Assembly: GCF_022012475.1 (NCBI RefSeq)
Contig: NZ_JAKLWS010000012.1
Location: 1-64,000 of the forward strand
Source of the DNA: Rhodohalobacter sulfatireducens
Lineage (GTDB): Bacteria; Bacteroidota; Rhodothermia; Balneolales; Balneolaceae
Direction: 5' to 3'
Length of the DNA: 64,000 bases
The stretch's first letter is position 1. The number at the start of each line of letters is the position of its first letter. A program made the position numbers and the translations under genes. Positions 1-64,000 of this stretch are shown piece by piece. The notes beneath the pieces are model-generated. The model ran no database searches, was not told where the DNA came from, and saw only the letters and a list, made by a program, of their open reading frames with translations.

Positions 1-163
1 TATTGCCGGAAAAATCATCGAACTGTAAGTAAATCAAGGATGTCACTTGTGCCAGTTTTTTTTATAAATGGAAGGGGTTCAATTGACGCTTCGCTGAACC
101 TTGCACTAGACTAGAGAGTCGGACGATATTCGATTTGCGATATCCGAAATTCGATACCCGGTT
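1..163. repeat. Copy A of the ~238 bp repeat, downstream of the TonB receptor gene
   Basis: This stretch aligns over its whole length with 2281-2450 and 2520-2690. Shared blocks include tattgccgg, aaggatgtcacttgtgcc, ataaatggaagg, ttcaattgac, ttgcactaga and cgatatccga. The left end is cut by the window edge. It lies in the same orientation as the copies upstream of the receptor gene, so the gene sits between direct repeats. No coding potential was seen. Confidence 0.8.
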
Positions 164-2158
164 TCAGATATTCCACTGTAATCCTGCCATCACCCAGCGG
201 CCCGGCATTTGAGCTCCCAGGATCTCCTGGTAATCGGTATCGAGCAGGTTATGCACCTTCATGTAAAAACTGACCCTGTTTTTTGAAAACGGCATCGCTT
301 CCACTTTCAGGTGACTTAAAAAATAGTCGGATTGGATTCTCCCGTTAATAGCGGATAACGATTCACTGTTTCGCTTGATCAAATGGGACGTGGAGGTAAC
401 ATCAAAATATTCTCCCTGGTAAGACAGGATAAAGCTGAGATCGTGTTTGGGATGGTTTGCAATATACTTTGATACATCGCCGGCGTCATTTGTCGTATAC
501 AAGTAGGTATAATTCACCTCGGCATGCAGAAAGCGGCTGTTGGCCAGGGCAAAATATTTTCCGATCAGGGATTCCACTCCAAATGTGCGGCTGTCTGACA
601 CATTCGTTGCGTAATAATACTCGGCATCGGGCTGGAGTTTATCGCTGTTTGAGATGGAATTTGAATTGGTAACGGTATAATCAATCAGGTTATCAGAAGT
701 CCGGTAGAAAGCGGTATTGCTAATCGTAAGGCCGTCGTAGGGATAGATATCCACACCAAAATCGATGGTGTACGAGGTTTCCGCTTCGAGATCGGCATTT
801 CCCAGGTTTCTGCCGGGAGAGAGATCCTTAATCTGAGTGGAAACAAATCGCTCGGTAAAATCACCTGCACGGATCGCTTTTCCAAAGGAACTTCGGAATG
901 ATACATTCTCCAGTGGATAGGCGAGGCTGACTTGCGGCAGAAATTCGGTACCGAAGTTTTCATCATATTCCAGCCGTGCGCTTGCTGTTCCCTTCAGATG
1001 CTCGGTGAGTTGTTTCGAGAGTATTGTGTAAAAGCCGATCGAGCTGTTTTCATGATTCCCGCGATCGGTGCTCTCAATGGTTTTGTGAAATCCCTGGGTT
1101 CCGATAGATAAGCGCAAATCGTTATCCAGGTTTATCCCATGATTCAGAGAAAAGGCGTACTGGCCGGTGGTGTGTTCGTTTGCAGGCAGTGCGGGATTGA
1201 ACAGGAAATAATCACTTCCGTTTCTGTATCCCATATTCAGATCGGTCTGATGCATCTCGCCTGTCCGGCTCAGGGCCAATTGGGTCCACACACTTTCCGT
1301 CTCTTCATAGGATTCATCAAAGGTACTGCCCGTATAGAAATATTTGGCACTGAAATCCCGCTCGTCGAAACCTACGCGGGAGTAGAGCCTCCATTTGTCA
1401 CTGAACTGGTAAGCCGCTGAAAGGGTATAGGTCTGCAGGTTGAAATCATTTCTGTAGGTTTGATCGGCAGATTCAACTTGCCCAAAATTGGGATTTTGGA
1501 AGGTTTGCCCTTCTGAAATACTGGTTTTTATGCCGCCGGAAATTTGAAGTTTATCCAGCTGGCCATGAAAACCCGCATCGGTCAGAAATAAGGAATGCTC
1601 GCCATAGCCGATATTCCCGGATGAACTGAATTTCCGGGTTGTATCTGACCCGTTTACAAAGGTTCTAGTTTTAATATGGATGATCCCGCCGACGGCATCT
1701 GCACCGTATGATGTGGCGGCAGGTCCGCGGATAATTTCAATCCTCTCGATTTCAGACATTGAGACGGGGATGTTGTTATTGAAATGAGCGGTCAGCGGAT
1801 CGTTGATCCGGATTCCATCCACCAGTACGAGTACCTGGGCAAAGGTGCTGCCCCGCATTCCGATATCAGCCTGTACGCCAAAGGCATTCCGGCTGTTCAG
1901 GTTCACGCCTGGGAGTGACTGAAGAAGTTCATCAACGGATGTAACCGGCATCGCTTGGATATCTTCGTGGGTAATGATGGATACACTTTTACCACTCTCT
2001 TTAATTAAGGTTGGAATCCGGGTGGCCGTCACCTCGATGGAGTCCAATTCCATAGTAATTTGAGCAAAAGCGGATGACGTTGTCAGAGTTATGAGCAGAA
2101 GAACGAGTGAGCAGGTGCGAATCTGCAATTTTCTCATTAGATGATATTTTAGATTCAA
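164..2158 (-). CDS. TonB-dependent outer membrane receptor
   Basis: This is a 664-residue outer membrane receptor expected to import a chelated metal, cobalamin or similar ligand using TonB energy. Residues 1-33 form a signal peptide ending in SSAFAQ. A likely TonB box follows (DSIEVTA, about 39-45). The plug domain (about 45-165) has the family signatures SVDELLQSLPGV, VLVDGIRINDP and IERIEIIRGPAATSYGADAVGGII. The rest is a beta-barrel rich in aromatic and alternating residues. The protein ends in LQWNI rather than the usual terminal aromatic residue. The length fits the BtuB-like class. No SusD or ABC partner is adjacent, so the substrate cannot be named. The RND efflux operon upstream is on the same strand, but 561 bp of repeats separate them, so the receptor is probably transcribed alone. 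Confidence 0.93.
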   Translation of the reverse strand: MNLKYHLMRKLQIRTCSLVLLLITLTTSSAFAQITMELDSIEVTATRIPTLIKESGKSVSIITHEDIQAMPVTSVDELLQSLPGVNLNSRNAFGVQADIGMRGSTFAQVLVLVDGIRINDPLTAHFNNNIPVSMSEIERIEIIRGPAATSYGADAVGGIIHIKTRTFVNGSDTTRKFSSSGNIGYGEHSLFLTDAGFHGQLDKLQISGGIKTSISEGQTFQNPNFGQVESADQTYRNDFNLQTYTLSAAYQFSDKWRLYSRVGFDERDFSAKYFYTGSTFDESYEETESVWTQLALSRTGEMHQTDLNMGYRNGSDYFLFNPALPANEHTTGQYAFSLNHGINLDNDLRLSIGTQGFHKTIESTDRGNHENSSIGFYTILSKQLTEHLKGTASARLEYDENFGTEFLPQVSLAYPLENVSFRSSFGKAIRAGDFTERFVSTQIKDLSPGRNLGNADLEAETSYTIDFGVDIYPYDGLTISNTAFYRTSDNLIDYTVTNSNSISNSDKLQPDAEYYYATNVSDSRTFGVESLIGKYFALANSRFLHAEVNYTYLYTTNDAGDVSKYIANHPKHDLSFILSYQGEYFDVTSTSHLIKRNSESLSAINGRIQSDYFLSHLKVEAMPFSKNRVSFYMKVHNLLDTDYQEILGAQMPGRWVMAGLQWNI

Positions 2159-2216
2159 AAAACCTAAAATACCATTTTATCTTGTTCTATTTAAGTTTTT
2201 ACAATTTGGATGTTAC

Positions 2217-2692
2217 CCCAAACTGGCACGAGTGTTAAATCCGGAATATCCAAAGTAGCATTGTGATAATGCAGAGTTCGTATTGCCGGGAAAAATTAAT
2301 CTGCAATCAGTAAATCAAGGATGTCACTTTTGTCTGCTCTTTTTTTATAAATGGAAGGGTTCAATTGACACTTCTCTGAACATTGCACTAGACCAGGGAT
2401 TGACAGATATTCGATTGGCGATATCCGATACTCGATTTCCGATCTGAGGTACAACCAAACTGGTGCAAGTGTTAAATCCGATATTTCAAAACATAAATTG
2501 GAATCATGTTGGTACTTACTTGTCGGAATAATCATTGTGCCATCGGTAATATGAGGATGTCACTTGTGCCTGCTCTTTTTAAAAATGGAAGAGGTTCAAT
2601 TGACACTTCTCTGAACATTGCACTAGACCAGGGATTGACAGATATTCGATTGGTGATATCCGATATCCGATTTCCGATCTGAGTTACAAATT
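2217..2692. repeat. Tandem pair of ~238 bp repeats (copies B and C)
   Basis: Two consecutive units begin at about 2217 (aactggcacgagtgttaaatccg) and 2455 (aactggtgcaagtgttaaatccg), a period of about 238 bp. Both contain gatgtcactt, tggaag, gttcaattgacacttctctg, aacattgcactagaccaggg and attgacagatattcgattgg. They fill the gap between the TonB receptor and the RND pump. Copy A (1-163) and a diverged copy near 8871-9045 belong to the same family. The units contain gtgcaa and ttgcac as spaced inverted hexamers. Short reading frames inside them look accidental. Confidence 0.85.
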
Positions 2693-2719
2693 TATTCATC
2701 CAATGACTCTAATCAAAAA

Positions 2720-5700
2720 TCAGGCAGAAGCGATTTGAAACTTTGAAAGAAAATCATGCTGTATCATGTAGATGCAGGGCACAATCACCAGAATAATCGA
2801 AGTTGCAAACACGATACCAAATCCGAGTGAAATCGCCATTGGGATTAACTGGATAGCTTGACGTGATTGTTCCAGAATGATTGGAGTAAGTCCCCCAAAG
2901 GTTGTGAACGTCGTAAGCATAATAGGACGAAAACGCCGGAGGCCTGCTTCGTGGATCGCTTCAAATGGACTGAGATTCTTCTTTCGCTGCTTGTTGGCGT
3001 AGTCGATCATAATCAGTGAGTCGTTCAGAACAACTCCGGAGAGAGCAATCACACCCATCAGGCTTACCAGGGAGAGGTCGTAGCCCAATATAATATGCCC
3101 GATTACAGCCCCGACAGTGCCGAAGGGTATGGCACCCATTACAATCAATGGCTGCATGTAACTTCCAAAAGCGATCGCCAGGAGTCCGTAGATCACGGCC
3201 ATGGCTAACATAAAGCTACCCCAAAGAGCAGAGGTAGATTCACGCATCTCTGCCTGGCTGCCCTCAAAGGTCCAGGTAATTCCGGGGAAGTCAGCCCGCA
3301 ACTGCGGCAGCGTTTCTGTTTGTATAGACTCCAGAATTCTGGATACGGCACTGGCCGGTTCGGCATCCATGCTAACGCTTACTACTCGTCGGCCATCTCG
3401 CCGGTTAATGCTTGTAAACGCCTCACCCTCTTCAAGACTTACAACATCCATAAGGGGAACCTCTTGTCCTGCCGGGGTTTGTATTACAAAATCTTCGAGA
3501 TGGTGAATGTCTTGCCGTTGATGACGCGGAAGTTTAACCCGGACTTCAATTTCATTTGTTCCCCGGAGCTGTCTCATAGCCAATGCACCGAAGAAGGCAT
3601 CTCGCAGCTGTCGTCCTACATCCTCCGGTGTCAATCCAAGTTTACGGCCTTCCGGCAGAAGCCTGAAGTCGAACTGTTTTTTGCCGCGGTTGTAGTTGTC
3701 GTTCACATCCCGGGTCTCCGTGAACTGCTCCACTCTCTCAACAAATGCTTCGCTGGCTGCTTCCAGCACTTCAATATTTGAGTGGCTCAGATCCACACTG
3801 ATATCCGGCATCCAGCCACCCGGTCCGCGTTCTGCTTCAAAGGTCATTTGATCTACACCGGGAATATCTCCAATTTGATCGCGCCAGAGTTCAATTACTT
3901 CCTGGGCAGTCATGTCTCGCTCGTCCGGGTTTTTCAAAACAATTTCAACATCTATAAAACTCTGACCCCGTACATTGGTTTTAATGCCATGTGCCACTTC
4001 AAACAGGTTGTGTTCCTCAAACATCTGATGGGTGGAATTTGTAATATCTTTCGCTACGGCTGCAGCCTGAACAGGAGTGGTCCCGACGGGCAATCTAACA
4101 CCGGTTTCAATTTCATCGGCAGCATCTTCCGGCATCATCACCATCCCCATATGATCGCTGTACCCGTACCCGCCAACAACGAGGAGCAGGGCAGTAGCCA
4201 CACTCATTGTGATGTATCGATTATGAAGACAAAGTTCGAGGAATCTCCTGTATTTGGTATTAATAAAGTGGTTAAAGCGGTCTGCAAATGCCTGCTGATA
4301 TTTATGAATCAGTTTACCAATTTTGAAACGCTCTTTTTTCTTGCTGTGAGCTAAATGAGCGGGAAGTATAAACAGTGCTTCAAAGAGTGAAACGGCTAAT
4401 ACAATAATGACGACAGCGGGCAGCGGCCACCAGTATTTTCCGGTCACGCCGGGCATAAACAGCAGGGGGACAAAAGCGATGATATTCGTCAAAATAGCGA
4501 ATGTTACAGGGCGCCCCATATCTTTGGCACCTTCAATAGCGGCATCAAGAAAACTCATTCCGCGCTCTCTGAACTCGTAGACATTTTCCCCGACTACAAT
4601 TGCATCATCTACCACAATTCCAAGGACCACAAGGAATCCAAACATCGATATCATATTGATGCTGAGATTTGCAAGAGGGAGGAAGAGGATGGCTCCAACA
4701 AAGGAGATCGTCATACCCATCATGACCCAAAAAGCGAGGCGGTATTCAAGAAAGAGTGCCAGGATCACCATCACAATCAGGATGGCGAGTACACCATTTT
4801 CCATAAGCAATGAAAGTCGTTCTTCAAAATCTTCGGCAGCACTGCTGTCAATTCGATACTGAACGCCCGGCGGGAAATTGGGCTCAGCCTGTTCAAGTAC
4901 TTCGATTACCGCTTCTGATATAGCAAGGGGAGACTGGCTTCCGATTCGGTAAATTTCGAGATCAACCGTTGGTTGACGGTTAAACTCCCCATGAAAACCG
5001 GTCTCTTCAAAACCATCGGTAATTTCAGCAATGTCTGCTAGAGTTACATTGTCGCCTGATTCGGAGGCTATCAGTTCAATATCACCATATTCATCTGCCC
5101 ACTGTTTTCGTTCCTGCATGCGGAGCAGAATTTCACCCGCACTGGTCTCAACGGCTCCGGCGGGGATATCTTCACTCGATTGGGCAATGAGGTCAGAAAT
5201 ATCGCCTAATGTCAAACCGTACTCCCGAAGTCGCTCCCGCGGAATTTCTACATGGGTTACATAATCCGGGACATTTCCGATATCAACTTGCGTAATTTCT
5301 CCATTGCTGAGAAGCTGATCACGCAGGTTTTCAGCCAGTGTTCGCAGCGTCCAGATATTTACATCCCCGTAAATTCCAATCGTCATTACTTCTTGTTGAT
5401 TGGTTTGCAGCTGAACCTCGGGCTCCTCAATATTATCCGGGAAGGTTCGAATTCGATTAACGGCCTGGTCGATATCCTGGTAGGTCTTCATCCGGTCGGT
5501 TCCCACAACCAATTCAATAGATACCTGGCCGGATCCCTCCTGTGCCTCAGAGGTTACCTCTTGAATTCCCTGCACTCCGCGAATTGCTTCTTCAACGGGC
5601 CTTAAGATCCCTTGTTCAACCTCGGCAGGCGATGCACCGGGGTAAACCACACTGACATCTACAAAATCCAGCTGGTACTGCGGAAAGACCTCCTTCTGGA

Positions 5701-5836
5701 TGTTAAACATTGTCCAGATACCGCCACCGATCAGGATGATCATCAATAAATTAGCGGCAATCGGGTTTTTTGCCATAAATGCAATTGCACCCGAGGCTTT
5801 ACTCTGTTCTGTATTATTTGATTCGTTTTCAGTCAT
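2720..5836 (-). CDS. RND efflux pump inner membrane subunit (AcrB/HAE1-like)
   Basis: This 1038-residue protein is the proton-driven inner membrane transporter of a tripartite efflux system. The first transmembrane helix (about 20-43) is followed by the pore-domain sequence [21 protein letters not shown], which is typical of the superfamily. Helix 4 carries the proton-relay pair in [18 protein letters not shown] (about 403-420). The internal duplication is visible: a second helix block and porter domain start near residue 530. In the C-terminal half the helix matching AcrB TM10 reads [18 protein letters not shown], without the lysine of classical AcrB, which is usual in related environmental subfamilies. 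It lies 117 bp downstream of the membrane fusion protein and closes the three-gene operon. The substrate cannot be predicted; detergents, drugs or lipids are all possible. Confidence 0.95.
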
Positions 5837-5953
5837 TTGAACTGTTTTTTAAAACCACGGAGATGCAAAACACCGTAGAGATTATAGATCGTTGTGAAAT
5901 AAACTAAGCGTTACTTTGCGCTCACAGCGGTAATTTTTATGAGATGAAATCAT

Positions 5954-7150
5954 TTATTCTGTTGTCACACTATCCGCCATGGCCGTTGCCGCGGATCCTT
6001 CTAAACGTAGAGGGGATCCGTCCACAACGGTTGACAGGTTTGTAGTTACCACATGTTCACCATCTTCAATTCCTTCAGTGATGTAGGCGTAATTGGCATC
6101 TCGAAACAGGATCTCGGCATCTCGTATTCGCAGTGTATCATTCTCATTCACCCAAATCGTATCATTTTGTCTTACATAGTCCCGGCTTAATCGAACCACG
6201 TTTTGAATTTCCTGTGCCTGTATATCTGCTACAACATAAGAGCCGATCATAAGCCTTGGCCGGTCACTATTCTCTTGTTCATAACCGTGAGGATCCGGGA
6301 CTTCCACCAATATCCTGGCTAATCTCGTTTCATCTGTAAGGGTACCTACAAGCCTGAAGAGAGAACCTTCGCGATATTCATCTTCATCCCATACACTTCT
6401 GTTTCTGATTGTAACCGGGGACCCGCCATTGCCATTTTGGGGTACATCAATCCAGCGGAGATGTCTTAAAGGAACTGTTGTTTCAATCCAGTAGGTATCC
6501 CTGCCCACTAATCGTGCAAGCTCATCCCCGGGGGAGACTTGTGAACCAAGATTTACATTTCGCGATAAAATATATGCATCAAAGGGAGCACGGATGGTCG
6601 TTCGCTCTAAATTTAACTCAGCTTGTTCAACAGCAGCTTCTGCAGATTGTACATTCGATCTCGCCGCGTTCAGTTGAGGTTCGCGAAGCACAAGCGACCG
6701 ATTTTCATTTGTAAGAGAATCGTCAAGAAGTTCATAATCCTGCCGCGCAACATTTTGCCGCCCCATCTCAATCTCAAGATTTGTTTGAGCCTGCTGAAGT
6801 TCACTTATTCTCTGCTGGAGAGCGTTTCGGTAATCGGCCGGGTCGATCTGGAGCAGCATTTCGCCCTCTTCAACATATCCACCCGGGGTAAAATTTTCAG
6901 ACAACTGAATGATCTGTCCCCCCACCCGAGGGCTCAGCATTACATCTTGAGATGGAACAACAGTACCCATTGCACTAATTGTCGGTGTAAAGTTACTGCG
7001 CTCTACCTGAACGGTATTAACAAGCATAGCAGTTTGTTTGGTTGCCCCGGATCGTTGAGCCTCAGGTTCCGTATTGAATATCAGCAATATGATAGCTGCT
7101 CCTGCTATCAATATCCCAAAACTTATAAGTATTGTTTTCTTTGTGCTCAT
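5954..7150 (-). CDS. RND efflux membrane fusion (periplasmic adaptor) protein
   Basis: This 398-residue HlyD/AcrA-type adaptor links the inner membrane pump to the outer membrane channel. An N-terminal anchor helix spans about residues 5-24 (ILISFGILIAGAAIILLIF). The split lipoyl half-motifs are GGQIIQLSENFTPGGYVEEGEML (about 76-99) and IRAPFDAYILSRNVNLGSQVSPGDEL (about 185-211). Between them lies an alpha-hairpin rich in Q, E and R (about 112-182). Beta-barrel and membrane-proximal domains follow. It is the middle gene of the operon, 106 bp after the outer membrane factor gene and 117 bp before the pump. No lipobox was seen, so it is anchored by its N-terminal helix. Confidence 0.93.
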   Translation of the reverse strand: MSTKKTILISFGILIAGAAIILLIFNTEPEAQRSGATKQTAMLVNTVQVERSNFTPTISAMGTVVPSQDVMLSPRVGGQIIQLSENFTPGGYVEEGEMLLQIDPADYRNALQQRISELQQAQTNLEIEMGRQNVARQDYELLDDSLTNENRSLVLREPQLNAARSNVQSAEAAVEQAELNLERTTIRAPFDAYILSRNVNLGSQVSPGDELARLVGRDTYWIETTVPLRHLRWIDVPQNGNGGSPVTIRNRSVWDEDEYREGSLFRLVGTLTDETRLARILVEVPDPHGYEQENSDRPRLMIGSYVVADIQAQEIQNVVRLSRDYVRQNDTIWVNENDTLRIRDAEILFRDANYAYITEGIEDGEHVVTTNLSTVVDGSPLRLEGSAATAMADSVTTE

Positions 7151-7256
7151 AAATAATTTGTCGATTAATAATTCTTATAAAATTTCTTTGAGGCCTGATT
7201 TGATCTCTGGTGGTTCCAAGGGTAATCTTGAGTTGTAAACTACAGTGTACGTTAAA

Positions 7257-8645
7257 TCAGTTATTCTCTGCTATCATCTCGGTTTCAAATGAACCGGCCA
7301 ATGCTCGGTATAATGAAATTCTGTACTCTACCAACGTTAATTGAGCAGTTAATAGATCCCTGCGCAATTGTTGGATATCATCCAATGCAGTTAATACATC
7401 CAGGTAATTTCCGCTACCGTTCAAGTACTGAATGCGAAGCTGCCGGTACGACTGACTGGCCAATTCTAACTGTCGTTCGATGCTTTCAATGCTTTCTACC
7501 TGTTTCTTTTCCTGGATCAGGGCATCTTCAACTTCCCGGAAAGCGGTTAAAATGGTTTGTCCATATTCATAGAGCCGTTGATTTTTTACAGCTTCATTTC
7601 GATCCACTTCAGCCCGTAGCTCGCCACCGTAAAAAATGGGCGCCAATAAGTTTCCGGCGAAAGAGACCGCCCAATCTTCAAACAGGGCTCCGGCACTTTC
7701 TGCAGCTGTGGAAGCAGAAGCAGAGATGCTAAATCGCGGATATTGATTACTGATTGCTGCGGCCAGATCATTGTCAGCGGCACGCAGAGATGCAAACGCA
7801 CTGCGAACATCCGGACGTTTTTGAACAAGATCCGTCGGCAGACCGGCACTTGGTAGTGGTGCAAGCTGCGGAAGGTCTTCGGGCCTTAAATCAACGCCGC
7901 TTTGTGGAGTTTGTCCTAATAAGACAGCAAGCTGGTGTTCCAAAGTTTGAACTCTTGCCTCCGCATATGTCCGTTGCTCTCGTGTGGCCTCAACCAGTTG
8001 CTGCTGCCGGAGAACATCTACGCTTTGTATTTGTCCAATCTCAAAACGATTATTCAGAAGTTCTAAGACTGTCAGGTTCGTATTGATCTGCTCATTCACG
8101 AGTGCGAGCTGGTTTTGTGCATCTGCAAGCCGATACCAGGTACGCGTAATTTCTGCCGTTAGGCTTAATGCAGCAGTTTGATAATCATAGAGGGTTGCCT
8201 GTGCGCGAAATTGCTCGGCATCAATGGTTGAACCGATTCGGCCCCACAGATCTATTTCATAAGAGGTTGAAAGCCCTAATTGTAATTGTTCAGAATCTCG
8301 AGAGCTGTCGGAAAATCGATCGGCTCGTGCTGAGCCGGTGGCTTCAAGAGTGGGAAATAGGAGTGAGGATTCGCGATCTACAACAGCTTCTGCCGCTCTT
8401 AATCGTTCCCAGGCAGTGAGCAGGGTAAAATTTGAACTCATTGCACTGTCAATCACAGTGCTTAAACGTTTGTCTTCGAAGGATGTCCACCATTTAGCGG
8501 GAACAATTTCAACCCCCGATTCAGAAAAAGATTCCGGAATTTCAATCGGATCTGTCAAATCACTTTGGGTTCTGCAGCCGCTAAAAAGCATTAAAAGAAC
8601 GCCCAAGAAGATAATGAGTTGAAATGTTAATCTGTTTCGGGGCAT
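7257..8645 (-). CDS. Outer membrane efflux lipoprotein (TolC/NodT/OprM-like)
   Basis: This 462-residue outer membrane channel is the exit duct of the RND system. It starts with a lipoprotein signal peptide whose lipobox ends at Cys24 (LMLFSGC). Two OEP repeats follow. The first contains ATGSARADRFSDSSRDSEQ and SYEIDLWGRI, the latter a hallmark of the NodT/OprM subfamily. The second contains RPDVRSAFASLRAADNDLAAA, also typical. The length fits the family. It is the first gene of the minus-strand operon OMF-MFP-RND. Unusually, the OMF comes first, which is common in Bacteroidota-like genomes but the reverse of many proteobacterial operons. No adjacent TetR or MarR regulator is present, so control is unknown. 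Confidence 0.94.
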   Translation of the reverse strand: MPRNRLTFQLIIFLGVLLMLFSGCRTQSDLTDPIEIPESFSESGVEIVPAKWWTSFEDKRLSTVIDSAMSSNFTLLTAWERLRAAEAVVDRESSLLFPTLEATGSARADRFSDSSRDSEQLQLGLSTSYEIDLWGRIGSTIDAEQFRAQATLYDYQTAALSLTAEITRTWYRLADAQNQLALVNEQINTNLTVLELLNNRFEIGQIQSVDVLRQQQLVEATREQRTYAEARVQTLEHQLAVLLGQTPQSGVDLRPEDLPQLAPLPSAGLPTDLVQKRPDVRSAFASLRAADNDLAAAISNQYPRFSISASASTAAESAGALFEDWAVSFAGNLLAPIFYGGELRAEVDRNEAVKNQRLYEYGQTILTAFREVEDALIQEKKQVESIESIERQLELASQSYRQLRIQYLNGSGNYLDVLTALDDIQQLRRDLLTAQLTLVEYRISLYRALAGSFETEMIAENN

Positions 8646-8870
8646 GAGTAAAGGGTTCGTTTTAATAACCTTTTTCGTGATTTAATTGGTTTAATTCTTA
8701 TCTGCAGGTGAACTTAAACAGGGAATCTATATGAACTTTGAAGAACTCTGCTTAAATAGTTTTTCACATAAAATTCATAACCAGTATTGCCAACAAACTC
8801 CGAGAGAAGATAGTTTATGGGAGTTGTTAATTGTTTTAAAAAAAATTGAATTAAAAGTTTGCCTACGCTA

Positions 8871-9045
8871 AAAACCGGTGCAAGTTTTAAATCCGTTGTT
8901 TGAAGCATGCATTGGAATAGTGGAGGGTTTGACATGTGGGATGATTTATTCGACCACGCGTAGTCAATGAATGTAGCTTGAGCCCATATTTTTGCAAATG
9001 GATACGGACACGATTGACAATTCGCTTGATACTTGCACAACTCTT
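8871..9045. repeat. Diverged copy of the 238 bp repeat family
   Basis: This region, upstream of the efflux operon, matches the units near 2217-2692 in order: accggtgcaagttttaaatccg, then gcattggaatagtgg, then tttttgcaaatggatacgg, then acgattgacaattcgc, then ttgcac and tggccag. Divergence is higher than between copies A-C. It includes the inverted octamer gtgcaagt (near 8879) and acttgcac (near 9030). The rest of the gap 8646-9100 shows no gene. Confidence 0.6.
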
Positions 9046-9100
9046 GGCCAGAGCAATTGAAGACAGCGGATCTGTTAATAAGCTTGACTTCTCTCTTGAA

Positions 9101-9466
9101 TTATTGTGATTGTATGCTCTGAAATTTGATGTTGTTGTTTTTTGGCTCTTTTTGCGACCAGTAGTAGAACAGAATTTCCTCACCAGGATCGTAAGCGTGA
9201 ATTGAATCCAACGGGATACTTTTAAGTCTTCCGGGCCGAACGCGATTTTCTTCTGTTGAAAGCGGTGCCCAGTTAATTTGAGCAGCAACCCCGGATTCTA
9301 CTGCGAAATAATAGATTGAATGGTTGAAGTTGTTTTTAACAAGGAGGTGTTCATTTTCGATGTTCAGCGAGACATCTTTTTTACTGAGGTCTGAGACGCT
9401 GCCAGAACAAGAGATGAGTAGAAGTGTGATGAGAAACAGGGCAATATTCGAGAGTAATCGGCGCAT
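9101..9466 (-). CDS. Small putative lipoprotein, unknown function
   Basis: This is a 121-residue protein whose signal peptide ends in a lipobox, LLLISC with Cys20, so the mature part is about 101 residues and membrane-anchored. The mature sequence alternates short beta-like stretches (HLLVKNNFNHSIYYFAV) and contains PGEEILFYYW. No catalytic motif is recognisable. The composition suggests a small beta-sandwich of the kind seen in many orphan Bacteroidota lipoproteins. It stands alone between the repeat near 9 kb and a second small lipoprotein on the same strand, with 481 bp between them, so an operon is unlikely. Confidence 0.6.
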   Translation of the reverse strand: MRRLLSNIALFLITLLLISCSGSVSDLSKKDVSLNIENEHLLVKNNFNHSIYYFAVESGVAAQINWAPLSTEENRVRPGRLKSIPLDSIHAYDPGEEILFYYWSQKEPKNNNIKFQSIQSQ

Positions 9467-9619
9467 TTTTTATAGATTATCGTAAGTTTGACATAAGAAT
9501 TCTGAATATAACGCTCCACACTTGCGAAGGATGGGTTGGGGGAAGTAGACTAATCGTGATTTAAAAAATGGAGAATACTGAAAGCTTGAAATATGAGTGT
9601 GATGATAATTAAAGAAATT

Positions 9620-9740
9620 CAACCACCCCTACACCCCTCTTTCGAAGGAGGGTAAATCCGGCATTGAATTCTGGTGATTATTTTGATGACTGATTTGGAG
9701 TAGTAAAAATCCCCTCCATGCCTCGCAGGGATCCCGTTGG
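9620..9740. repeat. Intergenic palindromic element (ccctctttcgaaggaggg type)
   Basis: The gap 9467-9947 holds the near-palindrome ccctctttcgaaggaggg (about 9635-9652), next to accacccctacacc, and a second piece aaatcccctcc near 9708. This resembles the dispersed G-rich/C-rich intergenic repeats common in Bacteroidota-like genomes. The reading frame through it looks accidental. Nothing else was seen in this gap. Confidence 0.45.
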
Positions 9741-9947
9741 GGAAAAATAGCCTGTACCGAAGACATTCGGGAAGTGGACTTTTCAATGCGTTTACATTCA
9801 TTTTATATCGATCTCTAATAGAACTCACGTTCGATTAAATTAAATGACTGAAATTTGTAGAGTCAGTTCTCATTTTAAATACCCTTAACTGCAATCATAC
9901 ACCTACCGGCATCGGGAAAAAGTTTTATGGTGGGTTTTTTTTTCGAT

Positions 9948-10325
9948 CTATTCGGGAGGAACCATCATAAAGTACGCCCATTGACCATTGGGATCAGTAC
10001 ATCGTCCTGAAAAGTGGCCTTCCAGATTTTCCATACGTCCGAGAGCACAATTCAGGGTAACTTGTTCCTCCGGTTCATCAAACTGGAAATAGAGAGTATC
10101 ATTTTCGAATTGAACATTTCGAGTAGGGATGATTGATGAGTCCGGGCTTATTACATCAATGGAAAGAGAGCCCGAAGGATATGAAATTTCGTAATTAATT
10201 GGATTCTCCATTTCGGGATGATTCATTGGAGTCAGCGTTCCGGTCCAAAGTCCCTCTCTCAAATCAGGGGTAGCCCGGCACGCAGTAATGAATAGAAGAA
10301 GTGTGAGAACAGTATTTTTATTCAT
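9948..10325 (-). CDS. Small putative lipoprotein, unknown function
   Basis: This 125-residue protein begins with a short hydrophobic segment ending in LFITAC, giving lipid attachment at Cys16. The mature region starts with LREGLWTGTLTPM and later has NVQFENDTLYFQF and EGHFSGRCTDPNGQWAYF. That pattern (W-x-G-x-L, then D-L-x-F, then L-x-G-x-F-x-G) is a beta-barrel signature found in lipocalin-like or DUF-type lipoproteins that sum up a small calyx. No enzymatic residues can be proposed. It is divergent from the small acidic gene at 10563. Confidence 0.65.
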   Translation of the reverse strand: MNKNTVLTLLLFITACRATPDLREGLWTGTLTPMNHPEMENPINYEISYPSGSLSIDVISPDSSIIPTRNVQFENDTLYFQFDEPEEQVTLNCALGRMENLEGHFSGRCTDPNGQWAYFMMVPPE

Positions 10326-10562
10326 TGAGTATCATTTCTTAAATAAGCCGGTTCATTAGGGGGCTTGTAAATATTAAGCTCACACCTTTAAAATGAGTCG
10401 CCTTCATCAAATAGGTTTGTCTCAAATTGCTAACTATAAATGAGCAACACGAGTATACTCATAATTACAATTGATGACCTGTTGAAAAAGCACCCGAAGA
10501 AACACTTATAATCTAATGATTGTTATAGAAGTGAATAAGAATGAAATCTAACGGAGAGTATT

Positions 10563-10856
10563 ATGCCATTATTAGATCGATCAGATTTGAAATACGATTA
10601 TAACTGGGAAACTGGACCTGCAACCGCACCAAGAACCGAAACTACTACAGTTACTGAGACAGAAAGCAGGCTGTTCAGGCGAGATGAAGGTGATGAGGTT
10701 CTGGATTTTATCAATCAATATTCAGAAGAACACGAAAATTTTGAGAAAGAAGACGCTTTAGAGATTGAAAGACTTCTGCGCGACGAGTTAAAAAATGATG
10801 ATATGACGCGCAAAGAAGTCCGTTTATGGCTAAATAACCATCTAAGAAACGTTTAA
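10563..10856 (+). CDS. Small acidic protein, unknown function
   Basis: This 97-residue soluble protein is strongly charged, with E/D-rich helices (EEHENFEKEDALEIERLLRDEL, about 57-78) and a C-terminal segment MTRKEVRLWLNNHL. There is no signal peptide or membrane segment. The start is preceded by aacggagagtatt, a reasonable Shine-Dalgarno sequence (ggag). The helical C-terminal half could be a protein-interaction module, but the family is not recognised. It faces the DUF1080 gene in convergent orientation with a 22 bp gap. Confidence 0.6.
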   Translation: MPLLDRSDLKYDYNWETGPATAPRTETTTVTETESRLFRRDEGDEVLDFINQYSEEHENFEKEDALEIERLLRDELKNDDMTRKEVRLWLNNHLRNV

Positions 10857-10878
10857 ACTCAGAATTTGGGGTGAGATC

Positions 10879-11505
10879 TTATAAAGGTTTCACCCTGATA
10901 TTTTTGAAATAGACTTTACTGTCCGGATCGTGACCCTGTAAAGCAAAAGTACCACTTGAGAGAACGTTCGTGCCTCGATCCACATCTCCCGGTTCTGTAT
11001 AATCTGTAATCACTTCATCATTCACCATAATGGTTATGTGTTGACCTTCTACACGTATGGTCATTGTAAACCACTCGTTATCAGGAAAGGTGATCTCTGT
11101 GTTATCATCCACATTATATACACTGGCGGTCCGTCGCGGATCAGGGTCGTAAGAGTTATTGATCTGTGCTTCATACCCGTGAGCCGGCCAGCCCTCTTCC
11201 TGGTATTGTGTGTGGAAAAAGATTCCTGAATTAGCATTTTCCATCGTCATAATGTCGGCTTTGAACACAAAATCATCAAAGTTGTGATTTTCGACCGGAC
11301 CGTTGTAAAAAAGGTGAGCCCGCGGGCCATCAACAACAATCATACCATCCTCGATTGAGAACGTTTCCGGGTTTTCGGCGGCTGACCAATTATTAAAGGT
11401 TTGTCCGTCGAAGAGTGAGATCCAGTCATCATCTGAAGACTGTGCGTGAGCTGTTGTCAGTAATAGCGTTATTAACAGGAAAATATGAGAGAAAATTTTC
11501 ATCAT
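10879..11505 (-). CDS. Secreted DUF1080 protein (3-keto-disaccharide hydrolase-like)
   Basis: This 208-residue protein has a signal peptide (1-21, ending AHAQS) and one DUF1080 domain, a concanavalin-like beta-sandwich. Family signatures are WISLFDGQTFNNWS, FSIEDGMIVVDG, DFVFKADI, NSGIFFHTQY, GYEAQINNSY and the C-terminal VYFKNIRVKPL. Members cleave 3-keto-glycosides or bind related sugars in the periplasm. The sugar isomerase-like TIM-barrel gene at 12785 is on the same strand, and such genes often travel together; here a transposase locus on the opposite strand separates them. Function at family level is firm, but the substrate is not known. Confidence 0.88.
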   Translation of the reverse strand: MMKIFSHIFLLITLLLTTAHAQSSDDDWISLFDGQTFNNWSAAENPETFSIEDGMIVVDGPRAHLFYNGPVENHNFDDFVFKADIMTMENANSGIFFHTQYQEEGWPAHGYEAQINNSYDPDPRRTASVYNVDDNTEITFPDNEWFTMTIRVEGQHITIMVNDEVITDYTEPGDVDRGTNVLSSGTFALQGHDPDSKVYFKNIRVKPL

Positions 11506-11647
11506 GAGTCGTAAAAGTTAAATTTTTATTATTCTTTAAGATAAACTGAATAAAGTAAAAGAAAAGAGATATACAAGAAGTTATTTAAATTTTAAAACTT
11601 TTGATTAAATGAAAGAATTTTTCTTCGAACCTGTTAAGCGCTTTTAT

Positions 11648-11706
11648 TACCGTCTGCTTTAGCTGACGGATGAGCGACGACGAGAAATCGAGTGGCTTTA
11701 GCCACA
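11648..11706. repeat. Left REP-like hairpin pair of RAYT locus 1
   Basis: Two hairpins lie upstream of the transposase. The first is ccgtc(tgctttagct)gacgg at 11650-11669. The second is gtggc(ttta)gccac at 11692-11705. The same two hairpins occur downstream of the transposase (12442-12497) in inverted order and on the opposite strand. This arrangement is typical of REP sequences mobilised by a RAYT. The rest of the gap 11506-11880 is AT-rich without a gene. Confidence 0.8.
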
Positions 11707-11880
11707 TCTGTTCCTGAATAATTCGCTAATTATTAGATTGAGAGAGGCCTTGATTTTTAAAAAGGGTAGAAACTGTAAGGAACAGGCATTTTTTGGTTCA
11801 TACTATAAAAAAGGGGTAAAAATTCCTCAACCAGGGCTAGATCCTTGCCGCGTAAGAGAATTAAAAAAAGAGATAAACTA

Positions 11881-12318
11881 ATGAGTTGGGTTCGCATTTG
11901 GATTCATTTGGTATTTTGCACAAAAAACAGAGAGCCATTTCTTAGCTCAAAGGATGTGAGGCGAGAGATGTTTCAAGATATAAAAGCCAATGCCAAAACA
12001 AAGAGTATATGGCTTGATTGTATCAACGGATACCAGGAACATGCTCATTGTCTGATCTCCCTGGGGAAGGAGCAAAATATTAGTAAAGTAGCACAGCTCA
12101 TTAAAGGAGAATCCTCTTTTTGGATAAACCGTAGTGGACTTCTGGATCGTAGATTTACTTGGCAGGATGATTACTGGGCTGTTAGTGTTAGTGAAAGTCA
12201 TTTGGAAGCAGCGAGAACGTATATTCATTCACAGGAAAAGCATCACGGAAAGGTATCTTTCAATGAGGAAATTGATGAGTTTATGGAAAAATATGGTTGG
12301 GAGAGAATAAAGGGATGA
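11881..12318 (+). CDS. REP-associated tyrosine transposase (RAYT, IS200/IS605-like Y1 fold)
   Basis: This 145-residue HUH single-strand endonuclease is of the Y1 transposase family. The motif HLVFCTKNREP lies at 10-20, the HUH metal-binding pair is His54-Ala-His56 (in EHAHCLISL), and the proposed nucleophile is Tyr114 in TYIHSQEKHH. The reading frame can be extended to a TTG at 11845, but the ATG at 11881 matches where the family begins. Such enzymes cut and join DNA at REP hairpins. Inverted copies of two hairpins flank the gene, so the locus is a self-contained REP/RAYT unit. The frame is intact and the catalytic residues are present, so activity is possible. Confidence 0.88.
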   Translation: MSWVRIWIHLVFCTKNREPFLSSKDVRREMFQDIKANAKTKSIWLDCINGYQEHAHCLISLGKEQNISKVAQLIKGESSFWINRSGLLDRRFTWQDDYWAVSVSESHLEAARTYIHSQEKHHGKVSFNEEIDEFMEKYGWERIKG

Positions 12319-12440
12319 TGCCACATTCTGCGAATAAACTTGTAACATGAAGCTTTACAGTTCTTATTAGTTTTAACGAAAATGAGGCTACAGAGGACCA
12401 ACCAAGTGCATGAGAAAAAACTACTGTTCTGAAAGCCGAA

Positions 12441-12498
12441 TGTGGCTAAAGCCACTAACTTTTTGGCTCTTTTTTAACCGTCAGCTAAAGCAGACGGT
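12441..12498. repeat. Right REP-like hairpin pair of RAYT locus 1
   Basis: The hairpins gtggc(taaa)gccac (12442-12455) and ccgtc(agctaaagca)gacgg (12478-12497) are the reverse complements of the left pair. The sequence accgtcagctaaagcagacggt here corresponds to accgtctgctttagctgacggt-like sequence on the left. The remaining 290 bp to the next gene show no recognisable feature. Confidence 0.8.
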
Positions 12499-12784
12499 AA
12501 TAGATATTTAAAACTAAATTTTTATAAAATTTTTGATTTTGGGCTGCTTGCTCTACTAATTACTTACGATTCTCGACGAATATTTGACGAATTACGTTTC
12601 GGCATGGGGGAGCTAATTCTCGCATTCTCGGATCGGTGCTTTGCACCAGAATGAAATTTTGGTTCGCTTTGTTGCTCGTATTTATATTGACGAATTGCGC
12701 GGAGATGGGTACCGCCTCAACTCATTTTATACTCACGGCTTTTTGTAATTCAATAAAACAGATGAAGTATGTAAGTTTAATCTT

Positions 12785-13831
12785 TTAAGCATTCAGTGAT
12801 TCTTTACAAAAATCAAGACATCGTGCAACTTCTTGCACAGCATCAGATCCTTCAGGAACCTGGTATTCAAGTTCAATCGTTGCGGGAAAATCATAATTCT
12901 CCTCGCTCATCAGCTGTAAAACTTCTCGAATCGGCGTATTGCCTTTGCCCCATATCAGGTTTTCAGCACCGTTTCCGGGAGTCGTTCGATCTTTTACATG
13001 AATACTAGTGATACGGTCGTGTTTTTCTCGAATAAAGTCAACTACACTTGGATTTCCGGCCGCTACCCAGTGACCGATATCTAAATTCAAAGAGTTGTAT
13101 TCTGATTGCTCAAGTGCCGTATCCCAAAGAGTAGGAGTGGCCTGGGTGTGATTGTGGTATCCCATGTAAACCCCATGCTTTTCGGCAAGTGAACCGAGCC
13201 GCCGGCTAAGTGCGGCATCATCGGGAAGTTCTCTTGTACATGATGTTGCACCCAATGCTTTAGCAGCCCGTAATGCATATTCAACTTCTTCATCAGAATT
13301 TTCTGCACCAAATGCGTTCGGTTTGAATGCGTAGATACTCACACCCGCATCATTGTACATCTGTCTGAGCTCGGCGAATTTGTCCATGGAAACGGATGAT
13401 CTCCACTCGGCAACTCGGGCATTATACTCTTCCATTTGAGATTGCATCTGGTTCATCCGACCCTGCTCTTCATCCGTTAATCCTTCATCCCTCGATTTTC
13501 TCATCAACGAGAACATCTCCCGGCGGTTTATCGGATTTTCAGGCCGGCCGGCATAGAGTTCAGCCGGATCGCCCATCAGTTCAACGGCACTGATTCCGCT
13601 TTCAATGACAGCTTTAAGAATTGCTTCGGCACTTTGATCCGGCATACTTCGGTAGGAATATGTGATGGTACCGATTTGTACTCCATTAATCATGGAGTCA
13701 GGTCTAGTAAACGTTCTCAAAGCTGATGAAGCCCCAAAAGCTGATCCGGCTCCTGCCAGGAGGCCTGTTGCTAATGAAAATGAAGTTCCGAGAAATTGAC
13801 GTCTTGAGACACCTTTGTTTTCCTTTTTCAT
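12785..13831 (-). CDS. Tat-exported sugar phosphate isomerase/epimerase-like TIM barrel
   Basis: This 348-residue protein belongs to the xylose-isomerase-like AP_endonuc_2 family. A twin-arginine signal is visible (SRRQFLGTSFSLATGLLAG, about 9-27), so the folded, probably metal-loaded enzyme is exported. Likely metal-site segments are YHNHT (about 225), LDIGHW (about 250), HVKDR (about 275) and the late glutamate in TIELEYQ (about 320). A charged helical insert (about 95-150, EEQGRMNQMQSQMEEYNARV) is not part of the barrel core. Homologues act on keto or inositol-type sugars. The DUF1080 gene 1.3 kb downstream suggests shared work on 3-keto-glycosides. The exact substrate is unknown. Confidence 0.87.
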   Translation of the reverse strand: MKKENKGVSRRQFLGTSFSLATGLLAGAGSAFGASSALRTFTRPDSMINGVQIGTITYSYRSMPDQSAEAILKAVIESGISAVELMGDPAELYAGRPENPINRREMFSLMRKSRDEGLTDEEQGRMNQMQSQMEEYNARVAEWRSSVSMDKFAELRQMYNDAGVSIYAFKPNAFGAENSDEEVEYALRAAKALGATSCTRELPDDAALSRRLGSLAEKHGVYMGYHNHTQATPTLWDTALEQSEYNSLNLDIGHWVAAGNPSVVDFIREKHDRITSIHVKDRTTPGNGAENLIWGKGNTPIREVLQLMSEENYDFPATIELEYQVPEGSDAVQEVARCLDFCKESLNA

Positions 13832-13897
13832 ACCCTGTTATGTTTTTTGATAGACCCTGTGGAGGATTTGCAAATGGTTGAGCAGATCATAGCAAGG

Positions 13898-13985
13898 ACT
13901 ATCTCCAATGAAAAAATCGCGATGATCTCTTTGAATGGAGATAAACGCACCCCAAAAACCGGGGCTCGCAATGACGCTGTCAAAT
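13898..13985. repeat. Degenerate dispersed repeat with inverted ends
   Basis: The segment contains tatctcca near 13900 and tggagata near 13937 as an inverted pair, then accccaaaaaccggggct, then the complement of gtcattgcgag. The last is the core of a dispersed intergenic repeat seen in many bacteria. No gene was found between 13832 and 14074. Confidence 0.4.
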
Positions 13986-14074
13986 TACCATGTCACAAAC
14001 CTGTTACCTGTAAATAAAGTAATTTTATACCATTAAGATGCAATAAAATGTAAAGCGGTGAAAGGTAAACTGAT

Positions 14075-15232
14075 TTAAATTTCAATCTCTTTGGTGACCT
14101 CGTTTGCTCGCTGATAGATTTCTTCCAGGTCATCCCCCAAAAGCGTATAGTGAGCCATTTTTCGTCCGACTTTACTATCTAACTTACCGTAGAAATGCAG
14201 GTGTCCATTCGATTCGGCAACAGCTTTTTCAGCGTGTTCTATTTGAGCGTCTCTCTTGCGGGTTCCCAATAGGTTGATCATCGCAACGGCTGGCTTGACT
14301 AAACCGGGGTCTCCCAAAGGCAAACCACAAACGGCTCGTACATGATTTTCAAACTGTGAGGTGATGCATCCCTCAATGGTATAATGACCTGAATTGTGGG
14401 GCCGGGGTGCAGATTCATTTAAAAGTACATCACCGGAAGTGGTCAGGAAAAATTCAAATGCGAAGATTCCTGTAGCGTCAATGGCTTCCGTGGCTTTTAC
14501 TGCTAACTCTTGTGCCCGTTTTTGTATAGATTCGTCAACTGGAGCGGGAGATTTTACGGCCACGCATATATGATTCTCCTGGACCGTTTCGCAGCAAGGG
14601 TAGACCACATGGCCCGTTTCGTTTCGGGCAACCTGAACGGCGAGCTCATGAGTAAAATCAACAAAAGCTTCAGCAAGAATGTCTCGGCCTAAGTTACCTC
14701 CCAAATTTTCAAATGCCTCCAAAGCCTGGTCCAGGTTCTTTACGGTTTCATTTCCATATCCGTCATAACCGCCTTTAGATGATTTTAAGAGAAAAGGCCA
14801 TCCATACTTTTTTCCGAAATCATTCAGATCCTCCTTTGTTTTTACAATGGCGTATGGTGTCACAGGAATTCCTGCATCTTCAAATGTCTGCTTCTCAATT
14901 AATTTGTTTTCAATCAGGGAAAAGCTTTTTGGTGAAGGGTAAATCGGTGTACCGGATCTCTCCTGTAATTCTGAAAGTATGGCTGAATCAATAAATTCAT
15001 TTTCAAGCGTAATCACATCACAGGCTTTGGCAAATTCAAGCATTGAATCCACGTCATCAAATGAACCGGAGTAGGAGTGAGGGGTCATAAATTGCACCGG
15101 TTCATCTTCCGGCCGATCCGAAAAAACAGCCACCTGCATTCCATAGCGAAAGGCTTGCAAAGATGACATTCGCGCAAGTTGTCCGGCTCCTAAAAATCCA
15201 ATTACAAAATTTGATGATAAAGGTTGCTTCAT
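14075..15232 (-). CDS. purK: 5-(carboxyamino)imidazole ribonucleotide synthase
   Basis: This 385-residue ATP-grasp enzyme adds bicarbonate to AIR to make N5-CAIR in purine synthesis. The N-terminal pre-ATP-grasp fold starts with IGFLGAGQLARM (about 11-22). The ATP-binding segment has PFLLKSSKGGYDGYGN (about 145-160), the family fingerprint. The catalytic core includes LAEAFVDFTHELAV and LLNESAPRPHNSGHYTIEGC, the latter diagnostic of PurK. The C-terminal domain ends in EIYQRANEVTKEIEI. The partner mutase purE is not adjacent in this window. A 14 bp inverted repeat lies 36 bp upstream of the start. Confidence 0.96.
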   Translation of the reverse strand: MKQPLSSNFVIGFLGAGQLARMSSLQAFRYGMQVAVFSDRPEDEPVQFMTPHSYSGSFDDVDSMLEFAKACDVITLENEFIDSAILSELQERSGTPIYPSPKSFSLIENKLIEKQTFEDAGIPVTPYAIVKTKEDLNDFGKKYGWPFLLKSSKGGYDGYGNETVKNLDQALEAFENLGGNLGRDILAEAFVDFTHELAVQVARNETGHVVYPCCETVQENHICVAVKSPAPVDESIQKRAQELAVKATEAIDATGIFAFEFFLTTSGDVLLNESAPRPHNSGHYTIEGCITSQFENHVRAVCGLPLGDPGLVKPAVAMINLLGTRKRDAQIEHAEKAVAESNGHLHFYGKLDSKVGRKMAHYTLLGDDLEEIYQRANEVTKEIEI

Positions 15233-15267
15233 AAAATGTTGTGATTATAAATTTGCTAAACCTGGAA

Positions 15268-15327
15268 TCATCGGATGAGTGAATCAGCTTATTTTTTAGA
15301 TTTCTGCTCAAAACACTCATCCGATGA
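15268..15327. repeat. Perfect 14 bp inverted repeat upstream of purK
   Basis: tcatcggatgagtg (15268-15281) and cactcatccgatga (15314-15327) are exact reverse complements separated by 32 bp. The pair sits in the purK leader on the minus strand, with no U-run after it. Further imperfect inverted segments follow: ttttggattg near 15393 against caatccaaaa near 15485, and aagcaatcagc near 15616 against gctgaatgctt near 15659. The gap 15233-15744 thus holds several hairpin-forming elements and no gene. Confidence 0.7.
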
Positions 15328-15744
15328 CTGGCTGCGTATGATTTCAATTTTGAAAAAGGTATTGATTTTAACATTGAAAAGGTAGGAAAGTGGATTTTGG
15401 ATTGCGGATTGAGGAAAAGTGGCCACTTGGCTTCCATAATGGTTTCAATTTCAGAAAAACCGCAATCCCGAAATATCATTCCACAATCCAAAAGCTGATA
15501 AAATTCGATTCCAAAGATCACCTTCAAATTCTATATCTTTGAAGTGAATGTTTTAAAGTGTATGAATTGTGATAGATGTTTTTTAGCGATGAAGCGATTA
15601 AGCCGTGAATCTAAAAGCAATCAGCACTCAGCTAACAGAGTAAAAAGACTTGCTGATAGCTGAATGCTTCAACATGAAGGCAAAAATCAGATTCAAATAA
15701 AGATCAAATATCACAAATATTCTTGCAGTAGATTTAGAGAAAGA

Positions 15745-16824
15745 ATGGATTTAGAAGGAAAACTACAACAGGTTAAGGAGCGTTACGAAGAGATCACCCA
15801 GGCTATGGCTGATCCTGCAATTTATGACCGTCCCCAGGAATACGCCGAGTTAACGAAAGAACATACTCAATTAAAGGAATTGGTTGAAGATTTTGATGAA
15901 TGGCAGTCCATAACCAAGCAGATTTCAGGCAATGAGGAGCTGATGGAGATGGACGACGATCCTGAAATCACGGAGATGGCTCGGGTAGAAACAAAGGAGT
16001 TGAAACAGCGGCTTGAGGAGTTGGAAGAAGAGATCAAAATGAAGTTGATCCCCAAAGATCCGGATGATTCCAAGAACTGTATTATTGAGGTCAGGGCCGG
16101 AACAGGTGGAGATGAAGCCGCACTTTTTGCCGGAGATCTTTTCGATATGTACCGGCGATATGCGGATTCTCAAAAGTGGAAACAAAGCATTCTATCCGTA
16201 GCCGATAGTGAGAAGGGCGGTTTCAAAGAGATAGTTTTTGAACTTTCCGGTGAAGAAGTGTACGGCAAAATGAAATATGAGAGTGGTGTGCATCGTGTTC
16301 AGCGAGTACCTGAAACCGAATCACAGGGGCGCGTTCATACCTCTGCGGCAACGGTTGCTGTACTCCCGGAAGTAAATGATGATGTTGAGATCAACATCGA
16401 TATGAATGAAGTTCGCGTGGATACCTTTCGAGCAAGTGGAGCGGGTGGACAGCATGTGAATAAAACAGACTCAGCTATTCGGCTCACACACGAGCCGAGC
16501 GGAGTGGTGGTCGAATGTCAGCAGGAACGGTCTCAGCATCAAAACAAAGAGAAGGCACTGGTGATGTTGAAAACCAAACTTTATGATATGGAGATGGAAA
16601 AAATTCGTGCAGAACGAGCAGCTGACCGCAAAAGCCAGGTATCAACCGGAGACCGAAGTGCAAAAATCCGCACCTACAATTTTCCGCAGGGCCGGCTAAC
16701 TGATCATCGTATCAACCTGACTCTTTATAACCTTGATGATATTTTGAAAGGAAATATTGGCGATGTAATAAAAGCACTTCGTGTAGAAGAAAATCTTGAA
16801 AAACTGAATGCGATCATGGATTAA
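15745..16824 (+). CDS. prfA: Peptide chain release factor 1
   Basis: This 360-residue protein terminates translation at UAA and UAG. The GGQ motif is in GAGGQHVNKTDSAIRL, the hydrolysis loop. The codon-recognition PxT motif reads PET in QRVPETESQGRVHTSA, which marks RF1 rather than RF2 (SPF). The frame is open further upstream to 15664, but the ATG at 15745 (MDLEGKLQQV) gives the usual family length and N-terminus. It is followed on the same strand by ppa after 102 bp. Confidence 0.97.
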   Translation: MDLEGKLQQVKERYEEITQAMADPAIYDRPQEYAELTKEHTQLKELVEDFDEWQSITKQISGNEELMEMDDDPEITEMARVETKELKQRLEELEEEIKMKLIPKDPDDSKNCIIEVRAGTGGDEAALFAGDLFDMYRRYADSQKWKQSILSVADSEKGGFKEIVFELSGEEVYGKMKYESGVHRVQRVPETESQGRVHTSAATVAVLPEVNDDVEINIDMNEVRVDTFRASGAGGQHVNKTDSAIRLTHEPSGVVVECQQERSQHQNKEKALVMLKTKLYDMEMEKIRAERAADRKSQVSTGDRSAKIRTYNFPQGRLTDHRINLTLYNLDDILKGNIGDVIKALRVEENLEKLNAIMD

Positions 16825-16926
16825 TCAGTTTTCAAGATGCAGGAGAAGGATTTTAGTTACATGAAATGAGTTTTAGAACTGAATAAATAAACGACGAACA
16901 ATTAACCACTAACAACAAACGATTCC

Positions 16927-17541
16927 GTGAATTTTCCCAACCCCTTTTTTCGATGGAGACCTCATCCCTGGCATGGTTTAGAAACCGGAGATGATGCACC
17001 CAATGTAGTTAATGCCTTTATAGAGGTCACCTCTTTCGACGCTATCAAATATGAAGTAGACAAGCGAACCGGATATATGCGCGTAGATCGGCCGCAGAGG
17101 AGTTCTTCCATGCCCCCCTCGCTCTACGGTTTTATCCCTCGAACCTATTGCGGGGATCTAATTGGGGCACTTTCGGAACACACCGAGAAAGGTGATGGAG
17201 ATCCGTTGGATATATGTGTATTGAGTGAACGGCCAATCGACAGGGCAGAGGTGATTCTGAGTGCCCGGGTTGTCGGAGGACTGCACATGATTGATCATGG
17301 TGAGGCAGATGACAAAATTATCTCTGTATTGGATAACGACAGCTATTATGCCAGTATTGAAGATGTAACCGATCTGCCAACTGTATTGATCGAGAGATTG
17401 CGCCACTATTTTAGTACATATAAACTGATTCCCGGTAAAAAAGAGACTGATGTGTTTGTAGATCGTGTTTATGGCAGGGATGAAGCCACAAAAGTTATCT
17501 CGGCTTCAATGAAAGATTACGTAGATATGTTTGGCGAATAA
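16927..17541 (+). CDS. ppa: Inorganic pyrophosphatase, family I
   Basis: This 204-residue soluble enzyme hydrolyses pyrophosphate to drive biosynthetic reactions. The active-site signature is [10 protein letters not shown], with Asp90, Asp92 and Asp95 as metal ligands. [16 protein letters not shown] (about 41-56) and [11 protein letters not shown] (about 67-77) are conserved. The start is a GTG (16927), since the next methionine (Met51) lies inside a conserved motif. Slightly longer than the Escherichia coli enzyme (about 175 residues) because of an N-terminal extension with [10 protein letters not shown], as in the family branch found in plants and several bacteroidota-like bacteria. Confidence 0.94.
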
Positions 17542-17658
17542 GTTGTAAAAGTGTCGAATTAAAGAGTGTGCGTGAAAGTCTTTTCAAAATCTGCGGAGAA
17601 TTATAAAATTCCCTATCTTTCCAAGCTATTAGATTTTTGATTTTTGAACCTATATTCA

Positions 17659-18048
17659 ATGCCAACCTGGACATTAAATACAGAATTTAAATTTGATGCG
17701 GCTCATTTTATTGATGGGTATGATGGAAAATGTGGCAGAATGCATGGCCACACCTATAAAGTCCATATTGCCGCAAAATCACATAAACTGAATCCTTCGA
17801 AATACTTGAAATCGGCCGATATGGTTTGTGATTTTAAAGAATTGAAGTGGGCTGCAGCCGAAGGAACAAAAGGCGGACTCGATCACACTGTTTTGAATGA
17901 AGAGTTGCCAGTTTCAACTACAGCAGAGCGAATAGCCGAATATATTCACAAAGAAACTCAGACACGAATTCCGGATGGAATTGAACTGACTGTGACCGTT
18001 TGGGAAACAGAAACAAGCTGGGTGGAATACACAGATAAAGATGTATAG
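17659..18048 (+). CDS. queD: 6-carboxy-tetrahydropterin synthase
   Basis: This 129-residue enzyme converts 7,8-dihydroneopterin triphosphate to 6-carboxy-tetrahydropterin, the second step toward preQ0 and queuosine. Zinc ligands are His16, His29 and His31 (FDAAHF and MHGHTYK), with the catalytic Cys25 in GKCGRMHGH. A later LDHTVLNE segment carries the conserved aspartate-histidine pair. The frame can start at a TTG (17644), but the ATG at 17659 (MPTWTLNTEF) fits the family. It overlaps queE by 8 bp, so the two are translationally coupled. queG lies 3 kb away on the other strand. Confidence 0.93.
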   Translation: MPTWTLNTEFKFDAAHFIDGYDGKCGRMHGHTYKVHIAAKSHKLNPSKYLKSADMVCDFKELKWAAAEGTKGGLDHTVLNEELPVSTTAERIAEYIHKETQTRIPDGIELTVTVWETETSWVEYTDKDV

Positions 18049-18691
18049 CCTCAAAGGACATAAGGTTAAAAAGAAATCCGCTTCAAAATTTGATGAAGTG
18101 GAATATCCTCTGATGGAAGATTTTTATACTATCCAGGGTGAGGGGGCCCATACCGGAAAACCTTCATATTTTATACGGCTGGCGGGCTGCGATGTGCAAT
18201 GCTGGTGGTGTGATGTGAAGGATAGCTGGGATGAAAGCAAGCATCCAAGAATTAAAACCAGGGAGATAGTTTCGCGTGCCGTGGATAGCGGAGCTACTTT
18301 TGCCGTGATTACCGGGGGTGAACCTTTGTTGCACAATCTTGAACCCCTGACGGTTCGGCTTAAAGAAAATGGACTTCAAGTACATATCGAAACCAGTGGT
18401 TCTTCACCGCTGTCTGGTCATTTAGATTGGATTACGTTATCACCTAAGAGGTTTAAAAAACCGTTAGACGAAGTATTTCCATACGTAGATGAGTTGAAAG
18501 TAGTTGTATTGAAGAATAAAGATATTGAATGGGCTGAACTGAATGCAGAGAAATGTCCCGGGAATACAAGGTTGCTTTTACAACCCGAATGGGACACTCC
18601 ATCATCCGTTGACCTGATTGTGGATTATGTGAAAAAAAACCCTGAATGGGGAATTAGTTTGCAGACACATAAATATCTGAATGTTCCATAG
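18041..18691 (+). CDS. queE: 7-carboxy-7-deazaguanine synthase (radical SAM)
   Basis: This 216-residue radical SAM enzyme turns 6-carboxy-tetrahydropterin into 7-carboxy-7-deazaguanine for queuosine synthesis. The cluster-binding cysteines Cys50, Cys54 and Cys57 lie in GCDVQCWWCDVK, a CX3CX2C pattern. DFYTIQGEGAHTGKPSYFIRL (about 27-47) is the substrate-binding lead of the family. ITGGEPLLH gives the SAM-binding GGE motif. Its start overlaps the end of queD by 8 bp. Length is normal for the compact QueE class. Confidence 0.95.
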   Translation: MYSLKGHKVKKKSASKFDEVEYPLMEDFYTIQGEGAHTGKPSYFIRLAGCDVQCWWCDVKDSWDESKHPRIKTREIVSRAVDSGATFAVITGGEPLLHNLEPLTVRLKENGLQVHIETSGSSPLSGHLDWITLSPKRFKKPLDEVFPYVDELKVVVLKNKDIEWAELNAEKCPGNTRLLLQPEWDTPSSVDLIVDYVKKNPEWGISLQTHKYLNVP

Positions 18692-18745
18692 TTGATATTG
18701 GTTTACTCAAAAGACTTTTCAAAGTAACGACTATGTTTTTTATTT

Positions 18746-19465
18746 ATGAGTTATAAAGAATCATCTGTACTCATTACAGGGGCAAGCCAGGGAATCGGCA
18801 GAAGTATTGCAATTACGTTCGCGGCTTCAACCCGAAGACCGATCCTATTATTAGCCCGAAATGAAAAAAACCTCGAACAAACAAAGCTTTTATGTGAGGA
18901 AGCCGGTGCCAACCAGGTAGAATTGTTGGTTTGTGATGCTACAGATATGGAAGAGGTCTTGAACCTGAAGATCCCTGCAAATTTTCCCGATCCCGGAATT
19001 ATAATTAATAATGCCGGCAGTTACCTTTATAAAACATTGGCCGATACAACTGATGAGGAGTTCAGGCAAGAGATAGATGTAAATCTCTTTACGGCTGTAC
19101 ACATTATAAAACGATTTTTACCGGATCTGCGGAAAGCGGATCGTGCATTGGTCATCAATATCTGTTCTGTTGGTGCATTAAGGGGACTTAAAGACAGTGG
19201 AGCTTATTCCGCATCCAAACACGCACTGCTTGGGTATACAAGATCCCTTCGCGAGGAGTTAATGCAAACAGATATTGGCGTAACTGCAATTAATCTTGGT
19301 CAAACACACTCAACCTCGTGGGATCAATCGGATATGAGTCCGGAGCGTCTGATCAATCCGACGGATGTCGCTTCTATATTGGTTACAATCTCAGAACTTT
19401 CTCCAAGAAGTGTGGTGGAAGAGATCTTAATTCAACCCCAACATGGAAGAGTTCCGGCCATGTAG
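18746..19465 (+). CDS. Short-chain dehydrogenase/reductase
   Basis: This 239-residue NAD(P)-dependent oxidoreductase has all classical SDR elements. These are the nucleotide-binding TGASQGIG (11-18), NNAG (86-89), the catalytic serine (Ser139 in NICSVGAL) and YSASK (Tyr152, Lys156). It follows queE by 54 bp on the same strand and may be cotranscribed, but no role in queuosine synthesis is known for this family. The best general match is the FabG/sepiapterin-reductase-like group. The substrate cannot be assigned. Confidence 0.88.
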   Translation: MSYKESSVLITGASQGIGRSIAITFAASTRRPILLLARNEKNLEQTKLLCEEAGANQVELLVCDATDMEEVLNLKIPANFPDPGIIINNAGSYLYKTLADTTDEEFRQEIDVNLFTAVHIIKRFLPDLRKADRALVINICSVGALRGLKDSGAYSASKHALLGYTRSLREELMQTDIGVTAINLGQTHSTSWDQSDMSPERLINPTDVASILVTISELSPRSVVEEILIQPQHGRVPAM

Positions 19466-19689
19466 AATGCCTCGATGTTGTTTTTGCTCTCAGAAAGCTG
19501 CTTAGTTGAGCTCAATCCATATATTCCGGGTCAAAGTTGAATGGATTGGCTTGTTTTTTTTTGAAAAAAAAATGGAGATAAGAGTAGGCGAAACCCTTTA
19601 AAAATTCTGATTTTATCTCTTTCTAAGAAGATTAAAATTTTTTAATTTAAAAAACCTTTCAAGGTCGGGAACAAAATTAAATTGTTCTT

Positions 19690-19786
19690 GTATATAGCAT
19701 AGTAATATCTACCCAGATATTACTTGTTGTACCCCGAAAAAGCCAACGTAGTAGAAAAGCCCGGTTGATAGCCGGGTTTTTCAGTT
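19690..19786 (+). ncRNA. Candidate small RNA ending in an intrinsic terminator
   Basis: An intergenic stretch holds a perfect 10 bp hairpin, agtaatatct(accc)agatattact, at 19701-19724. About 33 nt later comes a strong terminator, gcccgg(ttgata)gccggg followed by tttttc (19759-19783). The pair lies 290 bp after the SDR gene and 230 bp before the DUF389 gene. It may be the 3' end of the queDE-SDR transcript or a separate small RNA. No promoter consensus could be fixed. Confidence 0.4.
19756..19784 (+). terminator. Intrinsic terminator after the queD-queE-SDR group
   Basis: The GC-rich stem aagcccgg / gccgggtt with loop ttgata is followed by a run of T. It is read on the plus strand and closes whatever transcript precedes the DUF389 gene. 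Confidence 0.8.
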
Positions 19787-20016
19787 TTGTTGAGAAAATT
19801 ATCAACAGCACTTTCTTACTAGCTCAACCTATTATTAAGTAAATTACTCTATACTCTTCTACAATATATAGATGCCAGAGCACTTTTTATATTAGATATT
19901 ATTAATTTTCCAGAGAGTAATCGTGAAAAAGGATTTTTCGGGTAACGAATATCGATTTATTTGTTTATGATTGTATTCAAACAAATAGCTGATATAATGC
20001 TAAAAATAAATAGATT

Positions 20017-21030
20017 ATGCCTCTCAGACAGATTGAAGTAGTTGTACCAAAGGATGCAAAAGAGGATTTTAAACATCTTTTGAGTGATAACTCAGTCGAA
20101 CATTATTGGAATGAGGAATCGGAGAGTGGATACCTGCTAAAGGCTTTGGTAGATGCAAGTAAAACTGAAAGCTTTCTGGACAAGGCGGAACAACTGATGG
20201 GCAAGGATGAGAGATATCGGTTAGTTATGCAGGATGTTGAAGCTACCTTACCCAGGGTAGAGGAGCCCGAAGAGGAGGAAAGTAAAGAGGAAGAAGAAGA
20301 GAAAAGCGAACCTTGGGAGGCACCTTTAAGCGGAGTGCGTGTGAGCCGTGAAGAACTGTATAATGAAATATCGGATAGTGTAAATCTGTCTTCGGTTTAT
20401 ATTGCAATGGTCACCTTTTCAACCATCGTGGCAGCCCTTGGAATGCTGCGGGATAGTACTGCAGTTGTAATCGGCGCGATGGTGATAGCGCCATTGCTGG
20501 GGCCGAATGTAGCATTGGCATTGTCTACAACTTTAGGAGATTCAGACCTGTTAAAAAAATCTGTCAGAACAAATATAACAGGAATTTTAGTCGCTCTTTT
20601 AATTTCAGTTGTAATGGGAATTTTCCTGAGTGTAGACACAACTGTGTATGAAATTGGGAGTCGAACTCAGGTTCATCTCTCTGATATTGCCCTTGCCCTT
20701 GCTTCAGGGGCGGCAGGCGTATTGGCATACACAATCGGGATGTCTGCCGCTGTTATTGGTGTTATGGTTGCAGTTGCATTATTGCCGCCTTTGGTAACTG
20801 CAGGTTTATTAATAGGGGATATGCAGTTCAGCGCAGCGTATTATGCCTTTTTACTTCTAACAACCAACGTTATTTGTGTGAACCTTGCCGCTGTGGCAAC
20901 ATTCGCTCTTCAGGGGGTCTCACCGAGAACCTGGTATAAAGCTGAAAAAGCTAAGAAAATCAATAAGATTGCATTTGCACTCTGGACTTTCTTACTGCTG
21001 ATATTGGCCCTGTTAATTTTTATTGCCTGA
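20017..21030 (+). CDS. DUF389 (TIGR00341-type) multi-helix membrane protein
   Basis: This 337-residue protein has a soluble N-terminal part (1-115) and a membrane part with about six helices (about 125-335). The N-terminal part reads RQIEVVVPKDAKEDFKHLL and ends in a very acidic linker, EEPEEEESKEEEEEKSEP (about 86-103). The membrane domain contains the family signature GMLRDSTAVVIGAMVIAPLLGP (about 147-168) and later GMSAAVIGVMVAVALLPPLV. The function of DUF389 proteins is not established; transport has been suggested. It stands alone and is convergent with queG (28 bp gap). Confidence 0.9.
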   Translation: MPLRQIEVVVPKDAKEDFKHLLSDNSVEHYWNEESESGYLLKALVDASKTESFLDKAEQLMGKDERYRLVMQDVEATLPRVEEPEEEESKEEEEEKSEPWEAPLSGVRVSREELYNEISDSVNLSSVYIAMVTFSTIVAALGMLRDSTAVVIGAMVIAPLLGPNVALALSTTLGDSDLLKKSVRTNITGILVALLISVVMGIFLSVDTTVYEIGSRTQVHLSDIALALASGAAGVLAYTIGMSAAVIGVMVAVALLPPLVTAGLLIGDMQFSAAYYAFLLLTTNVICVNLAAVATFALQGVSPRTWYKAEKAKKINKIAFALWTFLLLILALLIFIA

Positions 21031-21058
21031 AATATTCTCCTAAAAAATCTTATTACCA

Positions 21059-22000
21059 CTATCCGATAGAAGTTAATTCCACCCGCTTGGCATTTTCAGT
21101 AAACTGTTTGTACCCGGCACGCCGAACAGCGCTTCCCTCAAAAATGTCTTCAAACTCATCTTCCTCAAGAGTTGTCCACTTTTTCGGCGGATTCAAAACA
21201 CGCTCACGAGGTTTTAAGTCATCAATATGTCCGTACTTTGCCTTCCGGTTCCATGGACATACATCCTGGCAGATATCACAACCGAACGCCCAATCAGAAA
21301 GTTTATCTTCAAATTCTTCGGGCATATTTTCTTTTAACTCAATCGTCAGGTAAGAAATGCAACGGTTGCTGTCAATTCGATAGGGTTCATGTATAGCGTC
21401 CGTAGGACAGGCGTCAATACATTTTGTACAGCTTCCACAATGATCGGTTTGAGGGGCATCATACACAAACGGAATATCTATGATCATCTCACCAATCAGG
21501 AAAAAAGAACCGTGAGTTTGATTGAGCAAGTTGGAATTTTTTCCAATCCATCCAAGTCCGGCTCGTTGTGCCCAGGCTTTATCCATCACCGGCGCAGAGT
21601 CCACAAAAAACCGCCCTTTTATATCTCCGGTTAACTCTTTCGTGTAGAAAAAAAGCTTTTTGAGCCGATTTTTGAATACTTTGTGATAATCTCGACCTCT
21701 TGCGTATTTGGCAATTTTAGGGTCATCAGTTTGTTTATCGTGCATCTCATTTTCCTTAAACCGATAACTTGCCAAAACACTGACGACACTTTTTGCTCCC
21801 GGTACCAATTTAGTTGGGTCAATGCGCTTATCGAAGTAGTTTTCCATCCACCCCATGGTGCCATGGAGGTTTTGGTTGAGCCACTGTTCAAGCCGAAAAG
21901 CTTCCGGGTCAAGCGGGCCGGCTTTGGCAAACCCGCACTGGTCAAAACCCAGCTCGAAAGATTTCAGGCGAACTTTATTTGTGAGAGTGTGAATATCCAT
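21059..22000 (-). CDS. queG: Epoxyqueuosine reductase
   Basis: This cobalamin-dependent iron-sulfur enzyme reduces epoxyqueuosine to queuosine in tRNA, the last step of the pathway. Two 4Fe-4S motifs are present: CGSCTKCIDACPTDAI (about 185-200) and CDICQDVCPWNRK (about 240-252). The conserved N-terminal block has LGFDQCGFAKA and GTMGWMENYFDKRIDP, and DSAPVMDKAWAQRAGLGWIGK is diagnostic. The frame is open up to 22033, but that extension runs into the terminator of the upstream FKBP gene. The ATG at 22000 (MDIHTLTNK, 313 residues) is therefore preferred. queD and queE lie 3 kb away. Confidence 0.95.
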   Translation of the reverse strand: MDIHTLTNKVRLKSFELGFDQCGFAKAGPLDPEAFRLEQWLNQNLHGTMGWMENYFDKRIDPTKLVPGAKSVVSVLASYRFKENEMHDKQTDDPKIAKYARGRDYHKVFKNRLKKLFFYTKELTGDIKGRFFVDSAPVMDKAWAQRAGLGWIGKNSNLLNQTHGSFFLIGEMIIDIPFVYDAPQTDHCGSCTKCIDACPTDAIHEPYRIDSNRCISYLTIELKENMPEEFEDKLSDWAFGCDICQDVCPWNRKAKYGHIDDLKPRERVLNPPKKWTTLEEDEFEDIFEGSAVRRAGYKQFTENAKRVELTSIG

Positions 22001-22014
22001 CATGAAATCAACAT

Positions 22015-22050
22015 AAAAAAATCGCGCAACCAAATAAATGATTGCGCGAT
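22015..22050 (-). terminator. Intrinsic terminator of the FKBP gene
   Basis: A perfect 9 bp stem atcgcgcaa / ttgcgcgat (22021-22029 and 22042-22050) is followed, on the minus strand, by seven T. It lies between the FKBP lipoprotein gene and queG and also decides the queG start. Confidence 0.85.
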
Positions 22051-22164
22051 TTTAGATTCTGAGAAATGATATTTTTTAAGTTGGCTTTAAACGTTTTTGC
22101 TCCAGTATATGGTTCCGGAAATAACTCTGGAATTTTTTAGAAAAATACCATTTCTAACATAGCA

Positions 22165-22917
22165 TTACTGCTGCTGAAGCTGTTGCTGCTGAGGTTCAGG
22201 ATTTACTTCAAGCAGTTCTACATCAAAAATAAGGACTGCGCCCGGAGGAATTGGACTTCCTTGCGGTGGATTCGCTCCATAAGCAAGATCAGCAGGGATA
22301 AAGAATCGATATTGTGCCCCTTCTTGCATCAATTGTAGTCCTTCAGTCCAACCCGGAATAACACGGTTCAACGGGAAAGTAGCAGGTTGGCCTCTTTCGT
22401 ATGAGCTGTCAAATACCTCATCAGAAAGCAGTCGTCCTTCATAGTGAACTTGTACTCTGTCTTCTGCGGTTGGGCTATCGCCGTCTCCCTCTTCAAGAAC
22501 TCTGTACTGAAGGCCGGATTCAGTTTCCGTAACGTCTTCATTTTGTAGATTTTCTTCGAGAAAGGCTACTCCACGTTCACGATTTACGGAAGCTTCCTCT
22601 TCAGCCTGTTGCTGTCTGTTCATTTCAAGTTCTTGCAAGTAAGTTTGAATCAGTGTTTGCATTGCAATCTGATCAATAGCCACAGAAGTGTCTGTAGTGT
22701 CTAATCCGGTTTGCAAGCCTGCAACATAATTCTGAATATCAATATCGTTGATACCTTCATTAGATAAGCTGGAACCCTGGAGATACCCAAAGCTGTAACT
22801 CAATGAGTCTATTTTTGTTGACAGATCTTCAGACGCTCTCTGTTCATAGCTATTACAAGCAGAAAACAGAAGCATTGAGCTAATTAAAATTATAGCAGCT
22901 AAATATAGATGTTTCAT
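22165..22917 (-). CDS. FKBP-type peptidyl-prolyl isomerase lipoprotein
   Basis: This 250-residue chaperone-isomerase acts in the periplasm. The signal peptide ends at the lipobox LLFSAC (Cys21). A dimerisation-type N-terminal helical domain (about 35-125) starts with TKIDSLSYSFGYLQGSSL, as in Mip/FkpA proteins. The FKBP domain (about 140-240) has VQVHYEGRLLSDEVFDSSYERG, VIPGWTEGLQLM and RFFIPADLAYG, with the substrate-pocket residues conserved. The C-terminus is a glutamine tail (PEPQQQQLQQQ). It is a single-gene unit with its own terminator. Confidence 0.94.
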   Translation of the reverse strand: MKHLYLAAIILISSMLLFSACNSYEQRASEDLSTKIDSLSYSFGYLQGSSLSNEGINDIDIQNYVAGLQTGLDTTDTSVAIDQIAMQTLIQTYLQELEMNRQQQAEEEASVNRERGVAFLEENLQNEDVTETESGLQYRVLEEGDGDSPTAEDRVQVHYEGRLLSDEVFDSSYERGQPATFPLNRVIPGWTEGLQLMQEGAQYRFFIPADLAYGANPPQGSPIPPGAVLIFDVELLEVNPEPQQQQLQQQ

Positions 22918-23086
22918 ACAGTAGTGTGATAAGTTTTTTTTGAATTAGTGGTGCCGTAAGGTAAACTTTTTTCAACCTATTGAAAAGACAAGCTCTTTTA
23001 TCAGAATTGATAAAATGTTGGCCTGAACTTGCTTATATTGTAGGGTTAAAGAATTGAATTATTCACATTTATAGAAACGAAACCAT

Positions 23087-24736
23087 TTGAAGTTTACTGA
23101 ATTTAATTTATCCGAATCTCTTTTAGCAGGACTGAGAGACCTGAGATTCGAAGAGCCTACAGCCATCCAGGAAAAATCTATTCCTCTCATTACGGATGGA
23201 AAAGATGTTATCGGAATTGCTCAAACAGGTACCGGTAAAACCGGTGCATTTGTTATTCCCATTATGGAGCGGGTACTTCGAAGCGAGAGAAAAGGAGTAA
23301 AAGCTTTGATCTTAAGTCCCACCCGTGAGCTGGCTAAACAGATTGACGAGCAAATTTTTGCGATCGGTTACCATGCGGGTATTACATCGGCAACTGTCAT
23401 TGGCGGAAGTGATTTCTCCATTCAGGCCAAAGCTTTAAAAGCCGGGGTAGATATTATTGTGGCAACCCCCGGACGGCTTATCGATCAGAATAAAGTTGTA
23501 AATATTGATTTTTCGAACCTCGAGTACCTTGTATTGGATGAAGCCGACAGGATGCTGGATATGGGTTTTCTTCCTGATATGAAAAAAATCATAAGTTGGC
23601 TGCCGGAGAATCGGCAAACGCTTCTGTTTTCGGCAACAATGCCGGGTGAAATTGAGCGACTTGCGTCCTCAATCATGCAGAATCCGCAAACGGTGGAAAT
23701 CGAGCGTGCCAAGCCATCTGCCAATGTAGAACAGAGGGCCTATTTCCTCAAGAGTCACCAAAAAATTCCGTTGGTAAAAGGAATATTCGATCAGTTAGAG
23801 TGGGAGTCGTGCATCATCTTTACATCCACTAAAAAAGGTACTGATGAACTCCAAAGACTCTTGAAAAATGAGGGTATGAAGGCGGCCAGTATTCATGGAG
23901 ATCGCTCCCAGGACGAGCGAAATAAGGCGTTAGCTGCTTTCAAGAATAAGCAAGTTCCCATTATTGTAGCTACAGATGTATTAGCACGCGGAATTGATAT
24001 CAAAGAAGTATCCATTATTATCAACTATGACGTGCCGAATAATACAGATGATTATGTGCACAGAATAGGACGGACAGCCCGGTATGATAAATCCGGAATT
24101 GCCATCACATTTATTACAAAGCGGGATCAAAGAACCTTCCGCGATATCGATAAAATCAAAGAGAATTCAATTAAGAAATTGGATGTTCCGGGCGATTTTA
24201 AGAATCCAAACGATTTTTCCTGGGATAAGCATTTTCAGTCACCCAAACAGACCCAGAAGAAAAAGGAGAAATCGAAAGATTCAGATACTCGGTCTTCTTC
24301 CGACAGAAAGAAAAGAGAAAATCTTCCTCCCCGCCCCACTAGAGGCGGAAAGAAGGATCAACAATCGTCTGAAAAAAAATCGAGTCCCCAAATAGAGGAG
24401 AAGCAGGAACAAGATTCAAAGCAGCCGGAAAAATCGAAACAACCGCAAGAATCTGATCAGCAGCAGAAGCCGAAACAACAGCAAAATCAGAAGAGATCTC
24501 AAAATCAATCTAGCGGGCCACAAAAAAGATCACCCCGGGATACTTCTCCTAAGAAAAAAGAAGAAAGCGGAAAGAAAGCTCAATCCCGTTCTAAGAAAAC
24601 TCGTGAAGAGAAAACAGATATCAATTTACCACCTGTAATTGAGAAAGCTGTGGATCGAAATAAAAGATCCCGTAAGCCGGCAAAAGGTGTTTGGGGGATC
24701 ATTAAAAGCTTTATACCGAAAATCAGAAGTAACTGA
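23087..24736 (+). CDS. DEAD-box RNA helicase, RhlE-like
   Basis: This 549-residue ATP-dependent RNA helicase has all core motifs. They are the Q motif (FEEPTAIQEKSIP), Walker A AQTGTGKTG, PTRELAKQI, TPGRLID, DEAD in VLDEADRML, SAT, and ARGIDI with HRIGRTAR. The core ends near residue 365. A long charged tail (about 385-530), rich in K, Q, E and S with runs such as QQQKPKQQQNQ, follows and probably binds RNA without fixed structure. The tail ends in a hydrophobic-basic segment, KGVWGIIKSFIPKIRSN. The start is a TTG (23087), since no ATG precedes the conserved FTEFNLSESLL. plsC follows after 7 bp. Confidence 0.95.
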   Translation: MKFTEFNLSESLLAGLRDLRFEEPTAIQEKSIPLITDGKDVIGIAQTGTGKTGAFVIPIMERVLRSERKGVKALILSPTRELAKQIDEQIFAIGYHAGITSATVIGGSDFSIQAKALKAGVDIIVATPGRLIDQNKVVNIDFSNLEYLVLDEADRMLDMGFLPDMKKIISWLPENRQTLLFSATMPGEIERLASSIMQNPQTVEIERAKPSANVEQRAYFLKSHQKIPLVKGIFDQLEWESCIIFTSTKKGTDELQRLLKNEGMKAASIHGDRSQDERNKALAAFKNKQVPIIVATDVLARGIDIKEVSIIINYDVPNNTDDYVHRIGRTARYDKSGIAITFITKRDQRTFRDIDKIKENSIKKLDVPGDFKNPNDFSWDKHFQSPKQTQKKKEKSKDSDTRSSSDRKKRENLPPRPTRGGKKDQQSSEKKSSPQIEEKQEQDSKQPEKSKQPQESDQQQKPKQQQNQKRSQNQSSGPQKRSPRDTSPKKKEESGKKAQSRSKKTREEKTDINLPPVIEKAVDRNKRSRKPAKGVWGIIKSFIPKIRSN

Positions 24737-24743
24737 TTTTGAA

Positions 24744-25538
24744 ATGCAGCACATTGCATCAATCATCATATGGATAGCAGTGGGTTTATTGGTGATCTTC
24801 TGGCTCCCGCTGCTTGCAGTTGTAAGGCTTTTAGACCGCGATTCCGCCCGATATAAAACGGGACGTATGTTTCGCAGGCTGGGATTATTGATTTCACGTG
24901 TGAATCCTAACTGGAAGATATCCATTGAGGGAGATACAAAGATTGATGATCGTCATCCCTATATAATTGTAAGTAATCACATGTCGAATGCCGACATTCC
25001 TGTAATATCCAACCTGCCCTGGGAGATGAAATGGGTAGCCAAGAAAGAACTATTTGAGATTCCCATTGTCGGCTGGATGATGAAACTTGCGGGCGATATC
25101 CCGGTTTCACGAGGGTCAAAAAAACAGGCTTTAATGGTATTCAAAAGGTGCAAATATTACCTCGACCGGAATACCTCTGTGATGTTTTTCCCGGAAGGCA
25201 CCCGATCCAGAACAGGAAATTTAACGAGGTTTGCCAGTGGTGCTTTTGATCTAGCTATTCGCGAAAAGAAACCGATTCTGCCACTCGTGTTAGACGGTAC
25301 CCAAGGCTGTTTGCCCAAAAAATCGTGGGTTTTTGAAAAAGATGTTCACGTGAAGTTGAAAATATTGGACCCGATTCCAACTGATGATTATGAAAAGGGA
25401 GATTCTACGTTACTCATGCAAGCAGTTCGGGATCAAATGGCCGAACAGTTAGCTGAGTGGAGAGGAGTAGATGTTACTGCGGTTGACTATGCTGCTGATC
25501 GCCGTCAACGGGATGGTGGTGATGTTTCTGAGGGGTAG
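24744..25538 (+). CDS. plsC: 1-acyl-sn-glycerol-3-phosphate acyltransferase
   Basis: This 264-residue membrane-associated acyltransferase makes phosphatidic acid from lysophosphatidic acid. A hydrophobic N-terminal helix spans about 4-28. The catalytic NHxxxxD box is NHMSNAD (78-84), and the substrate-binding FPEGTRSRTG follows (149-158). The frame is open further upstream inside the helicase gene, but the ATG at 24744 gives the usual membrane-start protein. Its last 65 bp overlap the 3' end of a convergent gene. Identity at family level is firm. Confidence 0.92.
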   Translation: MQHIASIIIWIAVGLLVIFWLPLLAVVRLLDRDSARYKTGRMFRRLGLLISRVNPNWKISIEGDTKIDDRHPYIIVSNHMSNADIPVISNLPWEMKWVAKKELFEIPIVGWMMKLAGDIPVSRGSKKQALMVFKRCKYYLDRNTSVMFFPEGTRSRTGNLTRFASGAFDLAIREKKPILPLVLDGTQGCLPKKSWVFEKDVHVKLKILDPIPTDDYEKGDSTLLMQAVRDQMAEQLAEWRGVDVTAVDYAADRRQRDGGDVSEG

Positions 25539-25950
25539 GGGGCGTACCTGAACTATCTTGATCTTTTTTAGCTTTTGATGGGCGAACCAGCTTCCAGGCT
25601 AAAAATATACTTAACAACGATAATACAAGAACAACAACCGGGTAGAGCAATCCTTCGGTATCATCAAGAAGCGTGATCTGACCATACCTGTAGAGTCCGG
25701 CAAAAATGACAAAAAGGATTAGAGAGAAAACTTGTTTTTCGCGGCCATAGGTGAGAGCGAACATAGCCCCGAAAAAGGTACTGAATGCGGCGATAACTAC
25801 AAGCAACATCGGCCAAAATCCTGAATAAAGGCTGTATGAAAACATAAGGATATCTTCATTTTCGTACAGCGAAATGATCACTCTCGAAAGCGACTCAAGA
25901 CTAAGAATAATACTAATCCCGATTAAACTACCCAGCAGACTCTTTTTCAT
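25474..25950 (-). CDS. Small membrane protein with His-rich tail, unknown function
   Basis: This 158-residue protein has four probable transmembrane helices (about 5-22, 42-68, 74-90 and 98-118), then a polar cytoplasmic tail. The tail includes KKDQDSSGTPPTP and HHHHPVDGDQQHSQPQ. The tail is encoded antisense to the plsC C-terminus. The membrane part is clearly gene-like: hydrophobic with an initial KKS. No family is recognised, and the tail may be a byproduct of losing an earlier stop codon. Confidence 0.6.
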   Translation of the reverse strand: MKKSLLGSLIGISIILSLESLSRVIISLYENEDILMFSYSLYSGFWPMLLVVIAAFSTFFGAMFALTYGREKQVFSLILFVIFAGLYRYGQITLLDDTEGLLYPVVVLVLSLLSIFLAWKLVRPSKAKKDQDSSGTPPTPQKHHHHPVDGDQQHSQPQ

Positions 25951-26221
25951 AGTAATTCATTTTAAAATATTTCTCTTTCTTTTTAATGATAGGATTATTT
26001 GGCATGAAATGAAATGATGGCTTCCAATTTCAGCTGCGAAGTCTTGCGGAGTTGCTGAATTATAGTTGTTGAGTCGAATGATACTAAGGGTAAAAAATTT
26101 GAATGTCAGTCAAATATTTCTGTTAAAAAGTACTGTAAGGAAGAATGCATTCAACCATATCTTTTGTATCTTTTCGCCTTCCTGAAAATTATAAATCAAA
26201 AAAAATCTACAAACGAATTAT

Positions 26222-26716
26222 ATGGCTCAAAACGACTATTTAGACCCCAAAGGAGAGATCAAATTAAGTGGTAAAGAGTTAATGGAAGCCCCCGAGATGG
26301 AGAAATTGGCTTCGGAAGTTCTTGAAACTCATCAAATTGATATTGGCCCGGCTCAAATTGGTTTTTTGTTAGTCTATCCGAACATTTCAAAACAGAGAGC
26401 TGCAAAATGTGTAAAAGCTACCCGCGAGGTAAAACACTACTCCGGGAATGATTACCTGGTTGAAGTATCCGGCGAGTTATGGGATATGCTGGATGATGAC
26501 ACTAAAAAAATGTTGCTCTACCACCAGTTGTTGCACATCGATCCGGTATTTAAGGCGAAAAACCAGGAATGGAAGATGAAGATTCGCAAGCCAGACTTTG
26601 CTGATTACTATGTGATCAACGACAAGTATGGAAATGAATGGTACAAGACAATCCAGGCTACCGTTTCATCGCTGTACGATTTAGATCCTCGCCAAGAGGG
26701 GAAAGTAACGGTTTAG
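26222..26716 (+). CDS. Putative metallopeptidase-like protein (HQLLH variant)
   Basis: This 164-residue soluble protein resembles the PhageMetallopep-type putative peptidase family. The helical region around MLLYHQLLHIDPVF carries His101-Gln102-Leu-Leu-His105. The usual zinc-protease motif is HExxH, so the catalytic glutamate is replaced by glutamine. Upstream segments IGPAQIGFLLVYPNISKQRAAKCV and YLVEVSGELWDML fit the family layout (substrate-side strand, then active-site helix). It may be an inactive binder or an altered enzyme. It stands alone, with a convergent terminator after it. Confidence 0.65.
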   Translation: MAQNDYLDPKGEIKLSGKELMEAPEMEKLASEVLETHQIDIGPAQIGFLLVYPNISKQRAAKCVKATREVKHYSGNDYLVEVSGELWDMLDDDTKKMLLYHQLLHIDPVFKAKNQEWKMKIRKPDFADYYVINDKYGNEWYKTIQATVSSLYDLDPRQEGKVTV

Positions 26717-26755
26717 TTCAAGGTCTAAAGTTTAAGGTTCACCTTAAACCTTGAA
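26717..26755. terminator. Convergent two-part hairpin
   Basis: A hairpin starts directly after the stop codon of the preceding gene: outer stem ttcaagg / ccttgaa, inner stem gtttaaggt / accttaaac. It lies between two convergent genes and could end both transcripts, though no long T-run flanks it on the plus strand. Confidence 0.55.
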
Positions 26756-26776
26756 GAACAAACTAAAAAAAGTCTT

Positions 26777-27370
26777 TTATGCTGTTTTAGGCCGTTTATT
26801 GGAAAAAGTGTGTCCGTGAACTTTGATCTGCTTTAGTTTCCACAGGAATTTACCCATTGCAGATGTGGGTTTGTTACATAGAATTGCTGTTTGTGAATAG
26901 CGCTCGAGAGTTTTATCAATGTTTTCTACATCCTCAAGCTCAATGATCACAAACTTTTCACTGCTTTTTATCTTCTTGAGCAGGTATTTTTCCTGGGGTG
27001 TGGCATATCGCGTACTGGAGTAGGTGAAACCGGTATATTCGCCGGCCAATGCATCCCCATGTATGAAGTGAAGATTTTTCTCTGTTTCACCAATCTGGCT
27101 GAATAACTCATCAATTTTTTTATAGCAAGCATCTTCATTTAGCTTGATCACATCCCGGAGATCAATCTCTTTAAATGAACCGATCTTCTTCTCTACCCGA
27201 GACAGTACTTTCTTCCTTGCTGACTTATTGGGGCCGGCCACGAGTATCAAATAATAGGATGATTCCAGGTTTATATCATCCAGTTTACTGATTAGTGATG
27301 ATACTTCTTTGTCTGAATGAGAGATCTTTTTTGGCGATGACGATTGTTCCATATCTGAGTATAGATCCAA
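26777..27370 (-). CDS. Hypothetical protein with a P-loop-like start
   Basis: This 197-residue soluble protein is not recognised. Near residue 41 it has SYYLILVAGPNKSARKKVL, a hydrophobic strand followed by a G-x4-K-like loop that recalls a degenerate Walker A. Later come KNLHFIHGDALAG (about 98-110) and SEKFVIIELEDVENIDK (about 134-150). The second resembles a Walker B strand with acidic residues (IIELEDVE). A C-terminal TSAMGKFLWKLKQIKVHG follows. These features suggest a STAND- or AAA-like remnant fold, but this is inference. No membrane segment or signal peptide is present. Confidence 0.55.
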   Translation of the reverse strand: MDLYSDMEQSSSPKKISHSDKEVSSLISKLDDINLESSYYLILVAGPNKSARKKVLSRVEKKIGSFKEIDLRDVIKLNEDACYKKIDELFSQIGETEKNLHFIHGDALAGEYTGFTYSSTRYATPQEKYLLKKIKSSEKFVIIELEDVENIDKTLERYSQTAILCNKPTSAMGKFLWKLKQIKVHGHTFSNKRPKTA

Positions 27371-27484
27371 GTGTAATTAATGATTCGGAAGATGATAAGG
27401 ATTTAACCTGAAAAACGATAAATCCTGCATGAATATACAAACATTCAGTTTAAATCAGGCAAACATCCATCGATTTGTTTGGAT

Positions 27485-27516
27485 AAAAAAAGCCGATGTT
27501 TATAAACACCGGCTTT
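27485..27516 (-). terminator. Terminator of the acetyl-CoA hydrolase gene
   Basis: The stem aaagccg / cggcttt encloses the self-complementary tgtttataaaca (one mismatched pair between them). On the minus strand it is followed by seven T. It lies 50 bp after the stop codon of the gene at 27566. Confidence 0.85.
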
Positions 27517-27565
27517 CCGTGTTGGTTTAAATGTGATGTTTATACTTCTAAAAAAGCATGCTTTA

Positions 27566-28837
27566 TCACAACGTATTAAACCGTTCGTAAGCAGCTTTTT
27601 CCAGTTCTTCCCTTGAGTCAGGATGTGAAATTTCGATCAAAGCTTTTGCCCGTTCTCTCAGGGACTTGCTGTAGAGATCGGCTACGCCGTATTCTGTTAC
27701 AACATAATGCACGTGAGCCCGGGTAGTTACCACACCGGCTCCTTGCTTTAGAAATGGTACAATCCTGGATTGACCTCGCCTTGTGGAGGAGGGCAGTGCG
27801 ATAATTGGTTTACCGCCGGGAGACAAGGAAGCTCCGCGGATAAAATCCATCTGGCCGCCCACTCCTGAGTACTGCCGGGTGCCGATTGAATCAGCACAAA
27901 CCTGTCCGGTTAAATCTACTTCAATTGCACTGTTGATTGCCACCACGTTGGGATTTCTGCGAATCACAGCTGTGTCATTCACATAAGCACAATCCAACAT
28001 TGCAACATTAGGATTATCATCCACATAATCGTAGAGTCTTCTGCTTCCGAAAAGGAATGAAGCGACTGTCCGATTCGGGTGAATTTTTTTCTCCGAATTG
28101 TTTACAACTCCCGCCTCAAGCAGATCAATCAAACCGTCGGAAAACATCTCTGTATGCACACCCAAATTTTTGTGATTCTTGAGTGAGGCTAATACTGCAT
28201 CCGGAATATTGCCAATTCCCATCTGCATGGTGGCACCGTCTTTGATCAGGCTGGCACAGTTTTTACCAATTGAAAGTTCAGCTTCCGACAACTCCATCGG
28301 TGGGGCTTCAGGAAGTGGGTCATCAACTTCTACGGCAATATCAATGTGGCTGCTATGTATGATGCCATCACCATGTGTACGCGGCATATTGGGATTCATC
28401 TGTGCGACCACAGTTTTGGCGTTCAATACGGCCGCGCGGCTTGCATCTACCGATACTCCAAGCGAACAGTAACCGTGCTTATCGGGAGGACTCACATTTA
28501 CCAATGCTACGTCCAGTTCGATAATCCCACGATTAAAAAAGTGTGGAATTTCACTTAAAAATACTGGTATATAGTCAGCTTCACCGGTTTCAAGGGCGTG
28601 CCGAACATTTTTTCCAACAAAGAATGCTTTTGTTTTAAAAGTGTCCTTGTATTCGGGATTTACATAGGGTGCAACACCTTCTGTATGTAAATGATAAATT
28701 GTGATCTCACTCAGTTCCGAGTGACGGCTTGTTAGAGATTTTACAAGTTGTTGAGGAGCGGCTGCTGCAGTATGAACAAAAATGTTATCACCTTTTTTAA
28801 CACACTGTAGAGCCTCATCTGAAGATAAATATTTCAT
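27566..28837 (-). CDS. Acetyl-CoA hydrolase/CoA-transferase family protein
   Basis: This 423-residue enzyme belongs to the class I CoA-transferase family that includes succinyl-CoA:acetate and 4-hydroxybutyrate CoA-transferases. The catalytic glutamate is probably Glu230 in GVHTEMFSDG. GIGNIPDAVLASL precedes it and GVGGQMDFIRGASLSPGGKPIIALPS follows. The C-terminal YGVADLYSKSLRERAKALIEISHPD is typical of the family. It is monocistronic with its own terminator. It likely interconverts acetate and short-chain acyl-CoA in central metabolism; the exact acyl group is not determinable. Confidence 0.93.
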   Translation of the reverse strand: MKYLSSDEALQCVKKGDNIFVHTAAAAPQQLVKSLTSRHSELSEITIYHLHTEGVAPYVNPEYKDTFKTKAFFVGKNVRHALETGEADYIPVFLSEIPHFFNRGIIELDVALVNVSPPDKHGYCSLGVSVDASRAAVLNAKTVVAQMNPNMPRTHGDGIIHSSHIDIAVEVDDPLPEAPPMELSEAELSIGKNCASLIKDGATMQMGIGNIPDAVLASLKNHKNLGVHTEMFSDGLIDLLEAGVVNNSEKKIHPNRTVASFLFGSRRLYDYVDDNPNVAMLDCAYVNDTAVIRRNPNVVAINSAIEVDLTGQVCADSIGTRQYSGVGGQMDFIRGASLSPGGKPIIALPSSTRRGQSRIVPFLKQGAGVVTTRAHVHYVVTEYGVADLYSKSLRERAKALIEISHPDSREELEKAAYERFNTL

Positions 28838-28943
28838 AGCTCTTGATTAGTTAGTTGGTAATTCTCTTTCATTAAAAGATAACACTTTCAAATAAAGAAT
28901 GAATAAAAAATCGGGTAAAAAGAGCAGAAATTCCGAAATATTT

Positions 28944-28976
28944 AATACTGCCGGTTCCTTTAAAACCGACAGTATT
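28944..28976 (-). terminator. Hairpin after the Ig-domain lipoprotein gene
   Basis: The stem aatactgccggtt / aaaccgacagtatt has a single mismatch and lies 17 bp past the stop codon of the gene at 28993. It is followed by AT-rich sequence rather than a pure T-run. Confidence 0.65.
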
Positions 28977-28992
28977 ATTGGAAAGATGAGAG

Positions 28993-30420
28993 CTAATTAA
29001 AAGCTGATTTTGCTTTGGTTCCGGAGATTGTTTTTGTAGCCCTGTATCCACCGGGAGTTTCTACTTCAATAAGAATACTCACATTTTGTGATTCGTTACT
29101 TTCGTCATCAGAATCCTGGGCTGAGAATGTGAATTCTGTAACCCCGGGACCGGGCGACAGGGTATTCGGAACCGTTATGTCGACTTCGCCATCCAGTGTC
29201 ATGCCATCGGAGGGAGAAACGGAAATTTGAGTATTGTACGGGAGCGGATTTCCATTTTCATCGGTAACCGTCATTGTAAACGTTTGACTACCCCCGGGAC
29301 CAATATCAAAGGTAGTAGGAGTTACCTGGATTCTGTTTGAAGCTGGTGGGCCGGAGAATAAGACAGGGATTTCACGTGTTATTTCGACATCATTCTCGTC
29401 AAAAGTGTATGCACGAATCGTGGATATCGCATTTTCAGCAGGTGGCCGAGGGTCGCCTGAAATTAGATCTACAGTTACTTCTCCATCAGCATTTGTAACA
29501 CCGGACCCCTGGATCACTCCATGTGTAGTATTAAAATAGACAGGTGTTCCTTCTTTAACAGGGTTGGAATATTTATCACCCACGATAACAGTAATCTCGT
29601 TCCTGTTTCCATTAATTGTATAAGCTTCAAAATTGTAAATATCTGCGGCTATACTGAAATGTTCCAAGTCCGGGAACCCACCGTGAATTGTCAGTAGAAT
29701 GGGTTTAGAACGGATTGTTAATCCAATATCGGTTCTTTCGATGAGTGCTTCAATCTTAAGATTACCGGCTACATTTCCTGCGAAAATATTTGAAGTGACT
29801 TCGCCATTTGCGTTTGATCGCACAACCTCAGGCGTAATGGTTTCACCCCCTTTGGGTCCCTCTGTTATGCGAAAACGTACATCAACGGCATTTTGTGCAT
29901 TGATTGCTCGTCCCGTAGAATCAAGTACAACAAAGGTAAAAGCGCTGTTACCGGCACCCCCGGTTTCATCGATTCGAATGGATTGAGATTCAAGATTAAC
30001 CAGTTCAATATTTGCCGCACCACCGGTTTCTCCTGTCACTTCATCATCGCCACCCGACTGTTGGTTTCGAATTCTGATGTCGGGGACGCTAAGCTCGCGT
30101 TCGGGTGCCGCTATGGTCGTTATCGATCCTGATGAGAACCCCTCTTTTTGAGCTTCCAGGGTTAAATCAATCACACTGTCAACGGCAACTTCTTCAAAGA
30201 CGAATTCACCGCTGCTATTACTGATTGTTTGCATGGCCAGGTCTTCCGGCAATACGATTGATACTGTTGCATTGGCAACCGGGCTTTCCGTATTGGTGTC
30301 GATAACGCGGCCGGTTACTGTTATAGGCTCATAGATCTCTTCACAGCTTGAAAGAAATGTTAAAGCTATGACCGAAAAAGCCAAAAATAGAATTGTTAGT
30401 TTGTTTTTCATCCCATCCAA
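28993..30420 (-). CDS. Ig-like domain lipoprotein (carboxypeptidase-regulatory plus invasin-type)
   Basis: This 475-residue surface lipoprotein has its lipobox at TFLSSC (Cys26). A carboxypeptidase-regulatory-like domain follows (about 33-110): VTGRVIDTNTESPVANATVSI and NSSGEFVFEEV. Then come two or three Big_1 (invasin) Ig-like domains, recognised by NAQNAVDVRFRITEGPKGGE, SNANGEVTSNIFAGN, GDKYSNPVKEGTPVYFNTTHGVIQG and TNADGEVTVDLISGDPRPP. A last beta domain carries DENGNPLPYNTQISV. It has no catalytic motif and is probably a structural or adhesive surface protein. A start at Met4 (28993-30411) is equally possible. Confidence 0.85.
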   Translation of the reverse strand: MDGMKNKLTILFLAFSVIALTFLSSCEEIYEPITVTGRVIDTNTESPVANATVSIVLPEDLAMQTISNSSGEFVFEEVAVDSVIDLTLEAQKEGFSSGSITTIAAPERELSVPDIRIRNQQSGGDDEVTGETGGAANIELVNLESQSIRIDETGGAGNSAFTFVVLDSTGRAINAQNAVDVRFRITEGPKGGETITPEVVRSNANGEVTSNIFAGNVAGNLKIEALIERTDIGLTIRSKPILLTIHGGFPDLEHFSIAADIYNFEAYTINGNRNEITVIVGDKYSNPVKEGTPVYFNTTHGVIQGSGVTNADGEVTVDLISGDPRPPAENAISTIRAYTFDENDVEITREIPVLFSGPPASNRIQVTPTTFDIGPGGSQTFTMTVTDENGNPLPYNTQISVSPSDGMTLDGEVDITVPNTLSPGPGVTEFTFSAQDSDDESNESQNVSILIEVETPGGYRATKTISGTKAKSAFN

Positions 30421-31150
30421 CGTTTAGTGAGAATTCGAAATCCAAATATTAGAAAATTTTCATATTAATAATGATAAGCAATCAATCCCGAAAAAAGAAG
30501 TTTAGATCCTTGCAGGAAGTCGAATAGTTATTTTTCATGTACTCTTGTAAAATAATATGGACAATTATAAACAGGAACCTTGAATTGTCAAAAATTTATA
30601 TAATCTCTGTAAATATTTATCTGCGTTGTAAAATGATAATTTCAGTATGTGATCTTCAGCCTAAAAAGCTTTTTGATTGAAATTATTAAATATAGCTATC
30701 CTTTGAACTGAACTAAAATGGTGGAATAGATTGACTCAATATGGATGGCGCTATAGGAAAAAAATCTAACGTTTTTTAAGCATTTCTTGATATGAGAGAG
30801 GAATACAAATCTATTTGATATCATCAGTAAGCAAATCTAAGAAATGGGAAAAAAGTAATTTTGAGACAGAGGGAATGAGTAACTTTTGGTTTATAAAAGA
30901 TAAAAAACGAGGTATCACACCATTCAGATGTGATACCCTACTATTCATCAAGAGAGTCGCTCTTTCGAGCGTACTTATAAAACGTTTAGACTATGGTAGT
31001 TAGTACTTTTTATGATTCCGACCGAGATAACTTTGAAAGTACTTGCCGTGCGTAGTCTCTTTTCATCAATTAATATTTCTAAGCAGTGATACTGTTCTTA
31101 TACTGGCTACAAATTTAAATATGTAGGGTTTTTTTTGAAGGTGAGTAATG
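30421..31150. other. Long AT-rich gap with one hairpin
   Basis: No convincing gene was found. A perfect 9 bp inverted repeat, ggtatcaca / tgtgatacc, lies at 30911-30937 and could be an operator or terminator. The short reading frame through it lacks coding character. Confidence 0.5.
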
Positions 31151-31157
31151 TAATTTC

Positions 31158-31222
31158 TCACTTCATTAACTTGACAGGTCCGGCCGTCTCTCGTTCGATC
31201 CGGTTGAGTCTGATCTTGTGTT
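31158..31222 (-). pseudogene. Decayed relic, same family as 33807-34020
   Basis: The reverse strand reads KIRLNRIERETAGPVKLMK before a stop. At the DNA level it matches the relic at 33807-34020 closely (aagatca, cgaacgagaga, cggccggacct, aagtgaga-like ending) with a one-base frameshift (agagaacgg against agagacgg). Only the core of the gene survives here. The region 31271-31723, upstream of the VWA gene, shows nothing else. Confidence 0.5.
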
Positions 31223-31723
31223 TGAAATGTAGTGGATCAAATCCCTTTAATATTCACGCTCAGTTTAATTAATACTGAATAATGCAGTAAAAGTGGTTAA
31301 AAATCCTATAATTAATTACAAAACGAACAAGATTTAATAACAAGCGATACTTCTTAAGACCCTACTATTTGATTTAATAAAAAATGTTTAAAGGTATTAA
31401 TAGTTTTATATCTTTTAATTGTTTATACTCAAAAAGAATTGATAGTGATTTCTTTTCCACTTACATCTGAACGTTGGGGGGCTTGGAAAAGGTAATCATT
31501 AAGGGGGAAAATAAATATTTACATCTGTAGACGTATACTTCACTCAAGTCCATTATGTCAAGTGCAAAGTGGTAGAATTTATTTAGCAATTCTAAACTGA
31601 ATTGAAGAAAGGGTCGAATTTAAATATCCTAATCTTTAGTGATTGCGGTAATTAAAATTAAAGTGAAGTCGGGACAATAAGACCTTTTCTTCTATTTACC
31701 TTAATCTAAAAGGAGGAAGTAAA

Positions 31724-32962
31724 ATGTCTAACCTAAAAAAAGTACGTCTACCAAATAATGTAAACTGTATAAACAGAATTACCGTAACGAATAATTTGAC
31801 ATGGATTCGTCAAATTGGATTCTTTACAGTCTTAGTAATGGCCTTGCTATTCACAGGGTGTGACTCTTCTGTTGTGGACAACGGGAACTCACTTTCTTCA
31901 GCTGATTTTGAAGAAATGCAGCGATCCAATCATACCGGAGACTTGGCACCTGTTTGTGAAGCGGCACTGCTTGACGTAGCAATAGTCCTTGATGTTTCAG
32001 GATCGATAAACTCGAGTGAATTACAATCCATAAAAAATGGCGCCAAAGCTCTTGTTGCTGAACTTGGGGATACGGATCAAGGAACATTGGTTAGCTTTTC
32101 AACGACAGCCCAACGTTTGGTGAATCTTACACCTGTGGATGCGGCAGGGCAACAGTCACTGGAGGGTGCCATTAATGGCCTGACAGCCGGAGGTGGAACA
32201 AATATCCAAGGTGGAATTATTTATGGAGCTGAAGAGCTGACTGGAGATGAAAGCCTGTTTAGTTTTGTCACTACAACTCCGAGCGGTCTAGATCGTGATG
32301 CGGCAACAAAGATCATGGTGGTTTTATCGGATGGTCAAACATTTTACTATTACGATTCAAATGGAATTCTTAGAAGCGGCAGCACTAACGCTAGGCAAGC
32401 AGCTCTAAGTGCTGCGAACCTGATCAAAACTGAAGATCCAAACGGTCCGGGTATTCGTGTATTCACCATTGCTGTTGGTATTGGTGCTGATGTACCGACT
32501 ATGCAAAATATTGCATCTCCTGGAGATTATAAGGGTACGGACTTTAATAATCTTGTTACAATATTTTCAGATATTGCAGAAGACATTTGTCCGACTCCGG
32601 TGGCAGTTGATATTAAACCAGAAGGTGAACCAAATTCAATCAACCCAAACAACAAAGGTGTAATACCGGTTGCTGTTTTAGGAAGCGAGAATTTTGATGT
32701 AACTACAATCAATCCCGTAACCGTACTTTTTGGTTCGCTTAGTTTGATTCAGAATGAAGACGGTGCTTCACTTGCACATGGCGATGGCCACATAGAAGAT
32801 GTAAATGGTGATGGAATACCTGACTTTTTGGGTCATTTTCCAACACAAGACACTGGCCTTGTCAGTGGTGATTTGAATGGATGGCTGATCGGTAAAACCA
32901 ATGATGGTGAATCGATTGCAGGTTTCGATGCTGTGAAAATTGTTGGTGGTGGTAAGCCATAG
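31724..32962 (+). CDS. VWA-domain lipoprotein
   Basis: This 412-residue exported lipoprotein has a lipobox at LLFTGC (Cys46) after an unusually long N-terminal region. The start is supported by a strong aaggagg nine bases upstream. The von Willebrand A domain (about 83-290) has a complete MIDAS start: Asp90, Ser92 and Ser94 in VLDVSGSIN. Later GGTNIQGGI supplies the MIDAS threonine and VVLSDGQT the MIDAS aspartate. A C-terminal beta domain (about 295-412) contains VDIKPEGEPNSINPNNKGVIPVAVLGS and VNGDGIPDFLGHF, with a calcium-loop-like DVNGDGIPD. Such modules occur in surface adhesins and matrix proteins. A terminator follows the stop. Confidence 0.88.
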   Translation: MSNLKKVRLPNNVNCINRITVTNNLTWIRQIGFFTVLVMALLFTGCDSSVVDNGNSLSSADFEEMQRSNHTGDLAPVCEAALLDVAIVLDVSGSINSSELQSIKNGAKALVAELGDTDQGTLVSFSTTAQRLVNLTPVDAAGQQSLEGAINGLTAGGGTNIQGGIIYGAEELTGDESLFSFVTTTPSGLDRDAATKIMVVLSDGQTFYYYDSNGILRSGSTNARQAALSAANLIKTEDPNGPGIRVFTIAVGIGADVPTMQNIASPGDYKGTDFNNLVTIFSDIAEDICPTPVAVDIKPEGEPNSINPNNKGVIPVAVLGSENFDVTTINPVTVLFGSLSLIQNEDGASLAHGDGHIEDVNGDGIPDFLGHFPTQDTGLVSGDLNGWLIGKTNDGESIAGFDAVKIVGGGKP

Positions 32963-32985
32963 TTTAACTCTAGGAGCTAAAAATC

Positions 32986-33018
32986 AAAAAACCCTTAGAA
33001 TTAATCTAAGGGTTTTTT
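32986..33018 (+). terminator. Terminator of the VWA lipoprotein gene
   Basis: The perfect stem aaacccttaga / tctaagggttt with loop attaa is followed by a T-run. It lies 23 bp after the stop codon. Confidence 0.9.
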
Positions 33019-33171
33019 CTCATCATAAGGTTTGAAGCATTTATTTTTGGAGGAATATTCAGTGGAATATAAGGTCCTCTATAAATCCTGAAATTATAAA
33101 ATTAAAAAATAAGCCACCAAAAATCCGGATTGAAGCATATCAATAATAAACTAACAGTAAGGAGAAGAATT

Positions 33172-33693
33172 ATGAATGATCGACATAAAATATTAACGCC
33201 GTTGATATTAATTGGCTCGCTTACTTTTCTACTTTCAGATTGCAGTTCTACTAAAGAATCTAATTCCAAAATTGTAGGTGAATGGGAAGTAACAGATGTT
33301 GAATATGATGCATTTGTGGGGAACGTAACTATTGAACAATATTTATTGGATGTTGGGTATTCTGAGCAAGAAGCTGATGAATCTCTTAGTTATTTCCATA
33401 ATTATTATCATGATATGTTAAATGGATCTATTGAATTTGATGCTGAGTACTGGTATTGGACAAACATAGGACCTACAGGTTATGAGGAGGGTGAATGGAC
33501 CATAAAGAACAATGATTCCATCATTATACTTGATGAAGGAACGCAATGGGAAACGGTGATCAATATTCACTCTCTGACTACAAACAGATTAATTATTGAA
33601 TTTGAAATGGAAGTGGAAGAAGAGTTGGATCCTGGATATGAACCCCCAGCTGAGATTGTGAGGCTTCATGTGAGGTTAAATCTTTCTAAATAA
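33172..33693 (+). CDS. Putative lipoprotein, lipocalin-like
   Basis: This 173-residue lipoprotein starts at the ATG at 33172, which has aaggagaag seven bases upstream; the longer TTG-initiated frame is less likely. The lipobox is FLLSDC (Cys24). The mature part opens with IVGEWEVTDVEYDAF and later has EGEWTIKNNDSIIIL and NRLIIEFEMEVEEE. This G-x-W / beta-strand pattern is typical of small lipocalin-like calyx domains. A helical segment, TIEQYLLDVGYSEQEADESL, is inserted near residues 57-76. No ligand can be named. Unknown in detail. Confidence 0.65.
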   Translation: MNDRHKILTPLILIGSLTFLLSDCSSTKESNSKIVGEWEVTDVEYDAFVGNVTIEQYLLDVGYSEQEADESLSYFHNYYHDMLNGSIEFDAEYWYWTNIGPTGYEEGEWTIKNNDSIIILDEGTQWETVINIHSLTTNRLIIEFEMEVEEELDPGYEPPAEIVRLHVRLNLSK

Positions 33694-33806
33694 AAATTAG
33701 ACTCCTGTGCTATTGTAGGTTGATAAATTTTACACTATTTAGTTAAAAGACCTTCACATTTGCTTCATATATATTCAGTATTCAATTAAAATCTCATCCT
33801 TGTTAA

Positions 33807-34020
33807 TTATTCAGCGATGTACCAGTTGATGGTATGAACATCAAACCACATCTTTAAGTAATGATCCTCTTTGGTTTTGACAACAATCTGAAAGATGGAG
33901 GTCTTATCTCTCCAGTGCCTGGTTCAATGTCTCACCTCTTTAACGAGGTAGGTCCGGCCGTTCTCTCGTTCGACCCGGTACGGTGTGATCTTAGGCGTAT
34001 ATAAATCTTTTAGAGTGTAA
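33807..34020 (-). pseudogene. Decayed small gene with an in-frame stop
   Basis: The reverse strand encodes a coherent peptide: KITPYRVERENGRTYLVK then EVRH, a TGA stop, then TRHWRDKTSIFQIVVKTKE and DHYLKMWFDVHTINWYIAE before the final stop (33807-33809). The sequence is well ordered apart from the stop and recalls short DUF6504-like proteins (GRTYxVKEV then W-Y-I near the end), though this is inference. A shorter relic of the same gene lies at 31158-31222. Together they suggest a decaying family around the lipoprotein genes. Confidence 0.6.
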
Positions 34021-34277
34021 ATTATCTTTATTAGTGAATGTTCTGATTGATTCAATTTTGTAGGTGTCGAATTGTTATAATTTTGCTATGACATGGCTTG
34101 TCTCTCCTGCCTCAAATATAAAAATCCAAACTTTTGATTGAAAAGTACAAGATACAAGAACAGAAAAAGTTTATTGTTTATTAATGATTAGATGTCAGAA
34201 ATGGCAGCTATTCAATTAAATGAATAACTCGCGGGTAAAACCAATGTCTAACCTAATAACTGTAAAAAGGAGGGGTT

Positions 34278-34856
34278 ATGTTATATTCAACTCTAAAATT
34301 TGTCGTCTTTACATGTTTGTCATCATTATTAATTCTCAGTTGTGACTCTACTATAACATCAGATAATCAGTCAGCGAATAATTCGATCATAGATTCTTCA
34401 ACTATTTTATCTTCTGAGTCCGCACTATCACCTGATATGAGAAAAGTATTAGCGGCTATACGAACCGCAACAGCAACTTACCATGATGTAGATAAGGCCA
34501 TAGCTGATGGGTATCTTGAAGCAACACCTTTTGTCCCAGGTATGGGGTACCACTATGTTAATGGGGGGCTCATGGATGATGTTATCGATCCCTATGCTCC
34601 GGAAGCACTTGTTTATATCCATAATCCGGCGAATGATTCAAAACGTCGTTTAGTAGCTGTTGAGTATATCTATCCTGGTCCGACTGTTGAAAATGGTTTC
34701 GATATTTCAATCTTGAACGATGTGTTTCCAGGTATTGATGGAGATGAATGGCATCACGTTGGTGGTGTAGGTTGGACTCTTCATGCATGGGTTTGGTATC
34801 CAAATCCTGGTGGTGTATTTAATGCTACAAATTCTCGTATTGGAGATGGGAGTTAA
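34278..34856 (+). CDS. Putative lipoprotein with WHHVGG/HAWVWYPNP motifs
   Basis: This 192-residue lipoprotein has a strong ribosome site (aaaaaggagg) and a lipobox at LLILSC (Cys22). The mature domain contains a helix VLAAIRTATATYHDVDKAIADGY, then VPGMGYHYVNGGLMDD, PEALVYIHN and VAVEYIYPG. It ends with DEWHHVGGVGWTLHAWVWYPNPGGVF. This pattern belongs to a widespread uncharacterised secreted family, often found alone, whose conserved His and Trp residues could bind metal or haem. That last point is inference. No partner gene is adjacent. Confidence 0.7.
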   Translation: MLYSTLKFVVFTCLSSLLILSCDSTITSDNQSANNSIIDSSTILSSESALSPDMRKVLAAIRTATATYHDVDKAIADGYLEATPFVPGMGYHYVNGGLMDDVIDPYAPEALVYIHNPANDSKRRLVAVEYIYPGPTVENGFDISILNDVFPGIDGDEWHHVGGVGWTLHAWVWYPNPGGVFNATNSRIGDGS

Positions 34857-35002
34857 ATGGACAAATTAATTTGAACTCAAATTGAACGTAGAATACCAAA
34901 CTCCGACCATTACCTAAATGGTTGTGGTTTTATTTCACGAAACATTAATTGTTGGGATTTCCAATTTCTCGGTTCATAAAAATGAGAACACGAACAGAAA
35001 AC

Positions 35003-35068
35003 ATTCAGAAGTTTTGAGCAGCTTCTGAATATTGATTCGGGATATGATGGTTGAGAGCTGTCATATCC
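35003..35068 (+). terminator. Tandem hairpins 150 bp after the lipoprotein gene
   Basis: Hairpin 1 is attcagaag / cttctgaat (35003-35030). Hairpin 2 is ggatatga / tcatatcc (35040-35068) with loop tggttgagagctg and then ctttat. The same loop sequence occurs in the hairpin at 37724-37758. Confidence 0.5.
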
Positions 35069-35404
35069 TTTATAAAACCATTGAAAGGTAATCCGATCTG
35101 CAAAAGATTACAACGGAAAACCTGAACCTTCAGGTCCGAAAGGTTACATGAATCTGAAGGTTGTGTGTCTACAAAAGTCAGGCACTTTATAGATATTTCA
35201 ACTCTTAAGTTCTTCCCTAGTGATCGATAGCCAAACCCACAGAGTAACACATAGTTGTTCATTATTGTATAATTGTTATTTATAAATATAATACATGAAT
35301 ATATACATTATTATATTTGAATTATTACGATTTAATATACATTTTTGACTGTAAATGGTAGGTGATAAAAAAAATTTTAGATGAGAGTTTTGAAATACCG
35401 GATG

Positions 35405-35535
35405 AATTTCGACTTCCCCGACGGTTCGGGGCAGACTGCTCCGCTGCGCTCAATAGGACGTCAGTTTGAGCGCCCCAAAGATATCCCTTCGGGACAATGA
35501 GGAGGTACAATCCCGACTACTCGGGAAAAACAAAT
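35405..35535. repeat. GC-rich island with two hairpins
   Basis: In an otherwise very AT-rich gap (34857-35832), a short GC-rich patch contains ccccga / tcgggg (35414-35429) and tcccga / tcggga (35511-35526). Between them is a segment with gactgctccgctgcgctc. This looks like a small dispersed non-coding element rather than a gene. Confidence 0.45.
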
Positions 35536-35832
35536 AGTTGGTTCTGCAAAGCGCCCTAGATGATAATTTGAATCCTTGTTCTTTTAAAAATTATATTTTC
35601 TAAGACATGATTTCACAGGAGTTTATCTCATTGCAGTCCAGTAAATTACTGGTATAAGTTAGAAAAGAATAGAGTTTTAGATACCGAACCCACCTAATAT
35701 GAGTATTGTAAAACAAACAGATATCAATTAAATATTCATTTTAATACTGTTTTATGCATTCAAATATTATTCTCTAACTCGTGATTTTTCCTTTCATTTT
35801 TTCATATTCACATTAAAAAAACAATAAGTATA

Positions 35833-37656
35833 GTGATTACGAAAAAAACCAATATCAGCCGGAAGATTTCAGAATTAGTGAATTTTATCAAAGAAAAGTT
35901 TTTTTTTCGATCATCTTTAGTGTCACTTTTAATAATCCTCGCAGTCGCTTTCGCCGGTTGTGATATTATAGGCATCGAGTCGGATTCCGAAAAAGTGGAT
36001 CAAACACTTGAACCGGGTGGAACCGCATCAACTGAATCCGGGATGCAGTTGATGGCTTCAAATAATTCTATAAATGAATCGATTACAGTCACAGGGCAGG
36101 AGATTGAAGACCCAATCGTTGGAACTCCACTCCCCGAAGTAGTTAATTTATCAGGTTCTTTCCACAAAATTACAAGCTCGAGTAATATTGATCTCTCAGC
36201 TGAGGATACACCCCTTTATCTTGCGTTACCGGTCCCCGAAGATGCTGATCCTACTCAATTGGCACTTGGAGTTCGTGTGCCAAGTAGCTTTGTGACAGAC
36301 ACCGATGCTTCTTCTCCTGAGTACGGTTGGGATTTATTGCAGAGTGCTTATGAACCCGAGAGTGATCAATTAGTTGTTCCAGTTAGATTTCTTGTCTCGG
36401 ATGGAATTGTGCTCAGTGTTATTGAAACAGATGATTATTCCTCACCATCGATGGCAGATGCAGAGGGGGAAAATCTATTTGAGAGGACGAAAGATTTTTT
36501 TGGTCAAGAGACAATGAATACAAAGGCGTTACCCCATAGCGGTGGATTTAATGTGAAGTGTAAAGGCGGTTTTAACAGTGGAGAATGTGGAAGTCGTGAA
36601 AAGAATCTTGTCGAGTCATATTTGAAAGATGCGCATGACGATTTTGTATCTGATTTTCGATCTCCGGATTTGAGAAGCCCGGTATTAAGTAATGCCTACA
36701 CCTGGATCATCAAGAAAGAAGGGACAGCCTGGTGTAAGGGGGATACGGCTGGAAAATATCTCTCACTCACGAACAAGGCGATCACCTGCTACGACGGAAA
36801 CAATGCTCCTTCTGAAGGTACGACACGACATGAATTTTTCCATGCGATTCAATACAACTATGCACCAATTAGTTGGAGTAAACTTCCAAAACAACGGCCT
36901 AATTGGGTGATTGAAGCAACAGCAGAACTGACAGAAGATGCAAATACTTCAGGTTCGAAAGCAGCTATCAGGGCCAGCCAACCTCCGCTACGTACAGTAG
37001 ATATACCGCTGACATCGAATAATGATAGACGACCGTACAGGACACAGGATTTCTGGACATATCTGATCAACAATCGATCCTCGACATTAGCGGATATTTT
37101 AGAGCCCGTGTTTGATCAGCAATCGAATGGTACGAACAAGCCAACGGCCAAAAAAGTTGACGAACTATATTCTATGACCGATGATTATTGGGGTTGGGTT
37201 CGTAATCAAGCAGTCGAATCAAGAGTAACCACTGGATTTAAAAGTAAACTCAATGCGGTTTGTGATTTTGATAGTGATGTCCTTGCGAGGCCAACTACTG
37301 TAACATATGATGCAGGTACACGATCGGAATCTGATCCCAAAGAAGAATCATCAGTTGTTTCGAGACTCTCGACTAACGTAATGGCGATTGAAGTCCAGAC
37401 CGGATCAAACCGAATCGACCTTGAGATTAGTGCAAGCACTCCGGACAATAAAACGTTCATACGCGTATATCAACCGTACGATTCTCCAACAACAGACTGT
37501 TGGGATAGATCTCAAAATGCATCACATTCCATCGATGATATGATGGTCGAATCATCTAATCAAACATACTATGTAATGGCTACGGCCTCTATGATTGACA
37601 ACCAACGCTCGGTTTTCACAGTCAATATTTCACATGAAGATCGGATAACGAAATAA
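35833..37656 (+). CDS. Large lipoprotein with zinc-metalloprotease signature
   Basis: This 607-residue lipoprotein has a lipobox at AVAFAGC (Cys43); a GTG start is used. A beta-rich N-terminal half (about 90-240) has AEDTPLYLALPVPEDADPTQLALGVRVP, resembling a propeptide or binding domain. A cysteine-containing linker (CKGGFNSGECGS and YTWIIKKEGTAWCKG) follows. The catalytic signature is TRHEFFHAIQYNY with His333, Glu334 and His337, and NWVIEATAELTED supplies a possible third ligand (Glu361 or Glu365). This resembles gluzincin-type secreted proteases. The C-terminal third (about 470-607) is beta-rich, with IEVQTGSNRIDLEISAS. It stands alone; terminators follow. Confidence 0.75.
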   Translation: MITKKTNISRKISELVNFIKEKFFFRSSLVSLLIILAVAFAGCDIIGIESDSEKVDQTLEPGGTASTESGMQLMASNNSINESITVTGQEIEDPIVGTPLPEVVNLSGSFHKITSSSNIDLSAEDTPLYLALPVPEDADPTQLALGVRVPSSFVTDTDASSPEYGWDLLQSAYEPESDQLVVPVRFLVSDGIVLSVIETDDYSSPSMADAEGENLFERTKDFFGQETMNTKALPHSGGFNVKCKGGFNSGECGSREKNLVESYLKDAHDDFVSDFRSPDLRSPVLSNAYTWIIKKEGTAWCKGDTAGKYLSLTNKAITCYDGNNAPSEGTTRHEFFHAIQYNYAPISWSKLPKQRPNWVIEATAELTEDANTSGSKAAIRASQPPLRTVDIPLTSNNDRRPYRTQDFWTYLINNRSSTLADILEPVFDQQSNGTNKPTAKKVDELYSMTDDYWGWVRNQAVESRVTTGFKSKLNAVCDFDSDVLARPTTVTYDAGTRSESDPKEESSVVSRLSTNVMAIEVQTGSNRIDLEISASTPDNKTFIRVYQPYDSPTTDCWDRSQNASHSIDDMMVESSNQTYYVMATASMIDNQRSVFTVNISHEDRITK

Positions 37657-37660
37657 CAGT

Positions 37661-37758
37661 TAATGATCATTGACACAAAAGAGATCATTAAAACTGAATG
37701 AACATACTTCTGATGAACTCATTAAAGAATGGTGGTTGAGAGCTGCCATTCTTTTTTT
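37661..37758 (+). terminator. Tandem hairpins ending in a strong intrinsic terminator
   Basis: Hairpin 1 is ttaatgatc / gatcattaa (37661-37692). Hairpin 2 is aaagaatgg / ccattcttt (37724-37754), followed by seven T. Its loop contains tggttgagagctg, the same as in hairpin 2 at 35040-35068. Confidence 0.8.
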
Positions 37759-37874
37759 GATATAAGTTGACAAGAAAACAATTTGCAATGATTGTTACTT
37801 AAATTGAGATACAACAAGCGACTTAGTTTAATATTCATGGCAAGCTTACCTTTGAAGATGTTGATCAGCTTACG

Positions 37875-37975
37875 ATATAGATACTAAAAGCGCCGAAGTG
37901 CATGGCTTATTTGATGGCGGAAGTAAAAAATATTGGTTTAAGCCAATATTGAAATACAAAATAATAATCAGGTAA
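37875..37975 (+). pseudogene. Possible decayed gene end
   Basis: The plus strand contains a coding-like tail reading SAYDIDTKSAEVHGLFDGG and SKKYWFKPILKYKIIIR before a stop, without a start codon or upstream frame. The perfect 8 bp hairpin aatattgg / ccaatatt lies within it. The family is not recognised and the call is weak. Confidence 0.25.
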
Positions 37976-38101
37976 GAAGATGAAATTTGTCCATTGAGGA
38001 TTTTAAAATAATCTGACTTTCAATGATTATTCATTCTCTAATTTTTTACCTGAAGAAGTGTCTTTTATTATGTTTGTTCAATCATTGTTTTACCATAAAT
38101 T

Positions 38102-38134
38102 AAAAAAACCCTGCAAAATCAATGTTTTACAGGG
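38102..38134 (-). terminator. Terminator of the tRNA-Leu gene
   Basis: The stem ccctgcaaaa / ttttacaggg (one mismatch) is followed on the minus strand by seven T. It lies eight bases after the tRNA 3' end. Confidence 0.85.
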
Positions 38135-38141
38135 CTAATTG

Positions 38142-38225
38142 TACCCGGGAAGGGACTCGAACCCTTACAGTATCGCTACCACCGGATTTTGAGTCCGGCG
38201 CGTCTACCAATTCCGCCACCCGGGC
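38142..38225 (-). tRNA. tRNA-Leu (anticodon CAA)
   Basis: On the minus strand the sequence folds as an 84-nt class II tRNA. The acceptor is gcccggg paired with cccgggt (one G-U), the D-arm is gcggaattggtagacgc, and the anticodon arm ccgga-ctcaaaa-tccgg gives anticodon CAA. A long variable arm (tggtagcgatactgta) and a T-arm with gggttcgagtccc follow. This is typical for leucine. The CCA end is not encoded. It reads the UUG codon. Confidence 0.96.
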
Positions 38226-38716
38226 AAAAATGTTAATCCTTGTCTTGCAGTACCTGAGCTCACTTCTGTGAATAATCAATTACGTCCTGAAACGTAGTTC
38301 TTATCCACTCTATTTGCTCCTCCAAAAGACGTTAACAACACTTTTGGTAACAAAAATTAAGCTCCATAAGACATAAATGAACACTGCCTTCTGGCAGGTC
38401 GTAAATATACAACATTACGAATTACTTCTTCAACGTAGATTAGGGTTTTAATTTCGTAATGGAATTCATTCTTTATTAAATAAGAAGAGATATCAGTTGC
38501 TTCAGAGTTTTTATGGAGTATATGGCGGACCAATTTGGAGATTACGTAACGAGGTTGGATCGTTACATGAATTTCTAGCCAAGAATCGTACAGTGTATCT
38601 TACTATAGTCACTCTTTTGTGGTCCTTGATTAATAGCGATCTAATTCCATCGATTTTTAGTCATTAAGGAGTAAATATTCACTATACTATTTGCAAAGTA
38701 ACCTAAACTTTATCGA
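38226..38716. other. AT-rich intergenic gap
   Basis: This 491 bp stretch lies upstream of both the tRNA (minus) and the lipoprotein gene at 38717 (plus). It probably carries both promoters, but no consensus element could be fixed and no gene was seen. Confidence 0.5.
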
Positions 38717-39841
38717 ATGAGAATGATCGTTTTTCCGTCTTTGTATGTAAAGAGAACACTTCTACTGGTTTTAATCGCCTTAGTCGGCATCATCTCTTGT
38801 CAGGAAAGTAAATCAACTGTACAAACGAATGAACGCCCATTCATAAAAGGCGTCTACGGCAATCCCGGCTCGCTTTTGGAGGCCGGCTATGCATTCGATG
38901 AACTTGGATTAAATGCCATTTTTGTACGCAGTATTTCACTAAATGATAATCTATATGAAACAGCAAATAAGCAGAATGCAGCAGTATTTGTGGAATTTCC
39001 AACTTTGAATGGTCGAAATTATGTAGAAGAGCATCCGGAAGCCTGGCCAATTGACAAAACGGGAAACCCAGCACCTCCGGCTGATTGGTTTATGGGAGTC
39101 TGTCCAACCGACCCGGACTTTAAAGAGTATCGGTCGAATCAGCTTAGAAACATTCTCTCCAATTATGAGGTGGGAGGAATTTTCCTGGACTATGTGCACT
39201 GGCATGCACAATTTGAGACAGCGGATCCCATTTTACCTGAAACCTGCTTCTGTGATCGCTGCACAAGGACATTTGCTGATCACTATAACCTCAACATTCC
39301 AGAATCAGACATAGCAACCAGAGCAGATTGGATTTTAGAAAATGCAGATCCATCATGGAGGGAATGGAGAAATATAGTCCTCAATGAGTGGATGATCGAT
39401 ATGAAAACCATTGTAAAAGAGAAGCAGCCGGATGCACTGGTCGGAATATTCTACTGCTCGTGGTTCCCGGAAGATCATGATGGTGCATTGTATAACACCC
39501 TCGGAATTGATGTAGAAGCTTTTGCAGAAATAGCAGACGTACTTTCCCCGATGATGTTCCATAAAATGAAGGAAAGAGAACCCGAATGGGTAAGCGATTA
39601 TACGACATGGCTGGGCGAACGGATCGAATCAGCGGTAGAGGAGAAACCACTGGTTTGGCCGATTGTGCAGGCTCACGATAGCCCGGTTGAAGTATCTCCG
39701 GTAGAATTTCGGCAAGTGATGATTGAAGGCTCCAAACCACCATCAACCGGAATAATGATGTTTTCTGACCGGTCCCTGCTCGATAACAGGGAGAAAATAG
39801 ATGTGATGAGAGAGTACTATCACAGTTTAGATGAGGATTGA
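38717..39841 (+). CDS. Glycoside-hydrolase-like TIM-barrel lipoprotein
   Basis: This 374-residue lipoprotein has a lipobox at VGIISC (Cys28). The mature part resembles putative glycosyl hydrolases of the GHL/DUF4015-like TIM-barrel group. It has KGVYGNPGSLLEAGYAFDELGLNAIFV (strand 1), then GVCPTDPDFKEYRSNQLRNIL, then GGIFLDYVHWHAQFE (about 151-165). Asp in FLDY is a plausible catalytic acid. CFCDRCTRTFADHY follows, a paired-cysteine segment also seen in that family. DVLSPMMFHKM and PLVWPIVQAHDSP are late barrel strands. The substrate is unknown. The gene stands alone. Confidence 0.75.
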   Translation: MRMIVFPSLYVKRTLLLVLIALVGIISCQESKSTVQTNERPFIKGVYGNPGSLLEAGYAFDELGLNAIFVRSISLNDNLYETANKQNAAVFVEFPTLNGRNYVEEHPEAWPIDKTGNPAPPADWFMGVCPTDPDFKEYRSNQLRNILSNYEVGGIFLDYVHWHAQFETADPILPETCFCDRCTRTFADHYNLNIPESDIATRADWILENADPSWREWRNIVLNEWMIDMKTIVKEKQPDALVGIFYCSWFPEDHDGALYNTLGIDVEAFAEIADVLSPMMFHKMKEREPEWVSDYTTWLGERIESAVEEKPLVWPIVQAHDSPVEVSPVEFRQVMIEGSKPPSTGIMMFSDRSLLDNREKIDVMREYYHSLDED

Positions 39842-40220
39842 GCAAAATATTTCAAAACACCTTTTTTAACCTTTTATAACGACGTAATAGAAGATCTTCG
39901 GGCATTAAAAAGCATCTTAATGATGACCAAGGTCACAGAGCATGAGAAAACTCTAAAGATTGGTTGACCTTCTCCAATAACACCATCATTACAGAAAAAT
40001 CACAAGATATCACATGTGCCTATACTGTAAGAAATCAAACTAAGATCTGTATGGTTAAAATAATTAAGCTTACGTACTCATAAATGGAGTGGTGAGTTAC
40101 TAATCAAAAATGAAGACGGTAAGCTTAAATAGAGAGTAGGATTTTCTTTGTTGCTTTGAATCTATTTTTAAACTATAGTTTTATATGTAAAAATTATTTT
40201 TACGAAAAGTAAGAGGGAAA
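39842..40220. other. Intergenic gap before the PKD cassette
   Basis: This gap is AT-rich without coding potential. The pair taagctta near 40066 and taagctta near 40124 is a repeated palindrome. A good ribosome site, aagaggg, lies directly before the PKD gene. Confidence 0.4.
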
Positions 40221-42449
40221 ATGAAGATTTGTATCAAGCATAGTGCTATACTCAGAATTATAAAAATAGGTCTATTCATTATCACTTTTACGGGGATTAT
40301 TTCTAATTCTCAAGAATCATACGGGCAGGAAATGTCCCCGCCTTCATTTACATTAGATTTTGAAGAGGGAAATTTGAGAGGTTGGCAAACAAGTGGGAGA
40401 GCCTTTGTTAACCAGCCGGTTTCTTCTAATCAGATGATGTCTCTAAACGGTGAAGTGCAATTTACAATGCAGGGGAATCATTGGGTTACATCCGGTACAA
40501 ATCGTTTAACTGGCACACTAACATCCAATACGTTCACGATTCCGGAAGGTACTTTAAGTTTTTTGATCCGTGGAAGTGGAGCCTTTGAAACACGAGTTGT
40601 ACTCTACATTTTGGACCAGATTGAGGGCAGAATTCGGGCTGAATATGCTACAGGATATGAATTAGAAGTTGAAAGAGCTGAATGGGACCTTTCTCGAATT
40701 GCAGGACGTACCGGGCTGCTGCAAGTTATCGATGAATCTGGGAGTGACAATATCAGTGTTGATAATTTTGTGTTTTCTCAATTTTCAAATTTTGGTAGCT
40801 ATCCAAACCCAGATGTTGCAGTCTTTGATCCCAATGTAATTTATGATCCCGGGGATCAGGTTCAGCCGACCGCTGAACTGAGCCTGTCTACGAGCTTTAC
40901 AGAAATTGGAAGTGTAGTTGAATTTGAAGCTTTTGTAGATCCTGAATATGAAAATACCAGGTACAATTTTCATTTTGGAAATGGTGAACAAAGTGGATGG
41001 CAGCCAAGCCCGGAAACTACCCATACATACAGACAAAGTGACCGTTATGAGGCATTTGTGGAAGTTATTACAGGACCCAGCGGTTTAAACATAAGAAGTG
41101 AACCGGTAGCCATTGAGGTACTGATACCGGAAGTCAGCCTGGTTTTGAATGCCGATAAAACGAACGTGTTTGTGAATGAGAGTATTGAGTTTTCCGGTGG
41201 CTCGGACAATGATTCTGTTTCCATGATTATCAGTTTTGGAGATGATAATTTTAGAAATTTTGATGGTTCAGTCGTTGAATACAGCTATCCATTTCCCGGA
41301 ACTTTTGACGTTGACCTCGTAGCTTATATTCAGGAGGAGTTCGCAGGAAGTCAGACAGTCAGGATCAATGTTGCTAATCCAAGCTTAAACCTGATTTCTG
41401 GTGACAATTTCGTTCAAACAGGGAATACAATATTGTTTTCTCTTCAACTTGAACCAGCCAGGCCCGAATTTACCTATGAAATTAATTATGGAGACGAAAA
41501 CACTGAAAGCTTCGGTATTGATGAGCAAATAAATCATCGTTATAACACTCCGGGAATATACCGGGTTTCAGCTATTGCCCGACATCCAAATGAAGAACTG
41601 ATTGTAAACAGCAACCCTTTGCAAATAACTGCCGTTGATGTCAGGGTTACCTCAGATAGAGACATTTTGCAGGTAGGAGAACGCTCACGGTTAACCGGTA
41701 TCATAGAACCCGGTATCGTTGATGCTGAGTTTAGTTTTATCGTCGGTGATTCCACATTTAGTTCGGCAACTCCGGATGTAGATTACACTTTTAACAGCTC
41801 CGGGGACCATGAAGTTACTTTTATGGCCACAATAGATGGCAGAACATTTACGAGCAATCCCTTTACCGTAACAGTTCAGTCAGATTATACAATACGTTTG
41901 ATTACAGGCAAAACTGAAGCTAGTAAAGATGAAAGGATTCAGTTTACTGCAATGGGTATTCCCTCGAATCTTTTAGCTGAATATAAATTCTATTTTGGTG
42001 ACGGTGAAGAGTCGGAATGGTCTGAAAGTTCTACAACATTCCATTCTTATCGCAGTAACGGATCCTACAATGCTTTTGTAGAAGCTCGAATACCGGGAGG
42101 GGAATATATCCAGAGCAGTATAATAAATTTGGAAGTCGGTGAGAGAGGATTTACTACCTGGGTAATTACAGTCACCGGTATCTTGGTTGTACTGTTAGGC
42201 GGTTACATATTTATTAGAGGTAGGTTGAAGAAAAAATCCGGGCGAAATACCAAGCCAAAAGGAAAAATCGACACAATTGTTACACCTCGCAAGGATCTTG
42301 GGAATCAACAAATTTCACCGGGGAGTTTAATCAATATAAACAGAGAGATAACTATTAAACCGGTAAAAGATATCGGAATGCAGAAAATTAAAAATGTTGA
42401 ACATTTATTGAAGAAAGAATGGAGACAAAATGATGAATCCAGCCATTAG
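40221..42449 (+). CDS. Five-PKD-domain single-pass membrane protein
   Basis: This 742-residue protein has a signal peptide (1-35) and a galactose-binding-like domain (about 38-190, starting FTLDFEEGNLRGWQTSG). Five PKD-like beta-sandwich repeats follow (about 218-635), marked by NFHFGNGEQSGW, IISFGDDNFRNF, EINYGDENTES, SFIVGDSTF and KFYFGDGEESEW, each ending in a Y/F-x-x-x-G-x-Y segment. A transmembrane helix lies at about 643-665 (VITVTGILVVLLGGYIFI). A basic cytoplasmic tail of 77 residues (RGRLKKKSGRNTKPKGK) ends the protein. Most PKD proteins are surface-anchored without a cytoplasmic tail. The next gene overlaps its 3' end by 20 bp, so the tail may contact that product. Confidence 0.85.
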   Translation: MKICIKHSAILRIIKIGLFIITFTGIISNSQESYGQEMSPPSFTLDFEEGNLRGWQTSGRAFVNQPVSSNQMMSLNGEVQFTMQGNHWVTSGTNRLTGTLTSNTFTIPEGTLSFLIRGSGAFETRVVLYILDQIEGRIRAEYATGYELEVERAEWDLSRIAGRTGLLQVIDESGSDNISVDNFVFSQFSNFGSYPNPDVAVFDPNVIYDPGDQVQPTAELSLSTSFTEIGSVVEFEAFVDPEYENTRYNFHFGNGEQSGWQPSPETTHTYRQSDRYEAFVEVITGPSGLNIRSEPVAIEVLIPEVSLVLNADKTNVFVNESIEFSGGSDNDSVSMIISFGDDNFRNFDGSVVEYSYPFPGTFDVDLVAYIQEEFAGSQTVRINVANPSLNLISGDNFVQTGNTILFSLQLEPARPEFTYEINYGDENTESFGIDEQINHRYNTPGIYRVSAIARHPNEELIVNSNPLQITAVDVRVTSDRDILQVGERSRLTGIIEPGIVDAEFSFIVGDSTFSSATPDVDYTFNSSGDHEVTFMATIDGRTFTSNPFTVTVQSDYTIRLITGKTEASKDERIQFTAMGIPSNLLAEYKFYFGDGEESEWSESSTTFHSYRSNGSYNAFVEARIPGGEYIQSSIINLEVGERGFTTWVITVTGILVVLLGGYIFIRGRLKKKSGRNTKPKGKIDTIVTPRKDLGNQQISPGSLININREITIKPVKDIGMQKIKNVEHLLKKEWRQNDESSH

Positions 42450-43011
42450 CATGAAACAAATTTTCCAGGGCAGAGAAACCGAAGCTGGGAAGAATTTATT
42501 GATTGAAAATCTTGATCAACAGACATTGGATTCCATTAAGCAATCTTATAAAGAAGAAAAGGGATCAATGCTTTGGGGTGATTTGTCAGATGAGATCAAA
42601 TCAAGAGCGAGTGAGCTCCTTAACATACCATTACCGGATTTGTTGATTAGGGCCTGGAGGGAATCCGGGGTTCTGAATAAGTATATCAACAGGGAAGAAT
42701 ATGATCCGGAGGCAGTAGTTATCATTGAGTTGAAAGAACATACCATGATCTCAAACCACAAACCCTATCTTGATATTGAGATTAATCAAAAATCGATTGG
42801 CAAAATTAATTTTGAGATTAACCTAGAGCTGATCGTTCAGGGGATTATTTTGAAAATTCAGGATGCCAAAATAAAACAAATACGTACCGGGAATATCAAA
42901 GCCTCGGGTACGATAAACTGTGAGGGTCATGAAATTGGAAAAAAAGAGAGTGAAGAAGTGGATTTTCCCGGAACTCTTGACCTGGGAGAAGGCATTCCGA
43001 TTGCTCCCTGA
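42430..43011 (+). CDS. Unknown cytoplasmic partner of the PKD protein
   Basis: This 193-residue protein begins 20 bp inside the PKD gene (ATGATGAATCC; ggaga upstream) and has no signal peptide or membrane segment. The N-terminal half is helical (NLDQQTLDSIKQSYKEEKGSMLWGDLSDEIKSRASELLNIPL and LLIRAWRES). The C-terminal half is beta-rich, with paired strands HKPYLDIEINQKSIGKINFE and LELIVQGIILKIQDAKIKQI, followed by NIKASGTINCEG. The C-terminal repeats of the form I-x-I-x-I suggest a right-handed sheet. No family is recognised. Tight coupling argues for a shared complex. Confidence 0.75.
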   Translation: MMNPAISMKQIFQGRETEAGKNLLIENLDQQTLDSIKQSYKEEKGSMLWGDLSDEIKSRASELLNIPLPDLLIRAWRESGVLNKYINREEYDPEAVVIIELKEHTMISNHKPYLDIEINQKSIGKINFEINLELIVQGIILKIQDAKIKQIRTGNIKASGTINCEGHEIGKKESEEVDFPGTLDLGEGIPIAP

Positions 43012-43197
43012 ACCTCCCATTTATTTAGAACTATAAACTATATTCATTTTAAAGCGAGTACTCATCTGAGATTTTCAGCATTACAAATGTCGGATGTAGG
43101 TCCCATATTATAAAGTTGAGATAAACTTAATTTCCATTCCATTCAAGTCCTATCGATCATTCGGGTGACGCAAAAATATTCACTTTTAAGTCACTTT

Positions 43198-44895
43198 ATG
43201 TACCCTATAATCAATCGAGCCTGTATTTTTACACTCATTATTCTGTTTGAATCCACAATTACATTTGCCCTGGACACGGATAACTTTAACTCTGAAAACC
43301 TTGAAAAGTACATAGAGTTCAGGGCCGATCATGGCAAGTACAGCGGAATAACAACCATTTATCATGGTGAAGAAAAAGTATTTGAGAGTATTCATGGAGT
43401 AGCCAACAGAACCTGGGATGTTTCGGTAGATTTGCATACGAAATTTAACCTTGCGTCTGTCACCAAGATGTTTACTGCGACGGCAATCGGTATTCTCATC
43501 CAGGAGGGAAAAATTGACCCGAATGTTTCGTTCATCACTTACTTCGAAGATTTTACAAAACCGGAGATCGCTAAAAACACTACTATCAACGAACTGTTGT
43601 CTCATACCAGTGGCATTTCTGATTTTTTCTTCCAGGACGATTACCTCTATTCAGACCGCTCACGTCTTCGATCACTGGAAGATTACGATCGGTTTTATTC
43701 GAACTTAACTGTGGCCGACGTGCCGGATGACCGAATTCTCTATTCAAATACGAATTATGTAATTTTGGGGCGAATCATCGAAAAGGTGACAGGAATGACA
43801 TATTACGACTACCTGAGGAGGAATATTTTCGAAAGAGCGGGAATGGAGAATACAGGATTCTTTGAGGCAGATTTAATCATCAAAAATGTGGCGACCGGGT
43901 ATACAATCGATTTCCAGGCTTCCGCAGAATTTGGGGTGCCCAATGACGGTGCCCTGCGTTCGAATCAATTTATGAGAGCCATTAAAGGAATGCCGGCCGG
44001 CGGAGCGTACTCTACATCCCGGGATCTGTTTTTGTTCATGCAGGCTCTTCGGAACGGGGATCTTATTACGAAAGAACAATTTGAGAAGATGACAGCCATG
44101 CACAGGGGAGGATATGGATTCGGATTTCAGAAATACACTCAAAATGGAATCGAAGTAATTGGTCATTCCGGTGGTTTTTATGGAGTCAGTGCTATGGTTT
44201 TTTATCTGCCGGAAAAGGATTACACATTTATTAGCCTGGCAAATGTTGATTTTGGAGCTCAGCCTGTGTTCGACCGTTTTATCAATAATCTGGCAGGATT
44301 GAACTCCCCTGAGCCGATCAATTTAGATCTGGAAGAGTTCGAAAAATATGAGGGCTTTTATGAGATTGAGAGTGGCATCAGAGCGGGTAAACAGGTAGAA
44401 ATCAAATCACAGGAAGATCGGTTACTTTTTGATAATGCCCTTGAATTTTTTCCAATCGGGGTGAGGCAATTTTTTGATATCGATAACGACCGTTTTACGA
44501 TTACATTCCACGTCGATTCATCCGGAGAGGTAATCGGATTTACTCGTACAGACGGTCGGAATTTTACACAAAAAGCCACTCTTATTGATGCATCTGAAGT
44601 GAAAATCTTACAGCCTTTAACTGTTTCTGAGGAAGTTCTGGAGCAGTATCTGGGGAATTATCAATTTACGGAAGATGGAATGATGCCCGGTCATCAGCCG
44701 ACTATAACGGTCGAAAACGATGGTCTGATGATCGACAACATGATGTATTTTTTGCCTTTTGAAAAAGACAAATTCTTCTTAGAGGATGATGTGGGAATGC
44801 AATTGCATTTTAAACGAAATGGCAGCGGAGTGATTGAGGAGATTCACGTTATGCAGGGCGATGATCTGGTCGGACGGGTGGAGAAATTGGATTGA
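43198..44895 (+). CDS. Class C beta-lactamase-like serine hydrolase (1)
   Basis: This 565-residue exported enzyme starts at the ATG at 43198; a GTG at 43165 is possible. A signal peptide (about 1-24) is followed by a beta-lactamase/transpeptidase-like domain. The nucleophile is in the SVTK motif (NLASVTKMF, Ser87 and Lys90 by the ATG start). The second motif is YSNTNY and the third GHSGG. HTSGISDFFFQ is typical of the esterase/DD-peptidase side of the family. After about residue 370, one or two lipocalin-like beta domains follow (DLEEFEKYEGFYEIESG and LEQYLGNYQFTEDG). Such enzymes are esterases, D-aminopeptidases or penicillin-recognising proteins. An amidohydrolase follows 9 bp later. Confidence 0.88.
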   Translation: MYPIINRACIFTLIILFESTITFALDTDNFNSENLEKYIEFRADHGKYSGITTIYHGEEKVFESIHGVANRTWDVSVDLHTKFNLASVTKMFTATAIGILIQEGKIDPNVSFITYFEDFTKPEIAKNTTINELLSHTSGISDFFFQDDYLYSDRSRLRSLEDYDRFYSNLTVADVPDDRILYSNTNYVILGRIIEKVTGMTYYDYLRRNIFERAGMENTGFFEADLIIKNVATGYTIDFQASAEFGVPNDGALRSNQFMRAIKGMPAGGAYSTSRDLFLFMQALRNGDLITKEQFEKMTAMHRGGYGFGFQKYTQNGIEVIGHSGGFYGVSAMVFYLPEKDYTFISLANVDFGAQPVFDRFINNLAGLNSPEPINLDLEEFEKYEGFYEIESGIRAGKQVEIKSQEDRLLFDNALEFFPIGVRQFFDIDNDRFTITFHVDSSGEVIGFTRTDGRNFTQKATLIDASEVKILQPLTVSEEVLEQYLGNYQFTEDGMMPGHQPTITVENDGLMIDNMMYFLPFEKDKFFLEDDVGMQLHFKRNGSGVIEEIHVMQGDDLVGRVEKLD

Positions 44896-44904
44896 CCTCA
44901 GTTC

Positions 44905-46458
44905 ATGAACATATTTAAAAAATCCCTACAAGTAATTGCTATTCTTCTTGGGATCTTTCTATTGATATTTTTTACTGCCATACTATGGCCTTTAGAGGAA
45001 TTACCTGTTGTTCCTTCTCAGAAGGATAGCGTCATTCAAAATGTATCAATAATAGATGTAGAGAATGGTTCTGTCCATCGAAATCAATCCGTTTTGATTA
45101 GAGATGGAATCATCAGGCAAATTACAGCATCTGACTCCATGAATATCAGCGATGGAACTGTGGTAATAGATGCTGGGAATAAGTATTTGGTCCCTGGCTT
45201 TTGGGACATGCACGTTCATACTATTAAGATGTCTCCACGGCTGCACTATCCTTTGATGGTAGCTTATGGCATCACCGGCATCCGCGATATGGGTCTTTCA
45301 TCCGCCGATAGTAGTGATTCTTTCTTTACTCATATGTCAGATAAGAGAATCCGGAATTTAGATGTTCTTGCCGGTAAATATCCCGGACCACAAATATTGG
45401 CAATTGCGAGTCATGTGCTGGAGAATGCCGGTAACCTTGATGCTTACAATTCGGTCCCAGAAAAAACCACATTGGAGGAAAAGGTTCAGGTTTTCTTAGA
45501 GGAATCATCAAAACAAGATTCAGATTTTATTAAGCTTCAGTTGAAAGGGCCAGGTTCGAGAGAGATTTTCAAATATCTAAAAAAGCATGCACCTAATTAC
45601 AATTTACCACTATGGGGACATATACCTGAAGAGGTACCAGCATCGGAAGCACTGGTCCACCTTAACAGCCTTGAACATGCAAGAGCATTGATTTATGGCT
45701 CTTATAAAAGTTCAAATGAGATCGTTTCAGGAAAACTCTCGCACGATGATTTCGACACACCGGGGTTATTTCTTAGTGAAATTGTATCAGGTTACGATAG
45801 TACGAAGGCCGCTGAACTATTTAGAATCATGAAACAGTATGGGACTGCCTACTGTCCAACCCACGTTACACGACGTTGGGAGGCTTTTTTAGATGATCCT
45901 GAATATCTGGATTATAAGAGAGTTGATTATGTACCGTGGCTTCAGAAAACGATGTGGGGTATTGATCGATCAATGATGCTCGAATTAGATACGACTTCTA
46001 CTGCAAGAGAAGCATTTATGGATTTCTATTTGAAAGGTCTTGAAATAACCGGAAAAGCAAATGATGAAGGTGTTCTTATTATGGCGGGCACTGATGCTCT
46101 CGACAGTTATGTATTTTATGGTTCAAGTATGCATGATGAACTTGAAGAGATGGTAAAAGCAGGACTCACCACATCTGAAGCACTTAAAACCGCAACACTT
46201 AATCCGGCTATCCATCTTGGTTTGGAAAAAGAGTATGGAAGCATTGAAGTGGGCAAAAAAGCCGATCTTATTATACTTGACAAAAATCCCTTGGATGACA
46301 TTAAATCTATAAGGGAGATTTCGGCAGTCATTCAGAATGGAAGATTTTACAACTCAAAAAAAATTCAGGAATTAAAAGACTTTACGAAACGACAGGCCGC
46401 CAGCTTTTCTCTGACCTGTAAAATGATCTGGCATTTACTGATTTCAATAATCTTCTAA
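44905..46458 (+). CDS. Membrane-anchored amidohydrolase
   Basis: This 517-residue metal-dependent hydrolase has an N-terminal anchor helix (about 6-30). The metal-binding start is FWDMHVHT with His103 and His105, followed by YGITGIRDMG. Further ligands are likely in LWGHIPEE, SLEHARAL and the aspartate of MAGTDAL. The C-terminal TTSEALKTATLNPAIHLGLEKEYGSIEVGKKADLIILDKNP closes the composite beta-sandwich as in imidazolonepropionase-like peptidases. It follows the serine hydrolase by 9 bp and probably forms an operon with it. A partial duplication of the araC 3' end begins at its stop codon. Confidence 0.9.
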   Translation: MNIFKKSLQVIAILLGIFLLIFFTAILWPLEELPVVPSQKDSVIQNVSIIDVENGSVHRNQSVLIRDGIIRQITASDSMNISDGTVVIDAGNKYLVPGFWDMHVHTIKMSPRLHYPLMVAYGITGIRDMGLSSADSSDSFFTHMSDKRIRNLDVLAGKYPGPQILAIASHVLENAGNLDAYNSVPEKTTLEEKVQVFLEESSKQDSDFIKLQLKGPGSREIFKYLKKHAPNYNLPLWGHIPEEVPASEALVHLNSLEHARALIYGSYKSSNEIVSGKLSHDDFDTPGLFLSEIVSGYDSTKAAELFRIMKQYGTAYCPTHVTRRWEAFLDDPEYLDYKRVDYVPWLQKTMWGIDRSMMLELDTTSTAREAFMDFYLKGLEITGKANDEGVLIMAGTDALDSYVFYGSSMHDELEEMVKAGLTTSEALKTATLNPAIHLGLEKEYGSIEVGKKADLIILDKNPLDDIKSIREISAVIQNGRFYNSKKIQELKDFTKRQAASFSLTCKMIWHLLISIIF

Positions 46459-46650
46459 ACGATTACATTTTTCCCTACATGTTGCATATGAACCGTAAAC
46501 TTAAGCAACTTCTATCAGATACTCACTTGGGATAACGCCCGTACTTTGTTTAAATACCCTGTAGAACGATGCGCTGCTGTTAAATCCGATAATCGTTGAC
46601 AAACTCAAAGAAGTTTATATCGAATGATCCCTTTATGACGGCCGAAAGGA
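46453..46650 (-). pseudogene. Partial duplicate of the araC 3' end
   Basis: This stretch repeats the last part of the AraC-type gene (48317-48590) with high identity: ccctacatgttgcatatgaaccgtaaacttaagcaact and gcccgtactttgtttaaataccctgtagaacgatg are shared. A 77 bp internal deletion (between ccg and ccg, corresponding to about 48452-48528) shifts the frame, so it cannot encode the helix-turn-helix. The repeat also includes flanking non-coding sequence past the stop and begins at the stop codon of the amidohydrolase gene. The intact gene and this copy are direct repeats around the serine hydrolase gene. Confidence 0.85.
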
Positions 46651-46698
46651 GGTATTGTTTTGTTTCTTTACTTCAGACCTTTTCTTCGAGAGTTCACG

Positions 46699-48159
46699 CT
46701 AATTTCGTTTTGAAAACATAAAATCTACTTCATTTAGACCTTTTCGGGTTAATCCTAAACTGAAGGTTTCATTCTCAGGATTCACTCTAAAAGTAATCAA
46801 GTTGGGGAACTCTCTAAATTGGAATAAACCTTCCCCAATGTAGACTCCCTCTGCCGTCGGACCGGTAAAAAAAGGAGAAATCGTAAGAATACCCGTGGAG
46901 TCAAATTCAACAGTCATTTCTGCATCTAAATGAGGATTGAAATAATTACCTTTGATTTTATCTGCAAGTTTTTTGGGTACCGGTACATTATTATCAGGAA
47001 ATGGTTTCTCCCATCCATAACTACTAATAATTTTATCCCGGAATGTATTAATGATAGGTTCCCGGATGCTGTTTGGTCCGTTTCCAAACATTGCAATCGC
47101 ATTTCCGCCCTCCATAGTTCCATAGATGTATCCCCCTGTTCCTGTGTTAGCTCCACCGTGAGAAAACCAATGCTGATTTCCAAAATACCCAAACCTTTCA
47201 AAACCGTAACTCCAACCTCCTCCAACTTTTATTGTAACAACTTCAGTAACTTTTTTTGCTGTGTTTTGAGATAAAATGGTTCCTTTACCTGCTAAAGCTT
47301 TTTGGATTTCAATAAGCAATTTTGCCATATCTTCTGGTGTAGACCACATACCTGAAGCAGCTACCTGGGGAGTAATAGGAATACCTGTTTGTATTATTGT
47401 ACCATTTTCATTGTGAGCTTTTGCCACATTTTTAAAGAATTGAGTCTCTTGAGGCTGAATCATTGAGGTTCTTGTCATTTGTAATGGTTCAAATAAATGT
47501 TCACTTGCCAATTTATGCAGTGGAGTATTTAGATGGTCTTCAAGAGCCATTTGAACCAGTGTATAACCACCGCCACTATACTTCCAGCTGGTGCCCGGTT
47601 CAAATATTACTTCAACCGGCTCATCATAGCCTGGAATCCTACCCTCAAGACTTTCTTTTAGAGAAGGTAAATCATCACTGTTATAATAATCTGTAAACCC
47701 ATGTTGTGTTGTTCCTGCAGTGTGACTAAGCAGATGGTAGAGTGTAACAGGCTGATTTTTTGTAAAATTATTATCAGATAACTTCCATCTCTTTAGGTAA
47801 TCGTTTACTGGTTTTGATAAATCAATTTTACCTTTCTCTTCAAGTATTGCTGCTACTAAAGCGGTGACTGGTTTTGAAATTGAGGCCGTACTAAATACGG
47901 TCTTTTCATTTATTGGTTTGCCAGATATGATATCGGTTATCCCCCATTGTTCTACCCAAACAGTTTCGTAATCTTCAACCACAGCCAAGGATAAACCTCT
48001 CAATTTTTCCTCAGCCAGAAGAGAGTCAATAGAGATTGATACACCATTGAAAGTTTTTGAATCAAAAGTACCTGGTCCTGTCTGAGAAAATACAAGAACG
48101 GGCAAAAAGACCAGGAGGAGTATAAAACTTTTTAAGGAGATAGAAGTTGACATTGTCAT
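46699..48159 (-). CDS. Class C beta-lactamase-like serine hydrolase (2)
   Basis: This 486-residue exported enzyme has a signal peptide (about 1-26, ending LVFSQ). The nucleophile motif is SISK (STASISKPVTA, Ser93 and Lys96). The second motif reads YSGGGYTLVQ instead of Y-x-N, a change shared by some esterase-type members. The third is HGGANTGTGGYI. HLLSHTAGTTQHGF is typical of the family. A C-terminal beta domain (about 385-486, KIKGNYFNPHLDAEMTVEFDSTG) resembles the extra domains of the paralogue at 43198. It is divergent in detail from that gene but shares architecture. It is bordered by the two copies of the araC 3' end. Confidence 0.87.
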   Translation of the reverse strand: MTMSTSISLKSFILLLVFLPVLVFSQTGPGTFDSKTFNGVSISIDSLLAEEKLRGLSLAVVEDYETVWVEQWGITDIISGKPINEKTVFSTASISKPVTALVAAILEEKGKIDLSKPVNDYLKRWKLSDNNFTKNQPVTLYHLLSHTAGTTQHGFTDYYNSDDLPSLKESLEGRIPGYDEPVEVIFEPGTSWKYSGGGYTLVQMALEDHLNTPLHKLASEHLFEPLQMTRTSMIQPQETQFFKNVAKAHNENGTIIQTGIPITPQVAASGMWSTPEDMAKLLIEIQKALAGKGTILSQNTAKKVTEVVTIKVGGGWSYGFERFGYFGNQHWFSHGGANTGTGGYIYGTMEGGNAIAMFGNGPNSIREPIINTFRDKIISSYGWEKPFPDNNVPVPKKLADKIKGNYFNPHLDAEMTVEFDSTGILTISPFFTGPTAEGVYIGEGLFQFREFPNLITFRVNPENETFSLGLTRKGLNEVDFMFSKRN

Positions 48160-48365
48160 ATTGTTTAGTTCAAGTGTTTAATACTGGCGATGTTACGCAA
48201 GACAATTTTAAACGTTGAACTGAACATCTCTCAACTTCTAATATGAGATACTAAAACCATATTCTAATGCAATGGAACAGAAGTAAATTAGAAGAGGGCT
48301 TAGTGATCTCAGTAGTGTTCTGAACGATTATATTTTTCCCTACATGTTGCATATGAACCGTAAAC

Positions 48366-49499
48366 TTAAGCAACTCCCTTCAGATACTCACTCGGTGTAA
48401 CGCCCGTACTTTGTTTAAATACCCTGTAGAACGATGCACTGCTGTTAAATCCGCATTCTCGGGCGATCGCATCAATAGTATAGTGGGAATATGATGGGTC
48501 CGGCAGTTTACTTTTTACTTCTTCAACCCGATAATCGTTGACAAACTCAAAGAAGTTTTTATCGAATGATCCATTGATGATCGCCGAGAGATGATGGCTT
48601 GGAATATCCAGTAGCCTGCTCAAATCACTGATACGTAATTCAGGGTTCAAATATGGTTTTTCCTCTTCCATGAATGAAAGAATTCGTTGCGCTTCTTCTT
48701 GCAGATTTTCGCTGGTTTTCTCCTTCAACTCCTCATGTTGATCAGAAATCGGGGTTGTGAAAAAAGAGTGGTCGGACGTTACAGCAGAAATACCAAACGC
48801 CTGCACAAACAATGTTAAAAATGTGTAGGTCAGGTAGTCGTAAGTGAAGAAAAGGTCGAAATTTGCGATCAACAGAATATGGTAGAGAAGTGTAAAGCCC
48901 CAGTAAAAAACAAACCCGGAGAGCATAAAAATCACCCATCGGTCCCTGTAAATAAGATCATTTGAATATTCAAAGCCTACTTTTTTAAAGTATGCTCGAA
49001 AGTTGCGAAGAGCTACAATGCCGTAGATTAGTTGCGACAGCATGAACAGGAAATAGAAATAATCCGGCGAAACATTGTAGTTTTCGTAAAAGGAGTTGTA
49101 GTAAGCTATCTTGGCATCTCCCTGAAGCAGATAATAATCCCAGATATAAATGATAGCCAGAAGGAAGGGGAGCAGATGGAAAAGATCCCGCCAGTAAAAC
49201 GTTCTGTTTTTTTGAGTTGAAAATCGTTCAAAAAAGTATAGAAGCGGACCCGTTAAAAACCAAAGTGGCTCAACTGTCCAAATGAAGTGAGGGAATGCCA
49301 AGTACCAGTCAAAGTACATATATAGAAAATGGAGTGACTGAACACCCACAATCAGGAGTATGAGTATAATAACCGTTCTCTGGGAGCGGTTCCCCTGCTT
49401 TTGAAAAGAGAGCAGACCGGCTAGGACAAAACACTGCACCATGCCCCATGTGATGATGAGAGTCCAGAGGTTTTGTTCAGCTCCTGTGATATCTTCCAT
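48366..49499 (-). CDS. AraC-type regulator with membrane sensor domain
   Basis: This 377-residue protein combines about seven transmembrane helices (about 12-235) with a C-terminal AraC DNA-binding domain (about 270-375). The helices include LWTLIITWGMVQCFVLAGLL, then RTVIILILLIVGVQSLHFLYMYF, then VIFMLSGFVFYWGFTLLYHILL. The DNA-binding domain has two HTH motifs: LRISDLSRLLDIPSHHLSAIIN and the signature IDAIARECGFNSSASFYRVFKQSTGVTPSEYL. This type senses an envelope or membrane signal directly. The neighbouring serine hydrolases are possible targets. A truncated duplicate of its 3' end lies at 46453-46650. Confidence 0.93.
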   Translation of the reverse strand: MEDITGAEQNLWTLIITWGMVQCFVLAGLLSFQKQGNRSQRTVIILILLIVGVQSLHFLYMYFDWYLAFPHFIWTVEPLWFLTGPLLYFFERFSTQKNRTFYWRDLFHLLPFLLAIIYIWDYYLLQGDAKIAYYNSFYENYNVSPDYFYFLFMLSQLIYGIVALRNFRAYFKKVGFEYSNDLIYRDRWVIFMLSGFVFYWGFTLLYHILLIANFDLFFTYDYLTYTFLTLFVQAFGISAVTSDHSFFTTPISDQHEELKEKTSENLQEEAQRILSFMEEEKPYLNPELRISDLSRLLDIPSHHLSAIINGSFDKNFFEFVNDYRVEEVKSKLPDPSYSHYTIDAIARECGFNSSASFYRVFKQSTGVTPSEYLKGVA

Positions 49500-50260
49500 G
49501 TCAATAACTTTAAATTCATTCTGTATATACGCAAAAAGATGGAATGCGTCTTAAAACGAATCTCAACATTTCTCTCATTTTACAAGATGAGAGGAGTTGG
49601 CTGGGTAAGAATGAGCTAAATATGTAGAATAAGAAGAATATAGTCTTTATCGAGTTGTGAAGGTTCGATACTGTTTAGCAGTGATTAAAGTGACATGAAG
49701 TATTCCCTGACAGGCTTGTCGGGGATTTTCCAAGAATCACTTCGATATCAAGAAAAGAACTCTTTTAAGTGCTTTGCACTCCCGAATTCTCTGACACGTT
49801 TTTACGTAAGCTTGATCTTTCTTTATAAACTAAACAGGTAATAGGTCCGTCTTCGCAACGGGCATTAAAAGTAAGTAAGTGGAGCTATCTATTACTGTCA
49901 GTTTCGACCGACGGATAAGTGAGGAGTTTTAAGGTTGGTTTTAACTGCATCCCGTTGGCGATAATTCTTCTCTAAATGACTTAATAATCGTATGATTTTA
50001 GTCTATACCAACTCCGGATTTGCTCCGTACCAACTCCGCAAAATTGGAGAGTCGGGTTGGAGAAGACATGAGGTTGGCTTTGACGGGACGGTGTAGTGAC
50101 CTTTTGTCTGTCCCGAGCAAAGCGGGACTGTGAAACGGTATACGAATGGCGCTCTGCTTTATATGGCACGAGCAAAAGAGCAAATTAGCTTGTCGAGTCG
50201 AATCCACGCAACGAGATGAGTAAAACTATTTTCCGATATATTTTTATCGAATACTCACCT
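49500..50260. other. Long gap without a recognisable gene
   Basis: The 761 bp contain hairpins tccctgaca / tgtcgggga (49705-49726) and gtcccg / cgggac near 50111-50129. The reading frames in 49981-50207 look accidental. Nothing else was seen. Confidence 0.5.
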
Positions 50261-50428
50261 TCAAGAATCGTTGTCTTTCTTTTTTTCTTTTTCATGGCCC
50301 GGGCGGGTACGGGAGGGGGGATCACTAGCCGGGAAAGTTTGATTGAGTTCCTTGTCTAACTTTTTCTTCTCTTTTTGAGCATTATTTTTGAGCTGCTTCT
50401 TCTTGGATTCATCCTTCTTATCATTCAT
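50261..50428 (-). CDS. Small basic FPASDPPS protein
   Basis: This 55-residue protein is not in the range of usual gene finders. It is very lysine-rich at the N-terminus (KKDESKKKQLKNNAQKEKKK, about 4-23). A conserved-looking core, LDKELNQTFPASDPPSRTRPG (about 24-44), follows, and then a charged tail KEKKKDNDS. The motif L-D-x-x-L-x-x-x-FPASDPP is shared by many short bacterial hypothetical proteins of unknown function, which supports a real gene. It has no signal peptide. Upstream is aagaatgattt without a strong ribosome site. Confidence 0.6.
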   Translation of the reverse strand: MNDKKDESKKKQLKNNAQKEKKKLDKELNQTFPASDPPSRTRPGHEKEKKKDNDS

Positions 50429-50551
50429 AATAAATCATTCTTTTTTTAAAAGAGAGTTCAGTCACTCTACTATAATAACGCAGAAGACAATAAAAGCATT
50501 CAATTTGTCCTCAATTGCATTGATATTGACACATGGCTGCCTTTAAGGACT

Positions 50552-50645
50552 TCATTCATAACCAAATTCAATCATATGTGGTTCAATTCCCCGATCCTCT
50601 GGGTCGGAAAAGATGAAAAGTTGCCTCCTTCTTCCATAGTGATAC
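50552..50645 (-). pseudogene. Remnant of a glyoxalase/VOC protein C-terminus
   Basis: On the minus strand the sequence reads GRRRQLFIFSDPEDRGIE and PHMIEFGYE before a stop. GRRQxFxxDPxGNxIE is the typical C-terminal strand signature of vicinal oxygen chelate proteins. The upstream part is out of frame (HEGITMEE), so only the end is left. The palindrome accttgcggg / ccctgaggt near 50712-50736 is next to it. The rest of 50429-50879 shows no gene. Confidence 0.45.
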
Positions 50646-50879
50646 CTTCGTGGAAAGGGGAACACTTTATAATAAGTTCAAATGTGCAGAAACGATTTGA
50701 ATTATACATTGATACCTTGCGGGCTCTGCCCTGAGGTTGTTTATTGCTCATTCAATTTCACAATATTTGAACAGAGAAATGCTTATGCTTTGGATCATGT
50801 TTAAATTTTGCTTTAATTGGAATAATCCTCATAAGCAGCACCAAGTAGCTGTATAACAAATCTAAAGAACAAAGAAATC

Positions 50880-51242
50880 ATGGGATATCTCATCGTCATA
50901 TTAAAACTCATCGTTGGTCTCAGTATCTTAAATGTCTGGTTGCTGCGCTCCGGTAAAAAAACACAATGGAGAGGAGGGAATGCAGGCAATCTTGAAGAGG
51001 AGTTCAAAGCTTATGGTCTATCCAAATCGTTTATGTGGACCATTGGCGGGTTGAAGATTCTTTTAGCGGTTGCTCTCCTGGCTTCGATTTGGTATCCGGT
51101 GCTTGAAATGTATGCAGCCTATGGTATTGCAATTTTAATGCTGGGGGCGGTAAGCATGCATATTAAGGTTAAAGATCCTGTAAAGAAATCTATTCCCGCG
51201 TTTACGTTTTTGGTTCTGTCTTTGGCTATTGCTCTTTTATAA
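50880..51242 (+). CDS. DoxX-like membrane protein (1)
   Basis: This 120-residue protein has four transmembrane helices (about 2-20, 49-70, 74-92 and 100-119). The family pattern GLSKSFMWTIGGLKILLAVALL and MHIKVKDPVKKSIPAFTFLVL matches the short DoxX_2 group. No active-site residues are evident; members of DoxX are linked to quinone or redox stress but the role is unclear. The second DoxX-like gene on the opposite strand overlaps its 3' end by 6 bp. Confidence 0.8.
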   Translation: MGYLIVILKLIVGLSILNVWLLRSGKKTQWRGGNAGNLEEEFKAYGLSKSFMWTIGGLKILLAVALLASIWYPVLEMYAAYGIAILMLGAVSMHIKVKDPVKKSIPAFTFLVLSLAIALL

Positions 51243-51599
51243 GTCATTTAATAGGAGCATAAGATACCTGATTGCCAGGTAACCGTTGACTGTCATAAAG
51301 AAAAAAGAAGGCAAGGCCTGGTTCAGGGAATCCCGGATCTTCAAACGGGTTATGAATGCAATGAGCATCATAAAGCTCAACCCTGCGGCGGCAAAAAAGC
51401 CAATTATACTGATGTATAAGCCTGCTACCAGTCCGCATGCACCCAACAATTGAGTGATACCCGTGAGCTTTCTAAGGGAATCATTCATACCATAACGAAC
51501 GAACTCCTTAATCATAAAGGGGGATCTCAGGCACTGTATGCCGTAAACAGCAAAGAACAAAGCAATAATAATTGACAGAAATATTGTGGAGTTACTCAA
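51237..51599 (-). CDS. DoxX-like membrane protein (2)
   Basis: This 120-residue protein has four helices (about 5-22, 45-66, 70-88 and 95-115). It has the same length and layout as the preceding gene, with YGMNDSLRKLTGITQLLGACGLVAGLY and LKIRDSLNQALPSFFFM at matching places. It is therefore a diverged paralogue, or at least the same family. The two genes face each other with stop codons overlapping by 6 bp. Confidence 0.78.
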   Translation of the reverse strand: MSNSTIFLSIIIALFFAVYGIQCLRSPFMIKEFVRYGMNDSLRKLTGITQLLGACGLVAGLYISIIGFFAAAGLSFMMLIAFITRLKIRDSLNQALPSFFFMTVNGYLAIRYLMLLLNDL

Positions 51600-51846
51600 T
51601 AAGATCCTTTTTTCATAAAGAAGGTGTGTATAGAGTGAACTTCATAAACCATAGCCCCTGCAGCTATCGTTCATTTTGTCAAAGGAGTCAAAATTAAACT
51701 TGATAGATTGTTCAGAATGTATTCCTTTGTCACGGCAGAAGAGAGGTACTCGTTCTCGTCTCAAAGGAGGATAAGAAATATCATAAGTAATATCTCGAAA
51801 CCTGTTTGTTACTCACGAATGACCATACCGAAATGATCGACATAAC

Positions 51847-51923
51847 GTGTATATGAAGAAATTGATCCAGTTAGCAACCAAAAAATCCGGTTTAACTGTC
51901 AAACCGATTATTTTCATATACAC
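51847..51923. repeat. Long hairpin in the gap before the FAD oxidoreductase
   Basis: gtgtatatgaa (51847-51857) and ttcatatacac (51913-51923) are exact inverted copies, with cggttt / aaaccg inside. The rest of 51600-52144 is AT-rich with no gene seen. Confidence 0.6.
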
Positions 51924-52144
51924 ATATTAAAAGTGAAATTTGCTTTGTGACTTCTGCTCATACAATCAACTTGACCGGTTTAATTACAAATGCTAGCAGA
52001 AGATTTGAATCCAATAAATGTCATTGATACCGGGTAACTGTTTTGCAAATTTTGGATTGATGAGTATTAAAAAGGGGACCCTCAAAATATTGCAAGCCTC
52101 CGAAGTGAATTCGTTTACATCACGCAATTCCGTATTTTTGGCGA

Positions 52145-53701
52145 ATGCAAAAAGAACTACAGATACGGGTGCTCCCCGAAGTGGCAGGTGAGCCTCGGTT
52201 ATTGAAAGAATACCTTATAGATAAGGAGGGACTTGCACTTGGAGATCTTCGGCATGTGCAGGTATTGCGCCGTTCCATTGATGCCCGATCCCGGCAGGCC
52301 TACTACCAGCTGAAGGTGCGGCTTTATATCAACGAAGTGTATCAACCGGAGAAGATCTCGCTGCCTGATTATCCCAATGTAGCAAATGCTGAAGAAGTGA
52401 TCATAATCGGAGCGGGACCGGCCGGGTTGTTTGCCGCCCTGGAACTCCTGGAAAATGGGTTGAAACCGGTTATAATCGAAAGAGGAAAAAATGTAAAAGA
52501 CCGCATCCGGGATCTCAAGCAGATCAATGTGCATCATATTGTGAACGAGGATTCGAATTACTGTTTTGGGGAGGGAGGAGCCGGGACTTATTCGGATGGA
52601 AAGCTCTACACCCGTTCAAAAAAACGGGGGGATGTCCGAAAGGTACTGGAGCTTTTAGTGGGTTTTGGAGCTGTAGAAAATATCCTTGTAGAAGCTCATC
52701 CACATATTGGAACCAATAAGCTCCCTGCAATCATAGCGAATATGCGGGAGTGTATTTTGCAGCATGGAGGTGAAATCCATTTCAATACCCGAGTAACAGG
52801 CCTGATCACCGATTCCACTTCCATCAAAGGGGTGAAGGCGCAGGATGGTTCGACCTATTCTGCCAAGAGGGTGATCCTGGCAACGGGTCATTCAGCCCGT
52901 GATATTTTTGAGCTGTTGTACCGGGAGGGGATAGAGATTGAGCTGAAGCCGCTGGCCATAGGCGTACGTGTGGAGCATCCGCAATCTTTGATCGATTCCA
53001 TACAGTACAATTGCAAAACCCGGGGGGACTATCTTCCCCCGGCATCCTACAGCATTGCTAAGCAGGTAAACGGCCGCGGGGTTTATTCGTTTTGTATGTG
53101 CCCGGGAGGGGTTATCGCTCCCTGTGCTACCTCACCGGGAGAGATAGTGACCAACGGATGGTCATCCTCGAGACGGGCACGTTCAACCTCAAATTCGGGG
53201 ATTGTAGTGGAATTAACGCCCGAAGATTTCAAACCTTTTGAAAAATACGGACCGTTAGCAGCGATGGAGTTTCAGCGATTCATTGAGCAGAAAGCCTGGG
53301 CAGAAGGTGGAAAGACCCAGGCGGCTCCGGCTCAACGCCTACTGGACTTTATCAAAGGAGACCTTTCCAGGGACTTGCCCAACACATCTTATGCTCCTGG
53401 GATTACTTCTGTTGAACTGGGTTCTGTACTTCCTGAACTGATTCACAAAAATTTGAAAGAAGGGTTCTTGCAATTTGAGAAAAGCATGCGTGGATACCTG
53501 ACCAATGATGCCGTAGTGCATGCACCTGAGTCGCGAACGTCCAGCCCGGTTAAAATTCCACGGAATCGTGAAACTTTAGAGCATGTTCAGATCTCCGGGC
53601 TATATCCATGTGGAGAAGGAGCGGGTTATGCCGGAGGCATTGTATCGGCCGCCATGGACGGAATGAGATGTGCGAAACAGATAAATGCTCATTCGCGGTA
53701 A
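52145..53701 (+). CDS. NAD(P)/FAD-dependent oxidoreductase (COG2509-like)
   Basis: This 518-residue flavoprotein has an N-terminal domain with VLRRSIDARSRQAYYQLKVRL (about 41-61), a conserved lead of this family. The FAD-binding motif GAGPAGLFAA (about 91-100) and ERGKNVKDRIRDL follow. CFGEGGAGTYSDGKLYTR (about 143-160) is the most diagnostic block. The late segment GLYPCGEGAGYAGGIVSAAMDG binds the flavin as in other two-domain enzymes. Its physiological reaction is unknown; homologues are found widely as single genes. It has no signal peptide and is cytoplasmic. Confidence 0.92.
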   Translation: MQKELQIRVLPEVAGEPRLLKEYLIDKEGLALGDLRHVQVLRRSIDARSRQAYYQLKVRLYINEVYQPEKISLPDYPNVANAEEVIIIGAGPAGLFAALELLENGLKPVIIERGKNVKDRIRDLKQINVHHIVNEDSNYCFGEGGAGTYSDGKLYTRSKKRGDVRKVLELLVGFGAVENILVEAHPHIGTNKLPAIIANMRECILQHGGEIHFNTRVTGLITDSTSIKGVKAQDGSTYSAKRVILATGHSARDIFELLYREGIEIELKPLAIGVRVEHPQSLIDSIQYNCKTRGDYLPPASYSIAKQVNGRGVYSFCMCPGGVIAPCATSPGEIVTNGWSSSRRARSTSNSGIVVELTPEDFKPFEKYGPLAAMEFQRFIEQKAWAEGGKTQAAPAQRLLDFIKGDLSRDLPNTSYAPGITSVELGSVLPELIHKNLKEGFLQFEKSMRGYLTNDAVVHAPESRTSSPVKIPRNRETLEHVQISGLYPCGEGAGYAGGIVSAAMDGMRCAKQINAHSR

Positions 53702-53830
53702 GAAACAGATCCGGTGCTTAAGCAAGTCCATGATTTGGGTAAGGGCAGAAGAGTAGCCTGAGCTTCAGTTTTTATTTTGAAAGAAGATCTCCTGAAAAAC
53801 TACAATTATATAATTTGCGTGATATTTCAT

Positions 53831-53868
53831 AAAAAAAGCCCCTGATCCATATCAAAACCAGAGGCTTT
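53831..53868 (-). terminator. Terminator of the secreted protein gene at 53891
   Basis: The stem aaagcccctg / cagaggcttt has one mismatch, and on the minus strand a run of seven T follows. It may also serve the oxidoreductase transcript from the other side. Confidence 0.8.
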
Positions 53869-53890
53869 ACTTTTACACAAAAGTCATTAT

Positions 53891-54652
53891 CTATTCTTGA
53901 GGAAGATCTGCACTCATGGCTGGGTTTAATTCCCAGACTTCATCGTAGGTATCTTCAACGGCCAGGTCCATTATGCTATTCCAGTCATCCCAGGCCTGTT
54001 TGCCATGAACTTCTTCGAATGTTGAACGAAATTCATTGTTTTCATCCAGTTCGCCCCAGCTGTTCATCGGCCAGTCTACTACAAAATGGCGGCCAAGATC
54101 CCCCTGCTGAAATGCATTCCACCATAAGATCCAGGGATTGTCACCCTCCATCGCTTTCACGGTTTCGCTAATTTTTTCCAGTGCGCCCTGTATCAAAAAG
54201 AGATAATCTCTGGAGATTGTATTAATTCGCATAAAATGCATGCTATAATTTCCTTCAATGGGATTGGAGAGTTCCTGATCCATCGTCCAGTACTCCACGG
54301 TTCCTACATCTTCAATCAACGGAAGCACTACATTTATCCAATGATCATTATGTTCATCGCTGGAGGGTCGGTTATCAAGGTCGGAAAAAGAGGACATAGG
54401 TCCCATCACCAACGTCAATTTACCGGCATCGGGCCCCGAAGTTATGTTAAAAACAAAAGCTGAGTGTGGTGCCGTATTGTGGAACGTGCGATTGTGTTCC
54501 TGCATGGCTTCTTGCAGTTGCTCTAAAGAACTAAGATCCGGTGTTAACATTACGGATTCATACATTACGGATTCTTGCTCTTCTTCGTCCTGTGCAAACA
54601 AACTGAATGGCGTGAGCAAAAGAACGAAGAGTAAGATTAAGAAGTGTTTCAT
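53891..54652 (-). CDS. Secreted protein of unknown function
   Basis: This 253-residue protein has a signal peptide (1-21, ending SLFAQ). The mature part starts with acidic residues and then reads MTPDLSSLEQLQEAMQEHN-like helical sequence. A ferredoxin-like or ABM-type pattern follows: FVFNITSGPDAGKLTLVMGPMSSFSDLD, then WINVVLPLIEDVGTVEYW. A second half repeats the theme (RHFVVDWPMNSWGELDENNEFRSTFEEVHG). This suggests two tandem dimeric-alpha-beta-barrel-like halves, which is inference. No catalytic residue is clear. The gene is single and has a good terminator. Confidence 0.75.
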   Translation of the reverse strand: MKHFLILLFVLLLTPFSLFAQDEEEQESVMYESVMLTPDLSSLEQLQEAMQEHNRTFHNTAPHSAFVFNITSGPDAGKLTLVMGPMSSFSDLDNRPSSDEHNDHWINVVLPLIEDVGTVEYWTMDQELSNPIEGNYSMHFMRINTISRDYLFLIQGALEKISETVKAMEGDNPWILWWNAFQQGDLGRHFVVDWPMNSWGELDENNEFRSTFEEVHGKQAWDDWNSIMDLAVEDTYDEVWELNPAMSADLPQE

Positions 54653-54859
54653 AACTTTTATTGATTTGTTAATTATTAGGTTTTTGCCGGTTAACGGTGG
54701 TTCCCGGGTATTCCTCTGATTCTCTCAGAGCTACCCATATCCTGTTTCTATTAGAATTTGTACCCCGCCGGTATTGCTTATGATTTTACTCTGTCCGATT
54801 GAGAAATGATTGTACTTTTCGAACAGATGTTTGGACTTTTTGATCGTTCAGTTCAAATA

Positions 54860-54890
54860 GTCCATACAGGCGGCATCTACCTGTATGGAC
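54860..54890. repeat. Perfect 11 bp inverted repeat
   Basis: gtccatacagg and cctgtatggac lie nine bases apart upstream of the gene at 53891. It is a strong cruciform candidate. No gene uses it as an obvious terminator. Confidence 0.6.
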
Positions 54891-55056
54891 CTAAGAAGCC
54901 TTGAATTTTTAAAGCCCGACGCCAATAAATATCCCATCTTTGCTATGTTTGTAGTCATCACAATCAAATAAGATTCACAAGTTCACGCGAAAACCCGGTG
55001 TTTGCCTCGAATTAGTTTTTTATTTGAACTCCTGCCCGCATTTACATCATCTACGT

Positions 55057-55280
55057 CTACTTTGCAACCTGCAAACTCCTTTTGGCGGTGACGTTGAAAG
55101 CTGCTTGCGGTCCTGCTTTGACGAAGGGTGCTGCACCTCCGGTAACCTCAAAATAGTAGGCTGTCAGGGCTGCAGCTACAATGTAATCCAGTTTAAAACG
55201 CCTTCTTCTCCAAATCCCAACCCTCTCTGGCTGTATATGAGTTTCATAACTTTTCGGGTTAGATTAGCAGTTATGTAGAT
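55057..55280 (-). pseudogene. Decayed PorT-like outer membrane beta-barrel gene
   Basis: On the minus strand two reading frames join into a barrel protein piece. The first reads TANLTRKVMKLIYSQRGLG and FGEEGVLNW. The second, after a frameshift near 55190, reads LDYIVAAALTAYYFEVTGG then AAPFVKAGPQAAFNVTAKRS. This matches the pattern L-x-YSQRG, then LDYIxxPLxxxYYF, then PFxxAGPxxxFxxxAK of the outer membrane beta-barrel (PF13568-like) family. Start and end of the gene are missing. It is a remnant only. Confidence 0.6.
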
Positions 55281-55549
55281 CTCTATATTCTATTTGAAAC
55301 CAGGGCCTGATTTCTCTCATACTACAACCAAAGACAAGGTAGGCAGAAGCCTAGGTTGCAACCCTTCTCTAATATAATCCCAAAAATCTTAAATGCTACA
55401 AAGCTGGAAAATGATTGTAATTTAAAGGGCTGTTTAGTGGCGGGTTGTTGATTTCAATAAGAATTTAAATACGGCAATGGAATTGCTGGGGTTTATTTCA
55501 GGCTTTTTTTTGGACATGGCTTTACCTATGACCTGGGGCAGTTGTCCCA

Positions 55550-56070
55550 TGCTGAGTTGTCCCAGGCTTTCAGCCTGTTCTTTTCTTAGTCCTGTCATTA
55601 TTTCCTGGGGTTGATACCCCAGGTTGTGTTGGCTGAGGCTTTTAGCCTCTGTATTGCCAAACTCAAAGACCAAACTGCAAAAGTAGGTAAGCTGTAAATT
55701 ACTAAGTACTCGGTGTAGAACAACCTTGGGTTAGAATAATTGGAACTAAACCACACTGTTTTCAATATTCCAGGCTTTCAACCTGTTTCAGGATCATTTT
55801 TTTATTTGTTACCTGGAGCTGATGTCTCTGGCTGAGTTGGCCCAGGCTTTCAGCCTGTTTTGGATATGGTTTCACCTGTTACCTGGGGCGTGTGCCCCAG
55901 GCTGAGTTAACCCAGGCTTTCAGCCTGGTTGTATTCTACTCGTTACGTGAGTTCAGCCTTATTGTCCAAAGTAAATAGGCTGAAAGCCTAGTAGAACAAA
56001 GCCGGGGCAACGCCCCGGGTAGGGTGATGTGTAGTAAATATTCAGGCTGAAGGCCTGAAACAGAAAGAGA
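55550..56070. repeat. Left REP palindrome array of RAYT locus 2
   Basis: Palindromes of the type caggctttcagcctg occur at 55561-55577, 55770-55785, 55841-55857, 55911-55928, 55977-55990 and 56043-56058 (the last two are read on the other strand). They are mixed with gaggcttttagcctc (55635-55649), cctggggttgataccccagg (55604-55623) and ccggggcaacgccccggg (56002-56018). The spacing is irregular. Much of this block is repeated to the right of the transposase. Confidence 0.85.
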
Positions 56071-56152
56071 TCACCATTATCACAACAAATTTTGTAAGGG
56101 AATCCCCATTTCAGTCTCATACAATAAAGACTAATTCCATCAAATCATTGTT

Positions 56153-56608
56153 ATGAGTCAATCTTTATCAGCTATTTACATACATGCCACATTTGGGACA
56201 AAGGACCGCAATTATTGGATCAATGAGAAAATCTCAACGAATCTGCACGCATATATGGCGACTATTCTCAAAAATCTCAACTGTCCAGCTCTGATCATTA
56301 ATTCAATGCCGGATCATGTTCATATTCTTTTTCGTATGTCAAAAACAGTAACAATAGCGCAGGTTATAGAAGAGGTCAAAAAGAGTTCATCAAAATGGAT
56401 AAAAAATCAATTATCAGGAACGCCTTCATTCTATTGGCAACGGGGATATGGTGCGTTTTCTGTGAGTTGTTCACACCTGGATGTTGTTACCGAATACATT
56501 GCCCATCAAAATGAGCATCATAAAAAGGTGACTTATAAAGAAGAAATCGAGCGTTTAATGGACAAATATAACGTGAATGAGTACGAACCGGCGTATTATT
56601 GGAGTTGA
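56153..56608 (+). CDS. REP-associated tyrosine transposase (RAYT, Y1 fold)
   Basis: This 151-residue HUH endonuclease has IHATFGTKDRN (about 10-20), the metal-binding pair His55-Val-His57 (DHVHILFR) and the proposed nucleophile Tyr115 in TEYIAHQNEHHKK. The family feature PSFYWQRGYGAFSVS (about 91-105) is present. It is intact with a full-length frame. It differs clearly in sequence from the RAYT at 11881, and its palindromes are unrelated to that locus. It is embedded in the REP field, where it probably acts on the caggctttcagcctg-type hairpins. Confidence 0.9.
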   Translation: MSQSLSAIYIHATFGTKDRNYWINEKISTNLHAYMATILKNLNCPALIINSMPDHVHILFRMSKTVTIAQVIEEVKKSSSKWIKNQLSGTPSFYWQRGYGAFSVSCSHLDVVTEYIAHQNEHHKKVTYKEEIERLMDKYNVNEYEPAYYWS

Positions 56609-56649
56609 TGGTCTTTGAATAACAAATATCAGAGAATTTTGAAACTCAA

Positions 56650-57080
56650 TCTATTCCAGGCTTTCAGCTTGTTCTTTTCTTAGTCCTGCCATTATTTCCT
56701 GGGGTTGATACCCAAGGTTGAGTTGGCTGAGGCTTTTAGCCTCTGTATTGCCAAACTCAAAGACTAAACTACCAAGAAAGATAAGCTGGAAATTTCTAGG
56801 AATTCAGCTCAGGACAGCATTGGGGTAGAATGATTGGAACTAAAACACACTGTTTTCAACATCCCAGGCTTTCAGCCTGGTTGTATTCTACTCGTTACGT
56901 GAGTTCAGCCTTATTGTCCAAACCAATTAGGCTGAAAGCCTATTAGAACAAAGCCCGGGGCAACGCCCCGGGTAGGATGATGTGTGGTAAATATTCAGGC
57001 TGAAGGCCTGAAACAGATGGACAGGGTAATGAACCGAGTGAAAGATTATGAAAATTATCGGTTAGGCTGTAAGCCTGCAA
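56650..57080. repeat. Right REP palindrome array of RAYT locus 2
   Basis: Palindromes at 56655-56671, 56863-56880, 56928-56942, 56996-57010 and 57063-57078 are of the same family as on the left, plus gaggcttttagcctc (56729-56743) and cccggggcaacgccccggg (56954-56972). The stretches 56653-56765 and 56860-57018 repeat 55561-55680 and 55908-56065 almost letter for letter. Confidence 0.85.
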
Positions 57081-57123
57081 TACCCTGGGCTATTTTAGAT
57101 GCTCCGCTTTCTTTTACGACAAC

Positions 57124-58611
57124 TTATTTTGTTGCTTCACGGTAGAGCCGGATCAACTCAGACCTCTTAATTTTGTGAGTCTCAGTTTTGGGAAGTTTGC
57201 TGATGATGACGAACTCTTTGGGTCTTTTAAAGCTGCGTAGTGCGTCGTTCAATCCCTTTTCTATTTCTTCTTTATTGAGTTTGCTGTTGGTATCACTTAA
57301 TACAAGAAATGCTGTAACTTTTTGCCCCCATTTTTTATCAGGTATTCCAACTACGGCTGACTCTTTAATACTCGAAAAGGAATTTAAAATCTCCTCAACT
57401 TCAATGGGATTAACATTCTCACCCCCCGTGATAATCAGGTCCGTACGCCGATTTTCAATAAAAAGATGTCCCTTCCGGTTGATGTGTCCAAAATCTCCCG
57501 TATAAAACCAACCGTCTTCATCAATATAGTTTTGGTTGATTGATTCGTCCAGGTAACCGTCAAAAACTTGTGAGCCTTTCAGCCAAATATGGCCCGACTC
57601 ATTGTATAGAAGAGATTCTTGCTTGTCATTTCGGATCTCGATCTGGTTTGGTTCAAAAACAGAGCCTACACTTTTTTTGGGAATATACATACCGCCACTC
57701 CTAAGCATGGGATTCGCTGCAATCTGGGCGCATGTCTCCGTCATTCCGTAACTGCAAACAATGGGAAGCCCGCGGGTAAGTGATTTGTTGATGAGATCCA
57801 TGGAGATCGGTCCGCCACCCAGTAAAATAGCTTTGAAATTAAAATGAACGCGAAAAAATGAATCTTCCATCAGTTTTACCAGCATGGTTGGAACCATAGA
57901 CGCTACTTCAAACGATTTTTTATGATGAAGTAGCTTTCGGATCTTCTCTTCCTCAAACGAAGCTACAAGGTAAACGGCCGAGTGATATAAAAGAGATCGA
58001 TAGATCACATTGATACCACCAACATGATTTAGAGGGAGGCACAACAACCAATATTTATTATTACCGGGTTTAAAATTTTTAGCAGAAGAGGTTGCTGCAA
58101 AGAACACTTGTCGCCGTTTGATGGGTACAATTTTCGGCATACCCGTTGAACCGGAGGTAAGAAAATATCCCGCTATTTGCTCAGGTTCGTCTAAAGCCAG
58201 TTCAACGGATGCATCTTCTTCATCAAAAGAGAAAATCTCATCAGGAAGCTCCAGTTCTGGGTACCTTTCAAGAAGATCCATGGAATGAGCCCTATTGGAG
58301 AAAACAGCTGATGGTTCTACCTGGTCTAAGATACTCTCCAACTCATAAGTTTTAGATTTCGGATGAATAGGAAGAATCGGGACTTTTAAAAGGAAAGAAG
58401 CCGCAATTATAAAAACCGTTTCGACTGAACTGTCAGAAACAATGAAAATTGGTCTGTCTTTACTCGGTTGAATCGCTTCGAAGTGTGTCTGAATACGTTC
58501 ACAGAACTGGTAAAGATTTTTATATGTAAAACTTTGATGTTCTGTGGATAGAAAAGTCAGATTTTCTTTTGGTAATTCATAAATTGGAACACGTTGTGAG
58601 CTCCCCATCAT
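57124..58611 (-). CDS. menE: o-succinylbenzoate-CoA ligase
   Basis: This roughly 495-residue adenylate-forming enzyme activates o-succinylbenzoate with CoA in menaquinone synthesis. The AMP-binding P-loop is YFLTSGSTGMPKIVPIK. SYGMTETCAQIA and YTGDFGHINRKG are core motifs, and DLIITGGENVNPIEVEE follows. The C-terminal lysine motif lies in KLPKTETHKIKRSELIRL. The frame continues to 58671 and would then overlap menC by 55 bp. The ATG at 58611 (MMGSSQRVPIYELPK) avoids this and is preferred, though not proven. It is the last gene of menA-menC-menE. Confidence 0.92.
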   Translation of the reverse strand: MMGSSQRVPIYELPKENLTFLSTEHQSFTYKNLYQFCERIQTHFEAIQPSKDRPIFIVSDSSVETVFIIAASFLLKVPILPIHPKSKTYELESILDQVEPSAVFSNRAHSMDLLERYPELELPDEIFSFDEEDASVELALDEPEQIAGYFLTSGSTGMPKIVPIKRRQVFFAATSSAKNFKPGNNKYWLLCLPLNHVGGINVIYRSLLYHSAVYLVASFEEEKIRKLLHHKKSFEVASMVPTMLVKLMEDSFFRVHFNFKAILLGGGPISMDLINKSLTRGLPIVCSYGMTETCAQIAANPMLRSGGMYIPKKSVGSVFEPNQIEIRNDKQESLLYNESGHIWLKGSQVFDGYLDESINQNYIDEDGWFYTGDFGHINRKGHLFIENRRTDLIITGGENVNPIEVEEILNSFSSIKESAVVGIPDKKWGQKVTAFLVLSDTNSKLNKEEIEKGLNDALRSFKRPKEFVIISKLPKTETHKIKRSELIRLYREATK

Positions 58612-58616
58612 ACTAT

Positions 58617-59702
58617 CTATCTCAATTTTTTTAAATAAGATGTTTTGATCTGGCTGAAGGAGTCGGTACACGGATTTGGTTGGAGATTTTGGATCGATCC
58701 GTTCTCAATTATAAAATCCGGCAGTAGATCATCAGCTAAAAGATGTCCGGTATGTAAACCATGTCTCATCTCCGGGTCGCCGATCAGAAACGCGGTTGAA
58801 GCTGTCATTGAGCGACCAATTTTCGACTCGAGCATAGTGGTAACGACTATCTGTTTAGAATTACTTCTGAATTGGGAAATTGTTTCGTGGATTTTTAAAA
58901 TATTTCCTAGAAGCATCGGCTTGATGATCAGGACGAGTTTGGGATAGAGGTTGAGTACTTTTTTTAATCGAGGAATTGTTGAAATGGATTCATCCAGTGC
59001 AATAGGTAAGTTCGATTCCGATTGAATCTTTTCCAGTTCAGACAAATCACTGATCGGGCAAGGCTCCTCTATATATTCGATCGGCAGATGGTTTAGTAGA
59101 CTAAAGATTTTACGAAGTTCAGACCGTGGCCAGGATTGATTGGCATCCATCCTGAATTTGATATCAGGATATTGTTTATGAATTGACCCGATGAGTGAAG
59201 GGAGATCGTTTAACGGGTATGGAGCTTTTATTTTAAGGACATTAAACCCTTTTTTGATGGATGATTCAATATCCCTTTTCATCTCAGGTGTTGTTGAGTG
59301 ACCGATCACATCATTAATAAGAATTTTTTTAGGTGTGCCCTTGTCTAAAAGTTCATAAACCGTTTTACCCTCTCGTTTTGCCAAAACAGAAAGACTCAGA
59401 AAGCTGATTCCAAATTGAATGGAAGGAAGATTTAATTCTTTAATATTTATCAACTCACGGATAGACTGAAGATCAAGATTTCCATCAAGGAATTCTTCAA
59501 TCCATTTTTTTTGATCTGTGAGAGATTTTAGGACCTTATCAATAGACTCTTTTGAAAAACCGGGAAGGGGAGAGGCTTCCGAAAGAAAGTCGAGATTATT
59601 ATCTCTGTAATGAAGAAGAACTCCCTTTCGTGTTTTATACTCAGATACTCCGGTTTTAAACGCGGTTTGGAACGGGAGTTCATATTCAAATAACTGAAGC
59701 AT
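58617..59702 (-). CDS. menC: o-succinylbenzoate synthase
   Basis: This 361-residue enolase-superfamily enzyme dehydrates SHCHC to o-succinylbenzoate. The general-base lysine is in LKIKAPYPL. Metal ligands are DANQSW, YIEEPCPI (first Glu of EEP) and ALDESIS. The late catalytic lysine is in LVLIIKPMLLGN. The length is a bit above the short Escherichia coli MenC and fits the enolase-like group of Bacteroidota. menA is 2 bp upstream and menE follows, so the three are one operon. Confidence 0.93.
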   Translation of the reverse strand: MLQLFEYELPFQTAFKTGVSEYKTRKGVLLHYRDNNLDFLSEASPLPGFSKESIDKVLKSLTDQKKWIEEFLDGNLDLQSIRELINIKELNLPSIQFGISFLSLSVLAKREGKTVYELLDKGTPKKILINDVIGHSTTPEMKRDIESSIKKGFNVLKIKAPYPLNDLPSLIGSIHKQYPDIKFRMDANQSWPRSELRKIFSLLNHLPIEYIEEPCPISDLSELEKIQSESNLPIALDESISTIPRLKKVLNLYPKLVLIIKPMLLGNILKIHETISQFRSNSKQIVVTTMLESKIGRSMTASTAFLIGDPEMRHGLHTGHLLADDLLPDFIIENGSIQNLQPNPCTDSFSQIKTSYLKKLR

Positions 59703-59704
59703 AT

Positions 59705-60589
59705 TTACAGGATTATTCCAACTGAGAACAGGAATCCAAACAAAATCATAAACTGAGCAGTGCGTTCCAGGGTTTTATTTAAATTTCGTTTATCCTGGTG
59801 GTAATATACCTGTTTGATGAGCCTCCAGCCCAATGGCAGCGACAAATAGGGAAGCATAATAACAAGTCCATAACCATAAAAATGATAGAAGATTACGGGA
59901 ATCAGAAAAGCTAAAAAGAGCAAACCCAGGTATTCCATTTTCAGCATTTTTTCTCCAAATAACACTCCTAATGTTCGTTTGCCCGACACCTTGTCTTGAT
60001 CGATATCCCTCAAATTATTGACCACAAGAATATTCACACAAAGCGCCCCAACCGGCAATGATGCAAGAAATGAGGTTGTACTCCATTCAAGGGCATTGAC
60101 GTAGTAAGTACCCATAACCGCGATGATACCGAAAAAGATGAACACGAAAATATCTCCGAGGCCATTATAGCCAAGTGGATAGGGACCGCCGGTGTAGAGA
60201 ATACCAAACAGTAGTGAGAGAATACCAATTAATAAGATAATCCATCCGCCAACCCAAACCAGGTACAGTCCGATGAGGAAAGCGAGGCCCATAGTGATAT
60301 AGGTCGCAGTCAGCATCGCTTTGGGAGAGATGAGACCTAATGCAGTTGCCCTTTCAAAACCAATTCGATCGTCTGTGTCGGCTCCTTTTTTAAAATCGTA
60401 GTAATCGTTTGCAAAATTAGTACCTACCTGTATCAGGAGTGCACAGAGTAGCGCTACTAGGGTCGTATCAGCCCTGAATGCATAGTGGCTCCAGGCAAGT
60501 GAAGCTCCCACCATGACCGGAACAATTGATGCGGCAAGTGTTTGGGGCCTGGCAGCGCTCAGCCAAATTCTAAATTTAGATTCCTTCAA
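59705..60589 (-). CDS. menA: 1,4-dihydroxy-2-naphthoate polyprenyltransferase
   Basis: This 294-residue UbiA-family membrane enzyme attaches the isoprenoid tail to dihydroxynaphthoate in menaquinone synthesis. It has about eight transmembrane helices. The first aspartate-rich motif is NFANDYYDFKKGADTDDR (about 59-76). The second is NNLRDIDQDKVSGKRTLGV (about 190-208). AARPQTLAASIVPVMVGASLAW is a typical start. It is the first gene of menA-menC-menE and lies 2 bp before menC. menF, menD, menH and menB are not in this window. Confidence 0.94.
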   Translation of the reverse strand: MKESKFRIWLSAARPQTLAASIVPVMVGASLAWSHYAFRADTTLVALLCALLIQVGTNFANDYYDFKKGADTDDRIGFERATALGLISPKAMLTATYITMGLAFLIGLYLVWVGGWIILLIGILSLLFGILYTGGPYPLGYNGLGDIFVFIFFGIIAVMGTYYVNALEWSTTSFLASLPVGALCVNILVVNNLRDIDQDKVSGKRTLGVLFGEKMLKMEYLGLLFLAFLIPVIFYHFYGYGLVIMLPYLSLPLGWRLIKQVYYHQDKRNLNKTLERTAQFMILFGFLFSVGIIL

Positions 60590-60937
60590 AAATTTCTTTC
60601 TGTTTATTGTCTGTGGATAATTTTAACACACAAAAATACTGAATAAATCTTTCCCTAAAAATATTCGGTTTGCTCGTTGATAGTGAATAGTGATTTTATG
60701 AAAGTAAATTAGGAAGCGCTTTTGTTTTAAATAAATAAGGTAAATTATGAAATAATAGGATTTAGTTAGTTGTTGATATTTTTTTGACTAAAAAACTTTA
60801 TTAATTGAAAACTGATCGATATCTTATCAGCTATTTGTGGCGAATTCGAATAAACGATTAAAATTATTTACTTCGACAAAAGCTCAAACCAAATTATTAA
60901 AGATTAACTTAATCAAACATAAAATAACTTGACTCTT
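60590..60937. other. Divergent promoter region (menA / glutamine synthetase)
   Basis: This 348 bp AT-rich gap lies between two divergent genes and must hold both promoters. No consensus element or nitrogen-regulator site could be fixed. No gene was seen. Confidence 0.5.
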
Positions 60938-61948
60938 ATGGCATATTCCAAATTAGAATATATCTGGCTTGATGGAAACAAGCCGACTCAATCTCTAAGA
61001 AGTAAAACCAAAGTTGTTCACGATTTTAGCGGAAAACTTGAAGACTGTTCTCTTTGGAACTTTGATGGAAGTTCTACGGGACAGGCTACAGGTGATTCTT
61101 CAGACTGTATTTTAAAGCCGGTTGCCATTTTTCCTGATCCAGATAAGGAAAATGCATATTTGGTTATGACTGAAGTATTGAATGCAGATGGAACACCTCA
61201 TGAAACAAATAAACGGGCTTCAATTGATGAGGAAGATGAAGATTTTTGGTTTGGATACGAACAGGAATATTTCTTGGTTGACCCGGAAACTAATCGCCCG
61301 TTAGGTTTTCCTGCTGATGGATATCCCGCACCACAGGGGCCGTATTATTGTGGCGTAGGAGCAAAAGCCGTATTTGGAAGAGAAATCATTGATGAACACC
61401 TTGATATATGCTTGAAAGCAGGTTTAAATGTTGAAGGTACCAATGGCGAAGTTGCTGCTGGTCAGTGGGAATTTCAGATTTTTGCAAAAGGTGCAGCGCG
61501 CGCAGGCGATGAAATTTGGGTAGGCCGTTACCTGATAGAAAGAACAGCCAGGAAGTATGGTGTTGCTGTAGACTGGCATCCAAAACCACTGGGTGATACA
61601 GACTGGAACGGATCGGGAATGCATGCAAACTTCTCAAATGGAGCTATGCGTGATGAAGGAGGCAAAGAACTGATGACGAAAGTGTGTGAGGCATTTGGAG
61701 ATCATATTCAGGAACATATTGCCGTTTATGGACACGATAACGATAAACGATTGACGGGTAAGCACGAAACTCAGTCTATCGATAAGTTTAGTTACGGCAT
61801 TTCAGATCGTGGTGCTTCTATTCGTATTCCGGTTACAACAGTTGATGACGGCTGGATAGGACGTCTTGAAGATAGACGACCCGCATCTAACGCTGATCCT
61901 TACGAAGTAGGTGCACGAATTATCAAGACTGTTCACTCAGCTCTATAA
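60938..61948 (+). CDS. Glutamine synthetase, type II
   Basis: This 336-residue enzyme makes glutamine from glutamate and ammonia. It belongs to the short, eukaryote-like GSII class: FDGSSTGQATGDSSDCIL (about 43-60), GYEQEYFLVDPETNRPLGFP (metal Glu), GTNGEVAAGQWEFQIF, GSGMHANFSN and the C-terminal KFSYGISDRGASIRIP are all family signatures. Bacterial GSI is about 450 residues and GSIII about 700, so length alone excludes these. The ATG at 60938 (MAYSKLEYIW) is the likely start rather than the TTG at 60929. A terminator follows. Confidence 0.95.
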   Translation: MAYSKLEYIWLDGNKPTQSLRSKTKVVHDFSGKLEDCSLWNFDGSSTGQATGDSSDCILKPVAIFPDPDKENAYLVMTEVLNADGTPHETNKRASIDEEDEDFWFGYEQEYFLVDPETNRPLGFPADGYPAPQGPYYCGVGAKAVFGREIIDEHLDICLKAGLNVEGTNGEVAAGQWEFQIFAKGAARAGDEIWVGRYLIERTARKYGVAVDWHPKPLGDTDWNGSGMHANFSNGAMRDEGGKELMTKVCEAFGDHIQEHIAVYGHDNDKRLTGKHETQSIDKFSYGISDRGASIRIPVTTVDDGWIGRLEDRRPASNADPYEVGARIIKTVHSAL

Positions 61949-61975
61949 TATTGCCTGCTGTATTTTTTAATTCAG

Positions 61976-62008
61976 CCCCGTTTCTAAAGAAGAGACGGGG
62001 TTTTTTTA
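61976..62008 (+). terminator. Terminator of the glutamine synthetase gene
   Basis: The stem ccccgtttct / agagacgggg encloses aaaga and is followed by seven T. Confidence 0.9.
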
Positions 62009-62011
62009 TTG

Positions 62012-62307
62012 AAAACCTTTTTTTGATGTATGATTTCAACTTGCGATTTTGAGGACTGAAAAACTATTGAATGCAGAATAGAAAATTATATTAACGTCAG
62101 TTCCGGAAGACATTGAATTAAATGTCTAAACAGGTAACAATGAACGCCCCTAGAATCCCTCTGTGGTAATTTCCAGGTGCTTTCCGGTTCTAAAACGGTC
62201 GAAGCTGTGCCTGTCTGACAACAATGCATACTCAAACGGACGATATATAATATTCTTATTTTGAAGTCATGTTACCATAAGTAAAACGCATTATTGGAAT
62301 AGATTTT
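62012..62307. other. Intergenic gap before the phosphotransferase gene
   Basis: Nothing beyond AT-rich promoter-like sequence was seen in these 296 bp. Confidence 0.4.
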
Positions 62308-63351
62308 ATGATTCAAATTGATTTTAATTCAATTGTAAGAGAGGCTGTTGAGAGTTACGATGACAGTAAAAACATATCCAGTATTATGGATATCAGTGCG
62401 AAAGTGTCAACAAATCACGTTTATCGGATTAAATTTCAGGATGATAATATTATTATTGCCAAGCTCTCTTACTTTGGAAAATTTGAGCATTTTGTAGAGG
62501 ATCACAGTATCATCAACGCTTTGGCGAATAATCTTCCAAATCCCTATGAAAATGTTCTCGCACGCTCGCTGATAAAAGGAACTTCACTTTTTGTACACCG
62601 GCATAAAACGGAGTTTATCGATGCCTGGGTTGTTTTTTATAAACCGATGAAAGTTGAAAAAAAGCTGCCAAAACGCTTGAATGAGAAGCAGATTAAAAAA
62701 CTTGGTAAATCTGTAGCTCGGTTTCATAAGGCTTGTTACAGTGTAAAAAATACATTACCCGAATACTCGAAAACTCTCTCATCGGATATCTACCACCTAC
62801 TCGAAATAATGAAAACGAGTGAGGGACAGCACGAGTACAGAATGCGCCAGGAGTTGATTAAATCGCAAAGCTGGACATTCCTTGAGAACCTCGAACAGTT
62901 GGGTATGAATACACTAAACCCGATACCTGTATTTGTGGATTGGAACATCGGTAATTTCTCAGTCACCTCAGATTTTGAGATCTACTCACGATGGGATTAC
63001 GACTGGTTTCGCGTAAGCACCCGTATGATGGATTTTTACTTCTTCAGTCGTGTAGTTTCTGATGTTGGAGATCAAACGGTTTTCAGTTACGATATTGACA
63101 GACTTCTGGAAGACCGATTTATACTTTTCTTGAAGGCCTATCATGAAGAGAGTCCCTTGAAGGAGAAGGAGATTCGCTTTTTGAAAGAAGCCTATCGCTT
63201 CTTTTTACTTAATTATGTGGTGAAATATGGTCGTTATTTCTTTCACGAAATCTTTGCAACTCGCCTCCAGCAAGAGGCTTACGATGTTCATTTGCCAACG
63301 ATTGATGAGAAATTCGACCCGGAACCTATACTTAAAGCACTTAATATTTAG
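62308..63351 (+). CDS. Phosphotransferase, aminoglycoside kinase-like fold
   Basis: This 347-residue soluble protein has a protein-kinase-like APH fold. The nucleotide-binding start reads SAKVSTNHVYRIKFQDDNIIIAKLSYF, with the likely ATP lysine in IAKLS. The catalytic loop is PVFVDWNIGNFSV (about 208-220), where HGD of classical APH is VDW but D and N are in place. The metal-binding segment is RWDYDWFRV (about 228-236). Such genes act on small molecules or, as in SrkA, on proteins. It is followed by a HAD hydrolase after 11 bp, so the pair may form a kinase/phosphatase-like operon. Confidence 0.75.
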   Translation: MIQIDFNSIVREAVESYDDSKNISSIMDISAKVSTNHVYRIKFQDDNIIIAKLSYFGKFEHFVEDHSIINALANNLPNPYENVLARSLIKGTSLFVHRHKTEFIDAWVVFYKPMKVEKKLPKRLNEKQIKKLGKSVARFHKACYSVKNTLPEYSKTLSSDIYHLLEIMKTSEGQHEYRMRQELIKSQSWTFLENLEQLGMNTLNPIPVFVDWNIGNFSVTSDFEIYSRWDYDWFRVSTRMMDFYFFSRVVSDVGDQTVFSYDIDRLLEDRFILFLKAYHEESPLKEKEIRFLKEAYRFFLLNYVVKYGRYFFHEIFATRLQQEAYDVHLPTIDEKFDPEPILKALNI

Positions 63352-63362
63352 TTTTAATTTTC

Positions 63363-64000
63363 ATGGATAAAGTTTCTTTTTTTTCAATAGTTAAAAATTA
63401 TAAAGCTGTTTTTTTAGATTCTTATGGAGTCCTGAAAAATCACCAGGGGCTGATCGAAGGTGTTGTTGATACGATAAAGTTAATCCGTGACGAGGGTATA
63501 GAGCTTCGTGTTCTCACAAATGATGCATCTCGGAGTCAAGTACAACAGGTTCAAATGTTTGAGGATTTGGGCTTAAGGGGGCTGGAAGAAAAAGAGATTA
63601 TTACTTCCGGCATGCTGGCGCGGCAGTTTTTAGAACTCAAAATTAAAACAGGAAAATTTGCATACCTGGGTACTGAGAATTCAGCCAACTATATCATGAA
63701 AAACGGGCTTACAGGAATTCCGATTTCAGATGTAGATATCGAAAATAGTTCAGATGTAGCAGCTTTTGTTTTTTTGGATGATGAGGGATTTGACTGGCAT
63801 CGCGATATTAACAGAACCATAAACTTTTTGAGAAGAAACAACCTGCCGATTATTGTTGCCAACTCCGATAAGTACTACCCGATTTCAAGGGATGATGTTG
63901 CCGTGGCAATCGGCGGAATCTCAAGATTGTGTGAATCGGTGCTTAATCAAAAATTTATACGTTTTGGAAAGCCGGATTCCCAAATGTTTATGTTTGCCTA
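63363..64000 (+). CDS. HAD-superfamily hydrolase, partial (NagD/TIGR01459-like)
   Basis: The first 212 residues are in the window; the gene continues past the right edge. The nucleophile region reads AVFLDSYGVLKN (about 15-26), where the DxDGxL motif of the NagD branch becomes DxYGVL, as in the TIGR01459-type group. Motif II is in LRVLTNDASRS. The cap part includes FAYLGTENSANYIMKNGL. PIIVANSDKYYPIS and IRFGKPDSQMF are late core segments (Lys in GKPDS is the HAD lysine). It begins 11 bp after the phosphotransferase gene. A sugar or nucleotide phosphatase role is likely, but the substrate is unknown. Confidence 0.85.
   Translation, partial: MDKVSFFSIVKNYKAVFLDSYGVLKNHQGLIEGVVDTIKLIRDEGIELRVLTNDASRSQVQQVQMFEDLGLRGLEEKEIITSGMLARQFLELKIKTGKFAYLGTENSANYIMKNGLTGIPISDVDIENSSDVAAFVFLDDEGFDWHRDINRTINFLRRNNLPIIVANSDKYYPISRDDVAVAIGGISRLCESVLNQKFIRFGKPDSQMFMFA

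Follow-up and report, generated by a model that had tools for sequence, protein, structure and literature searches.

Subclass 1.2 of the TnpA_Y1 transposases is recognised by the signature Y---Q--HH together with WQ and DH[IV]H in proteins of ~148 aa (Quentin et al. 2018, PMC6006769). In that 2018 census the subclass was recorded with 'REP: no' and generally without terminal hairpins (PMC6006769), which is a reported property and not a definition. Palindromes bracket the genes of class 2 RAYTs (TnpA_REP) in E. coli, Stenotrophomonas and Pseudomonas, and they also occur dispersed as inverted pairs (REP/REPIN). In IS200/IS605 (IS608, ISDra2; subclass 1.1) the transposase gene forms a cassette with hairpin ends. 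Finally, Acido-Lenti-1 (Rfam RF01687) has in its source paper no more than an entry as a likely RNA, from Acidobacteria and Lentisphaerae (Weinberg et al. 2010, PMC2864571). A 2026 paper, according to which its function is little known, read it as regulatory beside Tannerella proteases (PMC13298647).

Here, a transposase locus of Rhodohalobacter sulfatireducens was analysed within a window of 64 kb, i.e. the whole stretch of 64,000 nucleotides under study, and compared with these systems. The locus and its relatives share with subclass 1.2 the low copy number, diverged paralogues, Bacteroidota hosts and a length of ~150 aa; they differ from the census in having inverted two-hairpin units, mobile cassettes and Planctomycetota as common hosts. 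The palindrome-bracketed gene, dispersed inverted pairs, diverged single-copy genes and, in Planctomycetota, a GTAG-type foot beside the hairpin recall class 2 RAYTs, whereas the absence of Y---NP, the presence of two hairpins 9-13 nt apart and a foot that is mostly not GTAG outside Planctomycetota do not. As in class 2, the flanking repeats are also dispersed, in the window's own genome mostly inside MITEs. With IS200/IS605 the fold, the catalytic HUH plus Tyr, the cassette of gene and hairpin ends and, as judged in planctomycete relatives, the lack of a visible target duplication are held in common; inverted two-hairpin ends and strongly diverged copies within a genome set the present locus apart. 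By sequence comparison, the locus is best read, with a probability of roughly 0.7, as a REPtron-like (RAYT-like) or IS200-like element of subclass 1.2 whose cognate DNA would be a two-hairpin repeat.

The transposase gene and its palindrome field

The gene tnpA (56153-56608, + strand) is intact and encodes a single-tyrosine (Y1) HUH transposase of 151 aa which matches Y1_Tnp (PF01797) with an E value of 7e-26. The protein passes the cut-off of the NCBI model for IS200 TnpA (NF033573; 61.7 bits, cut-off 55) and does not reach that of the NCBI model for REP-associated transposases (REP_Tyr_transpos; 31.9 bits, cut-off 80). Its motifs are DHVH, YWQ and YIAHQNEHH; the latter corresponds to Y---Q--HH and stands in place of the Y---NP motif of class 2 RAYTs, which is absent. 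By motifs the protein is a TnpA_Y1 of subclass 1.2. The name RAYT, which the gene was given in the preliminary description, is therefore only partly right, since the protein departs from the classical RAYT type. Y---Q--HH was found in 112 of the 119 loci collected, and residues K17, H55, H57, W95, Q96, Y115, Q119, H122 and H123 are invariant in 48 aligned relatives. The fold predicted by AF2 (pLDDT 92.5) has its best Foldseek matches in the PDB with TnpA of ISDra2 and IS608 (E ~1e-8) and resembles the E. coli REP transposase (4er8) less. No tnpB was seen at the window locus, and a PADLOC search for a role in anti-phage defence gave no match.

The genome (5.10 Mb, 138 contigs) carries ten diverged Y1 genes. 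In the nearest relative compared (G027), the syntenic site between a gene for 253 aa and menE has diverged and contains neither the palindrome field nor tnpA. The paralogue on contig C72 is syntenic with an intact gene of G027 bearing the same kind of hairpins. A second Y1 gene in the window ('locus 1', L018; 11893-12297) has EHAH in place of DHVH and inverted flanks of 57 nt (89%), and the covariance model R1 described below found no unit there.

Around tnpA, 13 distinct sites spanning 55564-57076 match AGGCTTTCAGCCT with at most 2 mismatches, in line with the initial count of at least eleven palindromes around an intact gene. The 64-kb window contains 17 such matches in total compared with 1.3 +/- 1.1 in shuffles, and the palindrome AGGCTNNNAGCCT occurs in 42 places of the genome (2 for the reversed control). 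The sequence confirms the palindrome field as well as the direct repeat around the intact gene. Genomes with a tnpA of at least 50% identity contain the 13-mer palindrome in 7 of 8 cases; since it is also present in 13 of the 84 others, its association with tnpA is good but not exclusive, and in some genomes (G076) it occurs without a close tnpA.

Two-hairpin units at subclass 1.2 genes

The unit at work is a module of two hairpins at fixed spacing rather than one palindrome, caggctttcagcctg. The initial suggestion that mixed palindrome types form a composite unit is borne out. The order within the unit is hairpin A' (15 nt; 6-bp stem with a 3-nt loop), a linker of 9-13 nt, and hairpin B' (19-20 nt; 8-bp stem). 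The linker often ends in NNAG. In Planctomycetota these bases are GTAG; elsewhere they are mostly NCAG or NTAG, the window's clade having NCAG. In 117 loci, hairpins with GC-rich stems number 6.3 per kb up to 100 nt away from the gene compared with 0.7-0.8 per kb beyond 1 kb, and the spacing of neighbouring hairpins peaks sharply at 10-12 nt.

Seven full units were found in the window with R1. Proximal to the gene are an upstream unit at 55976-56019 (+ strand; 38.8 bits), which folds as two hairpins, and an inverted downstream unit at 56699-56743 (- strand; 36.6 bits). Further units on the - strand lie at 55533-55577 (31.3 bits), 55605-55649 (45.2 bits), 55813-55857 (23.3 bits) and 55882-55927 (45.5 bits), and another one on the + strand at 56928-56972 (53.4 bits) in the right-hand repeat block. 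In addition, palindrome matches on the + strand reveal extra A hairpins in the interval between upstream unit and gene (56043-56057; right-side counterparts at 56996-57010 and 57063-57077) and in that between gene and downstream unit (56657-56671; further copies at 55771-55785 and 56865-56879).

As R1 was built from units picked for good hairpins, the covariation of paired positions is partly circular and was down-weighted as independent evidence. In 54 loci left out of model building, R1 matches numbered 3.5 per kb up to 150 nt away from the gene, 0.08 per kb at 1-2 kb and 0.01 per kb at distances above 2 kb. Upstream of these genes 24 units were oriented '+' and 6 '-', downstream 30 '-' and 11 '+'; a unit of the expected orientation is present on a given side in only about half of the loci. 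No match was obtained in 104 kb of control menE loci. Inverted R1 units bracket subclass 1.2 genes in at least seven phyla (phyla as given in record titles), which is at variance with the property 'no REP' of the census. Places chosen genome-wide by the unit alone contained three Y1 genes outside the query set, each within a unit pair; most of the other places had units without a gene. At one locus (L163), a Y1 gene with units is surrounded by a cluster of tRNA genes (five tRNA matches in 6.4 kb).

Mobile cassettes, dispersed pairs and the RNA family RF01687

Sequence comparison supports mobility of the unit-gene-unit cassette in planctomycete relatives. In two planctomycete genomes (L133 and L135) it is 88.8% identical over 688 bp, with the identity beginning and stopping at the outer hairpins, while the flanks are unrelated and the sites different. 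No target duplication was visible there, as judged by comparison of the flanks. Three relatives have no cassette at the site syntenic with that in Lacipirellula limnantheis, and one of them (G104) has its cassette elsewhere. Two paralogous cassettes on a Phycisphaerae contig (L102 and L103) are 94.5% identical. Paralogues were compared by strict-gap alignment, as a loose-gap version extended into unrelated flanks. In L103, at -469 to -231 relative to tnpA, a third cassette copy was observed from which the frame is cleanly deleted so that the start codon almost abuts the 3' untranslated region.

Units also occur in pairs that lack the gene. All 16 dispersed places fetched from Pirellulaceae contain units, mostly as inverted pairs, and none contains a Y1 gene (0/16); the pairs end at the outer A hairpins. 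Dispersed pairs without the gene are likewise present in R. baltica, and further Balneolaceae have them too. In Planctomycetes bacterium TBK1r, whose chromosome has dozens of R1 matches, dispersed copies of a unit pair of ~350 bp (L299-L302, L305) carry GGTATCTACACA inverted repeats at their ends.

On the strand opposite to R1, RF01687 matches two of the window units, 55882-55927 with 33.7 bits (E 2.6e-5) and 56928-56972 with 28.1 bits, both below the gathering score of 37. Five matches in the tnpA loci that were searched reach this score, among them those at a paralogue of the window gene on contig C83 (L010; 37.1 bits), in Phycisphaerae (38.1 bits) and at a unit in an Ignavibacteriales locus. 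Positions of RF01687 and R1 matches coincide in 15 of 17 cases (15 sources), and the units have the same B-linker-A structure as the Rfam family. The best match (49.3 bits; L103:1004-1049) is located at a distance of 2 kb from the gene; since R1 missed it, the family of units extends beyond what R1 describes. Given the Rfam entry as a small RNA, these matches could mark the unit as a structured non-coding RNA which merely lies near transposase genes and perhaps regulates them. We regard this as unlikely, because the units form inverted pairs around the gene as well as in dispersed copies, and because a mobile cassette begins and ends with them; a transposase substrate would account for array, pairs and dispersal together. 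On this sequence evidence, Acido-Lenti-1 is probably DNA cut by subclass 1.2 transposases and not RNA: what is a candidate RNA in Rfam is proposed here to be a substrate of the transposase.

Within the genome of the window itself, a MITE harbours most of the dispersed palindromes; it has terminal inverted repeats of ~20 bp (CATANCTGTCCAAAACGTTTT) and 9-bp target duplications, and a pair in another genome (L273/L274 in G007) also has ends of the MITE type. Copies of this family were seen on contigs C43, C55, C57, C60, C90, C94 and others of the window's genome (G000; L210-L221); most of them carry the two-hairpin pair, which is missing from L212 (154 bp) and L225. Because the palindromes are carried by the MITE, their spread in this genome is no evidence for activity of the transposase, and own-genome dispersal was rejected as proof of spread by this enzyme. 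The palindrome-free copy L212 was likewise set aside as proof of scarless excision, since slippage between repeats of 3 bp yields the same junction. On the MITE observations, the whole array might also be read as no more than what MITEs with terminal inverted repeats left behind, next to a transposase that is an unrelated passenger. This reading was already weakened by the held-out loci, where tnpA is bracketed by units in other phyla. It is very improbable considering further that most dispersed places in other genomes are without the MITE terminal repeats and that the Pirellulaceae copies stop at the A hairpins.

Insertion sequences can carry terminator-like hairpins, and hairpins are present on both sides of the gene, as would be expected if they were ordinary terminators insulating it from outside transcription. 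A T-run on either side accompanies only 36 of the 248 hairpins within 200 nt, however, and neither the fixed two-hairpin spacing with its conserved linker end nor the gene-less dispersed copies fit such a function, which we consider a shade less probable still than a MITE relic.

Direct repeats and a possible route to them

The preliminary description listed direct repeats on both sides of the gene, and their boundaries agree to within a few bases with those determined here (all on the + strand). Block 1 extends further than had been listed, over 207 nt (55562-55768 and 56656-56862; 87% identity), and what had been called a sub-block is part of it. Block 2 (55911-56064 and 56863-57017; 95-97%) consists of a first part of 91 nt (55911-56001 and 56863-56953; 96%) and a second of 63 nt (56002-56064 and 56955-57017; 97%). 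The right side had further been described as the left minus one segment. In the alignment of the two flanks, the sole segment of the left one without a counterpart is 55769-55910 (142 nt), which includes the unit at 55813-55857 and has palindrome copies at both ends (55772 and 55914).

Of 94 loci, 42 have strong direct repeats across the gene, whereas 108 control windows of equal geometry have none; this recurrence indicates that the arrangement in the window is a habit of the family. Inverted repeats across the gene occur in 24 of the 94 loci. In the same genome, Y1 paralogues with other palindromes (L012, L013, L015) also have direct-repeat flanks (136-254 nt, 87-94%).

Several contigs of the assembly (C22, C46, C56, C70 and C75 of G000) end inside repeats of the same palindromes, which suggests that these probably break the assembly, but an artefactual duplication is hardly credible at the window locus because the left and right copies differ at ~33 positions and by the 142-nt indel, the repeat lies well within a contig of 123 kb, and the same architecture occurs in independent genomes.

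In the proposed REPtron-like or IS200-like element the gene is bounded upstream by one unit and downstream by another in inverted orientation. The following course of events may be envisaged. The transposase would recognise the folded single strand of the unit and cut beside it through Tyr115, the AG foot possibly acting as a guide, and unit-gene-unit or unit-unit DNA would move via single strands. Owing to the inverted orientation of upstream and downstream units, joining of the ends of an excised cassette would give the order '-,+', and this order is seen in dispersed pairs of Balneolaceae. The window gene sits between two tandem copies of the unit pair. The most likely origin of the direct repeat is recombination or duplication between copies: a circle of unit-gene-unit DNA, for instance, might recombine with a resident pair; a single crossover would then produce pair-gene-pair, as in the window. 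The 142-nt difference may stem from recombination or slippage between palindrome copies. The initial proposal, insertion of the gene into a large direct repeat or joint copying of the two, agrees with this evidence, the repeat itself being real.

In its broadest form, the proposal states that a widespread Y1 class thought to be without REPs has a two-hairpin REP system of its own, that Acido-Lenti-1 is its DNA substrate, and that circles recombining with resident pairs leave genes between direct repeats; we give this combined statement about even odds. If it is true, a field based mainly on Proteobacteria would gain a REP/transposase system that spans at least seven phyla. The census would need correcting where it gives subclass 1.2 as free of REPs; an earlier description of these ends in papers outside open access is possible. 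An Rfam RNA that is still interpreted as regulatory would receive a testable explanation at the DNA level. Finally, the planctomycete cassettes, both full and gene-less, would offer a natural system for studying how REPs spread.
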